Both the position numbers and the translations under genes were made by a program. 64,000 bases of DNA from Anaerolineae bacterium (GTDB lineage: Bacteria; Chloroflexota; Anaerolineae; Caldilineales; Caldilineaceae): assembly GCA_030432295.1 (NCBI GenBank), contig JAUIHI010000001.1:62001-126000 (forward strand), given 5' to 3'. The first letter of the stretch is position 1. Each line of letters starts with the position of its first letter. This document shows, piece after piece, positions 1 to 64,000 of this stretch. The notes under the pieces were generated by a model. It was given only the letters and a program-made list of their open reading frames with translations, had not been told where the DNA came from and did not search any database.

Positions 1-119
1 TCCCGATAGACGCTCTCTCCGATCCGCACCTGGCAGGGGATGACAATCAGTTGGTAGCGTTCGACCAACTCGGCGGGCAGAGTACAGGTACTGTCGGTGA
101 TGATGGCAATCTGGTTCAT
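1..119 (-). CDS. DegV family fatty-acid-binding protein (FakB-like), N-terminus only
   Basis: The gene runs off the left edge, so only its first 39 codons are visible. The translation begins MNQIAIITDSTCTLP and continues to IVIPCQVRIGESVYR, the characteristic opening of DegV proteins: a first beta strand ending in the TDST motif and a second strand ending in the P-x-x-V/I segment. DegV/FakB proteins bind a fatty acid and present it to the kinase FakA. The fakA-like gene ends only 31 bases upstream on the same strand, which strongly supports a FakA-FakB pair. A GAAAG stretch lies about nine bases before the ATG. The C-terminal lobe cannot be seen. Confidence 0.85.
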   Translation of the reverse strand, partial: MNQIAIITDSTCTLPAELVERYQLIVIPCQVRIGESVYR

Positions 120-150
120 TATCAGTTCTTTCGTGTCGATTCAAATGAGT

Positions 151-1941
151 TTATTCAATCGAGAAGATGAAACTGTAGTGGGGCTGTCCGCCGGGGTGGC
201 ATTCAAAATCCATGTCGGGGTAGCCATCTTCCAGTTCCGCGCGCAGTGCCTCGGCACTCTCTTCGTCCTGCCCTTCGCCAAAATAGATGGCGGCAAATTC
301 GTATTGGGTCAGATCGATGCTGGCGAGAATCTGCTGCGTGACCGCCGATTCGGACTGACCAGCTGCTGTCAACTGGCCGTCCAGCAGACCAATCACATCC
401 CCTTCCCGGATGTCGATCCCATTGATGTTGGTCGTGCGTACCGCCACAGTCAATTCGAGGGTAATCACATGATGGATGGCTTCTGCCATCACCGCCGCGT
501 TGGCTGCGGCGTCCTTGCTGTAGTCAAAGGCCATCAGCGCGGCCAGCCCCTGGGGAGCCGTGCGGCTGGGGATGACAAAGACCGCCCGGTCGGCCAACTC
601 TGCCGCCTGTTGTGCGGCCATCAGGATATTCTTGTTGTTGGGAAGCAGGATGATCCCTTCTGCCTGGACCGCAGCAATTGTCTGCAAGAAATCCTCGGTG
701 CTGGGGTTCATAGATTGGCCGCCGGTGACCACCGCGCTGACGCCTAAATCTCGGAAGGCCTGGGCCAATCCTTCGCCCGCTGCCACAGCCACCAGACCGA
801 CGCCGGTTACGCTTTCGGTAGTCATTGCCGCTTGAATGGTAGGGACTGCGTCGGTGTGCTGGGCAAAGAAATCGGCAAATTGCAGGTCGAGATTCTCGAC
901 CACCACATCGTCCAACATACCCAGCCCCGCGCCGTAGTCCAGGGCCGGGCCAGGGGTGAGGGCGTGAACGTGAATTTTGACCAGCGTTTCGTCGCCCACC
1001 ACCAGTGGGCAATCGCCCAGCCCGTCGATAAAATGCCGGATGGCAGGCACATCCAGCCCTTCGCCTCGGATCAGATATTGGATGTCGTAGCCGTAGCGTT
1101 CGCCATCCAGAGTAGGGGGCGGCGCGTCCAGGTGGACCTGCATCTCCGGGCCAAAACCGACCGCTGCCGGGGCTGTTTCGGTTGTCATGTCGTCATCGGC
1201 TGTCTCGCCCCGTAACTGGCGCATCATCCCTTCCAGGATCGTCACCAGTCCCTGGCCGCCGCTATCCACCACACCGGCCTCCTTCAAAATAGGCAGCATA
1301 TCTGGTGTGCGCAGCAATGCACTGTGCGCGGATTGGGTGGCCCGCCGGAACTGCTCGCGGATATCTTTGGTTTCGTTGGCTGCTTCTTCTGCGCCCTCTG
1401 CCATGGCCCGGGCCACAGTCAGAATCGTACCCTCGACCGGTTTCATCACCGCCCGATAGGCACTTTCGCTGGCCTGGCGCAGGGCATGGGCTACATCGGC
1501 CGCGGTATAGACTTCCTTGTCCTGGCCCGATCGGGCAAAGCCCCGCAAGATTTGGGAGAGGATCACACCGGAGTTGCCCCGTGCGCCCATCAACGCGCCT
1601 TTGGCGAAGCGATCCGCCATCTCTGCCGCGCTGTGGGTTGTAAAGTTCGCTACTTCTTTCATGGCACTGCGCATAGTCAACAGCATATTTGTACCTGTGT
1701 CGCCGTCGGGCACAGGAAAAACATTGAGCGCGTTGATGGTGGGCGCGTGACGTTCCAGCCAGTGGGCCGCGGCGCGGAAAAGCTCTTTCATCTGTGCGCC
1801 GTCGAGCTGGTCGAGCGACCCTGTGGACCCGGGCGTTGTTTCTGCCTGGGTGATTCCGGTCGTTTCCTGAATCTGGGGCTGGGATGTAATGGTGGCGTCG
1901 AGTTCGGCGCCCATTTCACTCTCAACGGGTGGTCGGTCCAT
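151..1941 (-). CDS. fakA: Fatty acid kinase catalytic subunit FakA (DAK2/DhaL-type)
   Basis: A 596-residue protein. An N-terminal DhaL/DAK2 nucleotide-binding domain spans roughly residues 45-245, with NVFPVPDGDTGTNM at 73-86 and GARGNSGVILSQ at 119-130, the Mg-ATP-binding signatures of this fold. A middle domain and a C-terminal DegV-like/DAK1_2 domain follow (for example GQSMNPSTEDFL and ILLPNNKNI). In characterised Firmicutes FakA phosphorylates fatty acids held by FakB for entry into phospholipid synthesis; here the next gene encodes the FakB-like partner. The first 40 residues are a low-complexity extension. The start has AGGAG nine bases upstream, and a good promoter lies about 60 bases upstream at 1998-2026. 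Length is slightly above the usual 550. Confidence 0.92.
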   Translation of the reverse strand: MDRPPVESEMGAELDATITSQPQIQETTGITQAETTPGSTGSLDQLDGAQMKELFRAAAHWLERHAPTINALNVFPVPDGDTGTNMLLTMRSAMKEVANFTTHSAAEMADRFAKGALMGARGNSGVILSQILRGFARSGQDKEVYTAADVAHALRQASESAYRAVMKPVEGTILTVARAMAEGAEEAANETKDIREQFRRATQSAHSALLRTPDMLPILKEAGVVDSGGQGLVTILEGMMRQLRGETADDDMTTETAPAAVGFGPEMQVHLDAPPPTLDGERYGYDIQYLIRGEGLDVPAIRHFIDGLGDCPLVVGDETLVKIHVHALTPGPALDYGAGLGMLDDVVVENLDLQFADFFAQHTDAVPTIQAAMTTESVTGVGLVAVAAGEGLAQAFRDLGVSAVVTGGQSMNPSTEDFLQTIAAVQAEGIILLPNNKNILMAAQQAAELADRAVFVIPSRTAPQGLAALMAFDYSKDAAANAAVMAEAIHHVITLELTVAVRTTNINGIDIREGDVIGLLDGQLTAAGQSESAVTQQILASIDLTQYEFAAIYFGEGQDEESAEALRAELEDGYPDMDFECHPGGQPHYSFIFSIE

Positions 1942-1997
1942 GCAAAATGCTCCTGCAGATAGGCAGTTGTTGTGGGGTCTCTATCCGGTTTGTATCT

Positions 1998-2026
1998 ACT
2001 CTACACGAAAGCGGGCGGGTTGACAA
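1998..2026 (-). promoter_or_regulatory. Sigma-70-type promoter for fakA-fakB
   Basis: Reading the minus strand, TTGTCA (2021-2026) is followed after exactly 17 bases by TAGAGT (1998-2003), about 55 bases before the fakA start codon. This is prediction from consensus only. Confidence 0.55.
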
Positions 2027-2044
2027 GCGGCCCCAAAAACAAAA

Positions 2045-2076
2045 AGCAGCCGCTCGTGTAGTGGAGAGCGGCTGCT
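2045..2076 (-). terminator. Intrinsic terminator after the 67-residue gene
   Basis: An 11-bp perfect stem AGCAGCCGCTC / GAGCGGCTGCT with a 10-base loop. On the minus strand it is followed by TTTTTG and TTTTT, so it would end transcripts leaving the small gene at 2115-2318. A shorter T4 run lies on the plus-strand side. Confidence 0.8.
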
Positions 2077-2114
2077 TTTGTTTGAAAGAGAAGTGATCGG
2101 GAAATTCGGTCTGC

Positions 2115-2318
2115 TTAAATCACTCGGCTGGGGGCTGTCTGCCAATGGACTTGCTGGATAGCGGGCGGCTCAGAAGCGATGGCATCTGTCTCTGCCATTG
2201 CCGAGAGAATTTCAATAATCTCATCCTGGGTCAAATCTGCTACCCCCTGTTTTTGCCGTGTAGCCAGCATGACATTGAGAGATGCGACGAGGTGGGGTTT
2301 TGTTGCTAGCCGAGCCAT
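2115..2318 (-). CDS. Small hypothetical protein
   Basis: A 67-residue frame that I do not recognise. It has a plausible ribosome site (AGAAAGGGAAACTC directly before the ATG) and is followed 38 bases later by a strong terminator, so it looks like a separately transcribed small gene. The protein has a basic N-terminal third, then a helical acidic stretch LTQDEIIEILSAMAETDA, and ends PSRVI. There are no transmembrane segments or cysteines. The shape fits a small regulatory or peptide-like protein, but no function can be claimed. Confidence 0.5.
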   Translation of the reverse strand: MARLATKPHLVASLNVMLATRQKQGVADLTQDEIIEILSAMAETDAIASEPPAIQQVHWQTAPSRVI

Positions 2319-2554
2319 GAGTTTCCCTTTCTAAAGCCAAGTTACTTTGAAAAACCGGTGTGTGACTTCGTCTGCCAGAAATTCGGTTTTTCTCTTTTAC
2401 CTGGCTATATTTAGACGATGTACCTTCGTGCGTTATTATCGTCTATTTTTGAAAGGAGGTTTATAGCCTATGATGGCTAGGCAAAAAAAATGATTACTTT
2501 TTTTTGGGAGTCTGGGGTACTACCGGGCGGAGCGACGGACCGGTTTCGCTGCGG
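2319..2554. other. Intergenic stretch with a mini-ORF and small hairpin
   Basis: No ordinary gene. On the plus strand AGACGAT (2413-2419) pairs with ATCGTCT (2438-2444) and is followed by ATTTTT. A perfect Shine-Dalgarno GAAAGGAGGT (2451-2460) then precedes a seven-codon frame MMARQKK at 2470-2493 by nine bases. The frame ends in an A8 run that can pair with a T8 run 7 bases further on. It may be a leader peptide or chance. Confidence 0.35.
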
Positions 2555-4087
2555 TTACGGGGTTGTCTCGAGGACATTTTTGAGAAAATCCTGACCCGCG
2601 ATAATGCGCAGATCGACTGTATTGCTGAGAATCAATCCGTTGAGTGTGGGCAGATTGTTCTGTAGTTCCAGTTCACTCCCCATGCGTTCAACCAGCAGTG
2701 GGTCGGTATTATAGTTGACGAGCAGCGTGCGCCGGTAGTCGCTGCGGTCGGCGTCGCCAATCGAGACCACCTGCCAGCCACGCTCCTGCAACAGGTCCCG
2801 GATGCGGGCCGCGACGCCGGGATAGCCAGTGCCATTCAACACCTCGATGCGGGTGGTGGCTGGCTCCGAAACCAGCTGATTCTCTGCCGGGTTCAGGTCC
2901 GCGGCCTGGGAAGCGATGGTCGAGAGCAGTTCATCCCCGGTAGCGACTGTCACCCGTTCGTCCACACCCTCGGGCGGAGCCTCAAAGAAGCTGGTCAGGG
3001 CCGGGCGGATGAGGGAACGGTCGGGCAGAAGTATCCACGCGCCGAAGTCGCTGTAGCTCTCGGTGCCATAACGGTCATCCAAGACCAGGCGACGCACCTC
3101 CCGGAAGGAGTTCTGGCGTACATACTGGGCGATTTCCACAACCGCGGTCAAGGACATATCCGTGTTCACGCTGTCGCGCATAGTAGCGCTGAGTTGGGGC
3201 AGTTTGGCCACCAGGGTAGGAATCATATCCGCCTGGGTTACTTTGTCGATAACCGCCTGGATCACCTGCTGCTGGCGACCTGCCCGGCCATAATCGTTGT
3301 CCACATTGCGGGTGCGTACATATTTCAGGGCTGTTTCGCCGTCCAGATGCTGTTGCCCCGCGGCCAGGTGGAATATCTCGGTTCCGAAGTCGGCTGTGGG
3401 GTATTGCTCGTCGTGGATGGTTTCGGGGACAAAAACGTCGATGCCACCGATTAGATCGACAAAACGGACAAAACCATTGAAGTTCACCTGCAGATAGTGC
3501 TCAACCGGGCGACCCACAAAGCTGCTGACCGTATCCTTGGCCAGTTGGGTTCCACCGCCAGGGTAGCCCCGCTTTTCGCCGATCTCATAGGCTGTGTTGA
3601 TTTTGGTCGTGATGTCATAGCCGGGAATGGGAACCCAGAGGTCTCTGGGCAGGGAGATCATCCCTGCGGTGCGATGTTCCAGGTCCAGGGTCAGGAGGAG
3701 CATTGTGTCTGTGCGGGGCGGCTCTGTGTCGTTGGCTCGCTCGTCTGTGCCCAGCAGCAGGATGGAGATTTGATTCTCGGGCATGGGGACCGCTGCTTCA
3801 GCTTGAGCCTCTTCCCCGGGCGTGCTGGGCAGGGCCTCACCCGACGGGGAGAGGATTACATCCGCAGTGGTGGTTGCGGAGTTTTGTTCTGCCTGAATGG
3901 TGGGTGCAACCGCAAAGCTGCTGCGGGTCCATTCGTAGAGTAGGTTGCCTACCACCAATGCCAGTGTAAGAATAACCACCGAATAGAAAGAAGCCAAAAG
4001 CACAGCCATCAGTCGTTTTTTAGGGCTGACTGTGCTGTGCTTTTCCACTGCGTTTTCGTTTCGGTCTGGTCGCGTTTGTTGTGCCAT
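2555..4087 (-). CDS. LytR-CpsA-Psr (LCP) family cell-wall polymer ligase with LytR_C domain
   Basis: A 510-residue membrane-anchored protein. A basic cytoplasmic tail (1-24) and one transmembrane helix (about 25-50) precede the LCP catalytic domain (about 107-260), which contains ISILLLGTDER, RTDTMLLLTL, MISLPRDLWVPIPG and, further on, KYVRTRNVDNDYGRAGRQQ. The conserved Asp and Arg residues bind the lipid-pyrophosphate substrate. A LytR_C domain follows near 400-490 (RIEVLNGTGYPGVAARI). LCP enzymes move polyprenyl-linked glycopolymers onto peptidoglycan or other surface acceptors. The ATG begins only 8 bases after a TATAAT hexamer, suggesting a leaderless transcript if that promoter is used. 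Confidence 0.93.
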   Translation of the reverse strand: MAQQTRPDRNENAVEKHSTVSPKKRLMAVLLASFYSVVILTLALVVGNLLYEWTRSSFAVAPTIQAEQNSATTTADVILSPSGEALPSTPGEEAQAEAAVPMPENQISILLLGTDERANDTEPPRTDTMLLLTLDLEHRTAGMISLPRDLWVPIPGYDITTKINTAYEIGEKRGYPGGGTQLAKDTVSSFVGRPVEHYLQVNFNGFVRFVDLIGGIDVFVPETIHDEQYPTADFGTEIFHLAAGQQHLDGETALKYVRTRNVDNDYGRAGRQQQVIQAVIDKVTQADMIPTLVAKLPQLSATMRDSVNTDMSLTAVVEIAQYVRQNSFREVRRLVLDDRYGTESYSDFGAWILLPDRSLIRPALTSFFEAPPEGVDERVTVATGDELLSTIASQAADLNPAENQLVSEPATTRIEVLNGTGYPGVAARIRDLLQERGWQVVSIGDADRSDYRRTLLVNYNTDPLLVERMGSELELQNNLPTLNGLILSNTVDLRIIAGQDFLKNVLETTP

Positions 4088-4095
4088 AGGGGTCG

Positions 4096-4101
4096 ATTAT
4101 A
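4096..4101 (-). promoter_or_regulatory. Probable -10 box (TATAAT) of the LCP gene, leaderless arrangement
   Basis: TATAAT on the minus strand ends 8 bases before the ATG at 4087, so initiation at the usual distance would fall at or next to the start codon. No Shine-Dalgarno sequence lies between. The -35 region is weak (TTGTGC with a 19-base spacer). No gene is seen in the rest of 4102-4328. Confidence 0.4.
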
Positions 4102-4328
4102 GCATAAGCAGGCGATCTCTGCACAACCAATCGGTTGTCTCTCAATCAATAAGTGGCTGCAAAAATGTGCCGCGCTCTGATCGAACACCCGCTGGAAAAC
4201 GGATCATCGACAGAATGCCGGGCAAGCGTAGGCGAATCGTCGCCTTGTGCAGGGTGATTTGAGATGTGTAGAGCCGCCTATGCCAACACCTCCTGAATGC
4301 TCTATCAGCCAGGCAATAGCAACCGTCA

Positions 4329-6707
4329 CTAATTGGGCAGGGGCTGTGCGTAGAGCGACGTTTGGGTCAGGATAAAGAGCGTGCCGCTTACCTCGTCCAG
4401 ATATAGCCCGCGCAGACCCCGCAGCGCGTCGCTCTCTGCGGCCTGCAACTGTTCGATGTAATTCCCCTGCTTGTCGAAGACAAGGATGCGGTCCTGGCTG
4501 CCATCGGCCAGGTAGATGCGGCCATCTGACGCACTGCTCAGGGCCATATCCGCCAGACGGCCTGTCAGCCCCGCGCTGTTGTCCAGGCTGAAAGGAAGCT
4601 GCCGCCCCCCGCTGTAGCGCAGAAGCGTATTGTTTTCCAATAGCAGCCAGATGTCGCTGTCGATTCCCATGGCAACTGTCCCGGCAAGATTGGCCTGTAT
4701 CTGGGGATCAAACCACTCGTCCGGCGGTTCGTCGTAGCCCAAGCCCGCGGGGGAATAGCGCAAAATCTGGTTGCGCTGTTCGTCTACCAGATAGAGACGA
4801 CCGTTGTAGGTATCCAATTGGCTGATGCTCTGCAACTGGCCTGCGTCGGCCAGACGGACAACAGTTGCCTCATCCACCCGGTTGTAGCGGAATACATTGT
4901 TGTTGCGGTCCAGAATCATCAGACTGGCTTTGTCGGCAAAACCAGGAATACGGGGCTGCCAGGCAATGTCCACCAGCCGTCCAACTGTCACCCCTTCTAC
5001 CACATCCCCTTCTTGCAATACAGGGCCGCTGCGTTCTTCCACAAAGACCCGTTCGGGATCTGTGCGGAAGTACTCCACCACCTGCCGCCCGATGTCCAGG
5101 ACATAGACGTCCTGATCAAAGACGACTACCCGGTGGGGCGATCCGTCCGTGGGGAATTCGGCCAGGGGGAAGTCGAGTGAATAGAGCAAGCGCACGTTCA
5201 TCAGCTTTTGCAGTTCTGTGCTGATGCGCTGGGAAAGGTCCCGGCCCCGATCGTTCAGGCCGATCAGATTGGTGGCTTCGTTCAGATAGCGTTGGGCATC
5301 GTTGAGCGCTGAGCGGGCCGCGGCCTTATCGTTCAGATTCAGGGCCTGCTCTGCCTTGGCAAGCTGGGCTTCGGCCTGATCCACCAGCTTCAATCCTTCT
5401 GCCTGGCTCACCGCGCCTTCCCGCAGGTTGAGAATACCGACTGTGGCAAAAGCCAGCACCGGAATCAGAACGGCCAGCAGAATGAAGAGTCTGGCCCGGC
5501 TGCCCCGTGTGGGCGGCGGCGGCTGATAGGCGGGCGCGGGCGGGCGGGTCTCTTGGGCGATCGCTGGGGCTGGCTGCGACGTACTGCCCACCCAGGCTTC
5601 GGCTGGGCCGGTCTGGGTTCCCCGTTCGGGCAGAATTTTGCCCACAAAATCTTTGGTCCAGTCGGCTGTGCTTGTCCACGCAGCGGAAACCCGTTGCCCA
5701 ATCACTGCGGGCGAAATTCTCTTTATCGGGGCTTCCGATGGGACAGTCATCCGCCGCTGGGAGACAGGTTGGGAGATGGGCTGCGCAATGGGCTGGGGCT
5801 GGGCTGGCGCTGGCTGGCGCAGATCGGCAGACGGTTCAGCAGGCACTCCGGCAGCCGGGGCAGAGGGCCGAGGGATGGGTTGGGTGGGTGGCCGCACAGG
5901 CGGCGCGTCTTCGCTGGCCGGTGGCAGGCTGTGGGTCAGCGGGGGCGCGCTGACCGGCGGCGGTGCGCTGACCGATGTGGGCAACCCACTGGGAAAACTG
6001 GTCGCCCCAGGATTGGTTGGCTGACGCCTGGGCTGAAAGACGACGAAAAGCCCCGGAATCTGGGCCTGGTTGCTCTGCTGGCGCAGATAATCGACTACAT
6101 CAAAGCGGTTGGTGCGGGTTGTATTGGCCACCGCGCCGCCCAGGGTTTTGACATTGGCGACCAAAATCCAGTCGCTTTCGCCCAGAAAAAGAACGTCGCC
6201 CTCTTCCATCTGGTGTCGATAGACGATTACCTGGGGCGGAGTGCTGCCGCCGATGGGGTTGGTAAAGTGGCTAGGGTCGGGGGGGAACTGGTCCAGACGG
6301 CCCGCGGTTGCCAAAAGGGCCAGACCCGGTCCGGCTGAGGCCATCACCAAATGGTTCTGCACCACTGCCGCGCAGAGAACCCCCGCGCGCAGTTCCGTGG
6401 CCGGGCTGCGTCGGTTGAGTGCGGCCAGCAATGTGTGAGCCGCCAGGATCGCCTGCTCCAGAATCGAACTGACCGGGCCGCCCGCGCTGTAGTAGGTCTG
6501 TTCCAGAATCGACTGTATATCGTCCATCGCCTGCTCTCTGCCCGGACTTTCGCCCATCAATTCCACAAGGGCATAGAGTTTGCCCCGCTGGGCCTGGGGT
6601 TCGGCTGGCGCTGGCTCCACAACCCGAATTCCCGGCGCGCGGCTGTGGTCGTCGTCCAGAAAAGGGGCCAGAAAGCTATCAAATTGAAGGGCGTTGCTAT
6701 CGCTCAT
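4329..6707 (-). CDS. PP2C-like N-domain / membrane / beta-propeller protein
   Basis: A 792-residue protein in four parts. Residues about 40-225 resemble a degenerate PPM/PP2C phosphatase fold (AGVLCAAVVQNHLVMASAGPGLALL, EEGDVLFLGESDWIL), but the metal-binding aspartates expected in active PP2C enzymes are not obvious. Residues 228-400 are a Pro/Ala/Ser-rich linker. One transmembrane helix spans 406-427. An extracytoplasmic helical hairpin (about 435-500, rich in AEQALNLNDKAAARSALNDA) leads into an NHL-like propeller (about 515-790). This is the layout of a sensor with an inner phosphatase-like head and an outer propeller. No substrate is known. No clear Shine-Dalgarno sequence; a palindromic repeat sits just upstream. 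Confidence 0.75.
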   Translation of the reverse strand: MSDSNALQFDSFLAPFLDDDHSRAPGIRVVEPAPAEPQAQRGKLYALVELMGESPGREQAMDDIQSILEQTYYSAGGPVSSILEQAILAAHTLLAALNRRSPATELRAGVLCAAVVQNHLVMASAGPGLALLATAGRLDQFPPDPSHFTNPIGGSTPPQVIVYRHQMEEGDVLFLGESDWILVANVKTLGGAVANTTRTNRFDVVDYLRQQSNQAQIPGLFVVFQPRRQPTNPGATSFPSGLPTSVSAPPPVSAPPLTHSLPPASEDAPPVRPPTQPIPRPSAPAAGVPAEPSADLRQPAPAQPQPIAQPISQPVSQRRMTVPSEAPIKRISPAVIGQRVSAAWTSTADWTKDFVGKILPERGTQTGPAEAWVGSTSQPAPAIAQETRPPAPAYQPPPPTRGSRARLFILLAVLIPVLAFATVGILNLREGAVSQAEGLKLVDQAEAQLAKAEQALNLNDKAAARSALNDAQRYLNEATNLIGLNDRGRDLSQRISTELQKLMNVRLLYSLDFPLAEFPTDGSPHRVVVFDQDVYVLDIGRQVVEYFRTDPERVFVEERSGPVLQEGDVVEGVTVGRLVDIAWQPRIPGFADKASLMILDRNNNVFRYNRVDEATVVRLADAGQLQSISQLDTYNGRLYLVDEQRNQILRYSPAGLGYDEPPDEWFDPQIQANLAGTVAMGIDSDIWLLLENNTLLRYSGGRQLPFSLDNSAGLTGRLADMALSSASDGRIYLADGSQDRILVFDKQGNYIEQLQAAESDALRGLRGLYLDEVSGTLFILTQTSLYAQPLPN

Positions 6708-6724
6708 AGGTGTTTTCTGATCTG

Positions 6725-6817
6725 AAAGCGGAACGCAGATGACGCTGCAAAAAATGATTGACGCAGATAAAGTCAGCGCAGGTCAATTCTTTCTGCGCAA
6801 ATCTGCGTCCTGCTTTT
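6725..6817. repeat. Palindromic repeat, family H (GACGCAGAT type)
   Basis: Outer arms AAAGCGGAACGCAGAT and ATCTGCGTCCTGCTTTT pair across about 60 bases that hold further CGCAGAT copies. A related element lies at 54276-54355. It fills the space between the carboxypeptidase and the PP2C-like gene. Confidence 0.6.
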
Positions 6818-6851
6818 ATCTTTGCCAATGCCATCCACATATCGCCTGTTC

Positions 6852-8357
6852 TTATAGCCCGTAGAGTTCGCCATATTTGCCGGTCAGATAGGCCATATAG
6901 GGTTCGATGGTCAGGGGGCCGCCGGTGGCTCGTTCTACCAGTTCGCTGGCGGTGAATTTCGTGCCGTGACGGTAGATGTTCTCGGTCAGCCAGCCGCGCA
7001 GAGTATCGAAAGAACCGACCCGAATCTGATCGGGAATCTCTGGGTGGGCTGATTGGGCCGCGGCAAAAAACTGGGCGCTCATCACATTGCCCAGGGTGTA
7101 GCCCTGGAAACCACCGCCGATCAGACCGTCGAACCAGTGGACATCCTGCAACACCCCATCCCGATCGTCCGGGGGCGTCAGTCCTAAATCTGATTCCATC
7201 CGGGCGTTCCAGGCCGCGGGCAGGTCGGCCACGGCCAACTCGCCGTTGAGCAGGGCGCGCTCCAGATCGAAGCGCAACATCACGTGCAGATTGTAGGTGA
7301 CTTCGTCGGCCTCCACCCGGATCAGCGACGGCTCCACCCGGTTGATGGCCCGGTAGAAAGTCTCCAAAGATACGTCGCTCAGTTGATCGGGGAAGGTCGC
7401 TTGCAGGGCCGGGAAAAAGTGTATCCAGAAGTTGCGGCTGCGGCCCACCAGATTCTCCCACAGCCGGGACTGGCTCTCGTGGACACCCGCGGACGTGCCG
7501 GAGGCCAAGGGCGTGGCTTCCAGAGCCTGGTCCACTCCCTGCTCGTACATCGCGTGCCCAGCCTCGTGGACCGAGCCGAGCAGCCCTTCGCTCAGATACT
7601 TTTCGTCCAGCCGGGTGGTGATGCGTACGTCGTTGACGGAAAATTTGGTGGCAAAGGGGTGGAATGTCTTGTCCTGGCGGCCCCGGTTGAAGTCGTAGCC
7701 CAGTTGGCGGATTACCTCCTCGCCAAAGGCAATCTGGGCCGCTTCGGGATAGCCCCGGCGCAGCACTTCGTCGTTGGCCAGGGGTTGCTCCCCAATCGCC
7801 CGCACCAGTGGGACTAACTCTTCCCGCAACTGTTCAAAGAGCAGACCGACAGTGGCCGCGTTCATCCCGTAATCGGAATTGTCGATAAAGGGATCGATCG
7901 GCTCGGCGTGGCCGGGAAAATAGTCGGCATAGCGCAGGCTCAGTTCCAGTGTCTTTTCGAGCAGGGGGCGGATTGCTGCAAAGTCGCTGGCCGCGCGTGC
8001 GGTTGTCCAGGCGTTGAAGGCAATCGAGCCGTGGTTGACGATTTCGGAGACAAAGCTGGCGGGAACCTGTGTGGCCTGGGTATACTGGCGCTGGGTCACC
8101 CGCAGCAGACTGGCCTCGTCAGAATCATAGGCCCAGCCAGCCCCGGCCCGTTGAAGTTCTTCCAGCAGATAGCCAATCTTTTCGTCGGTGAACTTTTCGT
8201 GGGCCAGTCGTTGCAGGGTTGCCATCTGGCGTCCGCGGGCTTCCGCTCCGCCAGGAGGCATGTGGGTTTGCTGGTCCCAGGCCAGCAGCGCGGCTGCCGA
8301 GGACAGGTCGTCCACTTCGCTCAAGCGTCGTTTGAGTTCAATGAGTTTATCCTGCAT
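6852..8357 (-). CDS. Carboxypeptidase Taq (M32 metallopeptidase)
   Basis: 501 residues, the usual M32 length. The zinc site HEAGH is at residues 264-268 (SVHEAGHAMYEQGVDQ), with a downstream glutamate in GVHESQSRLWEN as expected for M32. Other family blocks seen are LLAWDQQTHMPPGGAEARG near the N-terminus, PFATKFSVNDVRITTR and GYTLGNVMSAQFF. It removes C-terminal residues from peptides in the cytoplasm, probably in peptide recycling. A TTGTCT-17-TACAAT promoter lies 52 bases upstream. Confidence 0.95.
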   Translation of the reverse strand: MQDKLIELKRRLSEVDDLSSAAALLAWDQQTHMPPGGAEARGRQMATLQRLAHEKFTDEKIGYLLEELQRAGAGWAYDSDEASLLRVTQRQYTQATQVPASFVSEIVNHGSIAFNAWTTARAASDFAAIRPLLEKTLELSLRYADYFPGHAEPIDPFIDNSDYGMNAATVGLLFEQLREELVPLVRAIGEQPLANDEVLRRGYPEAAQIAFGEEVIRQLGYDFNRGRQDKTFHPFATKFSVNDVRITTRLDEKYLSEGLLGSVHEAGHAMYEQGVDQALEATPLASGTSAGVHESQSRLWENLVGRSRNFWIHFFPALQATFPDQLSDVSLETFYRAINRVEPSLIRVEADEVTYNLHVMLRFDLERALLNGELAVADLPAAWNARMESDLGLTPPDDRDGVLQDVHWFDGLIGGGFQGYTLGNVMSAQFFAAAQSAHPEIPDQIRVGSFDTLRGWLTENIYRHGTKFTASELVERATGGPLTIEPYMAYLTGKYGELYGL

Positions 8358-8408
8358 AGGGTCTTCTCACCGCTGGAATGGATGGGGCCGGAACAATTTT
8401 GATAATCC

Positions 8409-8437
8409 ATTGTACACCGGAGGCCGCGGCCAGACAA
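8409..8437 (-). promoter_or_regulatory. Promoter for the M32 carboxypeptidase
   Basis: Minus strand: TTGTCT (8432-8437), 17-base spacer, TACAAT (8409-8414). The 8440-8484 stretch holds a short tandem copy of AAAAATCGGTG but no gene. Confidence 0.5.
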
Positions 8438-8484
8438 ACGGGGGGTGAAAAATCGGTGCATCCGATAAAAATCGGTGTATCCCT

Positions 8485-11400
8485 TTATCGTCCAAGCTGA
8501 AGTAGCTGATCTGCTGCCACATCCGTGTAGACGCGTTGGGTGCCGTCGGGCCAGAGGATTGTGAGATGGGGTATTGTGTCGTAGCCACCCAGCCCGAAAT
8601 GCAGACGGGACTCTTCGGTGGCGAGATAGCTGCTGCCTGCGTGGAGTTCCCGGCGTAGGATGCGGCCATCGGGCAGTTCGACAGTGGCGACAGTGCCGGG
8701 GGTGGGCGGATCGGGCGCCACTTGCAGCCAGCCGCCCGGATCGCCTTTGTTTTCCAGCAGCACAACCGGCCCGCCAATCTGAGAGAGCGCGATGTCCAGA
8801 TCCCCGTCGTTGTCGAAGTCCGCCAGGGCGCTGCCCCGGCCCAGAAAGCGCTGATCCTTCAGTTCCACCGGCCCGGTCCAGTCAAAGAAAGCCCCGGGCT
8901 GGGCGTTGGACCCGTCCAGATTGACCGTGCGGTTGCGGTAGTAGCGGGGTGGTTCTGGGTCCGTCTCCAGATTTGACACAGGAACCCGGCCATTGACGAT
9001 CAGAATGTCCGTGTCCGTGTCCTGATCGAAGTCGGCCAGATGAACGCCCCAGCCGGTCAGCCCGCTGCCCAGACCGGCCACGCCGATGCGAAAGGTGCTG
9101 TATTGGAAAGCCAGGGGTTCTATCTCCCCACTTTCGTTGCGATAGAGCGCGTTGAGTTCCCGCTCCCAGTTGGTGATGAGCAGATCCCCCCAGCCGTCGC
9201 CGTCGTAGTCGCCCCCGGCCACGCCCATCCCGCTGCCGCTATCGCCCACCTGCGCGGTCTCCGTCACATCCACCAGACGAAAGCCGAGACCGGTCGGATC
9301 GTCGGGGAAAGGCTCGTTGGCGTGTAGCCGGTTGGGGTGGCCGTCGTTGGCGATGTAAAGGTCCAAATCCCCGTCCTGGTCCAGATCGCTGAAGAGTGCG
9401 CCCAGCCCCCGCTCGGCCCGGTGCAGACCCGCCTGGGCAGTCACTTCCCGGAAGGTGGCCCGGCCATCGGGACCGATGCCTTCGTTCAGGTAGAGCCGGT
9501 CGGGCAGGCCGTAGTAGTCCTGGGGAAAGGCCCCGGCGGGTTTGGGGATTTTGTGTTTCAGGTCGATGTAGGCGGCCACAAAGAGATCGGGCAGGCCGTC
9601 GCCGTTGATATCGCCGGCCACTGCGGCGCTGTTCCATTCCGGCGCGGCCAGCCCAGCCGCGGCCCCACCTTCGCTGAATGTGCCATCGCCGTTGTTCCAG
9701 AGCAGGGCGTTGGTTCCGGCAGCGGTGAGGTAGAGATCGGTCCAGCCGTCGTTGTTCAGGTCCGCGGCCAGACAGCCGTTCCCAGCCAGAGACAAATCTG
9801 TGCCGCTCTCTGCGCTCACATCCGTAAAATGGCCGCCGTCGTTGCGGTAGAGGGCGTTCGTGGGCAGGCCACCCTCGGCCTGCCACTGGGCCTGCTCGTC
9901 CACAGCATAGCTATTCACCAAATAGAGGTCAGTCCAGCCGTCGTTGTCGTAGTCCAACCAGCAGAGGCCGCCCCCCATCGCCGCCACCGGGTCCGGGCTG
10001 ACATCCCACCGAAACGCGCCGTGGCGAAAGTCCAGGCCAACTTCCCCGGCCACATCGCTAAAACGAATGTCGCCACTGGCCCCGGCTGGATTGTACGGGG
10101 TCGGGTCTGTGCCCGCGGCTGGCTGTGGGCTGGCGAGGCGGGGGACGCCCGCTTTTTCCTGCGGCAGTTGCTCTTCCGGCAGGGTGTCCAGGGGCAGACC
10201 GCTGGGAACGCTCTCTGGCACGAGCCAGGCCAGGTCTGTGGCCGCGGGGTCGGTGAGGGCGGCCAGAAACGCGCTCAAATCGGCGATGTCAGTTTCGTCC
10301 AGGGGCAGGCCATCGGCCAGCGCGGGCGCGACCGTCGGCCACTGGGCGTCGGGCTGAAAGGGGCGCAGACTGCTGTAGAGAGCGGGTGGAATGGCGTTGG
10401 CGCTGGGGTCGAAGGTGGCCGCGCTGTTCCAAATGTCGGCGTGGTGGCGAATGGCGGCTTCCAGTGTGGGCGCGACGCCGCTGTGAAAATAGGGTGCGGT
10501 GAGGGTGACGTTGCGCAGGCTGGGGGTGCGAAAGCTGTAGCGGTCCCGGCTGTCGAAGGTGAAGGCCGAACGGCCCCAATCCTCCCGGAGGGTGTAGCCG
10601 TGGCCTTTGCCGGGGCCAAGCTGGGGCACGAGCAGGTTGTGAAAATCGTCATCGGTGAAGAGATCGCCCGAATGACACTGGGCACAGTTCATGCCCTCTT
10701 TGGCCGCGCCGAAAAAGAGGAGCGCGCCCTGCTTCTGCTGGGGTGTGAGAGCGGTTGTGTCTCCGTCCAGATAGCGATCCCAGGGAGCGTCGGTGTAGAT
10801 CAGGCGGCGCTCGAACGCGGCGATGGCAGCAGCGATGCGATCCGGGGTGACGGCACTGTCGTTGCCGGTTCTGCCAAAGATGGCGGCAAATTGGTCCTGA
10901 TAGGCGGGGATCGCCTCGATGCGGGCCGTCAGAATGCGGCGGATTTCGCCAGCGGCCAGGCCGCCCAGGGTGGCCCCGGCCATTTCGTGCAGGCTGGCAA
11001 CGGGAAAGAGGGCCTGCGCGGCCAGGAAATCGGTCATGCCCAGCCGATTTACTTCTTTTTCCAGGGTGCGCACGGGGGTGTCGGCGTAGGCGTCCACCCG
11101 TCCATCCCAAAACTGGCGGGGGAGGAGCGCGCTGTTGAGGATTGTGGGCGAGTTGCGGGGCACAAACTGGCCGCTGAAGGGGTTGTCCACCCGTGTCAGA
11201 CCGCTGGTCGCGTCGGTCTCTCCCGCCAGGCGGCGCACCTGGCTGGCCTCTGCGCCCAACTCAATCTCTTCCACAAAATCCCGCTGGGGGCCAAGCCCCG
11301 CGCCGCCGGTGCCGATGGGCAGTACCCGGCCATCGGCCAGGGCAAAGGCCGGGTGATGGCAGGTCGCGCAGGAAATATTGCCATCGCCAGAGAGGACGGG

Positions 11401-12657
11401 ATCGAAGAAAAGCTGCTGGCCGAGATGGGCCAGAGGAGTGTCGCCTTCCTGCACTTCCTGGCCGGGGAAGGGGGAGAGGCTGTAGTCGGCGGCGACCGCG
11501 GCCAATGCCGCATCGACATTGGCAAAAGAGCGGGCCGTGACGGGGACGGGTGTGGGCCGTAAGGTGGGCGGTGTGGCGCTGCTCTCTGCGTCGGGCGGAC
11601 CAAATGTGACGTGCAGGATACGCCCGGTGAGGACTTCGCTGATGTAGAGGCTGCCGTCGGGTGCGGGCAAAACCGCGCCGGGAAAGCTGAGATCGGTAAG
11701 AACGGGTTGCACTGTCCAATCGGCCAGAACGCGGCTGAGTCGCCCGGTCTCCGGCTGGTAGCCCGCGCCGGTGAAGCAGCTTGCGCCGGGAGTGAAGCGG
11801 GCAAATTCCAGCAGCCAAAGTGTGCCGTCTGCCCCCCGGGCGATGTCGATGGGCATGTGCAGGCCGTCGATAAGCGTGCGCTGGTTGCGTTTCCAATCCA
11901 CGGCCACCAGTTGGCCGCCACCGGCAGGATAGGGGCAGCCACCGGTAAGAGTGACGAGAAATTCGCCGCCAGATTCTTCAGTATCCAACCGCTCGATGCC
12001 GGTAGGCACGGGGTCGATGGGATCGCTGGGGGATACGGGATTGTCCAGGGCGGTGAAGCGGTGGAAGAAGCGGGTTGTGCCATCGGCAGTCTCGACGGCC
12101 AGACCGTTGGCGCTGGCGTCGGCCACGACTGGTCGCCCGTCGTCGTCGAAGCGCAGGTCGAAGGGATTGATGAGCATCACATTGTTCAGCCGTTCCATCA
12201 CCGGGTGCAGATCGTCCGGGGTGAGGGGCTGATCGGGCAGCGCGAAGCCGTCGGCCTGCTGGGTGGGGGTCAGGTCGAGCGCCCACAGGTGGCCCTGGCC
12301 GAAGTTGCCGATGTAGAGGCGGCTCTTGTCCGGGGCCAGGGCGACGAGGGGTACACCGGCCAAATCCCCGGCATCCCGGGTGCTGGGCAGGCCGCCGATC
12401 AGCCGCCCGCGACGGCCATCGGCTGTGATGAGGCTGATCCCGGCGCTGTTGTCCCGGCCACCGGTCCCCTCTTCTGCCACCAGCAAATTGCCCGCGGGGT
12501 CAAAAGCCAGACCGATGGGGCCAAAGAGTCCGTCGGCCACGATTTCCACGCGGGGTGTATAGGCGGTGCTGTCCAGAGGCACAACCTGCGCTATATCCTG
12601 GGGCGCGCAGCCAGCCAGGAGAAGGAGCAGTAGAATGGCGGTCAGGTGATGGCGCAT
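8485..12657 (-). CDS. Secreted lipoprotein fusing a propeller, a di-heme cytochrome c peroxidase-like domain and FG-GAP/ASPIC repeats
   Basis: 1390 residues from the chosen ATG, which gives a clean lipoprotein signal (MRHHLTAILLLLLLAGC); an upstream in-frame start would put a palindromic repeat inside the coding region. Residues about 30-380 form a ScyD/NHL-like six-bladed propeller (LFGPIGLAFDPAGNLLVAEEG). Residues about 400-800 are a MauG/CcpA-type di-heme domain with two heme motifs, CATCH near 430 and CAQCH near 658, plus FRTPSLRNVTLTAPYFHSG. From about 865 on there are VCBS/FG-GAP calcium-binding repeats (WLDYDNDGWTDLYLVNSY, DLNNDGWTDLYLT), closed by an ASPIC/UnbV domain (LHFGLGGYDTIPHLTILWPDG). 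It probably acts outside the membrane in electron transfer or oxidative modification; substrate unknown. Confidence 0.88.
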   Translation of the reverse strand: MRHHLTAILLLLLLAGCAPQDIAQVVPLDSTAYTPRVEIVADGLFGPIGLAFDPAGNLLVAEEGTGGRDNSAGISLITADGRRGRLIGGLPSTRDAGDLAGVPLVALAPDKSRLYIGNFGQGHLWALDLTPTQQADGFALPDQPLTPDDLHPVMERLNNVMLINPFDLRFDDDGRPVVADASANGLAVETADGTTRFFHRFTALDNPVSPSDPIDPVPTGIERLDTEESGGEFLVTLTGGCPYPAGGGQLVAVDWKRNQRTLIDGLHMPIDIARGADGTLWLLEFARFTPGASCFTGAGYQPETGRLSRVLADWTVQPVLTDLSFPGAVLPAPDGSLYISEVLTGRILHVTFGPPDAESSATPPTLRPTPVPVTARSFANVDAALAAVAADYSLSPFPGQEVQEGDTPLAHLGQQLFFDPVLSGDGNISCATCHHPAFALADGRVLPIGTGGAGLGPQRDFVEEIELGAEASQVRRLAGETDATSGLTRVDNPFSGQFVPRNSPTILNSALLPRQFWDGRVDAYADTPVRTLEKEVNRLGMTDFLAAQALFPVASLHEMAGATLGGLAAGEIRRILTARIEAIPAYQDQFAAIFGRTGNDSAVTPDRIAAAIAAFERRLIYTDAPWDRYLDGDTTALTPQQKQGALLFFGAAKEGMNCAQCHSGDLFTDDDFHNLLVPQLGPGKGHGYTLREDWGRSAFTFDSRDRYSFRTPSLRNVTLTAPYFHSGVAPTLEAAIRHHADIWNSAATFDPSANAIPPALYSSLRPFQPDAQWPTVAPALADGLPLDETDIADLSAFLAALTDPAATDLAWLVPESVPSGLPLDTLPEEQLPQEKAGVPRLASPQPAAGTDPTPYNPAGASGDIRFSDVAGEVGLDFRHGAFRWDVSPDPVAAMGGGLCWLDYDNDGWTDLYLVNSYAVDEQAQWQAEGGLPTNALYRNDGGHFTDVSAESGTDLSLAGNGCLAADLNNDGWTDLYLTAAGTNALLWNNGDGTFSEGGAAAGLAAPEWNSAAVAGDINGDGLPDLFVAAYIDLKHKIPKPAGAFPQDYYGLPDRLYLNEGIGPDGRATFREVTAQAGLHRAERGLGALFSDLDQDGDLDLYIANDGHPNRLHANEPFPDDPTGLGFRLVDVTETAQVGDSGSGMGVAGGDYDGDGWGDLLITNWERELNALYRNESGEIEPLAFQYSTFRIGVAGLGSGLTGWGVHLADFDQDTDTDILIVNGRVPVSNLETDPEPPRYYRNRTVNLDGSNAQPGAFFDWTGPVELKDQRFLGRGSALADFDNDGDLDIALSQIGGPVVLLENKGDPGGWLQVAPDPPTPGTVATVELPDGRILRRELHAGSSYLATEESRLHFGLGGYDTIPHLTILWPDGTQRVYTDVAADQLLQLGR

Positions 12658-12670
12658 AGGATGGGTCTTA

Positions 12671-12704
12671 AGAAGTTCGACTTTTCGGAAAAAGTCGAAC
12701 TTCT
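12671..12704. repeat. 34-bp perfect hairpin repeat, family A
   Basis: A perfect 15-bp stem (left arm AGAAGTTCGACTTTT) closed by a CGGA tetraloop. Identical sequence recurs at 59325-59358, and a variant with a compensated base-pair change is at 30807-30840. It lies just before the fusion-lipoprotein start. Confidence 0.9.
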
Positions 12705-12726
12705 GGTAGTTATCGTTGAGAAAGGA

Positions 12727-12768
12727 ACAGTGCGTGGCGAAGACCTGACGGCCCCGGCCACGCACTGT
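12727..12768 (-). terminator. Terminator-like hairpin after the UgpB-like gene
   Basis: A perfect 12-bp stem ACAGTGCGTGGC / GCCACGCACTGT with an 18-base loop, 41 bases past the stop of the binding-protein gene. On the minus strand a pyrimidine-rich TTCCTTTCT follows rather than a clean T-run. Confidence 0.6.
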
Positions 12769-12808
12769 CTCACGTCATATCGTCATCCCATTCGGTTGAG
12801 AATGGCGT

Positions 12809-14215
12809 CTATTGGAAGAAGGAATTGTAGTTGGACAGTTCTTCGTTGGCTTTCTCGACAGCTTCGTCCAGGGCTTCCTGGGCCGAGAGGCCGTCGTCCA
12901 ACACACGGCTGTAGGCCTGGACGACGATCTGACGGATGGCCGGGAAGGGGCCTGCGCGACCGCCGAGAACCGCGTAGTTCACATTGCCGTCGTCCAGCAT
13001 TGTCTTGGTGGTGCCCAGCTGTTCGATGGCCGTGACGAAGTTGGGATTCTCTGCCCAGAAGGCCTGGAGTTCGGGGTTATCGGCCAGGTCTGTGCGCACA
13101 GGGAAATAGCCGGAACCGGTGTGCCAGGTGATCTGCTGTTCGGGCTGGGCCATGAATTTCATGAAGTCCCAGGATGCCTGGTTGATGGCCGCGTCGCCGG
13201 AGTCGATCAGCCACAGAGCCGCGCCACCGATGACAACGCCATTGCGGTCGCTGCTGTCGGCGTGGGGGATGAAGGCTGTTTTGACGGCGAACTCGGAATT
13301 CTGGATGATCGACACATCGGATGTGGAGTCGATCATAAAGGCGGCCTGCTGGGTCTGGAAGGTGCTGTCGGTTTCCGTCCAGGTGCTGCTCAGGTTGGGG
13401 GCATAGCCGTCTTTGATCAGGTCGGTGAGGAAGGTGAAGACCTCTACGCCCTTTTCGCTGTTGAAGACGGCTTCGGTGGCGCGACCGGTGCGGCCGTTGT
13501 TCTCGTTGAAGTAGAGACCGCCGCTGTTGGCAAGGATCTGCTCGAAGTACCAGCCGACCTGGCCAAAGGTGAAGCAGTAGGGGGCGACATCCGCAGCCAT
13601 AATTTCATCGCAGAGGGCGCGGAATTCGGTGAAGTTCATGCTGCCTTCGGGCATTTCCACACCGGCAGCGGCGAACATATCCACATTGTAGTAGAGAATA
13701 GGCGTGCTGCTGTTGAAGGCCATGGCCACCATTCCGTTTTCGTCGGAGTAGAAGTCACGCACGGCAGGCACAAAGATATCGAAGTCGAAGCCCTCCAGAT
13801 CGCCCATTTCGTAGGCAGGGAGCAGGCGACCGGTGTCGAACATTGTCTGGGAGGCAATGTCGAAGTTCTGGATGATATTCGGTTCGCCGCCGGTTTCGAA
13901 GGAAGCCAGAAGCGCGTTGTAGTTATCGTCGTAGCTGCCCTGGAAGGTAGCATTGACGACGATTCCGTCCTGGCTTTCGTTGAAGCGGGCAGTCAGTTCG
14001 TCGACCAGTTCGTTTAGATTGCCACTCATTGCGTGCCAGAATTCCAGGGTGATTACATCTTCCGATGCAGCCGGGGCCTCTGGTTCGGGGGCCGCGGTCG
14101 CATCAGCAGCTGCGGGTGCTTCGGCTGCTGGTGCAGCGGGAGCCGAGGCCGGACAGGCCGCCAGCACCATCGCCAGCACCATCAGCAGTGTGAGCAGTTT
14201 GAATGTTCGAGACAT
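12809..14215 (-). CDS. Sugar ABC transporter substrate-binding lipoprotein (UgpB-like)
   Basis: 468 residues from an ATG preceded by AAGGAGG; the longer frame has no such site. The signal peptide ends in a lipobox (MVLAMVLAAC) and is followed by an Ala/Pro-rich spacer. The mature protein opens LEFWHAMSGNLNELVDELTARFN and continues with GSYDDNYNALLASF, a close match to the extracellular solute-binding family 1 pattern of UgpB, which binds glycerol-3-phosphate or its diesters in E. coli. Here the ligand could equally be a sugar. First gene downstream of the two permease genes, 39 bases from the nearer one. Confidence 0.9.
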   Translation of the reverse strand: MSRTFKLLTLLMVLAMVLAACPASAPAAPAAEAPAAADATAAPEPEAPAASEDVITLEFWHAMSGNLNELVDELTARFNESQDGIVVNATFQGSYDDNYNALLASFETGGEPNIIQNFDIASQTMFDTGRLLPAYEMGDLEGFDFDIFVPAVRDFYSDENGMVAMAFNSSTPILYYNVDMFAAAGVEMPEGSMNFTEFRALCDEIMAADVAPYCFTFGQVGWYFEQILANSGGLYFNENNGRTGRATEAVFNSEKGVEVFTFLTDLIKDGYAPNLSSTWTETDSTFQTQQAAFMIDSTSDVSIIQNSEFAVKTAFIPHADSSDRNGVVIGGAALWLIDSGDAAINQASWDFMKFMAQPEQQITWHTGSGYFPVRTDLADNPELQAFWAENPNFVTAIEQLGTTKTMLDDGNVNYAVLGGRAGPFPAIRQIVVQAYSRVLDDGLSAQEALDEAVEKANEELSNYNSFFQ

Positions 14216-14254
14216 CTGTTCCTCCTTGAAAGAATGAAAGTGCAATAGTTAAAT

Positions 14255-15115
14255 CTAGCCCTTCAGTCCGGTCAAGGCGATGCCTTTGACCAGTTGCTTT
14301 TGGGCCAGCAGAAAAGCGACAAGTGCGGGTCCCATGGCGATCATCGAGCCAGCCATCACTGGCCCCCAGTCCGCGCCCCGGTCCTGACTGGTCATAAAGA
14401 AACGAATGCCGATCTGGAGAGTGCGCATTTCTACACTTTTGGTGATGATCAGCGGCCACAGGTATTGATTCCAGGCGTTGAGAAAGGCAAAGATGGCAAA
14501 AGCACCGATGGAGCCTTTGCTGAGTGGCACGAGAATCTGCCAGAGATAGCGCCAGTTGCCACTGCCGTCGATACGCGCGGCGTCGTGGAGTTCCACAGGC
14601 ACGCCCAGAAAGAACTGGCGCAGCATAAAGACGCCAAAGGCGCTGGCGATAAAGGGCAGAGTCAAACCGGCGTAGGTGTCGGAGAATCCCAGTGCAGAAA
14701 TGAACTGAAAGTTGGGAATAAAAACCAGTTCAAAGGGGACCATCAGGCTGCCCAGCACCGTATAGAAAAGGGCATTGCGCCCAGGGAATTGCAGTACCGA
14801 AAAGGCGTAGGCGGCCAGGATACTGAAGATGACCTGTCCGAGTGTGATGAGGCCGGACTGGACGACACTATTGAGCAGGTAACGGCCAAAGGGTGTGGCT
14901 TGCCAGGCCATAATATAGTTGACAGTCGTCCACTCGCGGGGGACGAGGGTGGGCGGAAAAGTAATGACTTGGGTGGGAATTTTGAAGCTGGTCAGCATGG
15001 CCACAAAAATGGGCATAGAAATGACCAGACCGATTGTCAGCAGCAAAAAATGTACCAGCAGATCCCCGGATGTCAGAGCAGGTTTTCGTTTGGGCAGAAC
15101 CGTTTTGGCAGCCAT
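14255..15115 (-). CDS. ABC transporter permease (UgpE/MalG-like)
   Basis: 286 residues with six predicted membrane helices. The EAA loop that docks on the ATPase is clear: ELHDAARIDGSGNWRYLWQI. The C-terminus KGIALTGLKG is typical of MalG/UgpE permeases. Its ATG overlaps the stop of the preceding permease by one base (TAATG), so the pair is translationally coupled. It forms the membrane channel together with that protein. Confidence 0.95.
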   Translation of the reverse strand: MAAKTVLPKRKPALTSGDLLVHFLLLTIGLVISMPIFVAMLTSFKIPTQVITFPPTLVPREWTTVNYIMAWQATPFGRYLLNSVVQSGLITLGQVIFSILAAYAFSVLQFPGRNALFYTVLGSLMVPFELVFIPNFQFISALGFSDTYAGLTLPFIASAFGVFMLRQFFLGVPVELHDAARIDGSGNWRYLWQILVPLSKGSIGAFAIFAFLNAWNQYLWPLIITKSVEMRTLQIGIRFFMTSQDRGADWGPVMAGSMIAMGPALVAFLLAQKQLVKGIALTGLKG

Positions 15116-16077
15116 TATTGGTAATGTACCCTCCGATTGATCCCGGCAAACTGCACAAAGGACATAAAGACGACCATCAACGCCAGCATATAGGCCTGGG
15201 CCGACGCAATCCCCCGCTGGGGTGTGCCCACAAAGGCGTCATAGAAGATTGAATAGACCATTGTGGTCGTCGCCTGGCCGGGGCCACCCGCAGTCAATAT
15301 GTGGATTTCGCCAAACGCCTGAAAACTGTAGATGACATTGATAATGAAAAGAAAGAAAAGGGTGGGCGAAAGCAGGGGCAGGGTTACGTGACGGATGCGC
15401 TGCCAGGCATTGGCCCCATCCACTTTGGCCGCGTCGTAGAAGGAGCTATCGATATTCTGCACACCGGCCAGGGCAATAATCACATTGAAACCCAACTGCC
15501 GCCAAGTGGTAGCCACAATCACCGCAAAGAGCGCCCACTGGGTGGAAGCCAGCCAGTTGGGCGCATCCCCCATCGAGTCAAACAGCCCCAAAGAGACCAG
15601 CCAATAGTTGATGTAGCCCACCACTGGATGATAGAGCCAACGGAAGAGTACACCCGCCACCGCACTGCTGATCACCACCGGCACAAAGATCAGCGTTCGA
15701 TGTACCGACGCCATCTTGCCCAGGGGATAGGCCAACAGAATCGCCAGCAACACCGAAAGGATAATCCCTGTGGGAACCGTGCCCAGCACAAAGAGAAGCG
15801 TCACCCGCACACTGTTCCAATAGTCCGACGAGGTGAGCAGTCGTGTATAATTTCCCAGCCCCACAAAAATCTGCTGATTGCCGAAAGGCGCGATGCGATT
15901 CAGGCTCAGCTTGAACGACTCGACGATGGGCCAGAAGACGAAAACGGCCAGACCGATGAGCGTGGGAGCCAGATAGAGATAGCCCTCGATTGCACGCCAC
16001 AGAGTGCGGCGGCGGGCAAGGGCTGCGCGCTGGGCTGGAGTAGGCTGGGAGATTGAAGTCGATACTGCCTGGTTCAT
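15115..16077 (-). CDS. ABC transporter permease (UgpA/MalF-like)
   Basis: 320 residues from the ATG preceded by AGGAG; a longer frame adds 24 unlikely residues. Six membrane helices start at LYLAPTLIGLAVFVFWPIV. The EAA loop is SFYDAAKVDGANAWQRIRHV. First gene of a permease-permease-binding protein operon on the minus strand. The probable ATPase of the system is separate, on the opposite strand at 18261. Confidence 0.94.
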   Translation of the reverse strand: MNQAVSTSISQPTPAQRAALARRRTLWRAIEGYLYLAPTLIGLAVFVFWPIVESFKLSLNRIAPFGNQQIFVGLGNYTRLLTSSDYWNSVRVTLLFVLGTVPTGIILSVLLAILLAYPLGKMASVHRTLIFVPVVISSAVAGVLFRWLYHPVVGYINYWLVSLGLFDSMGDAPNWLASTQWALFAVIVATTWRQLGFNVIIALAGVQNIDSSFYDAAKVDGANAWQRIRHVTLPLLSPTLFFLFIINVIYSFQAFGEIHILTAGGPGQATTTMVYSIFYDAFVGTPQRGIASAQAYMLALMVVFMSFVQFAGINRRVHYQ

Positions 16078-16167
16078 TTCTACTCCTAATGGATCCGAAT
16101 CCTCTTGTGCAGAAGAAAGAGTACCGGACGCAGAATAACGACCTGTCAACCGCAGGCTAAGAGAATG

Positions 16168-16617
16168 TTAACGATTTGAAACGCTGGCCGCGGGTGTTCC
16201 CTGCCGCCAGCGATGCAGGATCAGAAAGATCAGACGCCAGGCCAGCAGAAAAAGACCCGTAAAAGCAATGGAAGTCAGGGCGAAGGGAAGGGTAATGCGA
16301 TCCTGCATCACAAAATGGCGCAGGAGAAAGGCCAGTCCATCGGCAAGCAGCCAGGCGGCCACCGAGCGCGCCATAAATGTCTTTGGCAGATTCCAATCCT
16401 GGGGGCGATAGGCGCCAGTGATCAGCGCGGCAATCACCCACCCCACCACAAATGGGGTGGCAATGCGCAACAGATTGACCAGCCAATCGCTGGTCATGCC
16501 GTGGCTGAGCCGGCCAATTACCACAAAAATCAGCAGCATCAGCAGATCGCCAACGACGAGAATCGAAAGTTTTGAATTGCTGGCTCTTCCAGCGACGGAC
16601 TGGGGGGAAGGGGACAT
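16168..16617 (-). CDS. DUF3054 family membrane protein
   Basis: 149 residues from ATG 16617, which has GAGGAG 13 bases upstream; ATG 16638 and GTG 16686 are alternatives. Four membrane helices. The opening LSILVVGDLLMLLIFVVIGRLSHG and ATPFVVGWVIAALITGAYRP match DUF3054, a family of four-helix proteins of unknown function. It could be transcribed from the minus-strand promoter at 16711-16739. Confidence 0.8.
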   Translation of the reverse strand: MSPSPQSVAGRASNSKLSILVVGDLLMLLIFVVIGRLSHGMTSDWLVNLLRIATPFVVGWVIAALITGAYRPQDWNLPKTFMARSVAAWLLADGLAFLLRHFVMQDRITLPFALTSIAFTGLFLLAWRLIFLILHRWRQGTPAASVSNR

Positions 16618-16710
16618 CAGTGCGTTTCCACTCCTCATCGAGTTTGAAACAACAATTGAAGCTATGCTTGACAGATGGATGATCACCTGGGGGAGGTAAT
16701 GTTATGTAAG

Positions 16711-16739
16711 AGTATACACAAGGAATGGGCAGATCGCAA
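16711..16739 (-). promoter_or_regulatory. Promoter for the DUF3054 gene
   Basis: Minus strand: TTGCGA (16734-16739), 17-base spacer, TATACT (16711-16716). Confidence 0.5.
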
Positions 16740-16801
16740 AGCGCACAAGTTGTTCGTCGGTTCTGAGCAAGAACTGGCTCTCTGCTGTTTGCGTAGATGC
16801 T

Positions 16802-16848
16802 GGGAAGATGGGAAGATAGGTGAGTATCGAAAAAATTCCATCTTCCCA
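16802..16848. repeat. Inverted repeat upstream of threonine synthase
   Basis: GGGAAGATGG pairs with CCATCTTCCC across about 27 bases, followed on the plus strand by ATTTTT. It resembles the intergenic palindromes elsewhere in the window but no second copy was found. Confidence 0.5.
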
Positions 16849-16866
16849 CCATTTTTCTAACGGCCA

Positions 16867-18249
16867 ATGACACCTGACACCCGACATCCGACACCGTTCA
16901 TTTCCTCCCTCCGTTGCCTGCGCTGTGGAGCCGAATACTCACCCGACGCCATCGAGTACGTCTGTGATTGCAGGCCGAATGTGGGCAGTGATCTGGGCAC
17001 GCTGGATGTCCAGTACGACTACGCTGCCATCGCCGCTGCCACATCGCCCGGGCAGATCGCCGCGGACCCGGACCTGTCCATCGGGCGCTGGTGGGCGCTG
17101 CTGCCAGTGCAACGGGCGAGTTTGCCCCCCCTGCCTGTGGGCAACACACCCCTTCTCCATGCCCAGCGCCTGGGCGAGAGCGTCGGCCTGCCCCATCTGT
17201 ACATCAAAGATGACGGGCGCAATCCGTCCGCCTCTTTCAAAGATCGGGCGTCTGCCATCGCCGTGGCCCGTGCCCAGGAGAAGGGCGCGGCGATTGTCGC
17301 CACGGCCAGCACCGGCAACGCGGCCGCAGCCCTGGCCGGTCAAGCCGCGGCCGCGGGCCAGCCCAGTGTGATTTTCGTCCCCAAAACCGCGCCCGCAGCC
17401 AAAATCGCCCAACTTCTCGTCTATGGCAGCCGGGTGCTGGCGGTGGACGGCTCCTACGACGACGCCTTCGATCTCTGCGTGGCCGCCTGCCAGGAGTTCG
17501 GTTGGTACAACCGCAACACCGGCTACAACCCGTATATGACCGAGGGGAAGAAGACGGTCAGTTACGAAATTGTGGAACAGTTTCTTAACGCAGAGACGCA
17601 GAGACGCAGAGGAGAAGAAGGCAAAAGGCAGAAAGGAGCGCCGGAAGACCGGCGGAAGGCAAAAGTGTTGGCGGCACAGTCTGAGCAATTCGCCACCCCC
17701 GACGCCGTTTTCGTCTCTGTGGGCGACGGCTGTATCATCGGCGGGGTGCATAAGGGCTTCAAAGATTTGCTGGCCCTGGGCTGGATCGCGCGGATGCCCC
17801 GTATCTACGGCGTGCAGTCCACTGGCAGCCCGGCTCTGCACAACGCCTGGCGAGACGGGCTGGATATTCCCCTGCCTGTGGTTGCCACAACCCGGGCCGA
17901 CAGCATCAGCGTCAATGCGCCCCGGGACCCGGTGAAGGCGCTCAATGCAGTGCGCGAGAGCGGCGGCGCTTTTGTGCTGGTGGAGGATGCCGCGATTCTG
18001 GCTGCGATCCTGCCCCTGGCCCGGCTGGGTGCTGTCTTTGCCGAGCCAGCCGGAGCCACGGCCTTTGCCGGGGTGCAGCAGGCCCTAGCCGATGGACTGA
18101 TTCAAGCCGACGAGACGGTTGTGGTCATCAACACCGGCAGCGGTCTGAAGGATGTGCCCGCGGCCATGCAAATGACCGGCGAGCCGGTGACAATTGCCCC
18201 CAATCTGGCCGCGGTGCAAAAGGCTCTCCAAACGTCCCACAGTCGTTAG
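16867..18249 (+). CDS. thrC: Threonine synthase with an in-frame repeat-derived insert
   Basis: 460 residues. It opens with a Cys-rich motif (SLRCLRCGAEYSPDAIEYVC), then the PLP site NPSASFKDRASAIAVARA with the Schiff-base Lys, STGNAAAALAGQAAAAG and, near the C-terminus, NTGSGLKDV. It converts O-phosphohomoserine to threonine. Residues about 241-268 (NAETQRRRGEEGKRQKGAPE and on) are highly charged, do not belong to the family, and are encoded by tandem ACGCAGAG units of the intergenic-repeat kind; the reading frame stays open. The first ten residues MTPDTRHPTP also look repeat-derived, so the true start may be a little downstream. The UgpC-like gene follows 11 bases later. Confidence 0.92.
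   Translation: MTPDTRHPTPFISSLRCLRCGAEYSPDAIEYVCDCRPNVGSDLGTLDVQYDYAAIAAATSPGQIAADPDLSIGRWWALLPVQRASLPPLPVGNTPLLHAQRLGESVGLPHLYIKDDGRNPSASFKDRASAIAVARAQEKGAAIVATASTGNAAAALAGQAAAAGQPSVIFVPKTAPAAKIAQLLVYGSRVLAVDGSYDDAFDLCVAACQEFGWYNRNTGYNPYMTEGKKTVSYEIVEQFLNAETQRRRGEEGKRQKGAPEDRRKAKVLAAQSEQFATPDAVFVSVGDGCIIGGVHKGFKDLLALGWIARMPRIYGVQSTGSPALHNAWRDGLDIPLPVVATTRADSISVNAPRDPVKALNAVRESGGAFVLVEDAAILAAILPLARLGAVFAEPAGATAFAGVQQALADGLIQADETVVVINTGSGLKDVPAAMQMTGEPVTIAPNLAAVQKALQTSHSR
17587..17640. repeat. Repeat element inside thrC
   Basis: Tandem ACGCAGAG units followed by AAGGCAAAAGGCAGAAAGG, read in frame as a charged loop. AAGGCAAAAGG-type sequence also occurs between trpE and the tautomerase-like gene (43149-43190). 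Confidence 0.7.
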
Positions 18250-18260
18250 TAAGGTGTCGA

Positions 18261-19307
18261 ATGGCTATACTCGAACTCAAAAATATCGCCAAATCCTACC
18301 AGAACGCGTTCGCTGTGCGGGATTTCAATCTGGACGTGGACGAAGGGGAGTTTGTCTCCTTTCTTGGCCCCAGCGGCTGCGGCAAGACGACGACCCTGCG
18401 GATGATCGCGGGCTTCGAGCGGCCCGACACCGGCACGATTCGGCTGGAGGGCAAGGACATCACCGAGACGCCACCCAACCAGCGCAATGTGGGGATGGTT
18501 TTCCAATCCTACGCCCTCTTCCCCAATATGAATGTGGCCCAGAACATCGGCTTTGGCCTGAAGCTGGCCCGCCGTCCAAAACAGGAAATTGAGCGACGGG
18601 TGGAGGAGATGCTGGCAACGATCCATATGGAGGGCTACGGCAACCGTTACCCCTATCAGATGTCCGGTGGCCAGCAACAGCGGGTGGCCCTGGCGCGAGC
18701 CATCGCCATTCAGCCTCAAGTGCTGCTCCTCGACGAACCCCTCTCCGCACTGGACGCCAAAATCCGCGTCGAACTGCGGGATGAACTTCGCCGCATCCAG
18801 CGGGAACTCAACCTGACGACGATTTACGTCACCCACGACCAGGAGGAGGCCCTCTCCCTCTCGGACCGGGTGGTGGTGATGAGCGCGGGCGAAGTGGAGC
18901 AGATCGGCCCGCCCTTCGAGATTTACAACTATCCCAAGACCGCCTTCACCGCCTCTTTCATCGGCCATCTGAACCACCTGACTGTGGATGTGCTAGACGG
19001 CGCGGCGGGCCGCTTCGCCTGGAAGGGCACGGAAATTCGAGTGGCGGATACGAAGCCGATCAGCGGAACACAGGCCCTGCTCGCCATCCGCCCGGAGGAG
19101 ATGCGGCTGGGCGGCGACAACGACAACCGGCTGCCGGGCAGAGTCGAAGCCATCTCCTTCCTCGGCTCAATTGTCCGGGTGAAGGTGGATGTGGGCGGAA
19201 CGATTCTGGCCGTGGATTTGTTCAGTACCCGCAGCCTCACACTCCCCAAAGCGGGCGACGCTGTGGAAATCACTTTCTCGGCCCAGGCCTGCTGGGTGGC
19301 GGAATAA
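18261..19307 (+). CDS. Sugar ABC transporter ATP-binding protein (UgpC/MalK-like)
   Basis: 348 residues. Walker A LGPSGCGKTTTLRMIAGFE, signature MSGGQQQRVALARA, Walker B VLLLDEPLSALDAKIR and the His loop TIYVTHDQEEALSLSDR are all intact. A C-terminal TOBE-type regulatory domain (about 245-345) marks the MalK/UgpC branch. It probably energises the permease pair at 14255-16077, although it lies on the other strand behind thrC. ATG preceded by AAGGTG. Confidence 0.93.
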   Translation: MAILELKNIAKSYQNAFAVRDFNLDVDEGEFVSFLGPSGCGKTTTLRMIAGFERPDTGTIRLEGKDITETPPNQRNVGMVFQSYALFPNMNVAQNIGFGLKLARRPKQEIERRVEEMLATIHMEGYGNRYPYQMSGGQQQRVALARAIAIQPQVLLLDEPLSALDAKIRVELRDELRRIQRELNLTTIYVTHDQEEALSLSDRVVVMSAGEVEQIGPPFEIYNYPKTAFTASFIGHLNHLTVDVLDGAAGRFAWKGTEIRVADTKPISGTQALLAIRPEEMRLGGDNDNRLPGRVEAISFLGSIVRVKVDVGGTILAVDLFSTRSLTLPKAGDAVEITFSAQACWVAE

Positions 19308-19314
19308 CCTCTTT

Positions 19315-19385
19315 GGACGGCAGACCGCGGACGGAAGACGAACCAATTCGCAGTTCGTTCGTCTTTCGTCCGTCGTCTTTCGTCC
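19315..19385. repeat. Palindromic repeat, family G (GGACGGAAGACGAAC type)
   Basis: Two imperfectly complementary 29-bp arms (19315-19343 and 19357-19385) around a 13-base loop, between the ATPase and peptidase genes. A second member lies at 26695-26784. Confidence 0.75.
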
Positions 19386-19418
19386 CCACACGAATCATCA
19401 GCAAACGGAGAATTTTCG

Positions 19419-20450
19419 ATGTACGATCTCATCAAAGAACTAAGCGAAATGAGCGGCCCGATAGGACAGGAAGGCCCTGTGCTGGACCGGATGGAGGCCA
19501 TCTGGCGGGAAGCCGGGGCGCGGGTGGAACGTACCCGCATCGGCAATGTGCTGGCGCGTGTCGGCGAGACCGGGCCAAAGCTGCTGATGGCTGCCCACGC
19601 CGACGAACTCTGCTATCTGGTGCGGGCCATCGATCCCCGGGGCTTCCTCTGGCTAGCCAACGGCCAGGCCTGGCAGCGCACCACCAGCTTCAGCAACGGC
19701 TTCACAATTGGACAGCGGGTGCGGGTGCTGGCCCGATCCGGCGAAATTCCCGGCGTCATCGGCAGCATCACCGGCCACGTGGCTAGCCTCTCTCAGCCGG
19801 AACCGAGGGAATTGAGCTGGTACGATTTCTGGGTGGACACGGGTCTCTCTGCCAGCGAGCTGCGAGAGGCAGGCGTCACCCCCGGCACGCGAGTCATCTG
19901 GGAGGCCACGACGGATCGTTTCGGTCCCCACGTCGTGGGCAAAGCCCTGGACGACCGGGCCTGTCTGGCCATCCTCACCGAAGTCATCCGTCGGGTTCCC
20001 GCGGAGGAGATGAAGTGGCAACTGACACTGGCCTGTACTGTGCAGGAAGAAATCGGGCTGGTGGGGGCCTACGCCGCGGGCAACCGGGAGGAATTCGACG
20101 CCGCCATTGTGGTGGAGATCGGGCTGGCCGGCGACATCCCCGGCGTGGGTGAGTCGATGATGCCTGTCCATCTGGGTGCAGGGCCGATCCTCGTCCACAA
20201 GGATGCCCAGGTCCACTACGACTACAATCTGACCGTGGCGATGGAGCAGACCGCGGCCGAGAGCGGCATTCCCATCCAGCACGCTGTCTTTGGCTCCTTT
20301 GGCAGCGACGGCGGCGCGCTGATGAAATCGGACATCCCTTCCGCGCTGGTCGCCTTCCCCGCCCGCTACACCCACACTCCCTTCGAGACCGCGCACCTGG
20401 GGGATGTGGAGAATTTGGTGGCCTGGCTGTGTGCCTTTGTGAGAAGGTAA
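19419..20450 (+). CDS. M42 family glutamyl-aminopeptidase-like metallopeptidase
   Basis: 343 residues. Metal ligands of the di-zinc M42 core are visible in order: His in MAAHADELCYLV, Asp in GKALDDRACLAIL, the catalytic and ligand Glu pair in CTVQEEIGLVGAYAAG, an acidic ligand in IVVEIGLAGD and the final His in ARYTHTPFETAHLGD. These enzymes form large cytoplasmic TET-like assemblies that trim peptides. Its stop codon is directly adjacent to the end of the convergent EamA gene (20450/20451). Confidence 0.92.
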   Translation: MYDLIKELSEMSGPIGQEGPVLDRMEAIWREAGARVERTRIGNVLARVGETGPKLLMAAHADELCYLVRAIDPRGFLWLANGQAWQRTTSFSNGFTIGQRVRVLARSGEIPGVIGSITGHVASLSQPEPRELSWYDFWVDTGLSASELREAGVTPGTRVIWEATTDRFGPHVVGKALDDRACLAILTEVIRRVPAEEMKWQLTLACTVQEEIGLVGAYAAGNREEFDAAIVVEIGLAGDIPGVGESMMPVHLGAGPILVHKDAQVHYDYNLTVAMEQTAAESGIPIQHAVFGSFGSDGGALMKSDIPSALVAFPARYTHTPFETAHLGDVENLVAWLCAFVRR

Positions 20451-21326
20451 CTACGCAAAACCCACCAGTATCACCCCGGCGGTGATGACGAGCGCAGCGG
20501 TCAGACGCAGTTTGGCCGCTGGCTCACGGAAAATGAGGATAGCGGCCACGACGCCGATGACAATACTGAACTGGCGCAGGGCCACCACATAACTGGCCTG
20601 GGGAATCATCTGGTAGACCCACAAAATGAGGGTGTAGGCGCTGGAGATGAAGAGGGTTGCCAGGGCCGCACGTCGCCAGTCACGGACGCTGCCTAATCTC
20701 ATCGGCAGCCGGGCCACAAAACGCAGAAAGAGCCAGAGGAAGGGTACTGTCAGCAGCCATTGCAGCACCCCATAGCGCAGCGCGCTGAGCAGACCCGGTC
20801 GCAACATTTCCAGCGAAATTTTGTCCACACTGCTATAACCGACCGTCCCCGCGGCGGTCACCAGCACCCAAAAGATTGTGGCATTCCAATAGCGGTCCCG
20901 GCTGACTGAACGCAGACTGGAAAGGGGCGCGAGCAGACAGCCCGCGGTCACCAGCCCCATCCCCAGCCAGCCCAGCGGCGATGGCGGGCGACCGCGGGCA
21001 ATATCCAACACAGCCAGGGCCAACACAGGCAGGGCACGGGCCACGGGATAGACAATCGAAAATTCTCCTGCCCGATAGCCCATTGTCAAACCCAGAAAAT
21101 AGATGGCCTGAAATAGCCCGGTTGCCAGGAGCAGGGGCCAGATGGCAGTTGGGAAGGGGTCGCCGCTGAATTGCAGCCAGAGCACCGGCCCCAGCCCGAC
21201 CAGTCCGACGATCAGATTGGCCCGTACAAAGAGTGTCGTGTCTTCTCGCCGGGCGTGGGCCAGCAGATTCCAGGATGCGTGGAGGAGGGTGGAGAGGAAG
21301 ATGAGGGAGAGAGGGAAAAGTGACAT
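20451..21326 (-). CDS. EamA/DMT-type transporter
   Basis: 291 residues, about ten membrane helices in two EamA halves (ATGLFQAIYFLGLTMGYRAG; a second half beginning near ATIFWVLVTAAGTVGYSSVD). This family exports metabolites or drugs; the substrate cannot be predicted. No Shine-Dalgarno sequence is seen, and a palindromic repeat begins about 15 bases before the ATG. Confidence 0.85.
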   Translation of the reverse strand: MSLFPLSLIFLSTLLHASWNLLAHARREDTTLFVRANLIVGLVGLGPVLWLQFSGDPFPTAIWPLLLATGLFQAIYFLGLTMGYRAGEFSIVYPVARALPVLALAVLDIARGRPPSPLGWLGMGLVTAGCLLAPLSSLRSVSRDRYWNATIFWVLVTAAGTVGYSSVDKISLEMLRPGLLSALRYGVLQWLLTVPFLWLFLRFVARLPMRLGSVRDWRRAALATLFISSAYTLILWVYQMIPQASYVVALRQFSIVIGVVAAILIFREPAAKLRLTAALVITAGVILVGFA

Positions 21327-21340
21327 TGAGATTTGAGACT

Positions 21341-21385
21341 GGGGATTGGAGATTAACGATCTGAGGCGTCAAATCTCCAATCCCC
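21341..21385. repeat. Palindromic repeat, family E (GGGGATTGGAGATT type)
   Basis: Perfect 14-bp arms GGGGATTGGAGATT and AATCTCCAATCCCC, 17-base loop, between the EamA and phosphoesterase genes. A degenerate relative is embedded in the trpF coding region (51724-51771). Confidence 0.8.
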
Positions 21386-21394
21386 AATCTATCC

Positions 21395-21892
21395 TTATGC
21401 AATCGACTGCAATTTGTAGATGCCGCTCTCACAATTGTACAGCCCCCAACTGGGCGCACCGTAGCGTCCCATTACCTCTCCGGGATTGACCAACTGGCAG
21501 TCGTCGATCCGTTCCCAATTTTGCAGGTGGTTGTGGCCGTAGCAGACCAGATCGAACTGGCCGCTCTGGGCGATGCGCCGAGCCGGTTCCGGGTAGTGGA
21601 TGAGGGCGACTTTCCGCCCGCCGATTTCCAGTTCCGCGTAGGGGCCGTGTAGTGTCACGTGGGGGAACTTCGACGCTACCGCCTGTTGCAGCCGACCGTC
21701 GCCGTCGTTGTTGCCTTCGATAATGTGAATCGGCCCGGCAAAGGCCTCGGCGATCTGGGCCACAATGAACGGGGCCACCAGATCGCCCAGATGGAGCAGC
21801 ACATCTGCCCCTGCCTCGTTGACCGCGGCCAGGGCTTTTTCCAGATTCCAGATATTGTCGTGGCTGTCGGAGAGAATTGCGATGGAAGTCAT
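21395..21892 (-). CDS. YfcE/MJ0936-type metallophosphoesterase
   Basis: 165 residues. The calcineurin-like metal motifs are complete: ILSDSHDNIWNLEKAL, LLHLGDLVAPF, IEGNNDGDG, LIHYPE and CYGHNHLQNWE, followed by LVNPGEV. It hydrolyses phosphodiesters in the cytoplasm; the physiological substrate is unknown. Its Shine-Dalgarno sequence AAAGGAG lies inside the 8-bp target duplication of the MITE immediately upstream, so the insertion has separated the ribosome site from whatever lay upstream. Confidence 0.92.
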   Translation of the reverse strand: MTSIAILSDSHDNIWNLEKALAAVNEAGADVLLHLGDLVAPFIVAQIAEAFAGPIHIIEGNNDGDGRLQQAVASKFPHVTLHGPYAELEIGGRKVALIHYPEPARRIAQSGQFDLVCYGHNHLQNWERIDDCQLVNPGEVMGRYGAPSWGLYNCESGIYKLQSIA

Positions 21893-21910
21893 TTCGGATA
21901 CGGCTCCTTT

Positions 21911-22124
21911 GGGTGTAATTCAAGTTTGGGGCAGGGGTGGGTTTGCGACGACTGCTCCGGGCTAAAGACCCAGAGCTATTGAGCGACGCCGGATAAATCC
22001 GGCTTAGAAACGGTTTGTCCGTTTATGCGAAAGCCCCGTTCAGGGGGCGTAGCTCGGTAGCCCGGTGTCTTTAGCACCGGGCGGCACAGACGATTCCACT
22101 TTGCCCCAAATCTGAATTACACCC
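21911..22124. mobile_element. 214-bp MITE with 23-bp terminal inverted repeats and 8-bp target duplication
   Basis: The left end GGGTGTAATTCAAGTTTGGG (21911 on) and right end (to 22124, GAATTACACCC) are inverted repeats over about 23 bases with two mismatches. GCTCCTTT occurs immediately outside both ends (21903-21910 and 22125-22132), a perfect 8-bp target-site duplication. No coding capacity. The interior holds further inverted segments around TAAAGACC and CTTTAGCACC. Eight-base duplications are known from several IS families (for example ISL3, IS6, IS1 and IS256 groups); the parent cannot be chosen from this copy. Confidence 0.9.
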
Positions 22125-22139
22125 GCTCCTTTACACGGC

Positions 22140-22168
22140 TTGACACGAAGCCCTGCCTCTCGTATGAT
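22140..22168 (+). promoter_or_regulatory. Consensus promoter of the VapBC-type pair
   Basis: TTGACA (22140-22145), 17-base spacer, TATGAT (22163-22168), 38 bases before the antitoxin ATG and eight bases outside the MITE's target duplication. Confidence 0.75.
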
Positions 22169-22206
22169 GGAGACATTGCTGGTACAATCGCTGCACGAGG
22201 CTGAAA

Positions 22207-22434
22207 ATGGAACAGGTCACAGTTCTGATACCTAATCGAGACAAAGCCCAACTTCTCATCGAGTTGCTTCATTCGCTAGATTTTATCGCTGACATTCAAT
22301 TGATCAGCGAGGAAACGAATGGTCGCCACGAAAAAGCTGAAGCAAGCGCTGATTTCTTCTCGCTTGCTGGTCTCTGGTCTGATCGGGATATTACTGTCGA
22401 GTCGATTCGCAAACAGGCCTGGCCCGGTCGATAA
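22207..22434 (+). CDS. Antitoxin-like protein preceding a VapC toxin
   Basis: 75 residues, directly before a PIN toxin gene with three bases between them. The C-terminal segment FFSLAGLWSDRDITVESIRK is a pattern common in short antitoxins that neutralise PIN toxins through a C-terminal helix. The N-terminal half (VTVLIPNRDKAQLLIELLHSL) has no recognisable AbrB or RHH motif, so the DNA-binding type is unclear. Assignment rests mostly on position and size. Confidence 0.75.
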   Translation: MEQVTVLIPNRDKAQLLIELLHSLDFIADIQLISEETNGRHEKAEASADFFSLAGLWSDRDITVESIRKQAWPGR

Positions 22435-22437
22435 GCT

Positions 22438-22818
22438 ATGATCCTGTGTGATACGAACATCCTCATCGAGTTTCTTAAAGGCAATGCGCCGATTGTTCAG
22501 CAGCTTCAAGTCATCGGTCAGGCGCAGATTGCTGCCAGCGCAATCACCCAGGCTGAACTCCTCTTTGGCGCGCGGGACAAACGAGAGTTGCAAAGTTTAC
22601 AAAAGATGCTTTCGTCCGTCCAAATCCTGCCCGTTACACCGGCGATTTCAGACCGATTCATACAATTGATCGCAAGCTACTCGCTCAGCCACAGACTTGC
22701 CATACCGGACGCGCTAATCGCTGCAACGGCTATTGAGCACGGAATGTCATTGTACACGCTCAATCTGAAGGATTTTCGATTTATTGCGGGCCTTCATCTC
22801 TACACTGCGGTTCCGTAA
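22438..22818 (+). CDS. VapC-type PIN-domain ribonuclease toxin
   Basis: 126 residues. PIN active-site acids are present: Asp in MILCDTNILIEFLKG, Glu in ITQAELLFGARD, Asp in IPDALIAATAIEHG and a late Asp/Asn in YTLNLKDFRFI. VapC toxins cleave specific RNAs, commonly initiator tRNA or rRNA, when not bound by antitoxin. The pair sits between the MITE and metabolic genes, typical of an acquired module. Confidence 0.93.
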   Translation: MILCDTNILIEFLKGNAPIVQQLQVIGQAQIAASAITQAELLFGARDKRELQSLQKMLSSVQILPVTPAISDRFIQLIASYSLSHRLAIPDALIAATAIEHGMSLYTLNLKDFRFIAGLHLYTAVP

Positions 22819-22846
22819 CTGATGGCCATTTGAAGAATTGCTCAGC

Positions 22847-24115
22847 CTACGGCTTGAACCCCTTGCGCCCTAGGAAGCGCGCCCGGCTGCCCAATTCCGC
22901 TTCGATTTGCAGGAATCGGTTGCCCAATGGCCCCAGCGCCCCCTCGCGCAGATGACCGGTACCCAGCCCCACACAGTAGTCGGCAATCAGTTCACCCTCG
23001 CCCCGGCTGTCACAGGGCATCACCCCGTAGCCGTTGTCATAGGCCAGTTGTACCGCCTGGAAAGCTTCGGTGATCGTCCCGATCTGATTCACTTTGAGCA
23101 GCAGTGTATTGGCCGCGCCCACGGCGGTCCCCTGCTGTAGCCGTTCGGGATTGGTGGTGAAGAGATCGTCGCCCACAATCGCTATGCCCAGTTCTTTGGT
23201 CAGGATGGCGTGGCCTTCATAATCGATTTCGTCCAGGGGGTCTTCGATAATCACAAAGGGGTAGTTCGCCACCATCTCTTCGTATAGCCGCATGAGATCG
23301 TCCCGGCTCTTTGGCTCCGCCGAGAAGAGACCCTCGAAACGGTCGGTCTCTTTGTTGTAGTACGTACCCGCAGCCACATCCACCTGAAAGCCGATGCGCC
23401 CCTCATAGCCGCAGTTGGCGATGGCTTCCACCTGCAAATCCCACAACTGGCGGTCGTGCTGAATTTGTCCCGGTGCAGGTATCGCCCAGCCTTTGATGCT
23501 GTCCACATTGTATTTCAGCCGCAGCAGGCGGAAGTATTCGTTGGAGGTCTCCCAGGCCGCGTGGGAGGCGTCGGCGAAATTGTCGAAGCCGTAGCACATC
23601 AGCGCATAGCTGGGCTTGCCACCGGAACCAGCGCCGTGGCCGTAGCGCCAACTGCCCACAATTGAAATCACACCGGGCACGGGCAGTGTGACTGCATTGA
23701 CGCCGCCGATGTGCTGGTAGAGGGGAATGCCCAGGCTGGCCGCGCCGGCCTGCAAAGCGGCCGCCGAGACGCTGCCCGTGGCATTGCCGCCCAGTTTGGC
23801 TTTGGTGGGCGTGCCGTCCAGGTCGATCATCACCTGATCCACCTCGTGCTGGCGGCTGGCGTCCAGGCCGATGACCGCCGGCGCGATGACATCCGTCACA
23901 TTCTGCACGGCCTTTAGCACGCCCCGTCCGCCCCACTTTTTGCCGCCGTCATAGGCAAACTGGACTTCGTGGATGCCGACGGAGATGCCCGCAGTGACCA
24001 CCGCCACCCCTTTGGCCCCGTTGGCAGTGGTGACGGTAGCCTCAACGCCGGGATGGCCCCGGTCGGAAAAAATCTGCCGGGCGGTGACAGATGTGATAAT
24101 CGATTCGGCTGGCAT
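22847..24115 (-). CDS. Enolase-superfamily paralogue with altered active-site loops
   Basis: 422 residues, enolase-like over the full length (GRGVLKAVQNVTDVIAPAVI, IDLDGTPTKAKLGGNA). The three expected metal acids appear present: Asp in FQVDVAAGTYY, Glu in VIIEDPLDEID, Asp in GDDLFTTN. The catalytic Lys is likely that of LLLKVNQIGT. However, the PSGASTG loop is TAGISVG, the NGGKHADN loop is replaced, the NVGDEGG acid motif is missing and SHRSGETED reads CDSRGEGEL. It is therefore a divergent paralogue and may not be a glycolytic enolase. It lies 41 bases after a glycerate 2-kinase gene, whose product is 2-phosphoglycerate, enolase's substrate. Confidence 0.82.
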   Translation of the reverse strand: MPAESIITSVTARQIFSDRGHPGVEATVTTANGAKGVAVVTAGISVGIHEVQFAYDGGKKWGGRGVLKAVQNVTDVIAPAVIGLDASRQHEVDQVMIDLDGTPTKAKLGGNATGSVSAAALQAGAASLGIPLYQHIGGVNAVTLPVPGVISIVGSWRYGHGAGSGGKPSYALMCYGFDNFADASHAAWETSNEYFRLLRLKYNVDSIKGWAIPAPGQIQHDRQLWDLQVEAIANCGYEGRIGFQVDVAAGTYYNKETDRFEGLFSAEPKSRDDLMRLYEEMVANYPFVIIEDPLDEIDYEGHAILTKELGIAIVGDDLFTTNPERLQQGTAVGAANTLLLKVNQIGTITEAFQAVQLAYDNGYGVMPCDSRGEGELIADYCVGLGTGHLREGALGPLGNRFLQIEAELGSRARFLGRKGFKP

Positions 24116-24156
24116 AGGGGAATTCCTTTCGTGTTTTGGAGAAGAGATCGCGCGCT

Positions 24157-25620
24157 CTACGCTCTATCCAGAATCAGTGTAACACTCAAATCTGCGAAGC
24201 TCAGATTGGGTGTGGCGACAATCCCATCACCCAGCGCGTGGAGCGGGGGGGAGACGTTATGCTGCTTCAATTCCTCAAAGAGATTGATACCCATTTCCTC
24301 GGCCCGCTGGCTGGTGGAATAGTCCACAATGCCGCCGGAGAGGACGGGCACATCCGCGTAGCCGTCGATAAACTGGTGGCCCGGTCCGTCGGTTCCGTCT
24401 GAATCCACCGAACCCATCACCACTTGGCGGGTCTCGCCCAGTTGTAGCGCAGCCGACACCGCGTACTCCTGATTGCGCCCACCCATCCCTTTGGCATTGC
24501 CCACTGTCACCAGCAGTTCGTTCCGCCCAAAGAGCGCGCAGGGTGGCTGGAAGGGTTCGCCGTCCAACTCGGAATGCTTGGCCAGATTGGCGATCACTTT
24601 GCCCACCTGGGCCGCCTCGGCCAGCATATCGTAGTTGTTGTAGAGCAGATGGGTGCGGAAGCCCAGTGCCTCGGCTTTGGCCCGGGCCGCGGGCAACATC
24701 CCCAGATGTTCGGGCATAATGCAAAAGGCCCGGGCATCCATCGCCTCGTACTCGTCGTGGCGCAGAGTCTCCTGGGCCGGGTCCGCGGCCAGCAGAAAGT
24801 CCTTCACCGACTGAGGCGCGTCATCCCACGAATCCCACTTTTTCAGATTGCGCACAGCGTCGGCGTAGGATTGGGTGTCGGGCAGGACGTGCAGCCAGCG
24901 GTTGAGGTCGTGATACATCAGATCGCGATAGGTGCGGCTGAGTTGTCCCAGCAGGTGGATGCAGCGAGCCGGGCGCAGGTGGCGGGAGATTTTGCCCCCT
25001 TTCATCTGGTCCAGGTGGTTACGGATGGGAATCAGATCAACCGTCGGCCCACCCTTTTCAATCTGAAAGAGATAGACCAGCCGCTGGATGTCGGCCAGGC
25101 TGACCCCCTCCACCGGCAGGGTGAGCAATGCAGAGACGCCGTTGCCCAGCGCGGTGAAGACCAGATCGTCGGCCCGCAGGTCGGCACAAAGTTCGAGGAT
25201 GCGGCGACAGCCCTCCACACAGCCCTCATCCGGGACCGGATGCGCGCCGAAAGTGATCTCCACACGGGAGAGAACATTGGGGCTGCCGTGCTTTTCGATG
25301 AGATGGCCGCCGGTCAGCCGATCCCCCAGAATCTCTTCCAGAGCCAGGGCTGTGTACTGGACCCCTTTGCCCGCGCCCACCACGAAAATCCGCCCCACCT
25401 GGCGCAGATCGATCACCTCGTCGCCGCTGCGTGGATCATCCGTCGGCTCGAAGTCCGGCGAGCCAATCGTCAGAATATCCCCGTCTCGCCGCACCAGCCG
25501 CCGCACATTGCTGCCCGGATCGCAGGCATCCATCCCCGCGCCCAGGATATCCACCAGTGCTTTGCGCCCGGCGATGTGGCCGTGATTTGTCAGCGTATCA
25601 GCGTTTTGAATTCGGCCCAT
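24157..25620 (-). CDS. Glycerate 2-kinase (MOFRL/DUF4147 family)
   Basis: 487 residues from an ATG preceded by GGGAG; the longer frame runs into a palindromic repeat. The N-terminal part has the DUF4147 hallmarks RIFVVGAGKGVQYTALALEE and ALGNGVSALLTLPVEGVSL (a changed form of the usual GGGSA-L motif). The C-terminal MOFRL domain is clear (LLVTVGNAKGMGGRNQEYAVSAAL, VMGSVDSDGTDGP). Family members phosphorylate glycerate to 2-phosphoglycerate. Somewhat longer than the usual 420-450 residues. Transcribed with the enolase paralogue. Confidence 0.87.
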   Translation of the reverse strand: MGRIQNADTLTNHGHIAGRKALVDILGAGMDACDPGSNVRRLVRRDGDILTIGSPDFEPTDDPRSGDEVIDLRQVGRIFVVGAGKGVQYTALALEEILGDRLTGGHLIEKHGSPNVLSRVEITFGAHPVPDEGCVEGCRRILELCADLRADDLVFTALGNGVSALLTLPVEGVSLADIQRLVYLFQIEKGGPTVDLIPIRNHLDQMKGGKISRHLRPARCIHLLGQLSRTYRDLMYHDLNRWLHVLPDTQSYADAVRNLKKWDSWDDAPQSVKDFLLAADPAQETLRHDEYEAMDARAFCIMPEHLGMLPAARAKAEALGFRTHLLYNNYDMLAEAAQVGKVIANLAKHSELDGEPFQPPCALFGRNELLVTVGNAKGMGGRNQEYAVSAALQLGETRQVVMGSVDSDGTDGPGHQFIDGYADVPVLSGGIVDYSTSQRAEEMGINLFEELKQHNVSPPLHALGDGIVATPNLSFADLSVTLILDRA

Positions 25621-25638
25621 TTCCCGCTCTCCCAAAAC

Positions 25639-25708
25639 GGTAGGTGCGGTTTCTAACCGCACAATTTCGGAATACACCCATCCTGTGCGGTTAGAAACCG
25701 TACCTACC
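25639..25708. repeat. Palindromic repeat, family B (GTGCGGTTTCTAACCGCAC type)
   Basis: Two arms of about 25 bases pair across about 19 bases. Each arm is itself a small hairpin (GTGCGGTT-TCT-AACCGCAC). A second copy at 52251-52318 has a different centre. Confidence 0.85.
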
Positions 25709-25711
25709 GGC

Positions 25712-26671
25712 CTACTTCCACGCCGACGCTGCATCCAGCGCGGCCATCTGTTCTTCACTCAAATTTACCGACAGCGCGGCCAAACTGCCCGCCAACTGTT
25801 CCGGACTGTTGGCCCCGATAATCGGCGCTGTGACCGACGGCTGTTCCAGCAGCCAGGCCAGGGAGACGGCCAGGGGTGTGCTATCCGTCTCGGTCGCCAC
25901 AGCCCGCACCGCGTCCAGGGCCTTCCACCCGGCCTCGTTGAAGTAGCGGCTTTTGATGCCGTCAGCCCGGGCCGAATCGGTCTGCCCCTCCCGGCTGTAT
26001 TTGCCTGTCAAAAAGCCACCGGCCAGGGGGCTGTAGGGAATGACTGCGATGTCGTACTCCTCGCAGACATCGGCCAGTTCCCGCTCGAACTCGGCCCGGT
26101 TGACCAGATTGTAGTGGGGTTGCAGGCTGTCGAAACGGGCGCTCCCGGCCCTGTCGCTGGCCCACAGCGCCTGCATCAGTTGCCAGGCTTTGTAGTTGCT
26201 GCACCCGATATAGCGCACTTTGCCCTGCTGCATCAGCCGGTCCATCGCTTCCAGCGTTTCGTCAATCGGCGTCTTCCCGTCGGGCGAGTGGGTCTGGTAG
26301 AGGTCGATGTAGTCGGTCTGCAACCGGCGCAGGGAAGCGTCGCAGGCGTCGATGATGTGCTTGCGGGAAAGTCCCTGATCGTTGGGACCTGGCCCCATCG
26401 GTCCCCGGGCTTTGGTGGCGACGATCACCTGCTGGCGGTTGCCCCGATCAGTCAGCCAACGCCCGATGACTTCCTCGCTCACACCGCCGTCGTTGCCCTC
26501 CACCCAGCGGCTGTAGATATCGGCGGTGTCGAGAAAGTTGCCGCCTGCCTCCATAAAAGCGTCCATCACCGCAAAGCTGGTGGCTTCGTCGGCTGTCCAG
26601 CCCCACTGCATCGTGCCCAGGCAAAGGGGGGAGACTTTCAGGCCCGTGCGGCCCAGTTTTCGGTAGTTCAT
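25712..26671 (-). CDS. Aldo/keto reductase
   Basis: 319 residues, opening [21 protein letters not shown]. Catalytic tetrad candidates: Asp and Tyr in [11 protein letters not shown], Lys in IVATKARG, His in LYQTHSPDG. The NADPH-binding C-terminal region includes [11 protein letters not shown]. It reduces a carbonyl substrate in the cytoplasm, substrate unknown. GGAG precedes the ATG. Its stop lies four bases from the palindromic repeat at 25639-25708. Confidence 0.93.
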
Positions 26672-26694
26672 TTTGTTCTCCGGTTTGTGTGTTG

Positions 26695-26784
26695 AGGACG
26701 GAAGACGATAGACGAATGACGAACTGATAGCACCGCTTCACACCCGACGTTCGTCCGTCGTCTGCCGTCAGCGGTCTGCGGTCC
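26695..26784. repeat. Palindromic repeat, family G, overlapping the OsmC gene end
   Basis: Arms near 26695-26726 and 26746-26784 are related to the element at 19315-19385. The right arm encodes the last residues (RTADR) and the TGA stop of the OsmC-family gene. Confidence 0.7.
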
Positions 26785-27289
26785 TTTTCACTTCCATCGG
26801 GCTGCGCAGGGTATTCAGCACCGCGCATGTCTGCTCGACGACGGCGTGGAGTCTGTCAATTGTGGCCGCGTCGGCAGGGGAGCCGATTGTCGGTTTGTAG
26901 GCCAGCCGTTCCAGCCGGATGGGTCCGTCGTAGGGTAGGCCGACGACGCCGGTCATGTCCAGCCCGCCGGTGATCTCCACCTCCACACTGTCCAGGGGAA
27001 TTTCCAGCAGTGTGGCCTGCAAGAGATACGTATGCACGAGACAACTCGCCAGCGCGCCCAGCAGCATCTCCGGCGAGCTGGGGCCGAGGGAATGGCCCGC
27101 CAGCCCCGGCGCGGAGTCGCTGATGATAATATAATCGCCCATCTGCACAGGCCGCACACCCGTAATCCCCGCGGCGTGGGAGGTGGCTTTCAGCGGCACA
27201 AAAGCCGCCTCCGGATTGGCCGTCAAATCGTCCCGGCGCTGGGCCAGCACCTTCGCCTTGCGTTCAGTGTAGCTGTCGAGGAGGGCCAT
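26768..27289 (-). CDS. OsmC/Ohr family peroxiredoxin-like protein
   Basis: 173 residues from ATG 27289, preceded by AAAGGA; the longer frame would translate a palindromic repeat. The two conserved cysteines of OsmC are present: LGALASCLVHTYLLQ and VVEQTCAVLNTLRSP. Such proteins reduce organic hydroperoxides by a dithiol mechanism. The C-terminal tail KRTADR and stop are encoded inside a repeat arm, so the original C-terminus was probably replaced or extended. Confidence 0.88.
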   Translation of the reverse strand: MALLDSYTERKAKVLAQRRDDLTANPEAAFVPLKATSHAAGITGVRPVQMGDYIIISDSAPGLAGHSLGPSSPEMLLGALASCLVHTYLLQATLLEIPLDSVEVEITGGLDMTGVVGLPYDGPIRLERLAYKPTIGSPADAATIDRLHAVVEQTCAVLNTLRSPMEVKRTADR

Positions 27290-27324
27290 ACTCTGTCCTT
27301 TCAGTGGGAAATACGGGGAAGCAG

Positions 27325-27392
27325 ATATTGGGTAGTGGATATTTGGCAGTGACGCGCTGGGGCTTCCTAACGAAATATCCAATACCCAATAT
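27325..27392. repeat. Palindromic repeat, family C (TATTGGGTATTGGATA type)
   Basis: 20-bp arms (27325-27344, 27373-27392) with one mismatch and a 28-base loop. It ends three bases from the selB stop codon. Other members: 41532-41618 and 55655-55726, and a one-armed remnant around 60800-60826. Confidence 0.85.
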
Positions 27393-27395
27393 CCA

Positions 27396-29318
27396 TTATC
27401 TTAGGATTCTCTCATCCCCCACCCGCCGGGTCATGCGCCGGGCGTCCATCTCTTCCAGCAGGGCCTGGGCATACTTGCGGCTGGTGTCGAAGATGTCACG
27501 GGTCTGGGCGAGGGTAACAGAGCCGTTCTCGCGGGCAAAGGCGGTGATGCGGGCAATTGCTTCGTCGAAATCGGCTGGACGGAAATAGACGCCGCCAGAG
27601 ATGCGCAGGAGGAGGTTCTGCTCCACCAGTGATTCGAGAAGTTCTTCGTCGTTGCCCAGCAGGGCCAGCGTATCGCCCGCGTTGGGCGGGGAGAAGGGTG
27701 CGGCAGCGTAGGCGGCCAGTGTGCGCTGCATTGCCTGAGACTGAGTGTCAGTGTAGCGAATCTGGTGGTCGGCCAGCCAGAGAACCGCGTCGTTGGCCTG
27801 AATCAGCCCCGCGGCCATAGCCTGCTCCACCCAATCGTTGAAGGCACGCAGAGGCAATTCCGCGGTGGAGGTGCGCCCGCCCTTCACCCGCAGACGGCTG
27901 CGCACTTCGCCCCGGGCCATCCCCTGACGCAGAGGGTGGGCTGTGTGATAGACGGCCAGCAGACTGGTCAGATTGTCCAGCAGTGCGGCGTCAGTGGACT
28001 TTGCGAGGAGCAGCCGCCCGTTGTCCAGACGGGTAATCAGTCCAGCGGCTTCCAGTGCGGACAGGGCTTCCTGGCCCGGCTCTGTGCCCAGTCCGCTCTG
28101 GCCGATCAGGTCGGACACGGAAAGCAGGGGCGCGCGTTCCAGGGTTTGCAGCAAAATTTCGTCCGGCGCGCCTGCGGCCAGGGTTGCCAGCCGTTCGAGG
28201 GCCGCCGGGTCCATTCGGCGATAGCGGCGACGGGGATGGGGGTCCAACACTTCGCCGCCGCCGAGGGTGGCGCTGGGCGAGGGCTGGCGCAGAATGTAGC
28301 GATCCCCCGCGGCCACCAGCACTGGACGGTCCAGACGCAGTTGCAGCCAGCCATCCGCGCCGGGAGCCAACTCTTCGACAGCCAGCAGCCGCACATGCGC
28401 GGGCGTCTCGGATGCGCCGCTGAAAAAGTCTACCTGTAAATTGTGGACGAGTGGTTTGGGCGCATCGGGCAGCAGACGGAAGGAGACATCCAGCAGTTTG
28501 GTGGCGCGCAGCGTGCTCGGCTTCACCACCACCTGGCCCCGCTGAATTTCGTCCACAGCCACGCCACTCAGATTGATGGCGGCCCGACTGCCCGGTGCAG
28601 CCCGCTCGATGGCGGTGTTGTGGCTCTGGATGCCCCGGATGCGCCCGCTGGGGCCGTCGGGCAGAATCTCCACCGGATCGCCGACGGAAAAGTGGCCGTC
28701 GCTGAGGGTGCCGGTGACAATTGTGCCAAAGCCGGAGATGCTGAAAATGCGGTCGATAGGCAGTCGGGGGCGTGCCCGATCCCGGCGGGGTGGCAATTCG
28801 CCCAGCAGACCGGCCAAGGCGACGCGCAGATCGTCCAGCCCTTTGCCTGTGTGGGCGCTGACCGGCACAATCGGCGCATCGGCCAGCCGGGTTGTTTCGA
28901 GGAGTTCGTGGACTTCCAACTCCACCAGTTCCATCCACTCCGGGTCGTCAATCAGATCGGCTTTTGTCAGGGCCACCAGCCCGGTGGGGACGGCCAGCAG
29001 GTCGAGGATCGCCAGATGCTCCCTCGTTTGGGGCATCACCCCCTCGTCCGCGGCAATGACCAGCACAGCCGCGTCCACACTGCCCACACCGGCCAGCATA
29101 TTTTTGATGAAGTCGATATGGCCGGGGACATCTACAATGCCGATGGATTCGGGGGTTTCCTGGCCGGGTAGAGGGAGTTCAATCCAGGCGAAGCCCAGAT
29201 CAATCGTCAAGCCGCGGGCCTTCTCTTCGGCCAGTCGGTCCGGGTTGATACCGCTGAGGGCCTGGACAAGGGAGGACTTGCCGTGATCCACGTGGCCGGC
29301 GGTGGCGATGACACGCAT
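27396..29318 (-). CDS. selB: Selenocysteine-specific translation elongation factor
   Basis: 640 residues. GTPase motifs: G1 AGHVDHGKSSLVQAL, G3 DVPGHIDFI, G4 LTKADL; the switch region is KARGLTIDLGFAW, as in SelB rather than EF-Tu. Beta-barrel domains follow (RIFSISGFGTIVTGTLSDG), then C-terminal winged-helix repeats (about 400-640) that bind the SECIS hairpin in other species. It delivers selenocysteinyl-tRNA to UGA codons. No selA, selD or tRNA-Sec is visible in the window. The upstream coiled-coil gene ends nine bases before its start. Confidence 0.94.
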   Translation of the reverse strand: MRVIATAGHVDHGKSSLVQALSGINPDRLAEEKARGLTIDLGFAWIELPLPGQETPESIGIVDVPGHIDFIKNMLAGVGSVDAAVLVIAADEGVMPQTREHLAILDLLAVPTGLVALTKADLIDDPEWMELVELEVHELLETTRLADAPIVPVSAHTGKGLDDLRVALAGLLGELPPRRDRARPRLPIDRIFSISGFGTIVTGTLSDGHFSVGDPVEILPDGPSGRIRGIQSHNTAIERAAPGSRAAINLSGVAVDEIQRGQVVVKPSTLRATKLLDVSFRLLPDAPKPLVHNLQVDFFSGASETPAHVRLLAVEELAPGADGWLQLRLDRPVLVAAGDRYILRQPSPSATLGGGEVLDPHPRRRYRRMDPAALERLATLAAGAPDEILLQTLERAPLLSVSDLIGQSGLGTEPGQEALSALEAAGLITRLDNGRLLLAKSTDAALLDNLTSLLAVYHTAHPLRQGMARGEVRSRLRVKGGRTSTAELPLRAFNDWVEQAMAAGLIQANDAVLWLADHQIRYTDTQSQAMQRTLAAYAAAPFSPPNAGDTLALLGNDEELLESLVEQNLLLRISGGVYFRPADFDEAIARITAFARENGSVTLAQTRDIFDTSRKYAQALLEEMDARRMTRRVGDERILR

Positions 29319-29327
29319 GGGCTGGGG

Positions 29328-30629
29328 TTAGCGCTCCGCGGGGGGCGCGCCGGTGACGATACCAGCCGTGCGCCGGGTGTTGTTCTGGCTGGCATAGAGT
29401 TCAGCGTTGCGGCGCTGCTTCTGCCATTCGTCTTCCATTGTTTTCATCTGCTCGTCCCGCTCGCGCAGGGCCTCTTGCAAGCCCTCCAGCCAGTCCTGGG
29501 CCGCAGTCAGCGAGCGAGCGCCATAGCTCTCCTGCAATTTCCAAAGCTGGCGCAGCAGTTCTTCGTGAACTTTCAAATCGTGCAAAATTGGCGGGAAGGG
29601 TTCCTGGAACTCTTTGTTGATCTTTTCCTGCTCCCGCCACAGATGCTCCTGGCGCAGGTCCTCTTTGCGGCGCAGTTTTTCGTAATCCTCTCGGAATTCG
29701 TCCATCTCCCGGCGGATGCGCTCCTCGGCCAGACGCTGCAACTCCGCCACCTGGGCCTGATCCCGGCGCATAACCTGCTGGAAGTCGTTGATGGACTGGA
29801 CAGCCCGGCGGGCCACTTCCACCTGCTGACCGAAGCCCTGGACCTGCTCCTGGCCCTTAGCCACCAGCGCGCGCTGATCGTCAATGACTTCCTGCCAGCG
29901 GTTGAGGACGGAGAGTCGTTCCACAGTCTCGATGCGGATGCGCTCCATAAATGCCTGCTGCTCTTCCCGGATTTGGGTGAAGACAGGCCGCCATTTTTCG
30001 GTTTCTGTAGCCAGACGGCGGGTGGCTTCTTCTACAACTGCCAGACGCCCAATCTGGGCTTCGGTGCGTTTGAAGAGTTCTACGGTTTCCTGCTGCAACT
30101 GGGCCACCCGTTTGGAATCGGACGAGCGCTGTTCGGCCAGAAAGGGTATCTGTCGGGTGCGGTCTTCGATGTCCTTGGCCAGGACATTGACCTGATTGCG
30201 CCCGGTCATAATCATTTCGATCAGCCGCTCTTCCTCGGCCTTGCGCACTTTGACCGTCTCTTCCACCCGGCCAATGCGGGGCAGCTCTCGGCGTACTTCG
30301 CCGATCTCCCGGGTTAATGCCTCCCGGTCACTCAGCCTTGTTCGCTCCAATTCGCGCACGGCCTGCGCGCGCACCTCTTCCTCCTTGCTGGCCAGCAGAG
30401 TAAATTCGGTCTTCACATTCTGAATCTGCTGTTCAATTTGCGTAAAACGGCCCAACTGGGCGTGGGTCCCGGCCAGACGCCCTTCCAAATCCTGGATGCG
30501 TCGGGCCTGCTCCACAATATCTGCGGTCTGGCCTTCCACCTGCTGTTGTAGACGGGCAATTTCTGCCCGGTCGCGCCGATGCTCTTCATCCAGCCAGTTG
30601 ACCATTTGGGCCAGTTGTGCAATGTCCAT
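29328..30629 (-). CDS. Long coiled-coil protein of unknown function
   Basis: 433 residues from ATG 30629 (AGGAC upstream); a 14-residue longer start is possible. Almost the whole chain is predicted helical and charged, with heptad-like stretches from about 10 to 420 (HRRDRAEIARLQQQVEG, IRREMDEFREDYEKLRRKED). No signal peptide or membrane helix. It resembles a cytoplasmic SMC-hinge-less coiled coil. Co-transcribed with selB, which may be coincidental. A TTGGGC-17-TATAAT promoter lies 57 bases upstream. Confidence 0.7.
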   Translation of the reverse strand: MDIAQLAQMVNWLDEEHRRDRAEIARLQQQVEGQTADIVEQARRIQDLEGRLAGTHAQLGRFTQIEQQIQNVKTEFTLLASKEEEVRAQAVRELERTRLSDREALTREIGEVRRELPRIGRVEETVKVRKAEEERLIEMIMTGRNQVNVLAKDIEDRTRQIPFLAEQRSSDSKRVAQLQQETVELFKRTEAQIGRLAVVEEATRRLATETEKWRPVFTQIREEQQAFMERIRIETVERLSVLNRWQEVIDDQRALVAKGQEQVQGFGQQVEVARRAVQSINDFQQVMRRDQAQVAELQRLAEERIRREMDEFREDYEKLRRKEDLRQEHLWREQEKINKEFQEPFPPILHDLKVHEELLRQLWKLQESYGARSLTAAQDWLEGLQEALRERDEQMKTMEDEWQKQRRNAELYASQNNTRRTAGIVTGAPPAER

Positions 30630-30685
30630 ACGGGGTCCTGTTCCACCAATTGTTGCGAGGGTTTTCGCCAATCAAAGCACCGGAA

Positions 30686-30714
30686 ATTATACCACCTGTG
30701 ACAACTCCGCCCAA
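30686..30714 (-). promoter_or_regulatory. Promoter for the coiled-coil/selB pair
   Basis: Minus strand: TTGGGC (30709-30714), 17-base spacer, perfect TATAAT (30686-30691). Confidence 0.5.
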
Positions 30715-30753
30715 ACAGATCGGGCCGGGGGCGGCAGAGTTTCGCAGACAAGA

Positions 30754-30786
30754 AAAGGGCGGCATCCCAGCAGAATGCCGCCCTTT
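30754..30786 (-). terminator. Intrinsic terminator of rpoBC
   Basis: A 12-bp perfect stem AAAGGGCGGCAT / ATGCCGCCCTTT with a 9-base loop, followed on the minus strand by TTCTTGTCT. It lies about 60 bases after the rpoC stop. Confidence 0.75.
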
Positions 30787-30806
30787 CTATATGCGATCTA
30801 TTTGAC

Positions 30807-30840
30807 AGAAGTGCGACTTTTCGGAAAAAGTCGCACTTCT
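30807..30840. repeat. 34-bp hairpin repeat, family A, compensated variant
   Basis: The same architecture as at 12671 and 59325, but the seventh base pair of the stem is G-C instead of T-A (arm AGAAGTGCGACTTTT). Both strands of the stem changed together. It lies seven bases after the rpoC stop. Confidence 0.9.
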
Positions 30841-30847
30841 AGCCTAC

Positions 30848-35476
<4,629 letters not shown>

Positions 35477-35493
35477 TCGTGTATCTCCTATCA

Positions 35494-35586
35494 GAATGCG
35501 GAGTGCGGAGTGCGGAGTGCGGAATTAAGAGTTGTCAAACTGACACTTCTGTTTAATTCCGAATTCCGCATTCCCCATTCTGCATT
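35494..35586. repeat. Palindromic repeat between rpoB and rpoC, family I
   Basis: The left arm contains three tandem GCGGAGT units and ends GCGGAATTAAGAG. The right arm is GTTTAATTCCGAATTCCGCA and beyond. It occupies most of the spacer between the two polymerase genes. It has no T-run and so need not terminate transcription. Confidence 0.8.
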
Positions 35587-35593
35587 TCTTATG

Positions 35594-39466
<3,873 letters not shown>

Positions 39467-39583
39467 AGTCACTCCTTCACATTTTCACCCGAAAGGCGGG
39501 TGTACCCGGCCAAGGCCACCAAAACCGCTGTCAGTCCGCACGATTCTGGTTCAAAACACAAATTCCGGCTAAAAACACAATAG

Positions 39584-39646
39584 GGCACTCTGCAAGCTTT
39601 CCACCCACTGACGCAGTGTTGCTGTGGAAAGTTCGCACGGAGTGCC
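39584..39646 (-). ncRNA. Candidate cis-regulatory hairpin in the rpoB leader
   Basis: Three nested pairings are exact: GGCACTC/GAGTGCC (outer), CTTTCCAC/GTGGAAAG (middle) and CACTG/CAGTG (tip, three-base loop). Internal loops separate them, and a UGUGUUUUU-like stretch follows. I do not recognise it as a known leader family. Confidence 0.5.
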
Positions 39647-39781
39647 ATCACCAAGTTGTTGATCAGTTTGACGCAGCAATCAGTTTCATTCGCCCATACA
39701 TTTGGAAAGTATATACGCTACGTCGTATGATATCTGGAAGCTGCCTACCACATTTTTGCAGAGCTTGCCCCGAAACAAGTA

Positions 39782-39817
39782 AAGACCCAACGCCTTTGAA
39801 AATACGGGTTGGGTCTT
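39782..39817 (-). terminator. Attenuator-like hairpin in the rpoB leader
   Basis: The 10-bp stem AAGACCCAAC / GTTGGGTCTT is followed on the minus strand by TTTACTTGTTT. No minus-strand gene lies upstream, so the only transcript it could stop is the rpoB leader itself. Confidence 0.55.
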
Positions 39818-39894
39818 GCATAACCTCCGGGGTTAACGTTAAGTTCACTGTGTAAAAATGCAGCGGGCTGTAGTCCATTATTCCGCAACAACCA

Positions 39895-39923
39895 ACTATA
39901 GACGATTTTTGGTTTTATGTCAA
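39895..39923 (-). promoter_or_regulatory. Consensus promoter of rpoBC
   Basis: Minus strand: TTGACA (39918-39923), exactly 17 bases, TATAGT (39895-39900). The same hexamers and spacing recur at the trp operon promoter. Confidence 0.8.
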
Positions 39924-40056
39924 ATTGCGTTTGCTCGAAATTTCAAAAATTCTCTTCCCCGCATTGGAAGCTGTTTTTGCCGGTCTGTGTATCCTACAGT
40001 GCGCAGTCCACTCCCTTCAATTGGGACCAGGAAATGCGCTTACAGGAAATACACGG

Positions 40057-41016
40057 ATGATTGACACGGAAACTTCACCCCCTATTCATATTCACCAAAC
40101 GCCGGATGCGCCTTCACGTCTGTGGCGTTTGGTGCGTATTGTGCCCGTCGTCCTGATGCTCGCGACGATAGGCGGCCTGCTCGTTGCATTTGTCTTCGGT
40201 GGAATGGCTCGGATTACCAGTTGGTATCTGCTGCAAATAGTGCCGCCGTTGCTTGGGCTGCTCTCCTTGCTCATTCTGGCCGTCTATCTTCTGGTGAAGC
40301 GACGAACCAGCCGCCTGCTCTGGCTGACGGCTGGCGTTGGGCTGCTCTCTCTGCTGCCGCTTTCGGTGTGGTTTGTGCCCGTGGCGTTCCCTGCTTCGCT
40401 GGCACGGACGACCCCCGCAGCGACGGTGCGTCTGCCCGCGGATGGGCCTTTGCAGGTAGCGTGGGGTGGGGATTCGATCGCAACCAATCAGCACGCGGCC
40501 GTGCCCGACCAGCGCTGGGCCTATGACCTGCTTGTGGAACCCTATATGACCGAAAGCGAGGAACTGGAATCCTACGGATGCTACGGTATGCCGGTTGTGG
40601 CCCCGACGGATGGCCTGGTGACTCAGACTCACGACGGCGAACCGGATGAAGTGCCAGGCGCGGCATCCAACAATCTCACTGCGCCTATGGGCAATTTTGT
40701 GGTGTTTCAATTGGAAGGCGGAACCTATCTGGTGATTGCCCATCTGAAACCTGGCACTCTTTCTGTAGAGGCGGGCGAACAGGTCCAGGAAGGGCAGGTC
40801 ATCGGTCAGTGTGGCAATTCGGGCAACACCAGCGAACCCCATATCCACATCCACCACCAGCGCCAGGACCCCGCACTCTTTCCGGTGAACTTTGCCGAGG
40901 GGCTGCCCCTCTACTTTCGGGATCACGACGGCGCGGCCATGCCCCAGGGCGGTATTCGCGTGGACGGGGAGAGTGTAACGATGACTGGGGATTTGGTGCA
41001 GCATATGGGCAATTAG
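40057..41016 (+). CDS. Membrane-anchored M23 (LytM-type) peptidase
   Basis: 319 residues from ATG 40057 (AGGAAA upstream). Three hydrophobic helices (about 25-50, 55-75, 85-110) precede an extracytoplasmic domain. The M23 fold is recognisable in NQHAAVPDQRWAYDLLVEP, GMPVVAPTDGLV, VIAHLKPGTLSVEAGEQVQ and the zinc motif EPHIHIHHQ. Active members cut peptidoglycan cross-links. Divergent from rpoB. It ends just before the trp promoter. Confidence 0.85.
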   Translation: MIDTETSPPIHIHQTPDAPSRLWRLVRIVPVVLMLATIGGLLVAFVFGGMARITSWYLLQIVPPLLGLLSLLILAVYLLVKRRTSRLLWLTAGVGLLSLLPLSVWFVPVAFPASLARTTPAATVRLPADGPLQVAWGGDSIATNQHAAVPDQRWAYDLLVEPYMTESEELESYGCYGMPVVAPTDGLVTQTHDGEPDEVPGAASNNLTAPMGNFVVFQLEGGTYLVIAHLKPGTLSVEAGEQVQEGQVIGQCGNSGNTSEPHIHIHHQRQDPALFPVNFAEGLPLYFRDHDGAAMPQGGIRVDGESVTMTGDLVQHMGN

Positions 41017-41041
41017 CCGGAAAATTCGTCGTGCGAAGTAC

Positions 41042-41070
41042 TTGACAGGCCATCCGAAGTGTCGTATAGT
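41042..41070 (+). promoter_or_regulatory. Consensus promoter of the trp operon
   Basis: TTGACA (41042-41047), 17-base spacer, TATAGT (41065-41070), 26 bases after the M23 stop codon. Confidence 0.85.
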
Positions 41071-41307
41071 TTGCTGCAATTGATAGCAAATGACTGGGAA
41101 CCGGAAGAGTAGTCATCAAAGCGAACCTCAGAGAGTCCCTGAACGGTGGAAATGGGATGGTAGCGCAGATGGCGAATGGGCCGGGGAGTCGGAAAAGCGA
41201 ACAACGAATTTCGTACCAGTAGCTTTTCCCGGAGACGCCACCGTTACCTGGGCGCAGAGGATCGGGCCGCAAGCCCCGTCTTCGTAGAGTGAGACTGGCG
41301 CAGACGG

Positions 41308-41334
41308 CCCTTGTGTTTCACGCAAGGGTTTTTT
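41308..41334 (+). terminator. Extra terminator-like hairpin inside the T-box leader
   Basis: CCCTTGTG pairs with CGCAAGGG, followed directly by T6. It lies upstream of the antiterminator, where a stem III would be expected; if active it would end transcription before the T-box decision. Confidence 0.6.
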
Positions 41335-41345
41335 GTTTCCACTTT

Positions 41346-41418
41346 CCAAAAAACCGAGTTTTTACGCTGAGGCTCTGTAAAGAACTCAAGCAGATTGAAT
41401 GAAAAACTCGGTTTTTGG
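41346..41418. repeat. Palindromic repeat inserted in the T-box leader, family K
   Basis: Arms CCAAAAAACCGAGTTTTT and AAAAACTCGGTTTTTGG surround about 38 bases. It separates the stem I half from the antiterminator half of the riboswitch. Confidence 0.8.
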
Positions 41419-41531
41419 TGGATGTAGACCAGTCTAAGCGGGGTGGCACCGCGGGCGTTGTATATACAACCCTCGTCCCCAAATGGAGCGCGTATGCGCT
41501 GTGTTTGGCTGGGACGGGGGTTTTTTGTATT

Positions 41532-41618
41532 GGGTATTCGCTCTTGGGTAATAGATATTTGGTGGGGAAGCTCCCCATTCATCACTGCCAAATATCCAAT
41601 ACCCAATAGCGAATACCC
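41532..41618. repeat. Palindromic repeat, family C, between T-box terminator and trpE
   Basis: About 35-bp arms starting GGGTATTCGCT and ending AGCGAATACCC, imperfect, with a centre containing GGGGAAGCTCCCC. It starts five bases after the terminator T-run and ends 20 bases before the trpE ATG. Confidence 0.85.
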
Positions 41619-41638
41619 TCCGACACAGGAGGAGAGCA

Positions 41639-43153
41639 ATGGCAATCTACAAACCGACTTTGGAAGAGGCCCGGGGGCTGGTGGATCAGGGCAATCTGAT
41701 TCCGGTCTACCGGGAACTGCCGGCTGATTTGGAGACGCCGGTTTCGGTCTTTTTGAAGCTGCGCAATGGTGGCCCCAGCTTTTTGCTGGAATCGGTGGAG
41801 AAGGGCGAGCAGGTGGGGCGCTACAGTTTCATCGGCGTCCACCCGCCTATGAGCGTCTGCGGCCACGGGGATCAGGTGATTATCGGCGGGGCGGGCGGCC
41901 AGGAGTTGGAACGCCAGCAGGGCGATCCGCTGGAAATTGTGCGGGAGTTGATGGCCGACCGCAAGCCGGTACAGATTCCCGGTCTGCCCCGTTTTACCGG
42001 CGGCACAGTGGGCTACTTCGGCTACGATCTGGTGCGCTTTATCGAGCGGCTGCCCGAAACCGCGGAACAGACTCTGCGCATCCCCAATCTGCTCCTGCTC
42101 TTCGCCGACAATCTGGTGGTTTTTGACCACGTGAAGCACAAGCTGATCGTCATCGCCAATATGCGGGTGGAGGATGACATGCGTTCGTCCTATGCCGACG
42201 CGGTGGCCCGCATCGACAAAATTGTTGCGGATCTGCGCAAGCCGCTGACCCCGCCCCTGCCGGTCGAATGTGCCAACGGAGCCGAGTGGACGAGCAATTT
42301 CACCCAGGCCGAATACGAAGAAAATGTGCGCAAGGCCAAAGAGTACATCGCTGCCGGGGACATCTTTCAGGTCGTGCCCAGCCAGCGCCTCAGCCGCCCG
42401 ACTGAGGCCGATCCCTTTACGATCTACCGGGCGCTGCGGATGCTCAACCCGTCGCCCTATCTCTTCTTCCTGGACTTTACAGGTGTGGCCGGGGTCGCCG
42501 AGGCGTCGGGTACGAACGAGCCGATTCACATCATCGGCTCCAGCCCGGAGATGCATGTGATGCTGGAAGATGGCACGGCCTATCTGCACCCCATTGCCGG
42601 GACCCGCTGGCGGGGCAAGAGCGAGGAAGAGGACAACGCCCTGGCCGCGGAATTGATGGCCGATCCCAAAGAGCGGGCCGAGCACGTGATGCTGGTTGAT
42701 TTGGGGCGCAACGATCTGGGCCGGGTCTGCGAATATGGCTCGGTGGCGGTCCCACAGATGATGCAGGTGGAGCGCTACAGCCACGTGATGCACATTGTCA
42801 GCGACGTGCGGGGCAAGATTCAGCCCCAGCACGACGCCATCAGTCTGCTCAAAGCCACTTTCCCTGCGGGCACAGTCAGCGGCGCGCCGAAGGTGCGGGC
42901 GATGGAGATTATCGAAGAGTTGGAGGGCACACGCCGGGGTCTCTATGCCGGCGCGGTGGGCTACATCGACTACGACGGCACAATGGACACCTGCATCGCC
43001 ATCCGCACGATTGTGATGCAGGGGAAGGTGTGTCACTTGCAGGCAGGCGGCGGTGTAGTGGCGGACAGCGATCCCACATACGAATATAACGAAAGTTGGA
43101 ATAAAGCCCGGGCGTTGTCCGTGGCGGTGGATGAGGCTGAGAAGGGGTTGTGA
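41639..43153 (+). CDS. trpE: Anthranilate synthase component I
   Basis: 504 residues. The feedback-site region near the N-terminus (FLLESVEKGEQVGRYSFIG) and the catalytic chorismate-binding domain (about 230-500) are complete: DIFQVVPSQRLSRP, GSSPEMHVMLEDG, HPIAGTRWRGKSEEED, LVDLGRNDLGRVCEYGSV, AGTVSGAPKVRAMEII. It converts chorismate to anthranilate with TrpG supplying ammonia. First gene of the T-box-controlled operon; GGAGAG precedes the ATG. Confidence 0.97.
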   Translation: MAIYKPTLEEARGLVDQGNLIPVYRELPADLETPVSVFLKLRNGGPSFLLESVEKGEQVGRYSFIGVHPPMSVCGHGDQVIIGGAGGQELERQQGDPLEIVRELMADRKPVQIPGLPRFTGGTVGYFGYDLVRFIERLPETAEQTLRIPNLLLLFADNLVVFDHVKHKLIVIANMRVEDDMRSSYADAVARIDKIVADLRKPLTPPLPVECANGAEWTSNFTQAEYEENVRKAKEYIAAGDIFQVVPSQRLSRPTEADPFTIYRALRMLNPSPYLFFLDFTGVAGVAEASGTNEPIHIIGSSPEMHVMLEDGTAYLHPIAGTRWRGKSEEEDNALAAELMADPKERAEHVMLVDLGRNDLGRVCEYGSVAVPQMMQVERYSHVMHIVSDVRGKIQPQHDAISLLKATFPAGTVSGAPKVRAMEIIEELEGTRRGLYAGAVGYIDYDGTMDTCIAIRTIVMQGKVCHLQAGGGVVADSDPTYEYNESWNKARALSVAVDEAEKGL

Positions 43154-43223
43154 AAGGCAAAAGGCAAAAAGGGAAGGCAAAAGGGCTACGTGCCACCCGC
43201 CACTTGCCACTGGGGAGACTCGA

Positions 43224-43613
43224 ATGGGACAGGTAAAAGTCTACGGACTACAGGAAGCATTGAACCCCATCAAACGGCAACTGTCCGATGTGATCCATTC
43301 GTGCGTGGTGGAGGCACTGGAATTCCCGGTGGACAAGCGTGCCCATCGCTTCTTCCCCCTGGAACGGGAGGATTTCTTCTGGCCTGCGGGCCGCACCGAT
43401 GCCTACACAATCATCGAAATCGGGCTGATCGAAGGGCGCAGTGTGGCGGCCAGGAAGCGGCTGATCCGGCTGCTCTTCGACCGCATCAGCGCTGAACTGG
43501 GCATTGCCCAACAGGACATTGAAATCTGCATCAGCGAGAGCGCCGCCCACAACTGGGGCTTTCGGGGGATGCACGGCGACGAAGTGAAGCTGAACTATCG
43601 AATTGATGTTTGA
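43224..43613 (+). CDS. Tautomerase-superfamily protein lacking the N-terminal proline
   Basis: 129 residues from ATG 43224 (GGGGAG upstream). The sequence AHRFFPLEREDFFWPAGRTD and YTIIEIGLIEGRSVAARK, with HNWGFRGMHGDEV at the end, fits a tautomerase/MIF-like family. Classical members use Pro-1 as catalytic base; here the mature N-terminus would be Gly or Met (MGQVKVYG), so chemistry may differ. It lies between trpE and trpS in the trp operon. The spacer before it carries AAGGCAAAAGG-type low-complexity repeats. Confidence 0.75.
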   Translation: MGQVKVYGLQEALNPIKRQLSDVIHSCVVEALEFPVDKRAHRFFPLEREDFFWPAGRTDAYTIIEIGLIEGRSVAARKRLIRLLFDRISAELGIAQQDIEICISESAAHNWGFRGMHGDEVKLNYRIDV

Positions 43614-43642
43614 AGAAGATTTGAAGAAGAGGAGTGGAGACA

Positions 43643-44695
<1,053 letters not shown>

Positions 44696-44749
44696 GATGA
44701 TGGGATGCTGAGGGAAGAATATACGCCATCATCTCAGAATCCCATCATC
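44696..44749. repeat. Palindromic repeat, family D (GATGATGGGATTCTGAG type)
   Basis: It lies between trpS and trpG. The right arm reads CATCATCTCAGAATCCCATC; the left arm is diverged in its inner part. A cleaner copy lies at 47533-47590 in the same operon. Confidence 0.8.
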
Positions 44750-44803
44750 AATCCTCTTCAGCGCAAGAACATCAGCACAACCACAAACTTTTCGGAGGAT
44801 CAA

Positions 44804-45397
44804 ATGATCGCCGTCATCGACAATTACGACAGTTTCACGTACAATTTGGTGCAGTTCCTGGGCGAGATTGTGCAAGAGCCACCCTTCAATAGTGGCGACT
44901 ACGAGATTCGGGTCTGGCGCAACGACGCCATCGATGTGGAAGCGTTGGCGGATCTGCACCCCAGCCACGTCATCATAAGCCCTGGCCCCGGCTCGCCGGA
45001 CAAAGACAGCGGCATCAGCAACGACGTCATCCGCATCCTGGGCGAGACGACGCCGATTCTGGGCGTCTGTCTGGGCCAACAGTGCATCGGCCACGTCTTC
45101 GGCGGCAATGTCATCCGTGCGCCCCGTCTGATGCACGGGAAGGTCAGCCCTATCGATCACCAGGGCACGGGCATTTTCGCTGGGCTGCCCAACCCCTTTA
45201 CGGCCACCCGCTACCACAGCCTGATTGTGGAGGAGCCGCTGCCTGCGGAGTTGGAGGCCACGGCCTATACGCCCGAAGGGGAATTGATGGGCGTGCGTCA
45301 CCGCACCCGGCCCATCTTCGGCGTGCAGTTTCACCCGGAGAGTATTCTGACCGAGCACGGCCACGATATTCTGCGCAATTTTTTGAATGTGAAGTAG
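44804..45397 (+). CDS. trpG: Anthranilate synthase component II (glutamine amidotransferase)
   Basis: 197 residues from ATG 44804 (CGGAGG upstream); a longer frame would translate the repeat. Opens MIAVIDNYDSFTYNLVQFLG. Class I amidotransferase triad: Cys in GVCLGQQCIG, His and Glu in VQFHPESIL. It hydrolyses glutamine for TrpE. It could also serve aminodeoxychorismate synthase, as in other bacteria with a single PabA/TrpG. Confidence 0.96.
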   Translation: MIAVIDNYDSFTYNLVQFLGEIVQEPPFNSGDYEIRVWRNDAIDVEALADLHPSHVIISPGPGSPDKDSGISNDVIRILGETTPILGVCLGQQCIGHVFGGNVIRAPRLMHGKVSPIDHQGTGIFAGLPNPFTATRYHSLIVEEPLPAELEATAYTPEGELMGVRHRTRPIFGVQFHPESILTEHGHDILRNFLNVK

Positions 45398-45424
45398 ACA
45401 GAACGGGCTCAGAAGGGGTTGCCG

Positions 45425-46447
45425 ATGATCAGACATAAAACGCTCTTTCTGACCCAACGGGGCCAGCGTCATCACCGTTGGGCGCTGGACGCCGCCCCCG
45501 CTGAGTTGGAGATTGCTATCCGGCGCAACCCCAGCCAGGTCGAACTGCTGGAACTGTTGGCCGATGCCGAGTTCCTGATCAGCGAACGCACGGGGAAAAT
45601 CGACGCCGCGCTGATTCAGGCCGCGCCCAAACTGCGTCTGATCCAGCGCCTGGGCCGACAGACCTGGGACATCGACGCGGAAGCCGCACGTGCAGCCGGT
45701 GTGCCGGTCTGCTACTGGCCGCTGGCTGGCTGTGTGATGGTGGCCGAACATATGCTGCTGCAAATCCTCGGCCTGCTCAAACGGGTGCGGGAGGCGATGA
45801 CAATCACTGCCGAAGGCGCGGATTGGGGCATCCCCACTGTGCGCGGCGACGAAGACCACTTCAGCTATAATTGGTCCCAGCGGGGCGGCATCGGCAGATT
45901 GACCGGCGCGACGGTCGGCATTCTGGGCTTTGGGGAGATCGGCCTGGAACTGGTGGAGCGGCTTCGCGGTTTTCACTGCACGCTCCTCTACCACAAACGG
46001 TCACGCCTGCCCGCACAGGTGGAGGCACAGTTAGGAATTGTCTACGCCACCCCTGCGGAGATCGCCCGGCAGAGCGATATTGTCTGCTCGCTCCTGCCCT
46101 ATACAGGACCCAAAGAGCCGGTCAATGGGGCCTTTTTCGCCCAGATGAAGCCGGGCAGTCTACTCGTCCACTGCGGCTCCGGCGCTGTCATCGACGAAAC
46201 CGCCCTGCTTGCCAGCCTGCGTTCGGGTCATCTGGCCGGGGCCGCGTTGGACACCTACACCTACGAACCCCTGCGCGAGGGCGATCCACTGGTGGACGCG
46301 GCCCGGGAGCCGATGCTCAATCTGATCCTCACCCCCCACATCGCCGCCGGTGGCGTGAAGAGCGGTGGGCGGGGTCGCCGCGAGGAATACGACAATATTC
46401 TGGCTGTGCTGGCTGGGGAACCCTTGCGTTATCGACTGAACGAATGA
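45425..46447 (+). CDS. D-2-hydroxyacid dehydrogenase family protein in the trp operon
   Basis: 340 residues from ATG 45425 (AAGGGG upstream). The NAD-binding motif [17 protein letters not shown], the substrate Arg region [20 protein letters not shown] and the late [11 protein letters not shown] block place it in the D-isomer-specific 2-hydroxyacid dehydrogenases. The substrate is unknown. It lies between trpG and trpD with short spacers (27 and 41 bases), so it is almost certainly co-expressed, although no such step belongs to the standard tryptophan route. Confidence 0.88.
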
Positions 46448-46488
46448 TTCTGACGCAGTAACGAGAGCAATTTCAAAAGGAGAAGCCG

Positions 46489-47526
46489 ATGTCCACGCCC
46501 ATCAATACCGCCCTGGAAAGCCTCTTCGCCGGGGAAAATCTCTCGGCCCAGGCCGCGGACGACGCAATGACGCAGATTATGACCGGCGAGGCCACGCCCG
46601 CGCTGATCGGCGCGTTTCTGGCTGCCCTGCGGCTGAAAGGTGAGACGGTTGACGAGATCACCGGCTGTGCGCGGGCGATGAAGCGCAACGCCACCCAAGT
46701 CCGTACACTCCTGGGCGACACCCCTGTGCTGGACATTGTGGGCACAGGCGGCGACGGCACGCAGAAATTCAACATCAGTACGACAGCCGCCTTTGTCATC
46801 GCCGGCCACGGGGTGAAGGTCGCCAAGCACGGCAACCGCTCTAACCGGCGCGCGGGCAGCGCGGATGTGCTGGAGGCTCTGGGCGCGACGCTGGCAACCA
46901 CACCGGAGCAGGTGGCCGAACTGCTGGATGAAGTGGGGATCGCTTTCCTCTTTGCCCCCTCCTATCACCCGGCCATGCGCCACGCCATCGGCCCCCGCCG
47001 GGAAATCCAGACCCGGACAATCTTCAACATTCTTGGCCCGCTGACCAACCCGGCCTCGCCCACAAATATGCTGGTGGGTGTCTTTGCCCCGGAACTGACC
47101 GATGTGATGGCGCGAGTGCTGGGCAATATGGGCGTCAACGCCGCTTATGTCGTCCACGGCTACTACGAGACCGGCGCGGGGCTGGACGAACTGACACCCA
47201 CAGGCACAAGCCGGGTGAGCCATCTGCACAATGGCGAGGTAACGACCACCACTTTCGACCCCGCGGAGTTGGGAATGGAGCGGGCCACTCTGGCCGATAT
47301 GCAGGGCGGCGACGGAGCCACAAACGCGGCCCTTCTGCGCGGCATCCTCTCCGGCGAAGTGCGGGGACCCAAGCGGGATGCGGTGTTGCTCAACGCCGCG
47401 GCGGCCCTCAGCACCGAATGTGGCGACTGGACCGCTAGTCTGGCCGAAGCCACCGAGAGCATTGACAGCGGTGCGGCACTGAATAGGCTGGAACGATTTA
47501 TCGAAAAGACAAAAACTTTTGCGTGA
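46489..47526 (+). CDS. trpD: Anthranilate phosphoribosyltransferase
   Basis: 345 residues. The PRPP-binding loop VGTGGDGTQKFNISTTAAFV, KHGNRSNRRAGSADVLEALG, and FAPSYHPAMRHAIGPRRE are diagnostic. It transfers phosphoribose to anthranilate. AAAAGGAGAAG precedes the ATG. Confidence 0.97.
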   Translation: MSTPINTALESLFAGENLSAQAADDAMTQIMTGEATPALIGAFLAALRLKGETVDEITGCARAMKRNATQVRTLLGDTPVLDIVGTGGDGTQKFNISTTAAFVIAGHGVKVAKHGNRSNRRAGSADVLEALGATLATTPEQVAELLDEVGIAFLFAPSYHPAMRHAIGPRREIQTRTIFNILGPLTNPASPTNMLVGVFAPELTDVMARVLGNMGVNAAYVVHGYYETGAGLDELTPTGTSRVSHLHNGEVTTTTFDPAELGMERATLADMQGGDGATNAALLRGILSGEVRGPKRDAVLLNAAAALSTECGDWTASLAEATESIDSGAALNRLERFIEKTKTFA

Positions 47527-47532
47527 CGCAAG

Positions 47533-47590
47533 GATGATGGGATTCTGAGATGATAGAACGGTACGGCCATCATCTCAGAATCCCATCATC
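47533..47590. repeat. Palindromic repeat, family D, between trpD and trpC
   Basis: 24-bp arms (47533-47556, 47567-47590) with a single mismatch and a 10-base loop, beginning seven bases after the trpD stop. Confidence 0.9.
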
Positions 47591-47633
47591 ACCCGCACTC
47601 GCACTATACCCATTCCAAAGGTCATCATTCCTT

Positions 47634-48482
47634 ATGCCCAAACCATCCCAACTCGACATCTCCAAGCACAAAGGCGAAGTGCTCGACCAGATTATGGCCT
47701 GGAAGCGTCAGGAAGTCCCCAAGCAGATGGACCTGATGTCTCTGGCCCAGGTGAAAGCCTTTGCCCGTATGTCACCGCCCGCCATCGACTTTGCCGCGGC
47801 CCTCACCCGTACACCGGGGGCGAGCCTCATCGCTGAAGTCAAACGGGCCAGCCCGTCGAAGGGGCTGATCGCGCGGGACTGGGATCCGCCGCTGATCGCC
47901 GAGACCTACGCCCGCAATGGCGCGGCGGCTATCTCGTGCCTGACCGATGCCCGCTTCTTCCAGGGCGAGTTGGCCTATCTCACCGCCATCAAAGAACGGC
48001 TGGCAGAGAAGAAACTGGCTGCTCCCGTCCTGCGCAAGGAATTCATCTACCACGAATATCAGGTATACGAAGCGCGCATGGCCGGGGCCGATGCTATTCT
48101 GCTGATTGTTTCGGTGTTGGGGGACAATGACCTGCGCCGCCTGCACAAACTGTCCAATGAATTGGGTATGGGTGTGCTGGTGGAGGTCCACGACGAGGCC
48201 GAACTGGAACGGGCGCTGGCCGCGGATCCCCACATCATCGGCGTCAACAATCGCAATCTCAAAACCTTTGAAGTGGATATCGAAAACACGGCTCGGCTAC
48301 GCGAGCAAATCCCCGCGGGCAAAGTTGTCGTGGGCGAAAGCGGCATCCGAGAGGAGGCCGATGTGCGGCGCATGGCCGAGATGGGCTGCGACGCGATTCT
48401 GGTGGGGGAGACTTTCTGCAAGCTGCCCCAGCGAGAGCGGGGGGCGAAGGTGGCGGAGTTTGTGAGGGCAGGGCGGAAATAA
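47634..48482 (+). CDS. trpC: Indole-3-glycerol phosphate synthase
   Basis: 282 residues from ATG 47634; longer frames cross the repeat. The TIM-barrel signatures SLIAEVKRASPSKGLI, AISCLTDARFFQGELAYL, VLRKEFIYHEYQVYEA, GVNNRNLKTFEVDIENT and VGESGIREEADV are complete, including the catalytic Lys and Glu residues. Last gene of this run of the trp operon; trpF is 3.1 kb further on, and trpA/trpB are absent from the window. Confidence 0.97.
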   Translation: MPKPSQLDISKHKGEVLDQIMAWKRQEVPKQMDLMSLAQVKAFARMSPPAIDFAAALTRTPGASLIAEVKRASPSKGLIARDWDPPLIAETYARNGAAAISCLTDARFFQGELAYLTAIKERLAEKKLAAPVLRKEFIYHEYQVYEARMAGADAILLIVSVLGDNDLRRLHKLSNELGMGVLVEVHDEAELERALAADPHIIGVNNRNLKTFEVDIENTARLREQIPAGKVVVGESGIREEADVRRMAEMGCDAILVGETFCKLPQRERGAKVAEFVRAGRK

Positions 48483-48506
48483 TTCTGTGGACATAGCTGT
48501 CCAGAG

Positions 48507-48872
48507 TCATACAGCAACCATCTCCCGCTCGGCTTGCACTTTTTCTTGACTGGGGAGAGCGGCTTCAATCGCTGGATAGACAGCCGCGCGCACCAGAGCA
48601 TTTTCAATGGCCCGGCGGGTTTTGCTATACATTCGATAGAACGAAGCCCATTCCATACAGTGCTGCAATTCTTCGCTCAGAACACCGGCCTTATATTTCC
48701 GATAGAATTCATCCGACGCCATTTCGTATTTCTCTTCAAACCCGCGCAACTCCGCAGCCAATTCCAACAGATCGTCGATGGGATTGGAATTAGCGATGGC
48801 CTCGGCCAGTTGGCGCTGGAACTCCTCCGAGGATTCGGGCATTGTCTCTTGGGTGTAGGATAGGGTAGCCAT
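48507..48872 (-). CDS. Antitoxin-like hypothetical protein without visible partner
   Basis: 121 residues from ATG 48872 with a clear AGGAG nine bases upstream. All helical and charged. The segment FEEKYEMASDEFYRKYKAG followed by LSEELQHCMEWASFYRMY resembles small proteins that accompany toxin genes in Chloroflexota and Cyanobacteria genomes, but this is recollection rather than a search. No toxin lies next to it; neighbours are trpC (convergent) and an APH-family gene (divergent). Confidence 0.55.
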   Translation of the reverse strand: MATLSYTQETMPESSEEFQRQLAEAIANSNPIDDLLELAAELRGFEEKYEMASDEFYRKYKAGVLSEELQHCMEWASFYRMYSKTRRAIENALVRAAVYPAIEAALPSQEKVQAEREMVAV

Positions 48873-48929
48873 TAGTGATTCTCCTGAACAGATAGATACG
48901 CAGGACAATTTTACCACAGGTTTCAAGCC

Positions 48930-49919
48930 ATGCAGAGCAACGAATCAGCAGTGCCATCAACGCCTGTCCGCAAAGAAGGCGGTCTGGACATAAGCAGCGA
49001 GCAGGCCCAGGACTTTCTTCGGGAACACTTCCACCCCGATTCTTTCGCAGTGGAGGAGATCGGCGCGGGCGCGTGGTCCCGCTGTTTTGGCTTTCGCTGT
49101 GGTGATGAAGAGTTGGTGGTGCGCTTCGGCCAGTATATGGACGATTTTCAGAAAGATCAGCGAGCTTACCTGTACGCTGCCTCCGGTTTGCCCATCCCGG
49201 AAGTGAAGGCAATCGGGCGCGCCTTCGATGGCTATTACGCCATATCCACCCGCTGCTACGGCGACCCCCTGGAACAACTGGACGCAGGCCACTGGCGCAC
49301 GACGCTACCTTCTACGGTGGCCGCGCTGGAAGCCCTGCGCACGACTGATCTCTCGGCCACGGTCGGCTTCGGCGGCTGGGGAGCGGATGGCAGCGCGCCC
49401 CACACAAAGTGGTCTGCGCATCTGTTGAGCACCCTGGACGATACGCCCGACCGGCGCACCCACGGCTGGCGGACGCTCCTGGCGACTGCCACGCAGGATA
49501 ACGCTACCTTCGTCTGGGGCTGCGAGCGACTTGCCCAAATGGCGGATGCATTGGACCGGTGCGCGCCCCGCTGCCTGATCCACGCCGATCTGATGAACCG
49601 CAATGTGCTGGTGGACGAAAGGGGCATTTCCGGCGTCTTTGATTGGGGCTGTTCGCTCTACGGCGACCACCTCTACGATCTGGCCTGGTTCGAGTTTTGG
49701 GCACCCTGGCATCCTGAAATTGATGTGCCAGCCCTGCGCTCTGCCCTGGAAGATCGCTGGCGCACGGTGGGCTACACGCCGCAGAATCTGGCCCTCCGTC
49801 TGCAAGCCTGCTATCTGCACATCGGCCTGGACCACCTGGCTTATAACGCCTGGCTGCGCGACTGGCCGACCCTCTCGGCCACAGCGAGGCAAATGCGCTC
49901 TCTGGTGGAAAACATATGA
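48930..49919 (+). CDS. Aminoglycoside phosphotransferase-family kinase
   Basis: 329 residues. The Brenner/APH motif LIHADLMNRNVLVDERG and the metal motif VFDWGCSLYGDHLYDLAWF are intact; the glycine-rich loop is weak (EIGAGAWSRCFGF). This fold phosphorylates aminoglycosides, sugars, choline or other small molecules; resistance should not be assumed. Its last four bases overlap the start of the DUF554 gene (ATGA), so the two are coupled. Confidence 0.85.
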   Translation: MQSNESAVPSTPVRKEGGLDISSEQAQDFLREHFHPDSFAVEEIGAGAWSRCFGFRCGDEELVVRFGQYMDDFQKDQRAYLYAASGLPIPEVKAIGRAFDGYYAISTRCYGDPLEQLDAGHWRTTLPSTVAALEALRTTDLSATVGFGGWGADGSAPHTKWSAHLLSTLDDTPDRRTHGWRTLLATATQDNATFVWGCERLAQMADALDRCAPRCLIHADLMNRNVLVDERGISGVFDWGCSLYGDHLYDLAWFEFWAPWHPEIDVPALRSALEDRWRTVGYTPQNLALRLQACYLHIGLDHLAYNAWLRDWPTLSATARQMRSLVENI

Positions 49920-50647
49920 CAGGCACTCTTCTCAATATCATCGCCGTTCTCATAGGCGGAACCCTCGGCTCCCTCTTGGGCAATCGACTGCCGTCCAGAA
50001 TTCAGGAAACGGTCATGCACGGCCTGGGACTGCTGACGCTGGTCATCGGTGTGGATATGGCGCTGGGCAGTGCCAACATTCTGATCCCAATGTTCAGTAT
50101 CCTCATCGGCGGCGTGCTGGGTGAATTGCTGCGTATCGACGACGGGCTGAACTGGCTGGGGCGCAAAGCGGAAGAGCGCTGGGGCAGCCGTCTGGGCCAG
50201 GGCAAAGTGGCCGGGTGGAGCGTGACTCGCGCGTTTGTGACCAGCAGTCTTATCTTCTGCGTAGGGCCGATGACAATTCTGGGCAGCATTCAGGACGGGC
50301 TGCTCGGCGACTACAATCTCCTCGCCATCAAAAGCACGCTGGACGGTTTCGCGGCTGTCGCTTTTTCGGCCAGCCTGGGGCCGGGTGTGCTGCTCAGCAG
50401 TGTCACCGTCGGCGTCGTCCAGGGCGGGGTGGCGGGGCTGGCGATGCTGGCAGGCGGTGGCTTGGGCGAAGTCACCCGCCAGACTCCCTGGGTCGTCGAG
50501 TTGACCGCGACCGGCGGTATCCTCATCCTGGGTATAGGACTGACTCTGCTCGAACTGAAAAAGATTCGTGTCGCCAATCTTCTCCCCGCCATCGCCATCG
50601 CGCCAGCGATTGTCTGGGCCTTACAGGCATTGGGGATCGGGCAGTGA
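49916..50647 (+). CDS. DUF554 family membrane protein
   Basis: 243 residues, about seven membrane helices. The opening GTLLNIIAVLIGGTLGSLLG and SILIGGVLGELLRIDDGLNWLG match DUF554 (YdfK-like), a family of unknown function suspected of transport. Translationally coupled to the preceding kinase. Confidence 0.88.
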   Translation: MTGTLLNIIAVLIGGTLGSLLGNRLPSRIQETVMHGLGLLTLVIGVDMALGSANILIPMFSILIGGVLGELLRIDDGLNWLGRKAEERWGSRLGQGKVAGWSVTRAFVTSSLIFCVGPMTILGSIQDGLLGDYNLLAIKSTLDGFAAVAFSASLGPGVLLSSVTVGVVQGGVAGLAMLAGGGLGEVTRQTPWVVELTATGGILILGIGLTLLELKKIRVANLLPAIAIAPAIVWALQALGIGQ

Positions 50648-50694
50648 CGATTGGTAGGGCAAGTAAGGCTACGTCGAAGAGAAACTCCCCAGGC

Positions 50695-50774
50695 AAAGTC
50701 CCCGGCACTTTCTCTCCAAGCGAGTAGTACGTCACAATTACTCCGCTGTTGTGCGTGAAGTGCCGGGGACTTTT
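50695..50774. repeat. Palindromic repeat, family J (AAAGTCCCCGGCACTT type)
   Basis: Perfect 16-bp arms AAAGTCCCCGGCACTT and AAGTGCCGGGGACTTT with a 47-base centre, followed by a further T. It could also act as a terminator after the DUF554 gene. Confidence 0.8.
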
Positions 50775-50869
50775 GGATACTTACTTTCGTGAAGTCGTTT
50801 GGGGATTGGCAGATTATCACCTGCCCCTTCAACTTGCACCCTTCCCCCTTTCCGAGTACCCTATCTGGT

Positions 50870-51580
50870 ATGAATGTCGACGCGATTCTCTTTGATTTAG
50901 ACGGAACCCTTGTACAGCACGGCCACGTCTTACTGCCAGCGCGCCTGGCCGCCTGGGGCCATCCCCGCAGCCAGTCAGTCGTAGACGCAGCCTTTGCTGT
51001 GCAGATTCAATGGTTCTACAGCTACACGGCTCAGTTGATGGCCGCCGGTCGGGAAGACCCCCATCTTTTTCAGCGGCTATACGAGCGGGTCACGATGGAA
51101 TTGGAGATCGACGATCCCGCAATCCCGTTGCGCATGGGGTCCTACTTTGCGGCCAATCCTGTGCCCCCCCTCTACGACGACGTGCTGCCCCTGCTGCTCT
51201 ATCTGCGCAAAGCTGCCCTGCCCTTGGGAATCATCACCCAGCGGGATCGTCTGGGCGCACAGCGTTTCCTGGCCGAACACAATCTGGACCACTGCTTCTC
51301 CGTTCTCATCGCCGGTGACGACGGCCACGGGCGCAAACCCACCCCAGCCCCTTTTCACGCCGCGCTGGGGAAGATGTCTATCGCGCCGGAGCGGGCCATC
51401 TTTGTTGGGGACCGGATTGACGACGACTGCGGCGGGGCCAAGGCCGCGGGCCTGGTCCCTTTTCTGATCGACCGCAGCAACGCGCACGCGGACGCGACCG
51501 TCAACGCCGATTTTGTCTCCCTGCGTCGCCTGACCGATCTGCTGGTCCATCTGCCCGGCGAAAAGGAGATAGGACAATGA
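50870..51580 (+). CDS. HAD-superfamily hydrolase
   Basis: 236 residues from ATG 50870; the longer frame has no family similarity. HAD motifs: I ILFDLDGTLVQHG, II LGIITQRDR, III KP in GHGRKPTPAPF, IV VGDRIDDDCGGAKAAG. Probably a phosphoglycolate-phosphatase-like enzyme of unknown substrate. Overlaps trpF by four bases (ATGA), so it is coupled to a tryptophan gene. Confidence 0.9.
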   Translation: MNVDAILFDLDGTLVQHGHVLLPARLAAWGHPRSQSVVDAAFAVQIQWFYSYTAQLMAAGREDPHLFQRLYERVTMELEIDDPAIPLRMGSYFAANPVPPLYDDVLPLLLYLRKAALPLGIITQRDRLGAQRFLAEHNLDHCFSVLIAGDDGHGRKPTPAPFHAALGKMSIAPERAIFVGDRIDDDCGGAKAAGLVPFLIDRSNAHADATVNADFVSLRRLTDLLVHLPGEKEIGQ

Positions 51581-52254
51581 CAGATGTCCAGGTCAAAATT
51601 TGCGGCATCACCAATCGCGACGACGCCATCGCCGCGCTGGAAGCCGGGGCCGACTATCTGGGCTTCAACCTCTACCCCAAATCGTCCCGTTATATTCCGC
51701 CGGAAAAACTACGGGAATTGATACTGGAGATTGGAGAGGGGACATCCCAATCCTCAATCCCCAATCCCCAGCCCCTTCGATTCATCGGCATTTTTGTCAA
51801 CGAGACCGTCCAGGGCATCACCGACATTCTCAGCTTCACCGGGTTGGCGTATGCCCAACTGCACGGCGACGAGCCGCCCGAATTTTTGCAGCAGTTGACG
51901 GGAAAAGCATTCAAAGCTGTCCGCCCCGCCGACGCGGAGAGCGCACGGGACGCGGCTTCCCGCTTTGCCCCCCTCGGCCTGGACGATGGACCCCAACTGC
52001 TGATCGACGCCTATGACCCGGCGGAATACGGCGGAACCGGCAAAAAAGCCGATTGGCACGTGGCGGCTAAATTGGCCCAGCGCCACCCCCGCCTGATGCT
52101 GGCTGGCGGCCTGACCCCCGCCAATGTCGCCCAGGCCATCCGCGCCGCGCGCCCCTGGGCCGTGGATGTGGCCAGCGGCGTAGAGGTCAGCCCAGGGCGC
52201 AAGGATCACGACGCTATGCGAGCCTTTATCCGCGCCGCCAAAGAGAGTTTGTAG
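51577..52254 (+). CDS. trpF: Phosphoribosylanthranilate isomerase with an in-frame repeat insert
   Basis: 225 residues. Catalytic Cys in VKICGITNRDDA and Asp in LLIDAYDP, plus FVNETVQGITDILSF, YAQLHGDEPPEFL and ASGVEVSPGRKDH at the C-terminus. Between the second helix (PEKLRELILEIG) and the strand FIGIFVN the protein carries about 12 extra residues (EGTSQSSIPNPQPL) encoded by a degenerate family E repeat. Its TAG stop lies at the first bases of the family B repeat. It isomerises PRA to CdRP, the step between TrpD and TrpC. Confidence 0.95.
   Translation: MTDVQVKICGITNRDDAIAALEAGADYLGFNLYPKSSRYIPPEKLRELILEIGEGTSQSSIPNPQPLRFIGIFVNETVQGITDILSFTGLAYAQLHGDEPPEFLQQLTGKAFKAVRPADAESARDAASRFAPLGLDDGPQLLIDAYDPAEYGGTGKKADWHVAAKLAQRHPRLMLAGGLTPANVAQAIRAARPWAVDVASGVEVSPGRKDHDAMRAFIRAAKESL
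51724..51771. repeat. Family E repeat inside trpF
   Basis: The left part CTGGAGATTGGAGA and right part CAATCCCCAATCCCCAG are imperfectly complementary. Same motif as the intergenic copy at 21341-21385, here read in frame. Confidence 0.7.
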
Positions 52255-52318
52255 GTGCGGTTTCTAACCGCACAACTCCGGTTATCCACAAATTGTGCGG
52301 TTAGAAACCGCACCCACC
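52251..52318. repeat. Palindromic repeat, family B, supplying the trpF stop
   Basis: GTAGGTGCGGTTTCTAACCG opens the element; its TAG (52252-52254) is the trpF stop codon. The arms match those at 25639-25708 while the centre differs. Confidence 0.85.
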
Positions 52319-52337
52319 AGTCCACCAGGAAACGTCA

Positions 52338-53264
52338 ATGCCCACCTTCCCTCAACTCTCCGATGCCCTGCGACTTTCCCGCCTCGCCCCGTCCACCAGC
52401 CCGGTACGGATGGTGCTGGACACGGACACCTACAACGAAATCGACGATCAGTTTGCGCTGGTCTGGGCGCTGCTTTCGCCGGAGAAGTTGGCGATGGAAG
52501 CCATCTACGCCGCGCCCTTCCACAACGCCCGCTCCAACGGGCCGGGCGATGGGATGGAACGCAGCTACGACGAAATTCACCGACTGTTGGATCGGCTGCC
52601 CGGTGTCTACAGCGGCCCGGTCCTGCGCGGTTCGACAGAATTTATGCAGGCAGCGGACCGTCCGGTAGAGAGCGAGGCCGCGGCTGATCTGGTGGAGCGG
52701 GCTATGGCATCGCCGCTCGACGACCCCCTTTACGTCGTTGCCATCGGTGCGCCCACGAATATCTCGTCGGCTCTGCTGCTGGAACCCCGCATCGTCGAGC
52801 GCATTGTGCTGGTTTGGCTGGGCGGCCATCCCACTTTCTGGCCCACTGCCCGGGAGTTCAATCTGCGCCAGGATATGCACGCATCCCGCCTGCTCTTCGA
52901 TAGCGGCGTGCCTTTTGTAATGCTGCCCTGCGCCACCGTCGCCTCTCACCTGCTGGCAACTGTGCCCGAATTGGAAGCTTATATGGCTGGTCGGGGCGCA
53001 ATCGGTGATTTTCTGGTAGAGACTTTCAAAGGCTACAGCGACGATCATTTTGGCTGGTCAAAAGAAATCTGGGACCTGGCCCCCATCGCCTGGCTGCTCA
53101 ACAGCGAGTGGACGCCGTCGGTTCTGGAACACAGCCCGATTTTGACCGAACAGATGACGTGGAGCATCGACCGCAGCCGTCATCTCATGCGCATTGCCAC
53201 GGGTGTGCGCCGCAACCCAATCTTTGCCGACCTCTTCCGCAAGGTAGAGGTTTTTTCCCAGTAG
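52338..53264 (+). CDS. Nucleoside hydrolase (IunH-like)
   Basis: 308 residues. The calcium-binding aspartate cluster is near the N-terminus (VLDTDTYNEIDDQFALVWAL). YVVAIGAPTNISSALL is the second family block, and FNLRQDMHASRLLF supplies the late ligand region. Such enzymes split ribonucleosides into base and ribose; the exact specificity is unknown. It sits between tryptophan and shikimate genes without an obvious pathway link. Confidence 0.9.
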   Translation: MPTFPQLSDALRLSRLAPSTSPVRMVLDTDTYNEIDDQFALVWALLSPEKLAMEAIYAAPFHNARSNGPGDGMERSYDEIHRLLDRLPGVYSGPVLRGSTEFMQAADRPVESEAAADLVERAMASPLDDPLYVVAIGAPTNISSALLLEPRIVERIVLVWLGGHPTFWPTAREFNLRQDMHASRLLFDSGVPFVMLPCATVASHLLATVPELEAYMAGRGAIGDFLVETFKGYSDDHFGWSKEIWDLAPIAWLLNSEWTPSVLEHSPILTEQMTWSIDRSRHLMRIATGVRRNPIFADLFRKVEVFSQ

Positions 53265-53414
53265 TTTGGCACGCCGTAGTTCTGTCCGAGGAATGGGAAA
53301 TCAGCACTACCAGGGATGGGAAATAGCACTATTGGGGCGTTGTCTGGTTTACGGAAAGACAGCATACTTACCTTAGTAGGTTTTTCCGTTGACCATTTAG
53401 ACACAGGACCAGAG

Positions 53415-54263
53415 ATGCTCAATTTGCAGAAAATAATTATCGACCACCTGGTGAACGATATCGCAGCTGCTTATAAACAGAATTATGGCAGCCGTTCCCC
53501 GTCGTTCGATGAAATCATTACTTGGTGTGGCTATCTGGCTCTGGAGAATATCGCCAACTCAGACGCGCTCTATCACAATATGGAGCACACCGTCTTGGTG
53601 ACTCTGGTGGGCCGAACAATTCTGCAGGGCAAGCATCTGGTGGAAGGTGGCGTGACCCCGGAGGATTGGCTGCAAGTGATGATGGCGCTGCTCTGTCACG
53701 ATATCGGCTACGTGCGCGGCGTCTGTCGCCAGGACGACGGCAATTGCATTGCCACAGGCATTGGCGACGAAACAGTGCAATTGCCATTGGGCATCACCGA
53801 TGCAGCCCTTTCGCCCTATCACGTGGATCGGAGCAAGCTATTTGTCAAAGAGCGGTTTGTTGAGCCTCTCTTTGTGGGGATCGATACCGATGCCATTATT
53901 TCCTACATTGAGATGACCCGCTTCCCCATCCCCTCGGATCCCCACTACCAGCGTACCAGCGGCTATGCAGGGCTGGTGCGGGCAGCCGATTTTATTGGCC
54001 AGTTGGGCGATCCCGACTACCTGCGCAAGCTCCCCGCACTTTTTCACGAGTTGGAAGAAGTGGACAAAGAAGTGAAAATTGGGTACAACAGTCTGGACAA
54101 TATGCGCCGCAACTATGCCCGCTTCTACTGGGATGTGGTCAGTCCCTATATTCAGGAGGCGTTGGAGTATCTGCGTGTGACCCAGGATGGCAAGCAGTGG
54201 ATCGCCAACCTCCATTCCCACGTCTTCGACGTTGAACACCGCATCAATATGGCCCAGCGCTGA
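53415..54263 (+). CDS. HD-domain metal-dependent phosphohydrolase
   Basis: 282 residues from ATG 53415 (AGGA upstream); a start at 53316 would add 33 residues without similarity. HD-type ligands are visible: His in ALYHNMEHTVLVTL, the HD pair in MALLCHDIGYVRGVC, and a later Asp in GLVRAADFIGQLGD. Members hydrolyse nucleotides or cyclic (di)nucleotides. The 150-bp region before it contains an imperfect direct repeat of GGGAAATCAGCACTA (53292-53333). Confidence 0.85.
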   Translation: MLNLQKIIIDHLVNDIAAAYKQNYGSRSPSFDEIITWCGYLALENIANSDALYHNMEHTVLVTLVGRTILQGKHLVEGGVTPEDWLQVMMALLCHDIGYVRGVCRQDDGNCIATGIGDETVQLPLGITDAALSPYHVDRSKLFVKERFVEPLFVGIDTDAIISYIEMTRFPIPSDPHYQRTSGYAGLVRAADFIGQLGDPDYLRKLPALFHELEEVDKEVKIGYNSLDNMRRNYARFYWDVVSPYIQEALEYLRVTQDGKQWIANLHSHVFDVEHRINMAQR

Positions 54264-54275
54264 AGCAACTGAACA

Positions 54276-54355
54276 GGACGCAGATTTTCCTGATTTGAAG
54301 TGATATATGCAGATTTTGTCATCGCTTATCACTCGTTTCAGCCTCATCTGCGTCC
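54276..54355. repeat. Palindromic repeat, family H, before aroC
   Basis: GGACGCAGAT (54276-54285) pairs with ATCTGCGTCC (54346-54355); the interior contains a further GCAGATTTT copy. Relative of 6725-6817. Confidence 0.65.
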
Positions 54356-54388
54356 GCTTTTTGCATTAATCCCAACGGAGCAAACCCT

Positions 54389-55651
54389 ATGGAAATTCTC
54401 GGCGGTCCCCTCTTCGCCGTGGCTGGCGCGGGCGAATCCCACGGCCCCGGCGTGAGCACAATTGTCTTTGGCTGCCCGCCGGGACTGCTCCTGCGCCGGA
54501 CAGACATCCAGCGCTTTCTGGACAGGCGACGGCCCGGCAGCAACCGCCACGGCACACCCCGCCACGAAGGGGACAAAGTGGCCCTGCTCTCTGGCCTCTA
54601 CAACGAAGCCGATCTGGACGCTCTCCTGTCCGGGCCGCCGGTGGAGATTGTCGTGGACGGCCAGCCCCAGGCTACGGAGAGCTATGCCGAGGGCTACACC
54701 ACCGGCGAACCGATCGCCAGCCTCGTCCTCTCCACCTCCCAGCGTTCCCGCCACTACGAGCAGTTCGCCGGGCCGACCGGCGCGGTGCGGCCTGGCCACA
54801 CAGATTTGGTCAAGTACGCCAAATCCCAGGGCTTTGTGGACATCCGGGGGGGCGGGCGCAGCAGCTATCGCTCCACCATCTCCGATGTGGTCGGGGGCTC
54901 CATTGCCCGGCTCTGGTTGCAGGAGAATTTTGGCACAGTCTTTCTTTCGTCGATTGTTCAGGTCGGCCCACTGAAGACGGAGAAAAGTCTGGCCGCCCAC
55001 TTCCAGGAGCGCATCGCAGCCCAGGGCCATTTGGGCGTCTCGGCCCAGGAGATCGGGGCCGTCGAAGCGCTGCTGGACGAAGCGGAGATACGCTCTCTGG
55101 ACGCGGCCTTTGCCGAGGAGGCGGGGGAGCTGATCAAACGAACCCGCATCGACGGCGACTCCCTGGGCGCGTCGGTGGAGGTGGTGGCGATCAATCCCCC
55201 CGCGCTGCTGGGCGAACCCCTCTACCAGAGCTTGAAAGTGCGGCTGATGGGCGCATTGGGCGGGCTGAACGCGGTGCAAAGCTGCGAGGTGGGCGACGGC
55301 GCCGCGGTTGTCTCTCGCCGGGGCAGCGAGAACAACGACCCCATCCGCTCCAGCGGTTACCAGGCCAACAGCCACGGCGGACTGCTGGGGGGCATCACCA
55401 CTGGCTCGCCGCTGGTCTGCCGGGTGGGATTCAAGCCCACCTCCACCATCACCAAAGCCCAGCAGTCCGTGCGCAAAAATCTGGAAGAGATGGAGTATCG
55501 GTTGGCCGAGGGTCGCCACGACCCCTGCGTGGGCGTGCGCGCCGGCGTCACCCTGGAATCCCGCATGGCGATTGAGGTGATGAACGCGGTGCTGATGCAC
55601 CAATCGGCCCGGGTGGATGCGAACAGCTTCCGTCTCTTCGATGCCGGGTGA
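54389..55651 (+). CDS. aroC: Chorismate synthase
   Basis: 420 residues, slightly longer than average. Opening GAGESHGPGVSTIVFGCPPG with the first conserved His; further FMN- and EPSP-binding blocks include RPGHTDLVKYAKSQGFVDIR, GGGRSSYRSTISDVVGG and NSHGGLLGGITTGSPLVC; the ending DPCVGVRAGVTLESRMAIEV is typical. It makes chorismate, the substrate of TrpE, so this second group of genes feeds the trp operon upstream. Confidence 0.97.
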   Translation: MEILGGPLFAVAGAGESHGPGVSTIVFGCPPGLLLRRTDIQRFLDRRRPGSNRHGTPRHEGDKVALLSGLYNEADLDALLSGPPVEIVVDGQPQATESYAEGYTTGEPIASLVLSTSQRSRHYEQFAGPTGAVRPGHTDLVKYAKSQGFVDIRGGGRSSYRSTISDVVGGSIARLWLQENFGTVFLSSIVQVGPLKTEKSLAAHFQERIAAQGHLGVSAQEIGAVEALLDEAEIRSLDAAFAEEAGELIKRTRIDGDSLGASVEVVAINPPALLGEPLYQSLKVRLMGALGGLNAVQSCEVGDGAAVVSRRGSENNDPIRSSGYQANSHGGLLGGITTGSPLVCRVGFKPTSTITKAQQSVRKNLEEMEYRLAEGRHDPCVGVRAGVTLESRMAIEVMNAVLMHQSARVDANSFRLFDAG

Positions 55652-55654
55652 GTC

Positions 55655-55726
55655 AGATATTGGGTATTGAATAGTTGGCATTCGGCGTCGTCAGCAGCAC
55701 TGCCAACTATCCAATACCCAATATCT
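55655..55726. repeat. Palindromic repeat, family C, after aroC
   Basis: 26-bp arms with one mismatch (55655-55680, 55701-55726; arm start AGATATTGGGTATTGAATAG), 20-base loop, starting three bases after the aroC stop. Confidence 0.9.
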
Positions 55727-55771
55727 ACCCATCGATTTGTCAGCGCAGCCAAATTGGTTGACAATAGGTAG

Positions 55772-57418
55772 ATGACAGCACCCATCAAAATCGCTTGGAC
55801 CCAAACCAAATCAATGACGAATCAACAAAATAACATTACCCTCACCGGCTTTATGGGCACGGGCAAAAGCACCACCGGTCAACTGCTGGCCGCACGCCTG
55901 GGCCGGGACTTTGTGGATATGGACGACCGGCTGGTGGCCCACTTTGGCAAGCCCATCGCCGATGTCTTTGCTCAGGAGGGCGAGGCTCTCTTCCGTACAG
56001 CCGAGGCCCGACTCTGCCAGGAGTTGGCCGGGCAGAGCGGACTGGTCATTGCCACCGGTGGCGGCGCGCTGGTCAACACCGAAAACCGGGACGCACTGGC
56101 AGCCAGCGGGCCGGTCGTCTGCCTGACCGCGGACGCCGAAACAATTATCGAGCGGGTGGAAGCGGCTACGGATCGCCCCCTGCTCCCCGGCGGGCGTGGG
56201 GAAAAGCTGGCGAATATCGAGCATCTGCTGGCGAAACGGCGGGGCGCATACGGCAGTATTCCCCTGCAAGTCCCCACAGACCGCTGCACCCCGGAGCAGA
56301 TTGTGGAGCGGGTGGCCGATGCCCTGGCCGCGAATGACGAAATCGCCGGGATGAACCGCATCAGCGTTGCCACCCCCGAAGGCACAACCTATCACATCTG
56401 CATCGCCGACGGTCTGCTGGGCCGGGTGGGCGAACTGATGGCGAATCGGGGACTGACAAAAGGCAAGGCCGCGATCGTCACCAATCCGGTGATCGCCGAA
56501 CTGCACGGGGAGACCGTCGCCGAGAGTCTTGCCGGGGCCGGTTTCGAGCCGGTCATCTGCATTGTGCCCGAAGGCGAGCAGAACAAAACCCTGGCCAGCA
56601 TCGCCTCCCTCTACGACCAATTCCTGGCCGCTGGGATGGACCGACGCAGCCCGGTCATCGGTCTGGGCGGCGGTGTCATCGGGGATATGGCGGGTTTTGC
56701 CGCGGCCAGCTATCTGCGCGGCGTGCCGTTTGTGCAGATTCCCACCAGTGTGCTGTCGATGGTGGATGCGTCGGTGGGTGGCAAGACCGGTGTGGACCTG
56801 CCCCAGGGCAAAAATCTGGTCGGTGCCTTCAAACAGCCCAGCCTCGTCGTCATCGACCCGGCTGTCATCGAGACCCTGCCCGCGGCCGAGTTTCGCTCCG
56901 GTCTGGCCGAGATTGTCAAGCACGGCATCATCGCCGCTCCCGAAATCTTCCGCCAGTTGGAGGGCGACGGCCCCACAAATCTGGGCCAACTGGTCAGCGA
57001 CGCGGTGCGGGTGAAGGTGGATGTGGTGGCGGAAGATCCCTTCGAGATGGGTCGCCGGGCCACGCTCAATCTGGGCCACACCTTCGGCCACGCCATCGAG
57101 CAGACTAGCCAATACGCCATCCGCCACGGCGAAGGGGTGGGACTGGGGCTGATCTGCGCCGCACATATGGCGGCGGAGACCGGTCACTGCGACCCGGCGT
57201 TGGAAGAGCGTATCCGTCAGTTGTTGATCCGGCTGGACCTGCCCGTCAGCGTCTCTGGCTACAGCCTGGACGAAGTACACGCCACAATGTTTTTCGACAA
57301 GAAACGCCAGGGCAAAACCCTACGCTTTATCCTGCCAACGGCACTGGGCGACGTGAAAATCGTCAACGACCCCGGCGAGGAGTACGTGCGACGGGCACTG
57401 GCGGTTGTCCTCAACTAA
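55772..57418 (+). CDS. aroKB: Shikimate kinase - 3-dehydroquinate synthase fusion
   Basis: 548 residues. Residues about 20-185 are shikimate kinase: Walker A GFMGTGKSTTGQLL, DMDDRLVAHFGKPIADVF, IATGGGALV. Residues about 195-545 are dehydroquinate synthase: VPEGEQNKTLASI, GLGGGVIGDMAGFAAASYLRG, PTSVLSMVDASVGGKTGVD, FRSGLAEIVKHGI and the metal His in GHTFGHAIEQ. The fusion joins two non-consecutive steps of the shikimate pathway. ATG 55772 has AGGT upstream; ATG 55814, closer to the usual kinase start, is an alternative. Confidence 0.96.
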   Translation: MTAPIKIAWTQTKSMTNQQNNITLTGFMGTGKSTTGQLLAARLGRDFVDMDDRLVAHFGKPIADVFAQEGEALFRTAEARLCQELAGQSGLVIATGGGALVNTENRDALAASGPVVCLTADAETIIERVEAATDRPLLPGGRGEKLANIEHLLAKRRGAYGSIPLQVPTDRCTPEQIVERVADALAANDEIAGMNRISVATPEGTTYHICIADGLLGRVGELMANRGLTKGKAAIVTNPVIAELHGETVAESLAGAGFEPVICIVPEGEQNKTLASIASLYDQFLAAGMDRRSPVIGLGGGVIGDMAGFAAASYLRGVPFVQIPTSVLSMVDASVGGKTGVDLPQGKNLVGAFKQPSLVVIDPAVIETLPAAEFRSGLAEIVKHGIIAAPEIFRQLEGDGPTNLGQLVSDAVRVKVDVVAEDPFEMGRRATLNLGHTFGHAIEQTSQYAIRHGEGVGLGLICAAHMAAETGHCDPALEERIRQLLIRLDLPVSVSGYSLDEVHATMFFDKKRQGKTLRFILPTALGDVKIVNDPGEEYVRRALAVVLN

Positions 57419-57425
57419 GAATTTT

Positions 57426-57496
57426 CACCACAAAGACACGAAGACACAAAGAAAAACACTTCTTTCTTCTTCGTGCCTTTGTGGCTTTGTGGTTGC
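57426..57496. repeat. Palindromic repeat, family F (CACAAAGACACAAAG type)
   Basis: The left arm CACCACAAAGACACGAAG pairs imperfectly with a right arm containing CTTTGTGGCTTTGTGGTTG. It fills the space between aroKB and aroQ. One arm recurs in sense orientation at 57954-57993. Confidence 0.8.
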
Positions 57497-57509
57497 AAGG
57501 AGGAGATAG

Positions 57510-57953
57510 ATGGCGAAAATCGCTCTGATCCACGGGCCGAATTTGAATCTGCTGGGACGACGGGAGAAATCCATCTACGGCACTGTCACTCTCGACACTA
57601 TCAACGAAGCCGCGCTGGCCTGGGCGGGGGATGCCCACGAAGTGCGCCCCCTTCAAAGCAATCATGAAGGCGCGATTGTAGACGCTATCCAACAGGCCGG
57701 GGATTGGGCCGACGGTCTGGTGATGAACCCCGGCGCCTTCACCCACTACTCCTATGCCATCCGGGACGCCATCGCTGGGGTCTCTCTGCCGACGGTGGAA
57801 GTACATCTGAGCAACATCCACAGCCGGGAGGAGTTTCGCCACAAGTCCGTGCTGGCCCCGGTCTGCGTGGGGCAGATTGCGGGCTTTGGCTGGCGCAGCT
57901 ATTTATTGGGCTTGCAAGCGTTGGTGGACTATCTAATGGATCGATCCAAATGA
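57510..57953 (+). CDS. aroQ: Type II 3-dehydroquinate dehydratase
   Basis: 147 residues, the standard length. [18 protein letters not shown] with the catalytic loop Arg and Tyr, [31 protein letters not shown], and the catalytic His region [18 protein letters not shown] are all present. It makes 3-dehydroshikimate in the cytoplasm. AGGAGG precedes the ATG. It shares four bases (ATGA) with the next gene. Confidence 0.97.
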
Positions 57954-59317
57954 GCAACCACAAAGCTACAAAGACACAAAGAAGAAGAACAAAGACAGTC
58001 AGTTGGCTGCTTGCGCTGGTGACTGCGCTTGTGCTGGTGGCTGCTTGTCAGCAGGAGACGCCGACACCCCTGCCACCCACACCAGTGCCGGATGCGCCCA
58101 CAGCCGATGCAGAAGCCGCCCCCGGTGAACCCGCGGTGGTTGTGGCGACGGCGACACCCGCACCCCTGCCCGCGCCCACCGAAGCAGCCACACCGACGCC
58201 GAAAGTCACCAGCGGCACTGTCACCCTTTGGCACAGTTGGGCGCGACAGGACGGCGACGCGCTGGCCCAGATTCTGGAAAACTTCGCGGCAGCCAATCCG
58301 AATATCACAGTGCAGACCCTTTTTGTGGCCTACAACGATCTGCCCCAGTCCTACGCGGACGCGGTGGCCGCGGGTGGCGGACCCGATTTGATCCTGGCCC
58401 CGGCCTGGTGGCTGCGGCAACTGGTGGAAGCCAACGCACTGCTGCCTCTGTCCGACCGACTGGCCGAGGGCGAAAGTGACCAGTGGATGGCTGCGGCCCG
58501 GGACAATCTCTCCATCGACGACACACTCTACGGACTGCCCACCAGCTACGAACTGGTCGGCCTCTACTACAACCGCTCGCTGCTGGAAGAGACTGCCCTG
58601 CCCGCTACCACCGACGATCTGCTGGCCCTGGCCGCGGCCAACCCGGCCCAGGGCGCAGGGCTGTATCTCAACTTCTACCATCTCTACTGGGGTATCCCGG
58701 CCTATGGCGGGGAGTTGTTCGATAGCGCAGGCAAAGTCGTGCTGGACAGTACACCCGGCCCAGCCCAGTTTCTCGACTGGCTGCTGCGCATCTCCCAGAC
58801 CCCTGGCTCCTTTGTCAGCTCGGACTACGGAATGCTGCTGGACCGCTTCAAAAAGGGCGAGTTCGCCTTCTTTGTGGATGGCCCGTGGAGCAGCGGCGAA
58901 CTGAGCGAGGCTCTGGGCGACAATTTGGGCGTGGCTCCCTTGCCCGCTGGTCCGTCTGGCCCTGCCCGGCCCTGGCTCAGCGCTGACGGCGTCTTTCTGA
59001 ATCCAGTGGTCGATGCGGGCCAGCAACAGTTGGCCCTGGGCCTGGCTCGACACATCGCCAACGCGGAAAGTGCTACACTTCTGGCAAGCCTTGCCGGGCA
59101 GTTGCCAGTCCACAGAGAAGCGACCGTCAACGATCCGCTTTCCCAGGGATTTGTCGCCCAGGCCGACACTGCCCTGTCCGAACCCCACCGAATGCAGATG
59201 TCCCAGGTCTGGGGCTATGCCGGGGATATGCTGGTAAAGGTAATCGACGGCGGGACACTGCCCGATGTGGCGGTGACTGAGACGACAATTCTGCTCAACG
59301 ACGCGCTTGGGCAATGA
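57950..59317 (+). CDS. Sugar-type ABC transporter substrate-binding lipoprotein
   Basis: 455 residues, start overlapping the aroQ stop as ATGA. Signal peptide with a lipobox ([11 protein letters not shown]), then a Thr/Pro/Ala-rich spacer and a family 1 solute-binding domain from [20 protein letters not shown], including [34 protein letters not shown] and [14 protein letters not shown]. No permease or ATPase is nearby. The first 16 residues ([16 protein letters not shown]), the positive n-region of the signal, are encoded by one arm of the family F repeat. Confidence 0.88.
57954..57993. repeat. Family F repeat arm forming a signal-peptide n-region
   Basis: CAACCACAAAGCTACAAAG followed by ACACAAAGAAGAAGAAC corresponds to the reverse complement of the right arm of 57426-57496, read as [13 protein letters not shown]. 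Confidence 0.8.
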
Positions 59318-59324
59318 GATAATA

Positions 59325-59358
59325 AGAAGTTCGACTTTTCGGAAAAAGTCGAACTTCT
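59325..59358. repeat. 34-bp hairpin repeat, family A
   Basis: Identical to 12671-12704. It starts seven bases after the binding-protein stop, 58 bases before the PLP-enzyme gene. The AT-rich stretch behind it contains TATACT, a possible -10 box with a weak -35. Confidence 0.9.
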
Positions 59359-59415
59359 ACACTGCCTTATTTATTTTAATATTCTATACTCCCATCTGCT
59401 GGAAAGGCTCCCGAT

Positions 59416-60798
59416 ATGTCATCCTCGCTCATCCCCGGCCCCACCTATGCCGAAATGCGCAACCCTTTGCTCCTGCCCCCCAGTGTACGGACAGCGGCCC
59501 GGGCAGCCCTGCACAACGACGAAAGCGATTGGCTCAATCTCTTCAATATCAACTGGAAAAATACGGACAGCGAAGTCGAACATCTGGTGCTGCCCCCGGA
59601 ACTGACCGGCGTGGAAGCCAATATTATTGTGCTGAGCGGGCGCAATTTCCCCAGTGGATCCATGAAAGTCGGCCCGGCCTACGTGACGCTGGCCGAGGCC
59701 GAAGTGACTGAGGGTTTGCGCCCTGGGGACAAACGGGTGATCGGTCCCAGCACAGGCAACTTTGGCATTGGCACAGCTTATGTCAGTAAATTGAAGGGCT
59801 ACCAGGCGGTGGTGGTGATGCCCGACAATATGAGCACAGAACGCTACGAACGCATCCGCAAATACGGCGGCGAGCTGGACCTGACCCCCGGCACAGAGTC
59901 GGATGTGATTCTGACTCTGGAACGTACTCACAGCGAGTACATCAGCCAGCCCGACAAATATTTGGTGCTGGCCCAGTTCGAGCTGCTGCCCAACTACCGC
60001 TTCCACCGCTATGTGACCGGCGACGCCGCCATCCAGGCCGCACGCATCCACGGCAATGGGCGCATCGCCGCCTTTGTCAGCGCGCCGGGCAGCGCGGGCA
60101 CACTGGCCGCGGGGGATCACATCAAAACCATCTGGCACGACAGCAAGACGGTTGTGCTGGAACCCCGGGAATGCCCCACCCTCTACAGCGGCGGCCAGGG
60201 CCAGCACCGCATCGAGGGCATCGGCGATAAGATGGTAACACTCATACATAACGTTTTCAATTCCGATCTGCTGATGCTGATCCACGACGAGGAGACTGTG
60301 CGTGGGATGGAAGTGGTGCAGGCCGGCACCGCTGTCCTGGCCGAGCGACTGGGCGTGGACCCGGCGCTGGCCCACTCATTGCAGGGTAAGTTCGGCCCAA
60401 GCTGCATCTGCAATGTGATTGGGGCCATCAAAACTGCCCGCTATCTGGGGCTGGGGCCAGAGGATAACGTCGTCACGATTGCCACAGACAGCTACGACCG
60501 CTACCCGTCTGTCAGCCAGGCGCTCTACGAACGCAACGGCGGCAAACCCGACGACGAGCAGTTGGAGATGTGGGCCAAGAGTGTCTTTCTGGGGGCCAGC
60601 CTGGGCGAGATTGTGGATTTGAACCGAGACGGTCAGCAGCAGCGTTTGCAGCAGATGAAGGAAGGGCTGTGGACCCGTTTTGGCTACAACGCCGAATATG
60701 TCCGCAAGATGGCAAGCCAGGACTTTTGGGACGAGGAATTTGCCCGCATTGGCGAGATCGACCCGCTGATTGAGGCGATGCGGGGGGAGATTGGGTAG
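59416..60798 (+). CDS. Fold-type II PLP enzyme (cysteine synthase-like)
   Basis: 460 residues. The PLP lysine is in the block [16 protein letters not shown], the phosphate/substrate loop is [13 protein letters not shown], and [20 protein letters not shown] is typical of the tryptophan-synthase-beta superfamily. [10 protein letters not shown] resembles the glycine-rich PLP phosphate loop. The C-terminal 120 residues are an extension. The substrate cannot be named; position before oxidoreductase, lyase and dehydratase genes suggests catabolism of a hydroxy- or amino-acid-like compound. Confidence 0.85.
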
Positions 60799-60848
60799 AA
60801 GATAGCGGGTATTGGATATTCTGTATTCGTCTGACAGGAGGAAAACAC

Positions 60849-62042
60849 ATGAGCAGCGGACACAAAGTCACAATGTTGGGCACGGGTCTGATTGGGATGT
60901 TCTACACCCTGGCTCTCCACGGCCAACGCAACCGGGACCGGGTGGAGGTCCTCTACTCTCGCAACGGGCAAAAGGCGCAAGAATCTGCCGCGGCCTGGGG
61001 CATCCCCCATTCCACCGACGATATGGCCGCGGCTATCCAGCACCCCGACACGGATACGGTCGTCATCGGCCTGCCCAACCACCTGCACGAGGAGGCTGTG
61101 CGCCTGGCCGCGGAAGCGGGCAAGGCCATCCTCTGCACAAAACCTCTGGCCCGCAACAGTGCCGAAGCCAAGCGCATTCTGGAGATTGTGGAGAAGGCGG
61201 GTGTCTTTGCTGGCTATCTGGAGGATCTGGTCTACACACCCAAAGCCCTCAAATCAATCGCTGCAGTGCAGGCCGGGGCTGTGGGCGATGTGCTGTGGGC
61301 ACGCTCCCGGGAGACCCACCCCGGCCCCCACAGTAGCTGGTTCTGGGATGCCAAGCAGGCCGGCGGCGGCGCGATTATCGACCTGGGCTGCCACTGCATC
61401 GAAATTATGCGCAGCTATATGGGCAAGAACAACCGACCCGTGGAAGTGATGTGCTGGGCCGATACCCTCGTCCATCCCATCGAGGCCGAAGATAGCGCCA
61501 TCGCTCTGGTCAAATTTGAGAGTGGGGCTGTGGGCCAGTTTGAGGTCTCCTGGACCTTCCGGGGCGGGATGGACCTGCGGGATGAGGTGAGCGGGACCGA
61601 AGGGACAATTTGGCTCAACCACTTCCTGCGCACGGGCTTCGAGATGTTCACTTCCGGTGCGGGCCAGGGATATGTGGCCGAGAAGGCGGAGAGCGCCAGC
61701 GGATGGCTCTTCCCTGTGGGCGACGAACTGAGCGAGCTGGGTTACGTGGATATGTTTACGGATATGTTCAACGCCATGGACGAGGGCCGCGCGCCGGTGG
61801 AGACCTTCTACGACGGCTATGTGGTCAATGCGGTGATGGACGCCTGCTACCGTTCCGCGGCCTCCCGACAGTGGGAGCCGGTGGAGATGGAATGGCGGGG
61901 CGGCTCCACCCCCCGCATCAGTAAAGCTGTGCGCCAGCACGAGGGCCAGGTCGTCATCAAAGAAGAGACGATGCCCGACGGCAAAGTGAAGATGATCCTC
62001 AAAGACCCGGCCACAGGTACCTTCAGCGAGCGGGTGGTGTAA
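60849..62042 (+). CDS. Gfo/Idh/MocA family oxidoreductase
   Basis: 397 residues. N-terminal Rossmann fold ([54 protein letters not shown] with the conserved Lys-Pro) and a C-terminal alpha/beta domain with [16 protein letters not shown], the substrate-binding block. It oxidises or reduces a sugar or cyclitol with NAD(P). SD AGGAGG. The spacer before it contains a one-arm remnant of family C (60800-60826). Confidence 0.92.
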
Positions 62043-62067
62043 CTCCTGCCCGGCCTGCGGCCTTTCA

Positions 62068-62117
62068 GGAAGGGGTCATAAAGTGGGTCCACGTCCACTC
62101 TTGTCCTGACCCCTTCC
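62068..62117. repeat. Inverted repeat / possible terminator (GGAAGGGGTCA type)
   Basis: Perfect 11-bp arms GGAAGGGGTCA and TGACCCCTTCC, 28-base centre, 25 bases after the oxidoreductase stop. No T-run, so termination is uncertain. Confidence 0.7.
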
Positions 62118-62163
62118 CGGAAGGCAAAGACCGCTCCCTTCTCCACGATTCACTAAAACGCTT

Positions 62164-62192
62164 TTGACATCTCCCCAGCCCGCGGCTACACT
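62164..62192 (+). promoter_or_regulatory. Consensus promoter before the DapA-like gene
   Basis: TTGACA (62164-62169), 17-base spacer, TACACT (62187-62192), 97 bases before the ATG. An A-rich stretch lies shortly before the ribosome site CGGAGG. Confidence 0.75.
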
Positions 62193-62288
62193 GACAAAAG
62201 CGTGGGGATCGCGGTTCTCAGCCCGTCCACCGGTTCACACACCACGCACAACACACAAAAAAATTAACCCTACACCCGGAGGTCTGCT

Positions 62289-63188
62289 ATGCCCCAGCCC
62301 TGGCGCGGCATCTTTGTGATTGTCGTCACCCCCTTTCTGGAAAACTACGAACTGGACGAGGCTTCCCTGCGCCGGGAGGTCAACTTCTGCATCGACGCGG
62401 GCGCAACGGGTCTGGTCGGCCCGGCCAACGCCAGCGAATTTCCCACCCTCTCCGACGACGAGCGCAAACGCTGGATTGAGATTGTAGTGGAGGAGGCCGC
62501 GGGTCGGATTCCCGTCATCGCAACGACGAATCACGGCCACGCGCTGCCCGCTGTCGCTCTCAGCCGCTGGTCCCAGGAAGTGGGCGCGGACGGGGTGATG
62601 GCTATGCCCCCCTCTATCCTCTCCCCCGGCCCGGACGGCTGCTACGCCTTCTACAGTGCGCTCTCGGACAATCTGTCCATCCCCATTTTCATCCAGAACT
62701 ATGCGGGCGTGGCGGGCACGCCGATGTCGTCCGAACTGCTGGCCCGGATGTGCAAAGAATTGGAGTGGGTGCAGTATCTGAAGGAGGAGACTCTGCCGGA
62801 GCCACGGGCCATCAGCAGCACGTTGGCCGCGGCCGGGGATGCCTGTAAAGGGGTCTTTGGCGGCCAGGGCGGGGTCTATCTAATCGACGAATTCAATCGG
62901 GGCAGCCACGGCAATATGCCCGGTTGCCAGTCTACAGATGTTCACGTGGCGATCTGGGAGAAGCTGGAAGCGGGAGACCAGGCCGGGGCGCGCAAACTCT
63001 ATAACCAACTGTTGCCGCTGATCAACTTCGAGCGGATGCACGGCGTCGCCACCTACAAAGCGGTGCTGAAACGGCGGGGTATCTTCGCTACGACAGTCAG
63101 CCGTGCGCCGGGCAAGTTTCTCGACGAGGCGGATATGCGGGAGTTGGACGCGATTCTGGCCGATGTGGAGCCGCTCTTTACCGTCTAG
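62289..63188 (+). CDS. Dihydrodipicolinate synthase/N-acetylneuraminate lyase family protein
   Basis: 299 residues of the DapA-like TIM barrel. The Schiff-base Lys is in QYLKEETLPEP and the catalytic Tyr in IFIQNYAGVAGTP; the active-site loop usually GTTGE reads GPANASEF, which argues against true DapA and for a sugar-acid aldolase or dehydratase. Together with the neighbouring enolase-superfamily gene it fits keto-deoxy sugar-acid breakdown. SD CGGAGG. Own promoter at 62164. Confidence 0.9.
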   Translation: MPQPWRGIFVIVVTPFLENYELDEASLRREVNFCIDAGATGLVGPANASEFPTLSDDERKRWIEIVVEEAAGRIPVIATTNHGHALPAVALSRWSQEVGADGVMAMPPSILSPGPDGCYAFYSALSDNLSIPIFIQNYAGVAGTPMSSELLARMCKELEWVQYLKEETLPEPRAISSTLAAAGDACKGVFGGQGGVYLIDEFNRGSHGNMPGCQSTDVHVAIWEKLEAGDQAGARKLYNQLLPLINFERMHGVATYKAVLKRRGIFATTVSRAPGKFLDEADMRELDAILADVEPLFTV

Positions 63189-63209
63189 CCACCTGCACAG
63201 CACGATACT

Positions 63210-63237
63210 GTACGGGCACGATATATCGTGCCCGTAC
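63210..63237. repeat. 28-bp perfect palindrome
   Basis: A symmetric sequence centred on CGATATATCG with arm GTACGGGCACGAT; a shortened CACGATAC copy precedes it. It lies between the lyase and dehydratase genes and could form a cruciform or an RNA hairpin. Confidence 0.85.
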
Positions 63238-63276
63238 TTCCTTCACAACTCACTGCCACCTCACAGGTAATATTTT

Positions 63277-64000
63277 ATGACCGACACAATCACATCTATC
63301 GATCTCTACCCTCTACGCATTCCCCGGGATGTGCCCTATCTGGGGCCCCTGGAAGAGGGCAACCGGCCCAACGAAAAGGGGTATATCATCCGCCCCGGCA
63401 ACCGCACCATCTACAGCATCCACGACCAGACATTGCTGGTGAAGGTGACGACCGACAGCGGTGTGGTGGGCTGGGGGGAATGCTTCGGCGTCGTCGCGCC
63501 GCAGGTGGTCCAGACGATTCTGGAAGAAATTTTCGTGCCTTTTGTCATCGGACGCAACCCCCACGACGCCGAGCGCATCTACGAAGACCTCTACGACAGC
63601 CAGCGGGTGCGGGGCTACTTCGGCGGCTTCGCGCTGGACGCCATCGCCGGGCTGGATATGGCCCTGTGGGATTTGAGGGGCAAATTGTTGGGCCAGCCGG
63701 TTTGGCAACTGTTGGGGGGGAGACGCCACGAACGTATCCCCGCCTATGTCTCTGGGCTGCCGGGGAAGACAGTGGCCGATCGGGCGGGGGTCGCCAAGAC
63801 GTGGCTGGATCGGGGATACTCTGCCTTCAAATTTGCCGGCGCGGTGGCGGATGCGGGCGAACTGGCCGAGATGCAGGCCATCCGGGAGGCCATCGGGCCG
63901 GGGCCAAAGATTCTCGTCGATCTGCACTGGCACTACACCGCGCTGGAAGCCATCCGTCTCATCGACCAGCTCTGTGCCCACGACCTCTACCTGGCCGAAG
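63277..64000 (+). CDS. Mandelate racemase/muconate lactonizing enzyme family protein, N-terminal part
   Basis: 241 codons are visible before the right edge. The N-terminal capping domain starts MTDTITSIDLYPLRIPRD and contains LLVKVTTDSGVVGWGECFG. The barrel opens with GFALDAIAGLDMALWDLRGK and includes the KxK-like region AFKFAGAV and the first metal acid in ILVDLHWHYTALEA, with a second (YLAE) at the very edge. Such enzymes dehydrate sugar acids. AGGT precedes the ATG. The C-terminal third is outside the window. Confidence 0.9.
   Translation, partial: MTDTITSIDLYPLRIPRDVPYLGPLEEGNRPNEKGYIIRPGNRTIYSIHDQTLLVKVTTDSGVVGWGECFGVVAPQVVQTILEEIFVPFVIGRNPHDAERIYEDLYDSQRVRGYFGGFALDAIAGLDMALWDLRGKLLGQPVWQLLGGRRHERIPAYVSGLPGKTVADRAGVAKTWLDRGYSAFKFAGAVADAGELAEMQAIREAIGPGPKILVDLHWHYTALEAIRLIDQLCAHDLYLAE

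Follow-up and report, generated by a model that had tools for sequence, protein, structure and literature searches.

A terminator-like hairpin with a U-tract nested within stem III of tryptophan T-box leaders in Anaerolineae

T-box riboswitches of the RF00230 type, such as those of Bacillus subtilis tyrS and glyQS, are built from stem I with its specifier, stem II, the IIA/B region, stem III, the T-box sequence, and the antiterminator and terminator, with stem III forming part of an RRRxG-stem III-AA motif (PMC7583486). What stem III does beyond sensing aminoacylation is described as unclear, and it has been suggested to act as a pause site (PMC6197855); as cited in the same work, the pause site of glyQS stem III was proposed by Grundy and Henkin in 2004, and pausing there was estimated at 30-60 s in vitro. 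Insertions in stem III are known from other T-boxes, and their function is listed as an open question in a review (PMC7583486). In Bacillota, trp operons are often under the control of two tandem T-boxes, that is, of two complete T-boxes in series (PMC12452182). Neither a description of a hairpin with U-tract within stem III nor any report on T-boxes in Anaerolineae was found in the literature searched, the coverage of which was incomplete.

In this work, we analyzed a T-box leader in a window of 64,000 nucleotides (the whole stretch of DNA studied here) from the 6.7 Mb genome of an Anaerolineae bacterium, whose nearest named relative by TrpE is Caldilineaceae bacterium ACE_CHL8 (96% identity). 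An initial annotation, made from the letters of the window, had recognized a leader, a hairpin followed by T6, a 73-bp palindrome, a terminator and a second palindrome; all of them are present at exactly the positions it gave, and the leader start that it assigned (41077) agrees with the sigma-70-like promoter upstream (Table 1). The covariance-model scan that it had proposed returned a single match to RF00230, spanning the full model (positions 1-219) and scoring above the gathering cut-off (94.2 bits vs 93; E 2.3e-19). All elements of the B. subtilis type are found, including the RRRxG-stem III-AA motif (GAGTG-AGACTGG...CCAGTCT-AA) and the T-box bulge with UGGN (GGTGGCACC); the difference is that stem III here nests a terminator-like hairpin and U-tract, the hairpin loop being complementary to the purine string. 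The GAATGG that contains the specifier is present in nearly all trpE leaders of the Caldilineaceae family sample, and the specifier agrees with the regulated pathway, as the leader lies directly upstream of trpE. Antiterminator and terminator are mutually exclusive, sharing CCCTCGTCCCC, with predicted folds of -14.9 kcal/mol for the former versus -33.5 to -36.2 kcal/mol for the final terminator, and the leader fold lies 3.7 SD below that of shuffled sequences. As judged from its sequence, the leader is a transcriptional Trp T-box riboswitch with a predicted response to tRNA. As with the tandem trp T-boxes of Bacillota, the region upstream of trp genes holds more than one element of the terminator type; in contrast to them, this leader holds one RF00230 match, one specifier and one T-box, so that a second T-box unit is absent and the extra element is nested in stem III.

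Downstream, the trp operon trpE-trpS-trpG-trpD-trpC (43131-46444) is interleaved with genes for a Tautomerase_2 protein (43131-43613) and a D-2-hydroxyacid dehydrogenase (45419-46447). Elsewhere in the window, an open frame of 2604 aa on the + strand (31769-39583) lies antisense to an rpoB-like gene identified by eye (35594-39472, - strand) and is probably no gene.

Table 1 Features of the trpE leader region (positions of the window)
Feature	Position	Strand	Evidence
Sigma-70-like promoter, TTGACA-17 nt-TATAGT	41042..41070	+	11/12 consensus matches; predicted start
T-box riboswitch leader (RF00230)	41087..41483	+	covariance-model match, 94.2 bits
Specifier codon TGG (Trp), within GAATGG 41174-41179	41177..41179	+	aligned specifier position of RF00230 match
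GCCACCGTTA, end of stem IIA/B region	41237..41246	+	RF00230 alignment
Purine string GAGTG (RRRxG motif), directly 5' of stem III	41287..41291	+	motif per PMC7583486
Stem III base, 5' strand AGACTGG	41292..41298	+	pairs with 41429-41435
Terminator-like hairpin CCCTTGTGTTTCACGCAAGGG nested in stem III	41308..41328	+	9 bp, -11.9 kcal/mol; conserved position, covariation, terminator score 29.1
U-tract T6 directly 3' of stem III hairpin	41329..41334	+	T run kept in relatives
73-bp palindrome, dispersed inverted-repeat copy inside stem III	41346..41418		15-nt arms 100% complementary
Stem III 3' strand CCAGTCT (41429-41435), then AA	41429..41437	+	orthologue alignment
Antiterminator 5' side including T-box sequence GGGGTGGCACCGCGG	41437..41456	+	RF00230 alignment
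Final intrinsic terminator, hairpin 41470-41520 and T6 41521-41526	41470..41526	+	terminator score 34.2
Second palindrome, other dispersed family, between terminator and RBS	41532..41618		arms 41532-41562 / 41588-41618, 90% complementary
trpE RBS AGGAGG	41627-41632	+	sequence
trpE (anthranilate synthase component I), regulated gene	41639..43153	+	Pfam Chorismate_bind 305 bits, Anth_synt_I_N 133 bits

The initial annotation had considered, as one of two options, that the T-box tolerates an insertion between its modules. The RF00230 alignment places both the hairpin and the 73-bp palindrome inside stem III, not between modules, while the tolerance of an inserted palindrome is borne out. The 14-base arm AAAACCGAGTTTTT occurs in 57 forward and 59 reverse copies in the genome (116 in all; reversed-letter control, 0), mostly paired at 53-nt spacing, and the repeat family to which it belongs counts more than 50 copies, another of them lying at C45:69981-70047 (L002). 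Most sampled copies of the 73-bp repeat share a 39-nt interior, whereas the stem III copy has a diverged interior of 38 nt. Conserved arms, fixed length, copy number and a mostly conserved interior are shared with MITE-/REP-like inverted repeats, from which this copy differs by its location inside a riboswitch stem and its diverged interior. The leader could be read in five sister species: at this spot, G026, G027 and G029 carry a shorter palindrome, G030 has a degenerate one and G028 has none. In the window, the palindrome sits downstream of the U-tract and ahead of the 3' strand of stem III, and the conserved elements are all intact. The second palindrome belongs to another family (GGGTATTCGCT...AGCGAATACCC) with 65 matches in the genome, this copy being in the 5' untranslated region of trpE. 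Neither palindrome touches a conserved T-box element; both are ordinary dispersed repeats that landed in the leader, and stem III tolerates the first.

Large palindromes also occur in the stem II or stem III region of other T-boxes of the Caldilineaceae (L053, L114, L117 and L119), among them another T-box of the present genome with a palindrome in its stem III region (L053, G000:C29:58126-58501), and the landing of repeats in T-box stems seems to be tolerated. A second, non-Trp T-box of this genome (L048, G000:C13:66537-66766) closely follows a tRNA gene and has palindromes on both sides (AGAAGTTCGACTTTTC).

That the hairpin, too, is an inserted or chance structure belonging to a repeat invasion of the leader could be suspected from its neighbor, which is truly a dispersed repeat, but we regard this as hardly credible and as refuted by the orthologues: the exact hairpin sequence has a single copy in the genome, and the orthologous place is occupied in many other genera and families. 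A generic dispersed terminator was rejected on the same single copy, with only two further matches at two mismatches, and a hairpin forming part of the palindromic insertion was rejected because orthologues without the palindrome still have it. T-boxes were gathered from 46 genomes of the family Caldilineaceae and trpE leaders were picked by TrpE homology; a hairpin and, after it, a run of 4 to 7 T were found at the orthologous position in 30 of 34 distinct trpE leaders, and were missing from those of genera g2, g8 and g10. Its shared position in orthologous leaders makes the hairpin part of the riboswitch's stem III, and the notion that it interrupts the T-box is not upheld. Across 29 of the family leaders, 98% pairing is seen in its helix, and four pairs show double changes.

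A covariance model of the module, built from the family leaders with the window left out, found the window's module at 41287-41454 (80.1 bits) and matched 279 of the 396 genomes of the class Anaerolineae, the weakest matches being short and without the hairpin. In an alignment of 100 leaders, which was fitted to this model and is thus biased toward its structure, the hairpin shows double changes at all ten pairs, 93.5% of cells paired and a covariation of 0.579 (at most 0.109 in slid controls), and the stem III base has 94% of cells paired; a plain sequence table shows the same pattern. The hairpin arms differ widely across the class (CCCGTCGTCATCACGGCGGG, CGCGCTCACGAGCGCG, CCCGCCATCACGGCGGG, among others), yet the T-run still comes next, with at least four T in 133 of 136 modules. 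The orthologous leaders show that the hairpin is a conserved part of the Trp T-box stem III and not an insertion. Two other readings of this segment were set aside: a leader peptide across the hairpin, whose frames are partly open, lack Trp codons and are frame-shifted in some relatives, and an antiterminator pairing of the hairpin arms with a linker hairpin (CGCAAG in this genus), which is not conserved in other genera.

The element has the anatomy of an intrinsic terminator or of a hairpin pause, i.e. a GC-rich hairpin with a U-tract directly after it, and thermodynamic folding of the nascent transcript gives its pairs probabilities of 0.81-1.0. We applied the classical terminator score, with the formula of d'Aubenton Carafa and colleagues. 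It was above 0 for 123 of 136 stem III hairpins (median 23.9) and for 130 of the 136 final terminators of the same leaders (median 34.7), as compared with 0 of 137 shuffled stem III modules; in the window, the stem III hairpin scores 29.1 and the final terminator 34.2. The hairpin might nevertheless be a structural appendage, a folded arm of stem III engaged in a loop-string pseudoknot or in a tRNA contact and leaving the polymerase unaffected. Its covarying stem and conserved loop would fit such an arm, as would the insertions known in stem III of other T-boxes (PMC7583486); what this leaves unexplained is the U-tract directly after the hairpin in almost every leader despite complete change of the stem sequence, and we consider the possibility quite improbable.

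The leader set obtained with the model favors leaders that have the hairpin. In an unbiased sample of the class, 55 T-box leaders chosen by TrpE alone, a scoring hairpin with U-tract was present in 34, and a weaker or shifted one was judged by eye to be present in five more (L383, L389, L426, L432 and L436), which brings the total to about 39 of 55; since about 29% of the class trpE T-box leaders lack it, the element is dispensable. It was not found in the 33 non-Trp T-boxes of the family, where, of two automatic hits, one is spurious and the other is a trpE leader whose specifier stands in a variant context. In a phylum-wide search, nearly all matches outside the class were short and without hairpin, with one exception (L371, G414), and stem III is plain, with no hairpin and U-tract, in the Trp T-boxes of Sphaerobacter, Dehalococcoidia, SAR202 and Ktedonobacter. 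The Trp T-box of Leptolinea sp. HRD-7 carries the element, and so do several Trp T-boxes with trpS downstream, which indicates that it tracks tRNA specificity and not one gene. The initial annotation had reasoned that orthologous leaders with the same hairpin would make it an ordinary stem III: it is the riboswitch's own stem III but not an ordinary one, as hairpin and U-tract are absent from the family's other T-boxes and nearly absent from the Trp T-boxes of other Chloroflexota classes. A possible reason for the restriction to Trp T-boxes is that tRNA-Trp is scarce or tryptophan costly.

In the window, GTGA at 41289-41292 is complementary to the hairpin loop TCAC at 41318-41321, and the same relation between a UCAY loop and a GUGA made up of the last bases of the purine string (RxG) and the first base of stem III recurs in the class. 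The loop is UCAC or UCAU in 124 of 136 modules and, by eye, in about 31 of 39 in the TrpE-anchored sample; loop and string are complementary in 149 of 155 leaders, as compared with a mean of 51 when the loops are shuffled, part of the loop sample having been found by a model that favors the family's loop. Compensation at first seemed weak, as GUGG opposite CCAC was seen in a single family (f11). The case was strengthened by leaders with a GAGA or GAGG string, in which the loop is UCUC or UCUU in five out of five trpE leaders from three other families, and none of these loops would pair with GUGA; a sixth leader of the GAGA type (L420) combines GAGAU with UUCUCG. Independent loop changes are few, GAGA/UCUC having probably arisen once or twice and GUGG/CCAC once. 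The GAGA leaders are alike in sequence, and because they may descend from one or two events we grade the loop-string pairing as likely, not proven. It also counts against the pairing that four bases paired to a small closed loop make for a tight geometry. An extended pairing of 7 bp (GUGAGAC/GUUUCAC) was rejected as it is broken in L111 and L115, and the claim is limited to the four-base core.

Three genomes harbor two Trp T-boxes each (G087, L225/L418; G112, L236/L433; G073, L239/L427), one with GUGA or GUGG and a UCAC loop and the other with GAGA or GAGG and a UCUC or UCUU loop; no further leaders of the GAGA type were found in the order of G073 (3 genomes).

The initial annotation had also considered two decision points, an idea consistent with a first hairpin that is terminator-like in nearly all orthologues, its effect on the polymerase being our inference. 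In such an arrangement, the stem III hairpin would be a true terminator whose readthrough is controlled, for example by the loop-string pairing or by tRNA bound to stems I and II, and would gate the costly trp operon in series with the final terminator. The stem III hairpins do score at terminator grade, the tail TTTTTTGTTT resembles that of the final terminators, loop and purine string covary, and the tandem T-boxes of Bacillota trp operons offer a precedent (PMC12452182). On the other hand, no conserved strand was found that could block the hairpin by pairing with its base, the lower stem is not engaged by the loop pairing, and aminoacylation cannot yet be sensed when this hairpin is made, so that two regulated gates appear unlikely, albeit worth keeping in mind. 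Its extension to the class, namely that these Trp T-boxes are two-stage attenuators in which the stem III terminator is the first gate and the loop-RRRxG pairing a switch linking it to formation of the tRNA-sensing discriminator, we hold to be doubtful.

We favor instead, with moderate confidence, the interpretation of the stem III module as a lineage-specific signal that halts RNA polymerase inside the Trp T-box, either as a strong pause or as a partial terminator. Such a signal would be made once stems I and II, the parts that recognize the tRNA anticodon, are complete, and while the T-box and antiterminator, which sense the tRNA 3' end, have yet to emerge. The polymerase would pause at the U-tract, some complexes perhaps being released, and the halt would give tRNA-Trp time to bind ahead of the final decision; pairing of the UCAY loop with GUGA might tie this halt to the purine string, whose later docking partner is the tRNA-T-box helix. 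A strong terminator ahead of the sensing step would, however, lower expression with no obvious gain, which speaks against a halt of this kind. The halting signal fits the pause-site proposal for stem III (PMC6197855). With glyQS it would share a halt of the polymerase at stem III before the discriminator is made, whereas it differs by an overt hairpin and U-tract, confined to the Trp T-boxes of one lineage, in place of the short stem III of glyQS (PMC6197855).

For the annotation of T-boxes, trimming leaders at the first poly-U can cut leaders of this kind short. The pause hypothesis for stem III has so far come mainly from one in vitro system (PMC6197855). With natural leaders that have the element, lack it or differ in the loop, this hypothesis can be tested directly, as can the role of the purine string, and the genomes with two Trp T-boxes (G087, G112 and G073) provide natural paired variants for testing the loop pairing. 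In Anaerolineae, the T-boxes of only one amino-acid class appear to have acquired, in the course of evolution, an explicit halting signal within stem III.
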